DNA of 64,000 nucleotides from Cristatella mucedo. Lineage: Eukaryota; Bryozoa; Phylactolaemata; Cristatellidae. Where the stretch lies: NCBI GenBank assembly GCA_009760855.2, contig WPIO01000019.1, forward strand, positions 3,793,501-3,857,500, in the 5' to 3' direction. The translations under genes were made by a program, and so were the position numbers. Shown piece after piece: positions 1 to 64,000 of this stretch (the first letter of the stretch is position 1; each line of letters begins with the position of its first letter). The notes below the pieces were generated by a model. That model saw only the letters and a program-made list of their open reading frames with translations. It was not told the origin of the DNA and made no database searches.

Positions 1-275
1 AAAAGCACACCTGTTTGTAACATAATTTAGTGGGTACTCGTGGTTTGTCATTTGTGTGCTCGTGAGTGCTGACACTGTGTCCGCTGCTACTAACCATATC
101 TACACGTTGCCCTATGCATTTCTCATGTAACAATGTTATGTTTGATGGCATTGCGAACGTTACCACTAATCATTTGGTCATGGTTTCTTTACAGCATCTG
201 TAAAGTGCCTAGAAAGAGATTGTGTTTTCTGAGGGCGCTCTACAAATGTATTACAATTATTATAGGTATTATAGG
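1..275 (+). mobile_element. LINE-B 3' end (ATT-tailed family), cut by window start
   Basis: It contains the family's 3' UTR (GTGGTTTGTCATTTGTG..., ACTAATCATT...) and the tail hairpin GTAAAGTGCCTAGAAAGAGA...CTGAGGGCGCT. LINE-B proteins elsewhere in the window show the CR1/L2-like C terminus. Confidence 0.7.
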
Positions 276-276
276 C

Positions 277-560
277 AGGGCGCTAAACTGGGTGCAGTTA
301 AGGAGATGCTTAGTGGTAGACATTTTTGGGTTGAGCATATGTGATTCAACAATATTTTTATAGAAGCTATAGACTTTGCCTTGTCTAGGATATATTGGTA
401 CAATTTACAGTGGTCCTCGCCAGCCTCTCGATGGACAATCAGTCCCGATCTTCTGCATACTTTCTCAAGCTTTCGCTCGGTAGACTGTAGCTGTTTTGAT
501 GTCTGCAGTAAACCACGGGCTTCTGGGTGATGCCTCACAGTGTCAAAGTTCAGCACCGAT
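277..560 (-). mobile_element. LINE-B internal fragment
   Basis: It matches, on the opposite strand, the LINE-B stretch seen at 14090-14160 and 12960-13060 (CACATATGCTCAACCC..., TTTTATAGAAGCTA...), upstream of the reverse transcriptase. Confidence 0.5.
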
Positions 561-1049
561 CAGGAATTCCCTTGCATTCGATTAAGCGCCCGAGCGCTCG
601 TTAACTCGCTAGGGTTTGGCAGAAGATTTTCATGAACGTTCCATTTTGGCAGACCAAGCAGCCTTTTCAGCTCTTAGGCATTCAATTCATTGAATAGTGT
701 ATCTCTCTTGAATCCGTCAGGATTTAAACGTATACTTTAACTACAATGCTTACCAATACAGTCTCACACAAAGAAACTACCACAGGGTGACGAAGGGTCA
801 TATGCAACTACCTGACACTTCTTACACCAAATATTACGAAAGGGTTTTTGCGGCTCCGGAATGGTAGTCATTTCCCACAAAAAGCGCACGAAACAAGCGC
901 TAGTACATACCAATGCCTGACGAATACTGGCTGAGCAGGCGTCTAGAAGCGTAACGAATGATTACGAGTTGCTGCACCAATACGTCCCGATGGAAACAGA
1001 GCACTGATGAGCGGCTGTACCTCAATATAACAGTCCATGTTGTCAACAT

Positions 1050-1215
1050 AATAATAATAATCACACACTTGATAAAGCGCCTTTAGAGAATTCAATCTCT
1101 TTCTAGACGCTTTATATTTGCTGCAAAGAAAACCCGATCGAATAATTAGTGGTAGCATGCTCACGCAGAGTCGTCCACTCGACAGCCTCAAAGGGTCGCA
1201 TCGGAAATTTGAGTA
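1050..1215 (-). mobile_element. LINE-B 3' tail
   Basis: ATAATAATAATAATCACACAC, then the hairpin AAAGCGCCTTTAGAGAATTC and its partner arm, then the family UTR. Confidence 0.7.
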
Positions 1216-1985
1216 GGGCACTTTTAACCGTGTAAAAATAGGTTATTTCATATTCTGTTCATAATTATTGTGAATTCACGAGCAACTTATAATCTTTAGA
1301 GTTGGTGTAGCATGCCAGCATTCAAAACACGCGGCGACATCCTAAAATGACGAAGTGCTAGATCGGTCAGATTATAACTGGTGAAATAATATTCCCTAAC
1401 GATAATGAGTAGGAAGCAGTGACGCTATAACCCATGGTTATGCGGCATAAAAGTCAAGGTAATGAACTCGGCAGTCAGTTTTGCTACAGGCTTTTGGCCA
1501 GGCAAAAGTTAAGCTCTACGATTTACTTGGAGGTGTATTCAGGGCAGTCGGCAGTTAAGTGATGCTCTTGGTGCCAAACGCGAATTCTTTTAAGCTAAGG
1601 CTGACGGCGAAAGTTTGCATCCGTCTGAATACCGTCAGCGTGCATTGGCGCTGCAGCTACAACGCACTAGCCACACTACAAGGCTGCAAAGGGCGTAGCC
1701 AGTATTCGCTTCATGTGTCGGCAAGGACAAGCTCCGGTACGAGTGCTTCGCTCGTGGCCTGAGGAGGAAATTAGTGCAGAGCACCACGTTGACACGGCGT
1801 TGGTAACGATTCAGAAATAGCACTACTTTCTACTAGATGAAGTGTGCCTCGAATCGCTTGCTAAGCAGGTACTTCGCCGGTAATGTAGTTCAAATTGCGA
1901 TATTGTTTTGTCTGCTAAGTCGCACACCCTGTGCGTGGGGTGAAGCGTGCAGGTTTGGTAACCGCGTCTCGCCTACCTCTTCACC

Positions 1986-2145
1986 CAGGAGGTAATGTGC
2001 TCGCTGTTCACAACCCAGATCGTGGGTTCGAGTACTGTAGTGGGCGATCCTCCATTGTCCACTGCAAGCGGCGGCGGTGACTGCCGCAAAGGCTCTTCTG
2101 CCGCTAGACAAATGAAGGTGCTAACTCAGCTAACCTTGTAGGTAA
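1986..2145 (+). mobile_element. SINE-2, degenerate
   Basis: It contains GATCGTGGGTTCGAGTACTG (a B-box-like sequence) followed by the family body (GCGATCCTCCATTGTCCACT, GTGACTGCCGCAAAGGC) shared with 2914-3118 and 11461-11630. Confidence 0.6.
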
Positions 2146-2804
2146 AATTCATCGCCGATGCTTTAATCGATTACTGCACTTTAGATAGATATTGAATGTT
2201 AGTTAATTTATCGTCCTTATTGAACCTGGAGCTGATAGCATTGCAATGAACATTAGAGCCTCTCCGTCTGTAACTCCACAAAGACCAAGTGGGTGTTACG
2301 TAGGAGAGTTTTATGTAGCGCCCTCAAAGCCTAAGCGACTTTCGGTACTCATGCGGTAGCCAACAGACTTCATCTCAAGCAAAAAAATAGAAAGTGACAG
2401 GCATAGTTGAGTCAGTAGGGCATTCGAAGAAGTGAGTAGTATGGAAGTAGCAGCTCAAGACGGCAGGAAAGAATATGCTGTAGGCGGCACCAGAAGAATA
2501 GATGTCGCTGGCTGCGTCAGTAGAGAGGAAGTTAGCTCCGCCGGCTAGGACCTGCAGAGTTCCACAGTCTAGGACATGCAGAGCAAAAGCTTCTGTCGCC
2601 AACGGTCTTTAAGCGGAGGAATGGAACAGCTAATGCATTGTCTACACAGGACCTGAGGGCGCGAAGAGGCTGAAACTGATGCAGCAGTTCAGCTAGGTAC
2701 GAAGGAGCCGTGGCGGGCCTTTCGGGTCAGCGTAAGCGAACTTCGCTCTGTATCCATTCATCAACCGGCAGCCATCCCAACCATTCTAGTTGACCAACCG
2801 GGAG

Positions 2805-2909
2805 CAGTGGCGTACCGAAGAGGGCAGCTGAGGCATATGTCATCGGGTGCTGGATCTCGGGGGGGGGGGAGGGTTGGGGTGCTGAAACAGTATCTTAGGA
2901 ACGCCACTG
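2805..2909. mobile_element. Tiny hAT-like miniature element
   Basis: The ends are inverted: CAGTGGCGTACC at the left and, on the other strand, CAGTGGCGTTCC at the right. The flanking octamers ACCGGGAG and ATCGTGAG agree at 6 of 8 positions. A run of nine or ten G lies inside. The termini are of the common hAT CAGTGGCGT type. Confidence 0.5.
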
Positions 2910-2913
2910 ATCG

Positions 2914-3118
2914 TGAGCCGTGGTGGAACACTTAGTAAGGTGGCTGCTGTTCCCGACCTCGGTTCCGAGGTCGTGGGCTCGAATCCTGTGATGGGCGATC
3001 CTTTATTACCGTTGCTTGCAAGCATTAGTGATAGCCGTAAAGGCTTTTCTGTCGCTGTGCTAGAGAGACAGTTAAATCAGCTAGTATTTAGCAGAAGGGA
3101 CAAACGGCTGATCCTCTG
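2914..3118 (+). mobile_element. SINE-2 (tRNA-like head)
   Basis: The head GAGCCGTGGTGGAACACTTA resembles a tRNA 5' half. GGTCGTGGGCTCGAATCC is a good pol III B box. A conserved body of about 100 bases follows. It is inserted in LINE-A copy A1. Confidence 0.7.
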
Positions 3119-3661
3119 AGATTTTTAAGTAGCCTTGCTGCCATATTCATCACCAGCTGCAGTTGCCTAGTGGCCTTTTCAGTAGCCAAAAAGTGGCCCA
3201 GCAAAAACGGAATTTAAATAATCCAGCCTAGACAGAACTAGTGAGTTAGCTAAATCTTTTGCCACCCAACGTTCTAGACAGCTCCGATTCTTAGATCGGG
3301 ATCGGACGTGATGGCTAGCTGTGGAGGCAGTCTTCTTAATGAAACTTTCAAAGTTTATGTGCAGTTTTCAAAGACAACACCTGAATTCCCAGCGAGGTGA
3401 GGGTCGGGCAACAACATCACTTATTATAAGAGCAAAGTCTCCTTGTCCAGCCGCACGCTTGGTTTGTCCTATGAGTGGGGGGTTCGGTTTTATCGTCGTT
3501 TAGTTCGCTGCAGTATATTCCGGCGGTTTACACGAGTCCCACAGCTATCGTCAGGACAGAAACGTTTTCGTCCCGATCGCGGCCCCTCATCGGATTTCCG
3601 TTGAAAATGTCGAGGCCTAGACGACGGAGACCCCCCCCCCCGGGCCTTAACCCAGGGGTAA

Positions 3662-3800
3662 GATACTCGCACTTAGTGAGCTAGGTCGTGGGTTCGACTC
3701 CAGCAGCAGCCAATTCGTCATTGCCGTTCGCAAGTAGGCTGTAGTAGCTGCCAAGGCTCGCTTGCGGAAATTCAAACGAGGCCCTTGAATCAGCCGGCCT
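3662..3800 (+). mobile_element. SINE-2, 5'-damaged
   Basis: GGTCGTGGGTTCGACTCC B box followed by the SINE-2 body (CAATTCGTCATTGCCGTTCG, TAGCTGCCAAGGC). A C-rich run directly precedes it. Confidence 0.55.
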
Positions 3801-4002
3801 TTTTTGCGTCAGGACGCAAGTGGCTTGAGCAACTACGCAGGAGATATACAAGCGAGCATAGCGGTACCAGCAAGAGTAGTGGCCATCCACACTGCTCATC
3901 TCCTCAGCGGTTCGCCTAACTTTGGCCACCCACATTTTTTGGGCGAGACAAGCAAGCAAAATAGGTGATGTAAGGGGAGTGTCGGTAGAGCTCAGGATAA
4001 GT

Positions 4003-4150
4003 TTATAATAATAATAATAATGCACTTGATAAAGCGCCCTCAGAGAACTTAATCTCTCTCTAGGCGCTTTACATTTGCTGCAAAGGAAAATGCAATTGAA
4101 TGGTGAGTAAAATCATGCTTGATAAACAAACAAAATGAATAACTCACAAG
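4003..4150 (-). mobile_element. LINE-B 3' tail
   Basis: ATAATAATAATAATGCACTTG followed by the tail hairpin and the 3' UTR (GCAATTGAATGGTGAGTAA), truncated. Confidence 0.75.
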
Positions 4151-4159
4151 CGTGTAGCT

Positions 4160-5060
4160 AGTTACAAGGTAAGACTTTCCTTAAGATCATCTAAGATCCT
4201 TCCAAGGTCGTTTGCCTTTGCAGCCTACACTAGAAACGAACATTATTGCGACTCAAAATTGCAATCCCTTCCCTGCCAATACTTGTGTCAGGTTGAACTA
4301 TGGGAGATGTTCGGAAGCTAGCTCATCTAAGCCGAGAAAGTTCGGGCAGATCTTGACCACCGGCCTGCACACATGACAGAAGACAGGGGCTTAGGGGAAC
4401 TCAGCATGAGCCAGTAGACATCCGCGATCGGACCAAATGACGGGCGTGACGCCTACATGAGACCGTACAGCAGACTTGTACATTGGCTCGTTAACAGTGG
4501 CTGCTTTAACTGCTTATCGTTAGTCAAGAAAGTGTTTGTACTACATATATCGGCGTTGTGTCTGCTTCATTTTTGCCACAGAAATAGCAGACAGATAATC
4601 CAGTAGTGGCAGGGGCCTACCCCCACCCCGCGAAGACAGCAGCAGCGCCCGGAAAGCACTCTGTGGTTGTGCCGCACACTAGCAAGATGGCGGCGGCAGG
4701 AAGGTGTATTCTGTAACTAACGTGCTGTAGCAGGTCCTGAGCTGGAGACCTTTGCCACAAGCGCAACGAGTGTACACAATGGCGCTGGTCTCTGCAGATG
4801 CATGGCCGATACTTGTGAAGCTAGTGCCTTGCAGCACGGCTGACCGGTCGTAAATGGCGAACCCGTAAACACCGGTATGGCGACTGCAGCACAGTACGAC
4901 AGCATTCAAAAGCATCCATAGCCTAGCATGACAAGTCTTCGTCCTTGCATAGATCCTTGCGTTATCTCGAAGAAGCCCAAGAGGTTATGCGTGTACCGCA
5001 CCAGCTACAGTGCGTGCAGCTCACTAGCTCGAAGCTCAGCAAGTAAAGCCAAGTAATGAC
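4160..5060. other. No recognisable gene
   Basis: About 900 bases between LINE-B and LINE-A. Short frames only, with no family resemblance that I can see. Confidence 0.5.
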
Positions 5061-5065
5061 GGTCA

Positions 5066-6690
5066 TTACAGATGTAATGTAATGTAATGTATCTCCGTCA
5101 GTAACTCCATGAAGTCATAAAGACCATGTGGGTGTTACGCAGGAGAGTTTTGTATAGCGCACTCACAGCCTAAGCGGCTTTCGGTACGCATTCGGTAGCC
5201 AACAGACTTCGTCTCACGCAACAAAGAGAAAGTGGGAGGCATAGCAGAGTCAGGAGAGCAGTTGAGGTAGTGAGTAGCATAGAAGTAGCAGTTCAGGACC
5301 GCTGAAAAAGATGTGCCACAGTCGGCAGTTGGAGAGTAGATGTCGTTGCGTAAGAATTGTGGAAGCGAGTTCCACAGTCTAGGACCTGCAGAGCTAAAGC
5401 TTCTGTCGCCAACTGTCTTTAAGCGGAGGAATGGGACAGCTAATTTATTGTCCACACAGGACCTGAGGGCGCGAACAGGCTGAAGCTTATGCAGCAGTTC
5501 AGCTAGGTATGAAGGAGCCAAGCCGTGGCGGGCCTTGTGGGTCAGCATAAGAACTTTGCTCTGTATCCTTCGCTCAACCGGCAACCATCCCAGCTCTTCC
5601 AGCAAAGGTGACACGTGCTCAAACCGCTGGGACTTGAAGACCAGCCTTGCAGCCATATTCATAGTCCGCTGTAGTGGCATAATGGCTTTCTTTGGTAGCC
5701 CAGCCAAAAGGGAATTACAATAATCAAGCCGAGACAGAACTAAAGAGCTAGTTAAACTTTTTACAAGCCACTGTGGGAGACAGCTTCTAATCTTGGATAG
5801 GGATCGGATGTGATGGCTAGCTGTAGAGGCAGTCTTCTGAAGGAAGCTTTTGAAATCGAGGCAGCTGTCGAACACGACACCTAGATTACGAGCACGTGGT
5901 GAAGGTCGCACAATAGCATCACCTATTAGAACAGCAAAGCCTTTTAGTCCAGCCACACGCTTAGGGTGTCCTATGAGAAGCAGTTCGGTTTTATCGTCAT
6001 TTAATTTCAGGAAGTTTTCCGTCATCCAGGATCGAATATCAGCAAGGCAAGCATTCAGTTTCTCAGTTGCTGCAGCAGATTCCGACGGTTTAAATGACAA
6101 ATACAACTGAGTATCGTCAGCATAGAAGTGATATCCTATTCCATGGGCCTTAATCACTTTTCCCAGAGGTTGCGTATAAATGGAGAACAGCAAGGGACCA
6201 AGTACAGACCCTTGAGGGACTCCACAGGTGACCCTTCTCATGTCTGAGACCTGACCCCCACACGACACGGAATGAACACGATCAGACAAGTATGATTTAA
6301 ACCACGCTAGTGCTTCGTCTGCCAGACCGATCGTTGTTCTCAGTCGTTCAAGCAGAACTTCGTGATCAATGGTGTCGAAGGCAGCAGACAGATCTAGCAG
6401 AGCTAAGGCAGTGACATTCCCGTCGTCGTTGCCACGTAGAATGTCATTTTTAACACGGAGGAGAGCAGTTTCAGTAGAGTGCTGCCTCTTGAACCCTGAT
6501 TGAAATGTTTCTGACATTCCATTATTTTCAATATGTTCAACAAGCTGCTTAGCAACAATTTTTTCAAGAATCTTTGATAAGAATGGAAGAAGGGAAACTG
6601 GACGATAGTTTGCTAGGACCTCTGTGTCTAATCCAGGCTTTTTAAGAATAGGTCTAACGATTGCCGATGCCCAGTTAAATTCGGTCTAAG
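5066..6690 (-). mobile_element. LINE-A copy A2 (CR1/L2-like non-LTR retrotransposon)
   Basis: It contains the reverse transcriptase frame, a 3' UTR of only about 60 bases and a terminal ACATT-type repeat at 5066-5092. Other copies in the window share the same 3' end, which fixes the family boundary. Confidence 0.85.
5135..6685 (-). CDS. LINE-A reverse transcriptase, 5'-truncated but open
   Basis: An uninterrupted frame of 516 codons, stopped upstream by TAG where homology also ends. It shows a non-LTR reverse transcriptase of the CR1/L2 type. Seen in order are RPILKKPGLD near the start, YRPVSLLPFLSKILEKIV, HSTETALL, motif A LLDLSAAFDTIDH (about 97-107), motif B GVPQGSVLGPLLF (about 155-167), catalytic YADD (about 188-191) and LKLNDDKTELL. 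The C-terminal region (KTVGDRSFSSAGPRLWNSLP) is typical of these elements. The endonuclease and ORF1 are missing through 5' truncation. No stop or frameshift is visible, so the copy is young. It copies its RNA at a nicked target in the nucleus. Confidence 0.88.
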   Translation of the reverse strand, partial: TEFNWASAIVRPILKKPGLDTEVLANYRPVSLLPFLSKILEKIVAKQLVEHIENNGMSETFQSGFKRQHSTETALLRVKNDILRGNDDGNVTALALLDLSAAFDTIDHEVLLERLRTTIGLADEALAWFKSYLSDRVHSVSCGGQVSDMRRVTCGVPQGSVLGPLLFSIYTQPLGKVIKAHGIGYHFYADDTQLYLSFKPSESAAATEKLNACLADIRSWMTENFLKLNDDKTELLLIGHPKRVAGLKGFAVLIGDAIVRPSPRARNLGVVFDSCLDFKSFLQKTASTASHHIRSLSKIRSCLPQWLVKSLTSSLVLSRLDYCNSLLAGLPKKAIMPLQRTMNMAARLVFKSQRFEHVSPLLEELGWLPVERRIQSKVLMLTHKARHGLAPSYLAELLHKLQPVRALRSCVDNKLAVPFLRLKTVGDRSFSSAGPRLWNSLPQFLRNDIYSPTADCGTSFSAVLNCYFYATHYLNCSPDSAMPPTFSLLRETKSVGYRMRTESRLGCECAIQNSPA

Positions 6691-6694
6691 ACAT

Positions 6695-7374
6695 AGATTA
6701 TTCCATATCTGGTTCCTAACGCTTATAAATCAGAAACCACTAATAATCCCAAGTACTGCTATTAACTGATCAATTTAGCACGGGCACATTTAAATTCTGT
6801 ATAAGCAACTATGCATACGAAAGGTTAATGTGAATGTTCGCGAGCCAATGCGGGTGCATGTTAGTCAATATAAGATGTAGCAATCTGTTACTTTTGCGCT
6901 GGCTTTTTCTAGGCGACCACAAGCACTGGAGCAATGCTCATAGTTCCTTCATCCTAAATCCTTTTATCGCATCTTACTAAGAAACCCGCTTTGGATTAAA
7001 GGCTTCAAGTCATTGCATCAGCTCAGGCTAAACTTTCGGCCGTCGAACGCCTAGACGAAAACGCTGGCCTACTGGAGACCGGGAGAGTTATCGCTGAGGT
7101 TTGTGGGATTATAGCTAATCTTTAAGCTCGGAGGCTTGCCAGCCTCAACTTGGAGCTGCCGCCCCAGGCGCTCCTGCTGCACACAAATCTACTGCGGCAG
7201 AATGAGCCTGAAAATATGGTAGCATCTTAGAGGGATAAAGATTATGCATTTATTTTTTTAAATTTATAAAATGATTAAACTATTTTTGGAATCTCCATAG
7301 TTAAAACTTATCTATTCTCTTAACAAAGATTTGGCAGCAGCAATATCTCCAGATTGCCTTGTCGGGGAATTTTT
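6695..7374. other. No recognisable gene
   Basis: AT-rich in the second half (7240-7320). No convincing repeat or coding signal. Confidence 0.5.
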
Positions 7375-7379
7375 GGTTC

Positions 7380-7686
7380 TGTAGTTTGGTTCGAACATCG
7401 GAGAGCCAGCCGATGAACAACGCCAACCATGTATTTTACTACTCACAGAGCAGAGGGAGCACGACTTCACTCACCCGTCTCTCCCACTCTAGTCCCCTCT
7501 CCTTGACTACGGCTGTGCCTTGGCCGACCCCGATGGTGAATCGACCATCTGTTCACCAGCGGGTTATCGGCCTGTGTCAACGCCTCATTAGAAGCGGACC
7601 ACAACTATGCACAGGCCCCTCTCGAGGATGCTCCCACCAGCTGTTGAGGATAGGAGCGGTACCAGCCTGCATGCAATCGAACTACA
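7380..7686 (-). mobile_element. Solo LTR of an LTR retrotransposon
   Basis: 307 bases bounded by TGTAGTT and AACTACA (TG...CA), flanked on both sides by the 5-bp duplication GGTTC (7375-7379 and 7687-7691). The strand is inferred from a poly(A)-like AGTAAAATAC on the minus strand. A second, truncated copy lies at 12137-12408, about 80% alike by eye. No internal retroelement genes are next to either copy, so this is a recombination relic. Confidence 0.8.
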
Positions 7687-7699
7687 GGTTCTACATTTA

Positions 7700-9570
7700 T
7701 TTTGGTTCTACATCGTCGCGGAGATAGTTTTCCTGGTACTGTGAGGTTGGTCTATTCTTACGTTCAGCTGGATTGAGATGGACGATTTATTTTATGTCAG
7801 CATGCATGCAAATGCTTTTTCTGCGATCTGAACTAATGGTGATAGGGCATCTGTAGTATAGTGGCCGAGCAGGCGCCGAGGGGCTGCGTTGCTACGTGCT
7901 TCCAGTATCGTCAACTCTCCACGAGGGCCAGCCGTCGAGATGCTGTGTAGGCACAAAAGCGCGGCAGTGCCTTTCCATACAAGGAAATTGACTAGTGTGG
8001 CTTGTAGAAATCGCTGTCACGCCTACCCAAGAGCCAGTTCAGAGATGTACCGTAGCCCCCCTAAGTAACTCCTGGGTACATCAAAAAGGATATTACCGTG
8101 CAGGCTGTGTGAAGACATTTGAAACTTAAGCAAGTACCGAGGTCGAGCAGCAGATATCTCTAGCTGCGCCTCGCCCTAAATAACCTCTCTCACAGTGGGG
8201 TAGCATTATTTCGTTTCTAAGACTCAGGTACAGTTACAATGCTCGACCTTTCGACACCTGAGTAACTACGAGCATCGGCCGCTTAACTAATAGCGTTTAT
8301 AGTGACCTCGTTTCCCCCTCCCATCGAGGCTTGCCTCTTCCAAGCTAGTTCGGGCACCTTGCCGGCAGGAGAGACTTAAGGCGTCGCAGTCATAGCCGAT
8401 GTTGCTTGAGAAAACTACTGAGGAATTAAACTTCATCAATAGCAGCTATTAATCTGTATGTCTCAATGGTGTTTTATGCACAGGTGTTTAAAACAGCCAC
8501 ATAAAATCATTTATACTGTACACTTCGATACCTCTGCGTACTGACTGCTGAGTAGTCGGGGACTCCTTTGTGGCTTGATGGCCACGTTCATAGCCGCGTC
8601 ATGAACTGTCTGGGTCGATGCAAGGTAGAACAAGGCGAAGCCGTTGTATTCAATGGAACGCAACTCCATCGAACGATGACGGTTACCCGAGATGAGCCCT
8701 TCCTGAATCAGTTGGTCAACATTGACAAACCGAAGAATATCATTGACGCAGAAGAGCAGGACGAGAAAGAGTTGGTGTTAATGATGCCTATGTGGCTGAT
8801 TTCGATAAAGTAAGTGACATATACGAGGAATAAGTGCAGGATGAAGGCGAAGTGATGCTCAATGATTAAATGCAACTAATTTCAATGATTACTTAATGCT
8901 TTCTGTCAAGTTGAAAGAAAAATACAGTTGAATTATATATACAGAGCAATTTCGGGGCTCCGTCAAGCGAACTGGTCCCTGAGAAGTGAGACTCGGACGC
9001 TACCGCAGAGCGGAGAACCATGCACTTCCGGTGCAGCTGCCTCTCCCTGCTCGAGGCCCAGCTGGATTTAGCCGAATTTCCGAGTGTACAAGCTCCTACT
9101 ACTGACGCACCAACATACATTGCCAACAGAATGCATCTACATAATTAAAATTAAAATAGAGCCGAAGACAAAACTAAGGAAAATTAAAAAGTAATTATAA
9201 GAGGTCGCTTTTACAGAATTCTATGAGAACTAAAGCTCTGTCAAGGGGCTTTACTGCTCGAAGCCCGAGAATCATTAACTAAGGGTTAATGACTTGCACG
9301 CATCATTCTCAGATCACCATGCAAAAGCTCTCGTGTATCGTGCTTTGGCCAGAATGCTAAAGCGCTCAAGAAGACAGTTAAAGCCCCGATTACTAGGAAC
9401 TCGGGCTATTGACATAAATTATAGACAGGTAAGCAGGCAGAACACAGAAACAAAAAAAGACGAGTTCGCCGGGGCGCCGAGAAAGCTGACCTGAATAGGT
9501 GCGTCTGTATCTGAGGCTAAAATGGTGCAATGCCATGGCAGGTTGTCCCCGTTGCCTTCAATGTCTAGAC
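7700..9570. other. No recognisable gene
   Basis: It contains an 81-codon open frame at 8568-8813 (acidic, unrecognised) and AT-rich stretches near 8880-8950 and 9150-9200. Nothing here can be assigned. Confidence 0.45.
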
Positions 9571-9574
9571 TTTC

Positions 9575-9960
9575 GATGCATTAGAGCTGAAGGCTCGATC
9601 ACCAAAAGATTTTAATTTAGCGTGAGGGATGGCCAGATGACTAGGTGTTGAGGAGCCGGTGGTGTGAGGAGCACACTGGACTAGCAAGAAGGTCGGCAGG
9701 TAGCTAGGTTAGTGCAAGCCAGCGAAGCGACCTGTAAGCCAGACTGGAGATCTTAAAATCAATTCGATTCTTGATACAAGCCAGTGAAGCTCCGGTAGAA
9801 AGCGGCGTGATGCGGCAGATACACTGCTAATCGCAGACCAGGCTAGCCGCCGAGTTGTTCACCTGTTTCAGGCAATTAAGGGCACTGGCCAGAAGTAATA
9901 AATGAAGGTAATGATGACGTGTCACTAAGGAGTGAACTAGTTTGGCTGCTGTACTCTTGT
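9575..9960 (-). mobile_element. LINE-B, strongly decayed fragment
   Basis: Scattered agreement with the LINE-B C-terminal region (CCAAAAGATTTTAATTTAG versus CCAAAGGATTTGAGGTTTG, a GCCAGTGAAGCTCC stretch, and GACCAGGCTAGCCGCCGAG). No usable frame. Confidence 0.45.
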
Positions 9961-11460
9961 CTAACCGTCACGAGGTCCCGGGCACCAAATTGAAAACTTT
10001 TGGTGATTCAGCTCGAATTTACACTCACATCCACGTTACTACCCACACTCTCTTGCGTCGTAAAAGTCTAAGCTAAAGACGAATCCGCTCTGCCGATTGC
10101 TTTCCCTTTACCCCAGCGAGCTTGTCCTTCTTGCTCCAGCTTTGCAAGTCCTGTGCATGATTCAGTGCATGATTCACCGTCTAAGCTCTTACTGGATGGT
10201 GGTCACGGGTGTCTACATGTTTGTTTAGTATGCTGGCACAAGCATGATACTTTCGTGCTTGTTTGTTGATTCTCATGCAGCCACTTGTACCTGGATAGTG
10301 ATAGTTTTTTTTTAAGATGCCTTGCATGGCATATCATTATTACTATCATTATTATAATACTAATTATTATAGAGACTGGCATTAGCTATTGCAACTCAGC
10401 CACTAATACATATAATAAGTAGTATAATTACTAATGGCTATAATTACTAATGGCACTGCAAACAGCTCTTGATCTCAAAATCACTTCCCAAGTTCTACTA
10501 AGTGCAGCGACCAAAAAAGCCAAGTGCACAGTATAAACACATTTAGATAAGTAATTTACTGCCTTATTTCCTTGATACTAATAATAATACAATTGTATAG
10601 CACCCTCAGAGAACTTAATCTCTTTTGAACTTTAAAACTTTCTTACATGAAGTATTTGTAATATTTATAAAATATGCAAAATTATGTAAAATTTTTGAAT
10701 ACATGAAGTATTTGTAAGGTATGCTGAAAAAGAAGCATAATTGAATGGTTAGTGGTAGCATGCTCACTGTCAACAAGCATAACATGGTCAGAGGTGACAT
10801 GCAAAGGGTCTACATGCAGATAGGGTTAGTGGTAGCATGCACAGTCTCAGCACGAATGAGCACAAAAAGGACGAATCACACAGACCCACTGTGGCAAGCA
10901 GATGCATTTTTAGCTTCTTTATAAATGCCTTCAAGTTAAGGGATGTCATGACGTCAGTCGAGAGTGAGTTCTAGTCTTTGGGAGCATTACGAATTAAAGG
11001 CACGTGTCTCCAAAAGATTTGAGGTTCGTACGAGGTGTAGCTTAACAATTAGATTCAGAAAAGCAGGTGTTGCGATGCTTTGCCTGGTGGGGAGAATAGA
11101 TTGGATAGGTAGGGCTGAAGCCAACGAATGACGGAACCTAAAAGTAAGTTAAAGAACCTTGAAGTCGATGCGATGCTTGACTTGGAGCCAGTGCAGATCG
11201 GCTGGAAAAGGTGTGATGTGGCAACTTCCATGCTCAGGACCGACCAGCCTGGCTGCAGAGTTTAGCAGCAACTGCAAACGCCTGATTGCATGTAGCTGGT
11301 ACACCAGCAAGCAGTGAGTTACAAAAGTCGTAACAGGATGTCACAAACGAATGTACCAGTTAATTCATATGTAGCATCCCGAATATAAGCAAGCCCGAAT
11401 TCTAGCCATATTACGTAGCTGAATGTAGGCAGACGACTGCGGAGCTGATGTGGTCATTGG

Positions 11461-11630
11461 TGAGCCGTGATGGCACACTAGGTAAGGCGGTTGCTTTCAC
11501 GACCCGAGGTCGTGAGTTCGAATCCTGCGATGGGTGATTCTTTATCGCCACTGCAAGCGATGGTGATAGCCCTAAAAGGCCCTTCTGTCGCAATACAAAA
11601 AGAGGCTGTTTAATCAGCTAGGATTTTTTT
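11461..11630 (+). mobile_element. SINE-2 inserted in LINE-B
   Basis: TGAGCCGTGATGGCACACTA head, GGTCGTGAGTTCGAATCC B box, and the family body ending in AATCAGCTAGGATTTTTTTT. Confidence 0.7.
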
Positions 11631-12136
11631 TAAAGGTCACTTTTGAACAGGACATGGATTGCCTACAGATGCCACAGGAGATATGCTAGCAGAGCCGAGT
11701 TTGAGCGTTAGCATTTTCAATTTCTGAAGCACACTTGGTTTGCCCATAACTAGTGAGTTGGTTTTATCTTCATTCAATTGAAGAAGTTCACTGCCATCCA
11801 AGTGTGGTGTCATAAATACATGCAGCAAGGAAATTGAGAGAATTCGACGTGCTCAAGGGCTGGAACAATCAAAGCTAAGGTACAACTGAGTGTCATCTGC
11901 ATAGAAATGAAAGCCTAGATTGTGCTTGGCGATCACATTGGCAAGAGGGAGAGCAGAAACTGTGAAAAGAAGCAGGTCAAGCCCAGAGCTCTGAGGTAAC
12001 CCCATTCCAATTCTTCAGTAGTTCTCCTGATGACCTCTGTCTGCTTACATCAATGCTCTGGAGTCTCCCACGAGATTTTATCTGAAACACTGCATTGCAG
12101 TGCCAGTGATGCCCAGGCGAGATGAGAGGCACTCGA

Positions 12137-12408
12137 GATGCCCAACACTGACAGTTTATTACCAACGCACGGAGCCGAAGAGCGCACGGCTCCACTCGGC
12201 CCCTACTCTCGCTCGACTGTCCTCCTCAACCCTGGCTGTCCCTTGGCCGACCCCGATGGTGAATCCACCATCTTTTCAGCAGCGAGTTATCTGCCTGTGT
12301 CAACGCCTCATTAGAAGCTGACCACAGCTGTGCACAGGCCCCTCTCGGGGATGCTCCCACTAGGGTCGAGGAAAGGAGCCGTACCAACCTGCATGCAAGC
12401 GAACTACA
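12137..12408 (-). mobile_element. Truncated LTR, second copy
   Basis: It matches the solo LTR at 7380-7686 across most of its length (shared: TTGGCCGACCCCGATGGTGA, TGTGTCAACGCCTCATTAGA) and ends ACTACA. Its other end, about 45 bases, and some adjacent LINE-B are missing, so a deletion followed insertion. Confidence 0.68.
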
Positions 12409-13500
12409 GAACTTACTAGATAGATTTGAAGTTTCGAAAGTAAGGTTCAACTGGTCTTCAACAATTCGTTAGAGTGTCTTTGATAGGATAGATGTCTTTG
12501 ATAGCTGGATGGAGACTGGGAGGAAGTTGCTCAAGTTCTCTTGGTCTAATGTGGCTTTTTTGAATAGTGGCCTGACTATAGCCTTTTTGAAAGGTGCTGG
12601 GAATGACCTGAAGCTAATGACATATTTATGATGTTAGTTATGCATGGAAGCAGCAGATCTATGCATCTTAGAAGCAGAACAGTGGCAATAGGTCCAAAGG
12701 ACGAGTTTTCTTCTTTGGTGGTTGGGATATGAACTTCAGGACGAGGTTACAAGTGACCACGTTGAATGTAGACATTGAGATGCTGCACGAAATTAAGGGA
12801 CATCATTCCCGGAGAGATGCTGCCATCTTAGGGATGGACTCCCTGATCTTGTCTATCTTGTTGACAAGGAAGCTAGAGAAGCGATCAGCTTGATCATCGC
12901 AGGGATCATTAGGTAAGTAGCTAACCTGGGAGCGGTTGTGGAGATGGTTGTTCGTCGATATCAGCATTTTTGGATTGTGCACCTGTGATTCAACAATGCT
13001 TTTATAGAAGCTAGACTTGGCCTTTGCTAAGATCGATTGGTATGATCTGCTTTTGAACTCAAGCCTACTTTTTGTAAATTTTGATAGCTTCCATGGAGCT
13101 TGAAGTCGAGCAAATTCATTTATCAGTCCATTTTCTGCTTTTTAAGGGCAGATTATAAAAAAGTAGAGCAAATTGATCGCAGTTTCTCTGTCTTCATACT
13201 AAAATACGACGGGTTCTTAATTTCACTTAATCTCTTTTGAATCATTATATTTCTTTAGCAATCAGTATTTTTAGGCGCTTCTCATTCGTTCAGGTTATTT
13301 AATTGGTGAATTATATCTATGCAATTAACGTATAATTCGGTAAGGGCAATCATATTACGACCTCCTTCTGAATCAATGACATGCACAGCATGCTGATAAT
13401 AAAGCTGCATTTACATGATCTAATCTTTTTATTCCCATCTGTGGAAGTAAGATTATTGCAGCAATTTGACTCAAATAAGATAATCAAATAGCATCATGAT

Positions 13501-13640
13501 CAAGCTGGTTTGGTCCTGCGGTTAAGGTGCTCGCCCCGAAAGGTCTGGCTGAGGTCGTGGGCTCAAGCCCCGTGGCATATGTGAAGCGCCCGAATAGAGA
13601 TTGAATTCTCTTGGGGGCAATACAAATAAATTATTTATTT
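13501..13640 (+). mobile_element. SINE-1 (tRNA head, LINE-B-like tail)
   Basis: CTGGTTTGGTCCTGCGGTTA (A-box region), GGTCGTGGGCTCAAGCCCC (B box), then GTGAAGCGCCCGAATAGAGA...TTCTCTTGGGGGC, the tail hairpin shared with LINE-B. Confidence 0.75.
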
Positions 13641-14079
13641 TGTTTTATCTGAGGAATTTGAGCAATGGAACAATTGGGATCGTATAAATTTGTCTTTACA
13701 CGAGTTATGAAAATATCTTTAATAAGAAAGATCATCATGAATAAACTGTATTAATCTACTTTTGGTGCACACACAAACCTGTTTAGGAATATTCCATTGA
13801 GCACAATTATGTGAGCTCACTTGACATTGGATAAGGCCCGTTCGTTATATTTAGCTCCCCTGAATGAATGTTAGGGTCACGGTATAGGCACGCCCTTGAT
13901 GACATGCTTAATGAGTTGGCACCTCGGACTAAGCGAAGTGTGCACCCTCGCCCAGATGTCTATGGTTTATCGCAGACATTAAAATAGCTAGATCTACTAC
14001 GCCGAATCTTGAGAAAGCATACAGAAGGTCAGGACTAACTGTCAGGCATACGAAGACTCCGGTAGATCACACCAATCGA

Positions 14080-14500
14080 TGCTAGCAAAGGCCATGTCTA
14101 GCTTCTGTAAAGATATTATTGAATCACAGGTACACAATCCAAAAATGTCTACCATCAACCATCTCCTTAACCGCTCACAGGTTAGCTCTTTACCTAATGA
14201 TCCTTGTGAGGATCTAACCGAGCGGTTCTCAACCTGTGGGTCGCGATCCCTTTGGGGGTCAAACGACCCTTTCACAGGGGTCCCCCAAGACCATCGGAAA
14301 ACACGCATTTTCACATTTTGCACACAATAATTTTATGTTTGGGGTCACCACAACATTAGAAATTGTATTAAAGGGTCGCGGCATTCGGAAGGTTGAGAAC
14401 CACTGATCTAACCGATCGCTTCTCTAGCTTCTTTGTCAAGAAGATTGACAAGATCCTTCATTCGTTAGCTCCAGCCAATCTGAACTACTCCTCCAGGCTA
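14080..14500 (+). mobile_element. LINE-B internal fragment split by a SPIN-like element
   Basis: Frames on either side (FCKDIIESQVHNPKMSTINH before, RFSSFFVKKIDKILHSL after) are parts of the LINE-B region upstream of the reverse transcriptase. They become continuous if 14220-14405 plus one target copy is removed. Confidence 0.65.
14220..14405. mobile_element. SPIN-like non-autonomous hAT transposon
   Basis: 186 bases. Inverted ends GAGCGGTTCTCAACCTGTGG and, from the other side, CAGTGGTTCTCAACCTTCCG. Flanked by perfect 8-bp duplications ATCTAACC at 14212-14219 and 14406-14413. Internal GGGTCGCGATCCCTTTGGGG, GACCATCGGAAAACAC and TTAAAGGGTCGCGGCATT match, from memory, the SPIN (Space Invaders) hAT family, with the middle of the usual element deleted. 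Confidence 0.88.
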
Positions 14501-14503
14501 GGC

Positions 14504-14650
14504 ATAATAATAATAATGCACTGATAAAGCGCCCTCAGAGAACTTAATCTCTCTCTAGTCGCTTTACATTTGCTGAAAGGGAAGTGCAATTGAATTGAGA
14601 GTAAAATCATGCTTGATAAACAAACAAAATGAATAACATGGTTAGGGGTG
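14504..14650 (-). mobile_element. LINE-B 3' tail inserted in LINE-B
   Basis: ATAATAATAATGCACTGATAA then hairpin and UTR, in opposite orientation to the fragments on both sides. Confidence 0.7.
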
Positions 14651-14870
14651 ATCGCGCCGCCCGCTTTCCTGACTCCAATTGCTCAGCTGTACAATCTCAA
14701 ATCCTTTGGAGATCGTGCCTTTAGTTCGTATGCTCCAAAAGCCTCGAACTCACTCCCGACTGAAGTCGCGACATCATCTGACTTGACGATATTTAGAAAG
14801 AAGCTTATAACACATCTGTCTATCGTGACATTTAGTGGGACCTTGTGATTTGTCCTTTGTGTTTGTATCC
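14651..14870 (+). mobile_element. LINE-B C-terminal coding and UTR fragment
   Basis: It encodes NLKSFGDRAFSSYAPKASNS followed by LPTEVATSSDLTIFRKKLIT, the LINE-B C terminus, then TGTGATTTGTCCTTTGTG of the UTR. Confidence 0.75.
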
Positions 14871-14874
14871 TAAA

Positions 14875-15779
14875 ACTATAAACGGCACTGCACGTGAAAT
14901 AAGGATCAGCTGGTAAAGAAATTTCCTTTTGATGTAGTGGCGATAGAGCTTTGACGGCTGTCAACACAGCTCGAAGTGGGCAATAAATGATTGCCCACTG
15001 CAGAACTTTAGCCCACCCGCTAGGTCTTAAAGTGGAAGCGCACGAGTTACAACCCAGGGCAAAAGCCAGAAGCAGAGATAAAGGTGAAGCTAAGAGCTAG
15101 TTATGCAGACGTTGAACGGCATCTTACTTATAAAAAGCTAGTATTTCATTTTTCTCCCTTAATATGCCGTGACGCATTACACATCCCTAGCACATACTTG
15201 CAAGTTAATCGTATTAACCGCGTTTTAGCGGCTGTAGCTCTCATCCAATAACATAATTGATAAATCTCGGGATTAAAATAAATTATAAGTTTAGGACTCG
15301 AAAAATAGGACTTAGTAAACCGAATTTCTTCGCAGAGAAATTCTCTATCGATTACGACCGATCCTCATCTACTCTACTTATTAAGAGTAGGCTCAAATCA
15401 CGAGATTCAAGGACAGACGCAACAGTGACTACTCGACTTGTAAAGTCATAAGAAATATAACTCTGCGACCACAACCTAGTTTTGGCTTAAATGTGGGTAC
15501 AGTACTTCGTAATTTACTAGCGGTCCAGCTTTTTTTTTGGGCCGGATTGCCAATATCTCACAACCTAAGTCCAAAAGTTTGAGTGAGTCCTAGTCCTAGT
15601 CTCTCTCTCTTTTTTATTTCTCCTCCTCTTCTGTCCTCCCCTCTCCGTATCGCTCACTCGTTGACATTTTTGCTCCCTTTCAACCTAAAGCTCCATCTAA
15701 CATTCTTTCTCCCTCAGTCGCTCTCTCCATCTCTTCATTAACCCGCCCCGCCCCCTCTCACAGGCCGGCTCGGACGTCC
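14875..15779. other. No recognisable gene
   Basis: Unassigned sequence with a pyrimidine-rich stretch at 15598-15740. Confidence 0.45.
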
Positions 15780-16690
15780 TGGCGGTGTCAACAGACCCCG
15801 ACGAGACGGAGCGCTCGTTCGTGCCTGGCGCCGCCATTTCCAAACTGCTGGAGTTGGCCAGGTTGGCTGAAGGCCGGGTTTGGGCGGTCCGGCCCGCTCA
15901 GGGCAGGGTCAGCCGTTGCCCGGCCACGGACAAGTTCGCGACCCACAGACCACGGGTCTCGGCCTGTCGTTCCGGGCCTGGTGATTCGTTCACCGTGCAC
16001 GCCTGGACGTGCTGCCGGTGGGAAGGCCGCAAGGAGCCGGTCATACCCCCGAACGGCCACCAGCTGCCGATTTTACCGCACTGACGCTGAGACCGTCTGC
16101 CACGTTCTAAGACACTGCTGGCAGATGCTGCAAGCAATAACGGCTCGCCGCAACCTGGTTCTGGGTCGCCTAATTGGGGCTCTTCCGGCCACCGCTATCC
16201 TGCCTCTCGGCAGGTTGCGCCTTCCCCCCATCCGGGGGTCCGGCTCTCAAGCCCGACCTGGTCATCGACAACGGCACCGACGCGGTCATAGACGAAGGAA
16301 AGTCGCTGCCGTTTAATGGCAGCGATGACGCTCCGGCGGTGGCGGCCTGGGAAAAGGTCGATAAGGAGGACATTGCCAGGTATTTCACGAGCGCTGGCTA
16401 CCGTACGGCAGTGGTGAGACCCTTCGTGGTCGGCGCCCTGGGCAGCCGGTGGCCAGATAACGAAGCCTACCTAGCGTACATCAGCATTGCGCGCTCGGAC
16501 CGAATGACATTGCGGCGGCTGTGCGTTTCGGAGTCATTTCTGGGTCGGAAGACGTCCTAGTTCCTAAACCAGGAGTAGCGAGTCGCGGGCAGCCCCGCGG
16601 CCCGGCAGGGCAGGGCTCCTCCGACTAATGTAATTTACTACATTCTAATAATTAAAAATAAATCTTTCATATACATAAATAAATAAAACT
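15780..16690 (+). pseudogene. R2-like non-LTR element, 3' end with endonuclease domain, frameshifted
   Basis: Three adjacent frames together give the C terminus of a restriction-like-endonuclease LINE. A zinc-knuckle-like CRFYRTDAETVCHVLRHC (one expected cysteine is tyrosine) is followed by LKPDLVIDNGTDAVIDEGKS with the KPD...D/E endonuclease pattern, LPFNG (usually PFE), and VVGALGSRWPDNEAYL...RRLCVSES near the stop at 16560. Frame changes lie near 16075 and 16215-16245. An AT-rich UTR with TAAATAAATAAAA ends near 16690. The family (R2, NeSL, R4 or Hero) cannot be decided. No 28S rDNA flank is seen. Confidence 0.72.
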
Positions 16691-16876
16691 GCACCGGTGA
16701 CCGAAGGATCCGTAGTGGGCGTGACCTGCCAATTGATTGGCCTATAACCCGAAAGAGAGCGACCGGAAAACAATCGGAATCGTATCGCTGGTCAACTAAC
16801 TACTCGTGGCTGGCGGTTACTTCCTGGACTTTCGGCCGGCTGCATCTTCGCTGACTGTGAAGACTGAAGATTAGAA

Positions 16877-40632
<23,756 letters not shown>

Positions 40633-41068
40633 TCGCCTCCATTTCCAGCTGGCGATTCCGACAGAAGCTGACGACATCGCTCGTGCAGGCTCAGACTGGA
40701 GACCGCCTGTGTGATGGAGGTCACGTGGGCTGTCACTTTCTTTCTGAATGCTAGTCCTGCTGTAAGCTGTCGTAATTTGCTTGACAGAGACCCTGTGGAC
40801 ATGCCTGAGCGCTGCGATGCAAGGTCTGTCTCTGTCAAGTGGAGTGATTGCAGCTTGGTAGAGCTGCCGTCCAGGCACAAGGCCTTGATTCCCTTCGGAC
40901 TTGTAACTGCTTCGGCCAGCACTACTTCATTGCATTCCTAGATCGGGCTCTCAACTTCTGATATCATGTGTAAGCCGTAGTAGTAGGTAGGCGGCACCTG
41001 CACTTGTGCTTCCCTTCTTACCCACCTGTGTAGTTCGTGCTCGGTTCACTGGCATTGGGCAGTAAGAA

Positions 41069-41079
41069 AATAAAATAAA
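41069..41079 (+). terminator. Candidate polyadenylation signals of the shootin-like gene
   Basis: Two overlapping AATAAA hexamers lie about 440 bases after the stop codon with no better site in between. They would give a 3' UTR of roughly 450 bases. Confidence 0.5.
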
Positions 41080-41162
41080 CGTGAAGGTTAACGTTCTGCT
41101 GCAATGGCTGCAATGTATTCCTTCGTCTGTCATGAGCAGCTGCCTTCGTGGCACGTTCCTCT

Positions 41163-41255
41163 TCACACTCCTTCATCGCTTCACACTCCTTCATCGCTTC
41201 ACACTCCTTCATCGCTTCACACTCCTTCATCGCTTCACACTCCTTCATCGCTTCA
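41163..41255. repeat. 18-bp minisatellite, five units
   Basis: Five nearly perfect copies of CTTCACACTCCTTCATCG, 90 bases after the polyadenylation signals of the shootin-like gene. Confidence 0.9.
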
Positions 41256-41362
41256 CCAAACTCGCTCATCGGTGCCAGCGTTTTGTCCGCTTGCTGCTAA
41301 AAGGAAAGAGCTTGTTAAACTTTTTAAAGTCTTCCAGCCGTACTCACGCCAGTCTGTGTGCG

Positions 41363-41882
<520 letters not shown>

Positions 41883-41889
41883 CGTGCGT

Positions 41890-42750
41890 GTGTGTGGTGC
41901 TGCTGCTGCTGCCGCCTTGCTTCGGTGCCCTTTCTTGGCCGTCGGGAAATTTTTCATTTTTTCTTTGGCATGCCAGAAGTTGGCCGAGTTAGGAAGAGGA
42001 AGAGGATCGAGGCAGGAAGTGTAGGACAAAGGATGAAAGGAAGAGTAGGACGGTGAGATTGCCAGTCGAGCTCCACCGGACTCGAGTCCGACACTCTGTT
42101 CGACTTCCGGGGCAGCCAGGCGCCGGCTTAACGTTCGGCGAAGACGTTCGTCCTGACTATAATGGAGGTCAGCAAATAAGGTTATGTAAAGGATTGAGAC
42201 CTCCTCACCTTCTCATTCTCTTTAGGATGGCTTCACGTGTAAACCTGATTTCAAGTCAGCACGGGTACACCGAGGCATTAATGACAAAAAGATCAGAACC
42301 ATAAACTTTGTAGCAGCTGCCGGCAGCTTTGCTAGCTGTGCCGTCTGTTTGATCGGCAAGCCGTGCTGCCATCGGCTGCTTTAGCGGAGAGAAGATTCGG
42401 GAAATATTCGGCAATGCTACTAGCCACCGATGTTGTCGCTAGGCAAAACTGCAAAATCAACCAGCGTGGACTCGCCAGTATTTCCTGTGTGATTCTCAAA
42501 GTACAACTGGCTTTTATTACAGATGTACCGTTTATATGATCTGAACTTTGACTAAAGCACATCCAGTCCCCAATTATTGTATTTCAGAAACGGCCAAAAT
42601 CCCTTTGCCACTCATAATTTGGCCGGGTTAGCACACCAACGTTTCACTGCCCATACCTTCAATTAAGGCCTCCTGGGCTGGACCAATAAAAGATGTCCTA
42701 CATAGCCTCTATTGTAGGTATCGACGTTTGGCTTTGCTACCTCATCAGGT
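41890..42750. other. No recognisable gene
   Basis: Moderate GC, short frames, nothing recognised. Confidence 0.45.
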
Positions 42751-42754
42751 TCCA

Positions 42755-43320
42755 AGATAATAATAATAATAATGTGCTTGATAAAGCGCCCTCAGAGAAC
42801 TCAATCTCTTTCTAGGCACTTTACGTTTGCCGCAAAGGGAAACGCAATTGAATGGTGAGTAATATCATGCTTGATAAACAACATGAATGACATGATTAGG
42901 GGTGACATGCACAGGGTCAGCATGCGAATGTGGTTAGTGGCAGCATGCACGGTGTCAGCACGCATAAGCACGTGAAGGACGAATCACAGGGACCCAGTAA
43001 ATGCTGTCATAAATAGGTGTGTTTTTAAGTTCTTTTTAAATGTAGTCAAGTCAGGGGATGTCGTGATGCAAGTCGATAGCGAGTTCCAGGCTTTGGGAGC
43101 ATACGAACTAAATGCATGGTCTCCAAAGGATTTGAGGTTTGTATGAGGTATTGGTAAACTGTTAGATTCCGAAAAGCAGGTGGTACGATGCTTGGCCTGG
43201 TGGGGGAGTAGATCTGATAGGTAGGCCCGAGCCAAAGAATGGAGGGACCTAAAAGTCAGCGACAACACCTTGAAGTCGATTCGTTGCTTGACTGGGGGAG
43301 CCAGTGCATGTTGGCGAGAA
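42755..43320 (-). mobile_element. LINE-B 3' fragment with open C-terminal frame
   Basis: ATT tail, hairpin, UTR, then a 94-codon open frame ending in PKAWNSLSTCITTSPDLTTF and FTGSL. It is a well preserved 3' end, 5'-truncated. Confidence 0.8.
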
Positions 43321-43324
43321 GTAA

Positions 43325-44454
43325 ATTACTACCGAAGATTTTCACTCCTTCTTTGCAGCTGTCCTTGTCGGGTATTGTCTTAGTCTTTATCACCGACGGC
43401 TCTCGAAGTATTGTGCTGTGCATCGACGTGTCTCCTGAACGGACGATCTGGCTTTCCTGAAAAATTTAGTTTCCCAGCCCTCGGCTGGAGACAGCCACGC
43501 ATCCTTTACATTCAATTCCTATGCCTGAAACATTCTCACAACATTCTAACATGAATGGTGAGCACAATACGAGGAGGAGGACGCTCCTACCTGTCATCCA
43601 GTCTTTTCTGCATACCACTCAAGACAGTCGTGGGAAAACGTGTGCAACATCCGGCAGATTTCACGGTAATCGAACACCCACCGCAATACTTTCGAAGCAC
43701 ATACAGCGAATAATCCAAGTTAATGCGAATCTGAGCAGAAAGTAAAATTCATTTGCTTTTATGATACGACGACTCGGCAACCGTAACACGGTCCTAAACA
43801 TAAGAAAATTGCTGTAATGCAGGGACATGAAGATCGCGGAATTCCATAAACTAAGTTGAAATATCGACGATAACCGCCGATGATGTCAAGCATACATTGC
43901 GACAGCCTAACGAAGATGCTTCCGAAAGTCGGAAAATGCCATGATTAGTCGTCCAAGCGAAGGCAGCGTGAAATGAACGAGCATTCTACTCCGCCTCGGT
44001 AATGCATTGATTGGCACGTGGTATTAACAGGTAGCAATGTCATCGCAGTGAACATTGCCAAACTATGGTTCCTCATCAATCAGTTTACAAGTGCTCTCAA
44101 CCGTACCCTGTCTTGCAGACCCCCATCAGGAGCTCGATCGCAGATTATTCAGACAGATTACTATCATGAGACCAGTAGTTCATCACATTCGTAGTGTGTG
44201 CAGTGGCAGACTCGAAGCAAATTACGACGGCCACAGGCTCCACAGTGGCAGTAACTGGCACAGGAAGAACGATCAATTACTTTGCAGTATCTTTATTCAA
44301 GCCTCTGATACCAAACACGTGTACATCACCCGAAAACAGTTCCGGGCTCTCAAGCAAAATCATAATTTTGTCTTCCCAAGCCCTACATCTGTTATTCCGA
44401 TTTCACCACTCGGATCGTCAATCACGATCTGTACCTGTCCTCAATTAGTCACTT
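43325..44454. other. No recognisable gene
   Basis: Short frames on both strands. Nothing assignable. Confidence 0.45.
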
Positions 44455-44459
44455 ATGGC

Positions 44460-44719
44460 TGTTGTATGACAGTGGCTCCGACAGCGGCTGTTTTTAGCGA
44501 GTCTCACGGAGACACAGCGCGGACGTGGGAGGTGAACGAGACTCGATCTTTATTTCTCTCAGAGGGTACATATACGAGCTGGCTGACTCACCACAGATAG
44601 GGGAGTGCATCTGTGGTGGGCCACATGCTTAGGCTGCTGCAGCTGCACCGAGTCAATTGCCCAACCACCTGCTGCAGATGGGGCATACATCAGTGGCCGA
44701 TGCTGCTGCTCTAATTACA
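44460..44719 (-). mobile_element. Possible solo LTR
   Basis: 260 bases starting TGTTGTA and ending ATTACA, with flanks ATGGC and ATAGC (4 of 5 alike) and an AATAAA on the minus strand. It has no second copy in the window, so the call is tentative. Confidence 0.35.
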
Positions 44720-44959
44720 ATAGCAAAAGCAGCAGGCTCACACAACATAGCCTTTGACATATATTGAACATAGCAGGTTCGTATCTGCTACCTTTCTTAG
44801 AACACTAAAACTCCTGCTCTCAATAAGAGATCTATTTGTATAGATATCAAGAGGGAACCTTAAAGTATGGATTACCCCTGAGAGATATGCTGTCCTTTCC
44901 CTTTCACCCCTCATACTCTTCCTCTTACCAATGTAATTTACCAAACACAGCTTATTCGT

Positions 44960-45375
44960 TTGCTCGTATGCCTATGATGCACAGCTGCACCTGTTCTTTG
45001 ATTCTTTCCTGCATGTCGAACGCCTCTCAGCTCCCTTGCAGCATATAAGGCTGACATTCGCACTTAGAGGGCGCAAAATCCTCAGGTTGGATGACAACAA
45101 AACCAACTTTTTGTCATTCGCAAACCCGTGCTGCTCAGAAATTGAATATCTTAACCCTCACAATTAGCGCAGCTAGCACAACCCATGTAGCTTCTGCATC
45201 CAATCTGAGCATGTTGCTGCTCCAAAATGACCATTCACTAAATGACCATGTCAGCTGTACAGTCAAGTCTCCATAATCATAATTTTAGCTCCTTAATGCT
45301 CAACAAACTTGGGCTCACTGAGATAAGAATATCCCTGCTAAGCTGCTCCGTGCATCTGTGGCATTCCACCGCGGA
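44960..45375 (+). mobile_element. LINE-B reverse transcriptase debris
   Basis: Traces of YADDTQL (YAYDAQLHLFFDS in frame), DDNKTNFLS and CSTVKS-like stretches line up with LINE-B at 47330-47630. Confidence 0.5.
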
Positions 45376-45379
45376 ACTC

Positions 45380-47320
45380 AAAGAAAGCGTGATCGTTAAC
45401 AAAATCAGCAGCAGCAAGGGACTAATAAAGGACTCCAGGAACATCGAACCTTCAAAGTTCAAGTAATGCGCTATTTTGTCAACAAAGTTTTGGAAGACTA
45501 GAGGTTTTTCATCGAAAGCAGAATGAGGTAATGAGGTCCGTAGCTGCGGCTAAATGAACATTGAGACCAGCGTTGTCCATCTAAATCCTGCTGCTACTGC
45601 TGCCTCTGCATCTGCTGCTGCTTCTGCTATAGAGGAATTCCGTGACAACGAATTCAAACATCGTTGTCACAAAGGAGCTATTCGTCGAGAACAGCAGAAT
45701 GATTCACAGCAGCAGTTCTCTCGACTCTTGCCGGAGCTGCCACAGCTTCAGCTCTTTTCCATGCAGCTGTCACAGCTTCCGCTTTATTCACTCTCCTCAG
45801 CCATTCGCTTCAATCGGGAGCTCAGGTCGATCACGTGGCTGAAAACGACCATACTGCATCGAAATATATATTGCGGATCCTTAATCATCACCGAACGCAT
45901 TGCGTGCATCAAGTTTAAGGTGATAAAGTAAACTAGCTTATGTAGAATATTTTGAAATTTTTCTTCGTGTTTTCCTCCAGACAAGATAGAGCTAAATTAA
46001 GAAAGAACTGCAACAGTGCCCGATAGTAGGGTCAGCTCGCCGGCTAGGTCAGAGGACACTAGGGCCAGGCCCAACTTCCAAATCAAAGATGGTTTTCATG
46101 ATTTCTTTCCGAGTGTGGGCCAGACAGCACATGAAAGACTACTTGCGTGGGATGAAGAAACTGATGGGAAGAACTTCAACAGACTGCAAAGCTCTCTGGT
46201 GGGGACTCGAAATAAGAACTTCCTGTACGACCTATTGTATCCCTGTAAAATGTACCGAGAACATTCTTAGTAGGTTTAGTCAATAACTATTGTTATTACT
46301 TTATCCAAAGCCATGCTTAAATACTACATCTACATTACATATAAAGTCTAGTAAACTGGGTGCACTTTGATTTAAGAATATCCTCTCACGGCTTGTTAAA
46401 CTGCAAGGACAGTGAAGTAGTTGTTTGCCGCCATCACAGATCTGGCATCTTGCTACTACGGCCACTTTCGAGGTCAAGGTTTAGCCCCCTACAAATTTCT
46501 ATCTATGGGCCTGCTTATTTAATTAATTTGTTAGTTTGCTAGTGAACTCAGCCTCTTTAGAAGCTTTCTCCGTTTGAACAGGCAGAGATCGTGGTCTGGC
46601 TTTGGCGACGATGGCCTGAGTAGGGGTACTGAAGTGCATGCAACTTAGCTGACGTGCATGCAACTTAGCTACTGAACGCACAACAGAGTTATCCCGTTTG
46701 GCCCGTTGCTGGCGAAAAGGAGTAGACAGACTTCTTCGGACCGCGAAGGTAAGATTGGCGAGGAAATGAAATGAAAAGGATTCTTCCGCGCATCATCAGT
46801 CAGAGGACTCTCGGAAGGGAGTAAAATATTGACAGCAAAGGTCAAGCAACGTGTACGTAAGGGGACCGGAAAAAAGCGCCCCAAGGTCGCAAGGGAAACC
46901 GAATGACCCGCCGGCTGCAATTGATAATTGAGGAGGTCAAGAAAAATAAACCCTAAACCTTGCCAAGACATGAACTATGTCAATCAGCGACAGCAATATG
47001 TCAATCGCCGCGTCTCTCTTTTTTAGTCACACTTTGACGGCATGCTGCTGACCTTGCAGTATGCCTAGTCTAGTAGGACATATATTAACTACAATTGGTC
47101 CTTCGAAGGCGCCCCTGAGAGAACCAAATTTCCCGAGGGAGGTTTGGTTCTCTCAGGAACCTGTGTGCTTTACTATTTCTGAGGAGAAAGCAGTAACGAA
47201 GAGTCAGTCACACGAAAGGTGTCATGCTTGGAAAAAGCATACAAGAAGCACACAAGTATCATTCTTGAACAAGCATGCATGCAAAAGCGAGCAAGTAGAA
47301 CCCTCGGGTCGTGAACTAGT
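45380..47320. other. No recognisable gene
   Basis: It contains a 125-codon open frame at 45554-45931 (alanine- and glutamine-rich, unrecognised) and an 84-codon frame at 46016-46270. Neither shows a family signature or flanking splice pattern that I trust. Confidence 0.4.
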
Positions 47321-47324
47321 GTAC

Positions 47325-48422
47325 CTTTGCTTTGATCCCTCCCAGCCTTCGAGCACCTCAAATTCTCTCAACTCACTTGCTGCATGTATCGATGACATCC
47401 GCACATGGATGGCTCAAATTTTCTAAAACTAAATGATGATAAAAATAACTTACTAGTTAAGGGAAAACCCAGTGTGATTCGCAAATTGGACAGGCTGACG
47501 TTCAAAAATGGCTCTGTCAGCATATCTCCCGTGGAATCAGCTCAAAATCTAGGTGTCATATTCCAAAGCGACCTCTCATTAGATGACCATATCAGCTCCA
47601 CAGTCAAATCTGCCTAATTTCAGCTTCATAACATTGCTAAAATTCGGGCTTGTTTAGATAAGGATACCACGTCAAAGCTGGTCCATGCATTCGTGACATC
47701 CCGTCTCGACTTCAGCAACTCACTGCTTACTGGCCTACCAGCATGTGCAATCAGGCGATTGCAGCTGGTGCAAAACTCTGCAGCTAGGCTTGTCTGTCGT
47801 GAGCTTCGCAGTTGTCACATTACACCACTTCTCGCCGACCTGCACTGGCTACCAGTCAAGCAAGGGATTGATTTCAAGATTTTGTCGCTCACTTTTAGGT
47901 CACTTCATTCTTTGGCTCCAGCCTATCTCTCAGATCTACTCCCCAACCAGGACGAGCATCGTACCACCCGCTTTTCGGAATCCAACAGTCTACAAATACC
48001 TCGTACAAACCTCAAATCCTTTGGAGACCGTGCATTTAGTTCGTATGCTCCCAAAGCCTGGAACTCCCTCCCGACCTGCGTTGCGTCAGAACATCCCTGA
48101 CCTGACCACGTTTAAAAGGAACTTAAAAACACACCTATTTATGACAGCATATAGTGGGTCCCTGTGATTTGTCCTTCATGTGCTTGTGCGTGCTGACACT
48201 GTGCGTGCTGCCACTAACCACATTTGCATACTGACCCTGTGCATGTCACCCCTAACCATATTATTCATTGTGTTTGTTTTTCAAGCATGATTTTACTTAC
48301 CATTCAATTGCATTTCCCTTCGCAGCAAATGTAAAGCGCCTAGAAAGAGATTAAGTTCTCTGAGGGTGCTTTATCAAGTGCCTTATTATTATGTTTATTA
48401 TTATTATTATTATTATTATTAA
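47325..48422 (+). mobile_element. LINE-B, longest sense 3' copy
   Basis: Coding debris (FLKLNDDKNNLLVKGKPSVI, then TSRLDFSNSLLTGLP...LQLVQNSAARLV and SLAPAYLSDLLPNQ) up to the UTR, hairpin at 48329-48372 and an ATT tail. One stop at 47617 and a shift near 48080 break the frame. Confidence 0.85.
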
Positions 48423-48424
48423 GA

Positions 48425-49395
48425 CGCCTAGCTAGTAACATTGACCGAATCGTGCATAAGGTAAGTGCGAAAAGCACGTAAGAAAAAACCAGCGGCAGTT
48501 TCTAAAGGCACGTTTTTGTGCATTAGAATTGAAGTTAAGGTCTTCTAAGGGTTTTCGACATCTTAATTAAAGGCACAGCTAAAATACCCTAGTCAGGGGG
48601 AGCCGGTGGAACGAGGGTGGTCGTGTGAAGTCAGTATTTCAGACAAGTACAGGACAAGTGCCGGAGCGAGTGGAATGAAGCGAACGAAACGTGAGAGCCA
48701 TGACTTTGAACTCTATGCATTGTTTTACGAGAGCCACTTCAGGTCTGGTAGAAGTTGTGTAATATGTCAATTGCGGCGATCGCGAGAGATGGATCCTCGA
48801 TGTCCAGCTGCACCATCAGCTCGAGTCTCATCATGCAGGCAAGAGCAGATCAAACAAGGGTCCCAGAGGTCTAGACAGGATGTCCCAAAGGCATATAATA
48901 TCTCGTCGCGGTATCCATATTTTACGTACGCCCGTAATTTTTTTCTACATAATGTAGCTGAAAGTAGGCAGACTCGAGATCGGGGCGGTCATCTAGCGAA
49001 CGTTCATTTTGGAATAGGTCACCCACACACAGCACCGTCTCTGCCTAGGATGTGCTGGTTGAACCAAACTCGAGGTCAAGGCTTTCCAATTTCTATAGTA
49101 ATACTAGGCTTTAGCGAAGCCTTTAGGTCGCTCCTACTGACAATCGAATCGAGTATGTTAGCCTCATTCAAAAGCTAAATTGATAGTGCAAGCCGCTAGC
49201 GAAATGAGGGAACTTGAAATGCTGGAATGAAGGGAGGGATCAACGCGCAAGTCAAGGCCATTGACTACCGTCCGTATGTGTGCATGTTTACATGCTCAAA
49301 CCGTTAACATAAATTTGGGAGCTGCTATTCGAAAACACTACGCTACCGGGCCATCTATCGCCGGATGGAGATGCCGAGTCTTGCCGACCAATCAA
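48425..49395. other. No clear gene; faint LINE-B similarity
   Basis: A 190-codon open frame (48606-49178) overlaps a stretch with weak antisense LINE-B similarity (48955-49165). I do not accept it as a gene. Confidence 0.4.
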
Positions 49396-49399
49396 AACA

Positions 49400-49510
49400 A
49401 GGTCACGTGCCGCGGGATTTAAAGCTTCCGTCTGCCGTGCTGCGGAGCCCGACCTGCTGCTGGCGGAATAGATTTTCACGTCCATTCCGCGGGCGCAAGG
49501 GGTGAGGTAA
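49400..49510 (+). promoter_or_regulatory. Possible promoter or 5' UTR of the GATA-finger gene
   Basis: This is a CpG-rich patch with an E-box (CACGTG), a TTTAAA box and a donor-like GTGAG|GTAAGA at its end, about 2.2 kb upstream of the first coding exon. It stands out from AT-rich surroundings. It is a weak inference without transcript data. Confidence 0.25.
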
Positions 49511-50740
49511 GATCTGCAACTCGAGCTATTGGCTTGAAGAGTCTATTTGGTTATACGCGGTGCCGCTCTCGCTCTCTCTGACTGCCTACCTGCGTGTGCC
49601 CCCCCCCCGGCGGCGCCTACTCGTAGCTTACCGCATGGGCTGCTGATGTGTCAATGTGAACACGGCCATGTAAATCAAGGTGCCTCACTACTCCGGTGCT
49701 TTTAGGCCTCTTGTGCAGCAGCACGCAGCTTCCAGAACTGTCGCGTTTCCTGTCATAGCTATACCGGTTCGACGGCTCACCGACTGCGTTGCCCCGCGTT
49801 AAGAGAAGTCTCCGGAAGCGTTTTCTCTGGCAGCCGCGGAATACAGCTGAAGCGAATAGTTTACGTATGTGTCGAAGGCGCGCTCTGTATTGCTTCTTGT
49901 ATTAAGCGGCCCGTCGGCCCGTCGGTGCTCCTCTGTGGCGCTCGCGAGACATCGGCGAGTCTGAGAGGTGCTGCCGTTGGCGCGTTCGCCGCTGTTAGCG
50001 TGCTCCCTGCAGCACGAACTGGGTGCTTCTTCTTACACGCGTCGGGCACGACTGATAACTCCGATACTGAAAGGCTTTAGCGAGTGCCTACAAGTGCGGA
50101 TTCTGGGGAAGAAGGGCAGTGGTATCACTATTTCATCCGCTAGCTTCTTTAGCGAGGGCAATTCGCCAACCCCAATGGAAACCAACGAATGCCATCTCAC
50201 CGTTCGCAAAGCTCGTCACTGCTCCGAATAGATTACCACAGTGCTCCGCGCAGGAGCTTACCTACTTCAACTACCAGCGACAAGGGCGCGTAACGTGCTA
50301 CCATTTCTGACTGAGCCTCGTTCTGGCTATTATTCTTTCCCCGAAAATACCTCAGTCACGCCAAATGTATTGCATGCAAACCGTGTTTTGAGTGCACTTT
50401 GGCTTGTAAGTAATCTGATGCATCACAAACAGCAGAGGTTGACTGGCATGCCATCAATGATGCTTAGTAATTAACAACGGTTGCTCACAGTGTGAAACTA
50501 GTCCTAGCTGGGACTAGTCTAGAGCTAATCAGAACAATTCAATTAGTGTGCTTTTTAAAGATCTCTCTCTGCTACATGCAGATTTCTTGTCACAACATGG
50601 CCAATAAAAAAAGTGGGCACTTATTTTTTTGAGTCAGAGTCAGCTGAGGAGCTAAGCTGAACTCATGGAAAGTCAAATTACCTGCCACAGTTATTAGAAA
50701 CGGAAAGAATGATCTAGATTCCACATGGAAAGCCTTATTT

Positions 50741-50870
50741 AAAAATATATAATCCATTTGTATAGCGCCCCAAGAGAACTTAATCTCTATTCAGGCGCCT
50801 CACATATGCCTGCGGGCTTGAGCCCACGACCTCATCAAGGCCTTGGTCGTGGCAAGCACCTTAACCGCTT
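50741..50870 (-). mobile_element. SINE-1
   Basis: Reverse orientation with hairpin at 50763-50800, B box GGGCTTGAGCCC and A-box region CCTTAACCGCTTG. Confidence 0.72.
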
Positions 50871-50884
50871 GAAAAAAACATTAT

Positions 50885-51325
50885 TAGTCAACTCTGTCAA
50901 CAGATTTACATGGCTAAAATTATTTTGTCAACAATTATTGGTCATCTTGTAGCAGCGATAGACAAACTTAGATCATTTTTTTTACAGAAGAGCCTCCACA
51001 TGTAATTTTATTTGCCGAAAGTGAAGAGCATGTAGCCTGTGAGAGATGGAGATTCTATCACGAGAACTCGTGAGAAAAATCTGTACTGGTATTACAAATC
51101 TGTAGACGCTATGGCAAGTGTCGTACGTGAAATTTTGTATTGCAGGTTTGCAGTGCAGCTTTGTGTAGATTAGTAGAATAATACTCGTTGCTGCGCTCTT
51201 GCTCGTTTGCCTTTGGCTGATTAGAGGATTGGAGCATTGGAGCTCAATCTCTGATGTTAGACTTAACCCATGGAGGATGTAAGCAGTTGAACGGCTGGCA
51301 TCGAATTCAGGATAAACCATGTGGC
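50885..51325. repeat. 430-bp duplicated segment, copy 1
   Basis: Shares long stretches with 52205-53035 in the same orientation, for example TTCTATCACGAGAACTCGTG and GCAGTGCAGCTTTGTGTAGA. Not a recognised element. Confidence 0.8.
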
Positions 51326-51738
51326 AGATTAGCACAGAGTTTTGAATCGGAATGCTAGAACTTGTCTACTACGTGCACTAATGGTGCATAATTGATAGAG
51401 GGTGGTGGGGTTTGGGATTATGATCTTCTTTATTTGCTCTTCGAATCACGATCTGCATAGTTTTCAAACGAACCCTAAGCTGGTCATTGAATGGAAATAA
51501 CTATGCTTTCGATGTTGCCAGGCTTGTGCAGAAAAGCAAATTCTTAATTCATACCGAGCTAGCCATTATTTTTTGCATTCAGTCACTAGGCAATTGTTAC
51601 TTTCCCGACTGCTTATCGTTCAGTTCATTTAAAGTGTCTTTTTGACGTTGTCTTTGGATTTCTGCAATGGTTCTCGGCACTACTGTCTTTTAAGGGGCAA
51701 GCTGGTCTTGCTCAAGCCGAAAAGTAGAAGCTCATCAA

Positions 51739-51893
51739 ATGAGTATGACGTCTTCGAGACGGGAGTCAGGTGTGTTTTTTCCGACGACAGAGCCCGATCA
51801 CGCAGAAGATGATGTGGCTGCTGCAGAGAGCCTCCTTTTGCTCTTGAAGCAGGCACCAGGCAGTAGGGGCGGAGCAGCCGAAGTTCCAGCGAA
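51739..51893 (+). CDS. GATA-finger gene, first coding exon
   Basis: The ATG opens MSMTSSRRESGVFFPTTEPD and the exon ends GCGAA|GTAAGT, a strong donor. A pyrimidine-rich acceptor (CTGTCTTTTAAG) at 51694 suggests that about 44 bases of 5' UTR precede the ATG in this exon. Phase 2 matches exon 2. Linking it to the finger exons rests on phase and strand only. Confidence 0.6.
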
Positions 51894-54800
51894 GTAAGTC
51901 AGTTCTTATATGTCAATCAGCCACTGATTGTAATATCTGATTGGTTATCACTTATCGATTGCAAACATTCAGGTGTGATCAGACATGGTTACCACAACCA
52001 AATTAGATCATGAATTGTGATTACATCTAGACTCCTAGCTTTATTGTATAGGCCTTCCTGCCTGTGCAATAAGACACTACCAACGATGCAAAACCCGGCA
52101 GCTGGGCTTGTTTTCATGAACTTTGAAACCACCAGATTATAGCTCTTCTGTCTTAGCCGATTTAACAGCCTCATTTGTATTCCAAATAGCAAGCCTTCAT
52201 AGTAGAGCTGTGTCTACAGATTTAAAAACATATAATTATTTTATCAACAATTACCTGTCAGCTTGTAGCAGCGATAGACAAGCGTAGATAACTTTTCCTA
52301 CAGAAGAGCCCGGACCAGTAATTATGTTTGCCGAAAATTTGCAGCCTGTGAGAGTGGAACTGCTGCACCAGTTTCAGCTTGTTCGCACCCTCAGGTCCTG
52401 TGTGGACAATAAGTTAGCTGTTCCATTCCTCCGCTTAAAGACCGTTGGCAACAGAAGCTTTAGCTCTGCAGGTCCTAGACTGTGGAACTCGCTTCTGTAA
52501 TTCTTACGCAGCGGCAACTACTCTCCTACTGCCGACTATGGCTCATCCTTTTCAGTGGTCCTGAGCTGCTACTTCCATGCTACTCACTACCTCAACTGCT
52601 CTCCTGACTCTGCTATGCTTCCCACTTTCTCTTTGTTGCGTGAGACGAAGTTTGTTGGCTACCTAATTCGTACCGAAAGCCGCTTAGGCTGTGAGTGCAC
52701 TATACAAAACTCTCCTGCGTAACACCCACATGGTCTATATGACTTTGTGAAGTTACAGACGGAGATACATTACATTACATTACGTGACATTTCTATCACG
52801 AGAACTCGTGAGAAAAATCTATACTGGTATTGCAAATCAGTAGATGCTAGGGCAAGTGTGATTTTACATGGAAGTTTATATTGTATGTTTGCAGTGCAGC
52901 TTTGTGTAGATTAGAAGAATAATACTCGTTGCTGCGCTCTTGCCTTTGGCTGATTAGAGGATAAGAATTGGAGCTCAATCTCTTATGTTAGGTTTAACTC
53001 ATGCAGGACGTAAGCGGTTGAACGGATGGCATCGAATGTACATTGCAGTTGGCAATAGAGGATCGTCCACTTCAGTACTAGAACCCACGAATTCGGTCGT
53101 GAAGAGCGAGCACCTTACCTTCTGGGATATTGCGGCCTCTTACCTGCACCGATTCCCCATCAAGCACCGCATTTACCTTGAGGTCCTGCCACTCACTGTT
53201 TAATTTCTCCATTCTCTTGCTGTCCCTTTACCTATCTGAACTACTCAGTCCTCGGGTGTCTCATTGCACGACCAGCCCCGCAGACCCGGGTCATTTTGCT
53301 GTGCCACTCACCAACCTCAAATTGATCTATTGAAGACCCTGCCTTTAGTTCCTGTGCTCGTGAAATTCTCTGCCAATTGACGCCGAGATATCCCCAGACT
53401 TCGTGACAATTAAAGCTAAACAACAAATTAATTTGCCCCTGATTGCATGTACTTCAACCTGTACGAATCACATTTTATATTATTTGCTTCCACTCGGGCA
53501 TGTCCTAATCAGTTAATAAGATTTCTTATCTTTTGATTACCTAGAAAAATTTAGCTGTCACAAGGTGCTATAACTGTTGTATTAATATTGTTATTGTTAT
53601 TACAGCATATCTTTTTGCAGGCACGTTTATTCTTGGCCTACATTAACTCATTAGCAATGACCAAGGGCTGTATGTTGTCTCGAAATTACTCGAAAGTACT
53701 ATTAGTTGAACATAGACCTGGTGTAGGCTCACATCCGAGGAGCCTTGTTGGACAGCATGAGTGAACGTCGGTTTTTGCATCAGATATTAATTGCATAACG
53801 ATGATCACTTACTGATGATTAAATATTATAGACGATCGTGCATCGGCATATGCTCCCATGTATGTGTACTGTATAGGTAGAGATCGAGTCCAATTTTGCA
53901 GAGGCAGTTCCATTTCGAGTAATCAGGCCATATGAATTCATTATCAGCTGGTTGCACAGGGCAATGTTTTCACCGCCGTGCAGCTGCACCTCGAGCGGCT
54001 GAGGCTGGCAGTCGGTGACTTTGAGCGGACAGTAAGCACTGGGCTGTAAGCAGTCATGCAACGAAGAATAGGGACAGGAGACTTTCATGTAAAAGCACCA
54101 CAAGTATTACTACGATTGCGCCAAGCTGGTTTGGTCCAGCGGTTAAGGTGCTCACCCCGACCAAGGTCTGGCTGACGTCGTTGGCTCGAGCCCGGAGGCA
54201 TATGTGAAGCGCCTAAATAGAGATTAAGTTCTCTTCGGGCGCAATACAAATGAACTATGTTATATTATTATTATTATTATTGCAATCTTTTAGCATGCCA
54301 ATAGTTACGGTTGTATCTGCAATGTAATGTATCTCCTTCTGTAACTCCACAAAGCCATAAAGACTATGTGGGTGTTAGACGGGAGAATTTTCTTTAGCGC
54401 ACTCACAGCCTATGCGGCTTTCATGATGCATTCGGTAGCCAATAGACTTCATCTCATACAAAAAAGGAGAAAATGAGAAGGATTGCTGAGTCGGGATAGC
54501 AGTCGAGATTGTGAGTAGCATGGAAGTAACAGCTCAGGATGGCTGGAAAGGATTTGCCTCAGCCGATAGGACGAGAATCTATATCATTAAATAAGAATTG
54601 TGGAAGTGATTTTCACAGTATAGGATATGCATGGCAAAAACTTACAACGATCTTAAAGCGTAGAAATTGGACCACTGATTTATTGTCCGTGAAGGACCTG
54701 TGGGCACGATGAGGCTGAAACTGGCACAGTAGTTCAGATAATAATAATAATGATAATGCACTTGATAAAGTGCCCTCAGAGAACTCAATCTCTTTGTAGG

Positions 54801-57800
54801 CGCTTTACATTTGTTGTGGTCGTAAGCTATGTAATGAATAAAAGATGCGATTAGAGCTACTTTGTCGTGAACAATCATATTAATAATAGTACATTCTCAT
54901 GTAGCACCCTCAGAGAACTCAATCTCTTTCTAGGTAGTCTACATTTACTGTAAAGGAAACATGACCATTTGGTTATTGGTAGCCTGCACGATGTCAACAT
55001 ACATGAAATAGTTGATAGTAACATGCACAGCGTCAGCTTGCAAATATAGTTAGTGGCAGCATGCATAGTGTGGACACACTTAAGCACGCAAACAATAAAT
55101 CACAATACCCAGCAAATGCTGTGAGGAATAGGTAAGTTTTTAGCTTCTTTTAAAGTATCGTCAAGTCAGGGGATGTCACGATGTCAGTCGGGAGTGAGCT
55201 CCAGGCTTTGGGAGCGTGCAAGCTAAAGGCGCTGTCTCCAAAGGATTTTAGTCTGGCTGTGCAAAACTGCTTGATTCGGAAGAACCGATTGTACGAGCCT
55301 AGCCTGATTTGCGAGTAGCTCCGGCAGATCAGCTGGAGCCAGAGAAGGAAGGGGCCTAAAAGTGAGTGACAAGACCTTGATGTCGATGGGCTGCTTGATT
55401 TGGAGCTAGTGCAGGTCGGCGAGAATTGGTGTAATGTGGCAACTTCGACACTCACGACAAGACTAACTTAGCTGTCGAGTTTTTCACTAACTCCGCACTC
55501 CTATATCATTCGATGTTAGTGCATCGTAATTGTAAATATTTTGTCTATATCTATTCTTCTCTTTTTGCTTTTAAAATCTGAGCTTGTAAATGTGCCCCTA
55601 AATGTGAATTGTCAAAGATTAGAACATCATTCAGTTAGTTATTTACTCGTCTCTGAATGGCTGTGTTTGTTCGTGAGCACCCTTGAAGTAGAACTTGTAT
55701 TAACTACTTTCAGATGGTGGCTTAATTTCAGACGGTTGATTGTTTATTTCCTTTGATAGATGTTTCACTACAACTTTCAGCAAGGAATTCCATCACCATA
55801 ACAAAACGGCATGCCGTAGAATGCAAAACTTGATGCTGTTCTCAAGCAGGCAATAATAATTATAATAGTGAGACTAAAGCTTCTCCCGGGTTGGCAATTA
55901 CCACGAGTATTATTGTATCTTGGAGTAAAAACAAGTAAAAAACTAAGTAAGGATAGGTTTATAACCAGTAGTCTTTCCTGTGTAGCAACAAGGAGGCCTT
56001 AGTGCCTACCATCCCATTGCAGTAAGCAATAAAGGATTGGCTGCTGCAGGACGCAAATCCACGACCTGGGCTGGGAAAAGGGTGAAGCTTACCGCAGGGT
56101 GTAGACCCAGCTCTGTTTCACACTATGCACACAAGACCCCATAAGTTTCAGTAACTCTCGGAATTGCTCATTCAAGTTCAAGCTTCAAATGACGTCGTGT
56201 GTGCTGTTAAAACAATTGGGTTTTCTAATGCCTTTACCGATGTTGATCTTGGTTAATCTATATTTACTTGTACTCTAAATACATTTAAAGGTTATCAGAT
56301 TAAAACAGCCTCATCTGTGTAGCCGCACAGGAGCCTTAACTGCTATCTCCGTCGCTTGCAATGGGCAGTAGAGAATCGCCAACTGAAGGACTCGAATCCA
56401 CGACCTCGGTCGTGAAGATCGAGCCGCTTACCCCCCCCCCGGCTAAGACCCAAGTGGAGATTTACAGCACTTTGGGAACAGTTAGTCTAAATCGGTTACA
56501 TTAGCCATTGGACCAAATGCAGCTGCTTCGTCATAAAGCCACCTATACAAAATGATTGTATAGTAAAACACTTAAATGAGAGAAGGCGTGCAACAGCAGC
56601 CTTCAGTTTAAAGTCATAAGCACAAAGAGATCGTATGTTAAGATAATCGGTGGAAAATGAGTGCCACCAATTAAGAACCATGCCTCTATTTAATTTACAT
56701 AACAGTAATAATATAATAAATAATTTGTATAGCGTTCTAATAGAACTTAATCTCTATTCAGGAGCTTTGCATTTGCCATGCGGCTCGAGTCCACGATCTT
56801 GCAAGCACCTTAACCACTGGGCCAAACCAGCTCATGCCGCCCAAATTTTGTATGATAACGCAAATACGTACTCAGCTCGTAGCTGGAAAATATCAGGACT
56901 TCGAGATGGAGTAGGAATGCAAAGATTTCGTCCTCGATACCGGCTGTGCACTTGGAAATTTTTCAGCAAGCAGCTTACTAGCACATCATCACCTTGCTAG
57001 TTACATGGCTCAACAAAGGCTGTAGCATTTTCGTTTAGAAGCGCTGTCTCACTTGACAGCAAAGTCTAACTCGCCCTTCTTAATTATTCACAAAAAATGC
57101 TATTAAGGATGGTTGTATGTGGAGCTAATCAGGTTGCAATCGCAGACTCGTGCATTTAATGTTGATAAATTGAGCACGATACATTTCCCAGAAAATCGAG
57201 AAAGGGAACGGCCAGGAAGAGTGTGACTACCTCCAAGCATTCCTCAACTGCTGCTGCCACCGCCGCCATCAGCAGGAGCTTCTTCCGCCCACCACCAGCC
57301 ACCCCTACCGCAGGAAGCAGCCGCGACTCGGCTTCAAGAGTTGCTGTGCCGGCGCCGCAGCGTCCAGGTGAGCAGGCCAGCGGCTGGTCTGAAATGCATG
57401 TGCTTCAGAAGCCCGTTGACGAAGCCTCAGCGCTGAATGCCGTCGCAACGGGCTTACGCTAAGCGAAGGCAGTGCTTATGCTGTTCGCTTTTAGTCAGCA
57501 ATCAAGCCGGAGGCACCTTGACGTCACCATTCGAATGCCCATCTTGCGGTACTCGGAAGACGCCATTGCAGCGGTCGGCTCAGATCGGTGCAAAGAAGGT
57601 CGTATTGTGCAATGCCTGCGGCATTAGGTAGGCTACCGACATGTACGCTTGCACGTGCGCTTCACCAGACAGAGTTCGCTGCCGAGGAGCAGCGAAGCAG
57701 CAGCAGACATGTCAGCGAAACGTCACCCTCCGGCCTGCTACCTAGCGGGCAGCTGCAGCTCGACTAACGCCAGCTCCACAAGAGTGGCCCACCCAGTTTT

Positions 57801-58535
57801 CCCACCGTTGCCGCCTCCGAGGATCAGTTGCGGCTCCGGTCACTGTCGGCACTGTGTCAGCTGCAGCAAATGCTCGCCTGGCTCACATTTTACATTTTCA
57901 GACCGATCAAGCAGCAGTTTCGCTTCCCGGGCAAAAATCGCTTACGAAGGGGAATTTCGTCCGCTGGCCAAAAGCATAGGGAAAGACGAAATGAAGATGT
58001 AGTGTTGTGCATCTTACTCTGTGCGACTGCTCCACCCATAGTTCTGCATGCACAATCGCAAATGTGACTAACCAGCTAGAAATTAGACTGTTTAGGTACC
58101 ACGAGTTAGGCCTCAGTGTAGCAAGCAAGCGATACAAAAAAAGAAGTAGATCATGCTAGTTATTCGTGCTGCCTGCTATAGCTACACTCCGTTCGGATGA
58201 AAGGGTCCACTTTCGTTGTACGGTTTTCTGGGCCACAGCAACGTGTTTAGTATCACTGTCGATTATGCAATAAATTTCAGGCGAAAGAATAAAGTATGGC
58301 TGCAAAGCTTTGTGGATCATTCCATATTAAACATCATAGCATCATGATGCCTGTGCAAAGAAATATGCAGGTCAACAGACTTTGTGTACTCTTATATTTC
58401 AGGTGTAACAAGCACAGGATCTATTGTCAGACCTGCTTCTATGTGCCTAAGATGGAGAAGCGACACGAAGGATGCCCGCGGTGTAAAATGCATCTGAAGA
58501 ATGCTGGTCGTTCTTCGAAGCGATCAAGCTCATAG
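51739..58535 (+). CDS. GATA-type zinc finger protein, at least 4 coding exons
   Basis: Exons 51739-51893, 57216-57367, 57495-57627 and 58403-58535 join in frame to 573 bases (190 residues plus stop). Residues 1-102 are low complexity (serine, alanine, proline) with a short LLLLLK stretch. Cysteines 117, 120, 141 and 144 form CX2C-X20-CX2C with TPLQR and LCNACGIR, the GATA-finger signature. Cysteines 155, 158, 171 and 174 form a second CX2C-X12-CX2C pair (YCQTCFYVPKMEKR...CPRC), followed by a basic tail. It is probably a nuclear DNA-binding regulator. It is not a classical animal GATA1-6 factor, which has X17 spacing and usually two fingers. Extra exons in the 5.3-kb first intron cannot be excluded. 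The nearest downstream AATAAA is at 59493. Confidence 0.75.
52205..53035. repeat. 430-bp duplicated segment, copy 2, split by LINE-A
   Basis: 52205-52366 and 52793-53035 correspond to copy 1 at 50885-51325. The intervening bases are LINE-A copy A6. Confidence 0.8.
52367..52792 (+). mobile_element. LINE-A copy A6 with ACATT tail
   Basis: A sense 3' fragment of about 425 bases ending in TACATTACATTACATTACG. It interrupts the second copy of a 430-bp duplicated segment; the first copy (50885-51325) shows the uninterrupted sequence. It lies in intron 1 of the GATA-finger gene. Confidence 0.78.
53036..53126 (-). mobile_element. SINE-2 fragment
   Basis: Reverse-strand body (TTGGCAATAGAGGATCGTCC) and damaged B box (CTAGAACCCACGAATTCGGT). 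Confidence 0.5.
54121..54283 (+). mobile_element. SINE-1
   Basis: A-box region TTTGGTCCAGCGGTTAAGG, B box GTTGGCTCGAGCCC, tail hairpin AAGCGCCTAAATAGAGATTA, then an ATTATTATT end. Intron 1 of the GATA-finger gene. Confidence 0.8.
54322..54735 (-). mobile_element. LINE-A copy A7, degenerate
   Basis: It begins with the ATGTAATGTATCTCC end and matches the terminal 400 bases of LINE-A with many substitutions. A LINE-B tail follows at once. Confidence 0.68.
54738..54850 (-). mobile_element. LINE-B 3' tail
   Basis: ATAATAATAATGATAATGCA followed by the hairpin, truncated shortly after. Confidence 0.7.
54890..55478 (-). mobile_element. LINE-B 3' fragment
   Basis: Tail hairpin, UTR, then C-terminal coding debris (RLKSFGDSAFSLHAPKAWSS). 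Intron 1 of the GATA-finger gene. Confidence 0.75.
56326..56432 (-). mobile_element. SINE-2
   Basis: Reverse strand: body GCTTGCAATGGGCAGTAGAG, B box CTCGAATCCACGACCTCGGT. It ends near a C-rich run. Confidence 0.6.
56705..56835 (-). mobile_element. SINE-1 with internal deletion
   Basis: Hairpin and B box present; about 25 bases between the boxes are missing. Confidence 0.68.
57216..57367 (+). CDS. GATA-finger gene, exon 2
   Basis: Acceptor GGCCAG at 57215 (an alternative AG six bases further on is also in frame). It ends CCAG|GTGAGC. It encodes a serine/alanine/proline-rich stretch (KHSSTAAATAAISRSFFRPP), typical of disordered regulatory regions. Confidence 0.68.
57495..57627 (+). CDS. GATA-finger gene, exon 3 (zinc finger)
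   Basis: Acceptor TCGCTTTTAG, donor ATTAG|GTAGGC. It encodes FECPSCGTRKTPLQR then KKVVLCNACGIR, the four zinc ligands of a GATA finger with a 20-residue loop. The exon ends within the arginine codon after CNACGI. Confidence 0.82.
58403..58535 (+). CDS. GATA-finger gene, exon 4 (second cysteine pair, stop)
   Basis: Acceptor TATATTTCAG, phase exact. It encodes CNKHRIYCQTCFYVPKMEKR, then CPRC and a lysine/serine-rich tail ending at TAG. The RC.K....C..C...P.K.E pattern recalls the extension that follows the finger in fungal Ash1. Confidence 0.8.
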
Positions 58536-58559
58536 GGCGATACCTTCATATTTAAGTAA

Positions 58560-59915
58560 TTTATTATCGACGTGGAGCTGCTTTCCTAGTTTCTGCATAG
58601 CTAATGCGTTTGGGGGTTCTTGTGCTGTCCAGCTTCAGCTGCCGTCCTTAGCTGACCTCGTGTCGTATCGGTTTGCCGTTCGATGTGAGCAGCTAATAAT
58701 TAGTGCAAGTGCTGTGCGGCCTGATCTGCCGAATAATATGCAACTTGTGATAAAGCTGCTGTTGATGCCAGGTATATCATCTGTCTTCTATAGTTAGCAA
58801 TCTCACTTGAGCAAGGACATTGCGTTTGGCTGTAAGGGGTTATTTATCATACTTGAGTAGATTACATTGACATGGGTTGCTTTAATGCAATTCTCTTTAC
58901 TATAGAACCTGTTGACAAGATAAGTACCCAATCTCGTTATCTTATCGGCTGGCTTTGCAAGCAGAAGCCAGATATGGTTTTTTACGTGCATGACCCACAT
59001 GCTTGTTTTTGTTGTAACTAAAGTTCTGTGCACCATCTGCAGTGTATATGCAAGCCTGACTGTATTATGCTTTTGATCTTTGGGAGATGTAAACACACAA
59101 TTTAGTGCCAAACTTTAAGCAATATTATTTATGCATCTACATACCTGTATCAATCTTCAATAACTCTGCCAATATGCTCAGATTAAGGTTATGTTATTTT
59201 GGCAAATGAAATGCTACACAGCTTGCAAATGTCTTTACGGTTTTAGACAATATTTTTTAACCATCAAAGTTCTTCTCACTCAGCTAAGCTTATAAAAAAT
59301 GTAGGACATAATTAAAGTAAGTCATCTGATGAAGAAGTGGGTAACGGAGAAGCAATAGAAAGTCAGTCACGAAGTCAGACTGAGTTTCTCTTTTAAGGCA
59401 ACTAACCTTGATCATTTATTAAGTAGAGGCAAGCGATTCATTTGTATGCTCGTAAAAAGCCCAATCTCTTGGGTAACTTTACCATTGTTGCAAATAAATC
59501 AAGTACCTGCTCGAATTCCTTGGCTATAAAGACGAGGACCGAGTCGGACAGTGATCCCCTGTGTGTGCCCACGTCGGCATGCCGACACAATAGGGCTTGC
59601 TTTATCGCGAGTATCTTAGTCCCTACAAAGATTAGCAACTAATGGAAATTTCAAGTCTCTCCCGTCCATTTAGCTTAACCGGCAGCCGTATTTGTAAGTC
59701 GCTATAACACAAAAAATTGATATAAAAAAGCACTAAAAAGGAATAAGAATATGCCGTGTCGCCATCTGTAATTGAACTCAAGACCGACACTAAAGGCCAG
59801 AGTCTGGGCAACTCACCACTTTCGATCAAGAACCGTAGCTTAATCCTGCGTGTACACCTGGTTGCATAGTTTACCGTTTATTCAAATCAAATGGATCGGG
59901 ACTGTCAGTGCCTGG
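58560..59915. other. No recognisable gene
   Basis: Downstream of the GATA-finger gene, with only AT-rich unassigned sequence. An AATAAA at 59493 could serve that gene but is distant. Confidence 0.4.
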
Positions 59916-59917
59916 TG

Positions 59918-59918
<1 letters not shown>

Positions 59919-60003
<85 letters not shown>

Positions 60004-60137
60004 CATTTATATAGTGCCCCAAGAGAACTTAATCTCTATTCAGGCGCTTCACATATGCCTCGGGGCTCGAGCCCACGACCTCAGTCAGACCTTGGTCGGG
60101 GCGAGCACCTTAACCGCTAGACCAGACCAGCTCGGCT
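59919..60137 (-). mobile_element. SINE-1 with long TA microsatellite at its 3' end
   Basis: About 41 TA units (59919-60000) directly abut a complete SINE-1 in reverse. The repeat occupies the place of the usual ATT tail. Confidence 0.82.
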
Positions 60138-60139
60138 AC

Positions 60140-60910
60140 CCATTAAGAGTAACCTTTGCGAGTGAGCAAGCTAGCTCACAAGCTCTGACGTGTCAATCAA
60201 AAGTGCCAGGGTAGAGAACAGGCTCGAATCGCAGTCACTTTTCAATGAGCTCGAAATGATAATAGGGCTAGCTCATGTCCTGAAATTCGAAAGGGGTACC
60301 ACTTAGTATCACCTGTACCCAGCTTAGTAACGCCTGCTCCCGCTGTCTTTGGTGGTCTGTTGAGCCAGGGCGCACCAATTTCGAACCTTTGATATGCTCG
60401 AAGCCTATTACAGTCATGAGCTCGGCGCGAGTCACGCTCAATTATGATTACAGAAGATCTTGATTTAAGTATTGCCTTCTCTGATTAGGCACGATAAATG
60501 CAAATAGGCATCAAACATAATAACATCTTATTCGATTTTTCGCACTGCTGTATAAATTGGTTTGAGGTTACCATCTGAAAATCTCGCCAATAACGCAAAC
60601 GTGCAAGCTAGTCGATCGACTTTGCAGTGATCCTTATCATCTTACTTTCGGAAGATGCAGGCCCTGCCTAAGATTTAATTCAACTGGATTCGATTCAACT
60701 ATACAGGTCAACAAATTTTGGCAAAAGTCATGCTACTGAAATACAATAAGTCATTTCTTATAAACTTGTATGTGCTCAACACGAATATGACAGTCAAATT
60801 GCAAAATTGGCTGTACTATTTGTTTAATCTGCAATAAATTAATGTATACATCATGACACATGCCAATAGTAGTAGGCCTACGGTTAATACTTGTAAAAAA
60901 TGAAGTCATA
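60140..60910. other. No recognisable gene
   Basis: AT-rich; nothing assignable. Confidence 0.4.
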
Positions 60911-60914
60911 GACT

Positions 60915-62185
60915 ACTTCTTAGATTTCTTCGCCTGTCTTGTAAAGCTGTTTGGGAGCATCTCTGGTGGGTGTCCAGCAATAGTCAGCCATCATTGTAGT
61001 GGACCATTTTTCCTGGTGTCTTTGTTCTATTGCTGCCATATCTTTATGAAAACGTTCGCCACGTTCATCACTAACTATTCCACAGTTGTCAGGGAGGAAA
61101 TCCAAATAGGAATGAAGAAAGTTGATCTTTAGAGACACATGGCAGCCAAGTTTCTGATACTGCATCAGCATGCCCTCTACTAGTTCCTCGTAGTTTTCTG
61201 ATCTAAAATTCACGAGAAAGTTTGTAGAGACACTTGGTGAAAAGGAATTCCATGGTTGTTTCGCAAGCACCCTACAGCAAGTTGTTGAGCCGGTCATCTT
61301 AGGAGAGCTCTCTAATCTGAGGACCCACAAAACTCCCCTCTTTAATCATTGCTTCACTGAGTCGAGGGAATTTTTCATGCAGTTATCGGAAAGCTGGCGA
61401 AGTCCGGTCCACGGCTTCACGAAGTTCTTCATCAAACCTAGTTTGATGAGAAGGGTGGTAGCAGAATTTTGCGAGCATCGACCAGAGCTGGGTGTTGGAT
61501 ATTCTTCTCTCCGACTGCTACACTTTGTTTGTCCATTCCTTCCGCAATTAGTGTCATTCCCTTACTCGGCTATCACATCCACTAAGAATCACATGTATTT
61601 TGCATATCTCTGCTGCAGTCCCATAAAAAGGGTAACTACCTTCAAATCAGCACAGAGGTGCCAGCTGTACTAGTTATACTCAATAGAATTCAGTAGCTTC
61701 ATTAGGTTATCCTATGTAACTTTCATGTGGACAGCATACGCTACTAGGATAGATGAAGACGATTTCCATTGTGCATAAGCACAGCCTTGAGAATCAGGTT
61801 TCGAATAGTCTGCAAATAGTCTCTATTCTTGTGGGTCGTGAAAGATTTTTAAGGCTTTCATGAGGCCCTCAATGTCGGAACAGAATGCCAGGTTGCTTTC
61901 CTTTCTGAAGTGCCGAGCTGGTTTGGTCTAGCGGTTAAGGTGCTCGCCCCGACCAAGGTCTGACTGAGGTCGTGGGCTCGAGCCCCGAGGCACATGTGAA
62001 GCGCCTGAATAGAGATTAAGTTCTCTTGGGTGCTATATAAATGAATTATATTATTATATTAAGAAAGGCTCTAAGTGCTCGTGGAGCTTTTGATATAAAG
62101 TAATTGTGATATCCTCTTCAAGAAGACTCCGTTGCTGGAGTCTAGATCCCAGCAACTCTGCCTTACTCTTGCATAAGTCCAAATC
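60915..62185 (-). pseudogene. Decayed copy of a widespread transposon-like protein
   Basis: Read on the minus strand in several frames: GSRLQQRSLLEEDITITLYQ, NLAFCSDIEGLMKALKIFHD then PQE (stop) RLFADYSKPDS, SWHLCADLKVVTLFMGLQQR, LIKLGLMKNFVK, KFPRLSEAMIKEGSFVGPQI, GCHVSLKINFLHSYLDFLPD, then VSDERGERFHKDMAAIEQRH and MMADYCW. I know this pattern (DIEGL...DP.EWRLF, S.E.GERFH.D) from many multi-copy predicted proteins in arthropod, cnidarian and flatworm genomes. It is probably mobile-element derived. Stops, shifts and an inserted SINE-1 (61913-62060) show that it is dead. Confidence 0.7.
61913..62060 (+). mobile_element. SINE-1 inserted in the decayed transposon-like gene
   Basis: Full-length: GCTGGTTTGGTCTAGCGGTT, B box GGTCGTGGGCTCGAGCCCC, hairpin, ATTATATT end. 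Confidence 0.85.
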
Positions 62186-62224
62186 ACGAACCAGGTCATT
62201 TATTTCCTCGTGTTATTCTGTATC

Positions 62225-62520
62225 AATAATAATAATGATAATAATAATACTTTTGATAAAGCGTCCTCAGATAGCTCAATCTCTTTCTAGGTCCTTTACA
62301 TTTGCTGCAAAAGAAGCACGATCGAATGGTTAGTGGTAGCATCCTCGATAAACAACAAGAATAACATGGTTAGGGTGAAGTGTACAGGGTCAGCATTCAA
62401 GTACGGGTGGTGGCAGCATGCACCGTGTCAGAACGCATAAGCACATAAAGGACGAATCACAAGGACCCACTAAATGCTGTGATAAATAAGTGCGTTATTA
62501 GTTTCTTTGTAAATATTTGA
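62225..62520 (-). mobile_element. LINE-B 3' UTR and tail
   Basis: AATAATAATGATAATAATAA then hairpin and UTR to the point before coding sequence. Confidence 0.75.
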
Positions 62521-62524
62521 TTAA

Positions 62525-63740
62525 GAAGTCAATCGCCATATGAAACTGGTCTCAATTCAGGTGGTATGTTTGCGTAGACTATTCTAGAATTGGTTTTTGC
62601 TTCTTTATTCCACCGGAAAGAGGAGGAACCAAGCAGAATTAACAGTCATGTACGTGGTTGCTTGGCTCTCTCCCCACCTATGGAACTGTAAACGTCATTG
62701 ATGGTCTATTACCATTCAATCATACTTCAATACTTTGAAAGCTGTGTTGTACATGTAGCACAGCAGATATGTGGGTCCAAGTCTCGGTCACTAACCTTGC
62801 ATCCGAAGTTAAAATGATTTACCTTCTTCACTTGAGAAGTGACACTTTTCTTCTGGTTGGCAAATGTCACTTCCCACAAATATAGCGACAAAGGCTCGCG
62901 GTATTAACGCATTTTTAAGCATTACTGTTTTGTCCTGTATTTCAATGGATAAAATAATAACATTTTCATGTAGCAGTAGCTTAAACTGTTAGCTTAAATG
63001 TTAAATGTTAAATGTTAACTGTTAGCTTAAATGTTAGCTTAAACTGTTTCGCACAAAGTCTGAAATATTTAAAATGCTCAACTTTCCGACTTGGCTTTAT
63101 CAAGTCAGCTTACAGCAGCAGCCTGGCTTTAGTATTGCATTGTGTCGGAAAATAATTAAATCAACTCTGGATGATTTGTACGTGACGTTATTATGCAATG
63201 CGATGCAATATTAAGATCAGACTAGGCTTATTTAAGATGTTGTCGCAGTCTTACTGCAAAAGTTTGCATGGCGAAAAATAGAAAATTAACTGCTTTAAGT
63301 ATCTTCAAAACGATAATCAATAAAAAAAATATGGTTATACTCATGTTCAGTATACCTAACAATGTTGACCGGTGCTATCATGAACCTAGTACAGACGGTT
63401 CGTACTAGTAAGCTTTTATCTGACCTTAGCAATAACCATTTCTAAGGTAATTTCGAGATCACAAAACAGATGACAACCCGAAAGCGTACAGCATTAATTA
63501 TTTCAAATGACATTCTTTTATTAATCCTGGTATTGAAAAAAATAAGCAGTACGACTAATTAGCTTACAAAATCAGCATGACTGTACATGTTTTAGAGTCA
63601 ATAATAAATTAAGAAAATTGTGCAATGTTTTGAGTTGTGTCAAAGACATCCCAAGCAGTTATGCTACCCCAAAATTTAAAGGCCTCGAAATTGAGTTTCG
63701 AACAAAGTACGGTGCAACGAAAACAGTAAATGAAGTAAGC
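62525..63740. other. No recognisable gene; small ATGTTAA tandem
   Basis: AT-rich sequence. 62985-63052 has a short tandem built from GTTAGCTTAAAT and ATGTTAA units. Confidence 0.5.
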
Positions 63741-63746
63741 GTTCAA

Positions 63747-64000
63747 TTAATAATAATAATAAATATATATTTGATATAGCGCCCGAAGACAACTCAATCT
63801 CTTTCTGGGCGCTTTAAATTTGCTGCAAAGTAAGCATGATCGCACGGCTAATGGTAGCATGCTCAATGACAACGGACAACAAGCATAACATGGTTAAAGA
63901 TGACATGCATAGGGTTAGCATGTAAATAAGGTTAGTGGCAGCATGCAGTGTCAGCAAGCATAAGCACATAAAGGACGAATCACATGGACCCGCTAAATGC
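63747..64000 (-). mobile_element. LINE-B 3' UTR and tail, cut by window end
   Basis: TTAATAATAATAATAAATAT, hairpin AGCGCCCGAAGACAACTCAA and its UTR, continuing past the window. Confidence 0.75.

Follow-up and report, generated by a model that had tools for sequence, protein, structure and literature searches.

The window, that is, the 64,000-nucleotide stretch of DNA analysed here, contains at positions 14220-14405 of the plus strand a 186-bp non-autonomous SPIN-like hAT element (MITE), which is very probably a miniature, internally deleted member of the SPIN group that was moved in trans, acquired horizontally by the host lineage, multiplied there and fell silent. The observations behind this reading are the ends and target duplications of the element, a paralogue with an empty target site, the copy number in the genome, long decayed copies with the same ends, and the close agreement of its left half with mouse DNA. 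In the history that we propose, a Buster-type transposase supplied in trans by full-length relatives elsewhere in the genome would have recognised both inverted ends and excised the short element, which would then have been inserted at a target centred on TA in an old LINE fragment, with duplication of 8 bp. The family itself would have entered the invertebrate lineage horizontally, risen to more than 1,000 copies, and then fallen silent and decayed. We infer both the mobilisation in trans and the absence of a remaining working transposase.

The element is bounded by two copies of an 8-bp target duplication (TSD), ATCTAACC, located at 14212-14219 and 14406-14413 of the plus strand, which show no mismatch, enclose exactly 186 bases and are centred on TA (ATC-TA-ACC), fitting nnnTAnnn. 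The left terminal inverted repeat occupies 14220-14235 on the plus strand and the right one 14390-14405 on the minus strand, where it reads CAGTGGTTCTCAACCT; the inverted repeats are 93% complementary over 15 nt. The first base of the window copy is G, that of the family being C (24 of 27 other copies compared), and over its whole length the copy differs from the genome consensus by 6.5% (K2P 6.8%). The 8-bp TSD and the terminal inverted repeats of about 15 bp agree with the definition of the hAT superfamily by these two features in an excerpt of PMC11008031. With up to three mismatches allowed, the 16-nt left end matches the window at two places, the element's own two ends, a count that is weak by itself (mean of shuffles 0.51, two or more in 12 of 100). 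The strand folds with a DNA energy of -33.3, the mean of shuffles being -21.0 (z -3.9; none of 200 shuffles equals it). A second copy was not found within the window by Blast, whose matches did not go beyond two short ones, of 19 and 13 bases. The window copy looks like a dead, non-autonomous fossil which shows no sign of function at its site and looks neutral.

The insertion interrupts an older LINE fragment, the left part of which lies at 14064-14219 and the right part at 14414-14455, both on the plus strand (joined-flank match 364-561). When the flanks are joined with a single 8-bp repeat, an uninterrupted LINE frame (LPNDPCEDLTDRFSSFFVKKIDKI) results. A paralogous LINE copy with an empty target site is located on the minus strand at 12845-13048; read from 13048 to 12845, it aligns across the junction with 83.8% identity over 204 alignment columns and has no insert, the sole gap (6 bases) lying away from the junction. 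Since this paralogue reads ATCAAGCT where the window copy has ATCTAACC, the unoccupied site has just one copy of the target. The perfect 8-bp target duplication, the length of 186 bases and the restoration of a LINE-B frame on removal of the insertion had all been claimed in an earlier, sequence-only reading of the window, and all three are borne out by these data. Among the other repeat sequences of the window are a 516-aa open frame for a LINE reverse transcriptase on the minus strand at 5135-6685 (Pfam RVT_1, E 6e-35), to which fragments elsewhere in the window are related, and a short repeat at 14504-14651 and about 20 further places (approximately 74-95% alike), which begins with AATAATAAT, contains a GCGC...CGCTTTA motif and is probably a common LINE 3' end or a SINE.

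The window's own assembly (572 Mb, 688 contigs) was searched with the element. Of 2,228 first-look candidates, the best 40 were scored and fetched, and all 40 matched, 39 of them with 87-92% identity and one being the window copy itself. A 30-base left-end pattern with at most three mismatches has 1,358 matches in the genome (674 forward and 684 reverse; none for the reversed-pattern control), and an exact 18-mer has 432 (control 0); the element is thus one of more than 1,000 related copies. The family consensus, derived from the best 40 of the 2,228 candidates with the window copy excluded, is 187 bp long. In 31 of the 40 best-scoring copies, here including the window copy, TSDs with at most two mismatches are present; the flanking 8-mers have no mismatch in 10 copies, one in 17, two in four, and three or more in nine, and six shifted-frame controls gave 0, 0, 0, 0, 0 and 1 of 40 at the same threshold. 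The centre of the TSD in those 31 copies is T at position 4 (28) and A at position 5 (29.5), the base counts being averages over the two flanks. This TA centre corresponds to nnnTAnnn, described as the TSD of TcBuster in an excerpt of PMC3499496, which places SPIN and Buster in one branch of the hAT superfamily. By description in the same excerpt, TcBuster shares with the present family the Buster affiliation and the 8-bp TSD nnnTAnnn, but differs in being an active beetle element. The element was not found in phage and plasmid sequences, and searches with two exact patterns each in a set of genome contigs and a set of viral contigs found none, as expected of such sets.

Transposase-bearing relatives were sought with a 63-residue C-terminal Buster motif entered by hand, which has at least 28 matches in the genome among the best 150 of 266 candidates scored. 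At four of the eight loci given (L072-L075), the copies matched by this query bear one or both ends of the short element. In wider stretches around four loci, L079, L080 and L081 are elements of 2,956 to 3,288 bp that begin with 93 bases and end with 77-81 bases of the short element, at 86-94% identity. L079 (3,110 bp) is flanked by a perfect TSD, ATCTAAAT, present twice, and L081 (3,288 bp) by a TSD with one mismatch; no TSD was seen at L080 (2,956 bp). L072, of intermediate length (1,123 bp), again has a perfect TSD, CACTAAAT, on both sides. The ends of these four elements comprise positions 1-91/93 and 107/111-187 of the short element, and remains of a Buster-type C-terminal part are found inside; at L082, neither element end was found in the wider stretch. 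The longest open piece in L079-L081 has 192 codons, so the frames of these three are broken; by our own reading, this piece encodes a zinc-finger-like part, and the C-terminal motif is in other pieces. Pfam gave no significant match for five transposase pieces (three without any match, one with two insignificant matches, and a fifth, from L077 of another lineage, with a sub-threshold hAT dimerisation match, E 0.0011), and a PDB search with one transposase piece gave no match. Because long decayed copies carry the ends of the short element, the short form looks, on sequence grounds, like an internal deletion derivative of the copies of approximately 3 kb. The suggestion that the element is an internally deleted form agrees with this; the proposed survey for an autonomous element turned up the long relatives, but the three examined are decayed and have broken frames.

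Other hAT transposases of this genome were also encountered. At L077 (G000:C154) lies another remnant of a Buster-type transposase, which shares 50% identity with the query motif; its 3-kb locus has no SPIN ends. PF05699 was tried as a route to the partner transposase and rejected: it has at least 138 matches among the best 150 of 766 candidates scored, and the loci fetched have no SPIN ends, neither ten strong ones within their 3.2 kb, which are members of another hAT family, nor the 20 weaker ones L051-L070. This other family, very young and Ac/ZBED1-like by our own reading, is seen at L029-L038 (G000) and at C110:3941640-3941876, about 84 kb past the window; it has dozens of equal-score PF05699 matches and open frames often of 635-642 aa, once of 1,947, and ten fetched copies are 98.9-99.9% identical over approximately 2 kb. 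This family is possibly still active.

The assignment to SPIN was approached by searching printed sequences with strings of the window copy and of the consensus and by comparing the mouse primers so found with the 187-bp consensus. Four primers from three mouse loci agree with it: primer 1 of the Ate1 3' arm at 18 of 19 bases (consensus positions 1-19, the first primer base being excluded as flank), primer 2 of the same arm at 18 of 20 (positions 56-75), both appearing in excerpts of PMC2767504 and PMC2837401, a Kcnq1ot1 primer (excerpt of PMC6221546) at 19 of 20 (positions 60-79) and an Scd1 primer (excerpt of PMC9482360) at 17 of 20 (positions 68-87). Summed, 72 of 79 bases match, all within positions 1-87, which belong to the element's left half. 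All but one of the four primers were found via family strings of 11 to 14 bases, and agreement inside these strings is built in; when these strings are set aside, the agreement is 33 of 40 bases (7/8, 18/20, 5/6 and 3/6), made up of 15 of 20 for the three string-found primers and 18 of 20 for the Ate1 primer outside all search strings. This second Ate1 primer, which is covered by no search string and belongs to the same locus as the first, is the strongest single item. The window copy itself has two, three and three mismatches to the two Ate1 primers and the Kcnq1ot1 primer; elsewhere in the window, the best sites have 5 to 7. Two other mouse sequences were set aside: a Dscaml1 mRNA primer (excerpt of PMC8028178) was judged a chance match (15/20 overall, 2/7 outside the string), and a construct in an excerpt of PMC11247941, apparently a more distant relative, was left out of the count.

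The sequence-only reading had described the termini and internal blocks as SPIN-like. We take the mouse primer sequences to be SPIN, the rodent repeat presumably being that named URR1, and the likeness of terminal and internal sequence applies via these primers to the left half. The name SPIN for them was inferred in part from an excerpt of PMC5857283, in which SPIN transfer is dated to 15-46 million years ago and the hosts include murine rodents, galago, opossum, tenrec and vespertilionid bats. Membership of the window element in SPIN is supported, at the level of sequence, by the Buster TSD rule, the mouse primer match of the left half and the decayed Buster-type relatives, and the likeness proposed earlier is in this respect supported. 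SPIN (SPACE INVADERS), known from tetrapods, Rhodnius and snails, shares with the element the 8-bp TA-centred TSD, the Buster family, terminal inverted repeats and, by way of the four mouse primers, the sequence of the left half; its occurrence in Rhodnius is mentioned in an excerpt of PMC11614815, and a Biomphalaria hAT with about 1,000 copies and significant identity to SPIN in one of PMC5440852.

Another Buster- or Charlie-type hAT family that merely has the common end motif CAGNGGTTCTCAACC would be the main competitor of SPIN. End motifs of this kind are common to several hAT families, and the mouse comparison is limited to the left half. Buster1 of planarian, strepsipteran, Rhodnius and Heliconius, as described in an excerpt of PMC4298943, likewise belongs to the Buster family, has TGGGTCGCG subterminal repeats and gives rise to internal-deletion MITEs. 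However, the Buster1 end CAGGGCTTCTTAAAC in Table 1 of that source and the end of the family consensus, CAGCGGTTCTCAACC, disagree at 5 of 15 bases, and the agreement with mouse extends to the internal positions 56-79, including bases where the window copy departs from the consensus. Such a different hAT family is therefore improbable, and we retain membership in SPIN.

The host can be characterised by its mitochondrial COX1 gene (C688:15615-16955), the frame of which is open when TGA is read as tryptophan (11 TGA). Several of its eight AGA/AGG codons stand at serine sites, ATA stands at methionine and AAA at lysine, a pattern which points to the invertebrate code 5. This code excludes vertebrates, tunicates, echinoderms, flatworms and cnidarians, so the host is an invertebrate and most likely a protostome. 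The size of the genome speaks against Biomphalaria, Rhodnius and Lymnaea as the host, as does code 5 in the case of planarians. Contaminants do occur in assemblies in general, and vertebrate DNA in an invertebrate assembly could in principle account for a SPIN-like element. The copies are, however, spread over many contigs, several of them of many megabases, the window copy is inside a LINE with a second LINE copy nearby, most examined copies have their own TSDs, and left ends number more than 1,000, all of which makes contamination scarcely credible.

For the resident family, divergence was estimated in two samples. The best 40 of the 2,228 candidates have a mean K2P to the consensus of 0.056 (0.049 outside CpG), a value biased by their selection on similarity to the window copy. 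A second sample comprised nine of the 432 places of the 18-mer from the top of the list, one from the search and eight chosen on the forward strand, the 18-mer requirement favouring well-kept left ends. Seven full-length short copies of this sample have K2P values to the consensus of 0.062-0.101 with a mean of 0.080, i.e., a divergence of approximately 6-10%. L089, the right end of which is lost in another repeat, and L090, in which only the left 90 bases can be aligned, were left out, the mean of 0.107 with both included being judged not meaningful. The long copies L079-L081 have pairwise K2P values of 0.163-0.175 (0.185-0.198 to L072), which would put each of the three about 0.085 from a common source. 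If neutral sites are assumed to change at a rate of 2 to 5 in a thousand million years, these distances correspond to roughly 16-40 million years, an interval that would coincide in part with the spread of SPIN among tetrapods; the host's own rate may differ.

The rival to horizontal transfer is an old family, handed down vertically from the last ancestor that vertebrates and protostomes share. The vertebrate/protostome split took place more than 500 million years ago, and the 6-10% by which the seven full-length copies differ from the consensus is too little for descent since then. A divergence as old as the host lineage splits, which would have spoken against the sequence-only reading, was thus not found. 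The comparison covers one host genome and would fit a continuous as well as a patchy distribution, but low divergence combined with a close mouse match is unlike neutral DNA of such an age, and vertical inheritance is very unlikely. Because of this low within-genome divergence and the close mouse match, the family probably reached the host lineage by transfer between distant animals. Horizontal transfer of SPIN is a known phenomenon, and the present case is probably another invertebrate host. We consider it rather likely that this is a protostome lineage new to SPIN, with decayed autonomous copies of its own and more than 1,000 related copies, and that another phylum or class was reached at about the time of the spread in tetrapods. 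Every additional invertebrate carrying SPIN adds to the record of how one DNA transposon moved between phyla, and with decayed full-length copies a transposase tree can test the direction and date of transfer, which short copies alone cannot.

Further features of the window lie outside the element and its LINE surroundings. Exon-like frames on the plus strand between 15000 and 38000, such as MARQSSAVLTAAARDDKLQNLMLEIEKLQERLSSARAQHSSE at about 32 kb and NMDEAINEMMKRIKNG at about 37.2 kb, may resemble the coiled-coil protein shootin-1. On the minus strand, a 141-aa frame at 60920-61345 has no Pfam match and contains the motif SDERGERFHKDMAAIEQRHQ..MMADYCWT, presumably that of a widespread transposon-associated protein. 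At 41359-41887, the 4-base unit TGCC is repeated 133 times with 98% matching and is open in several frames.
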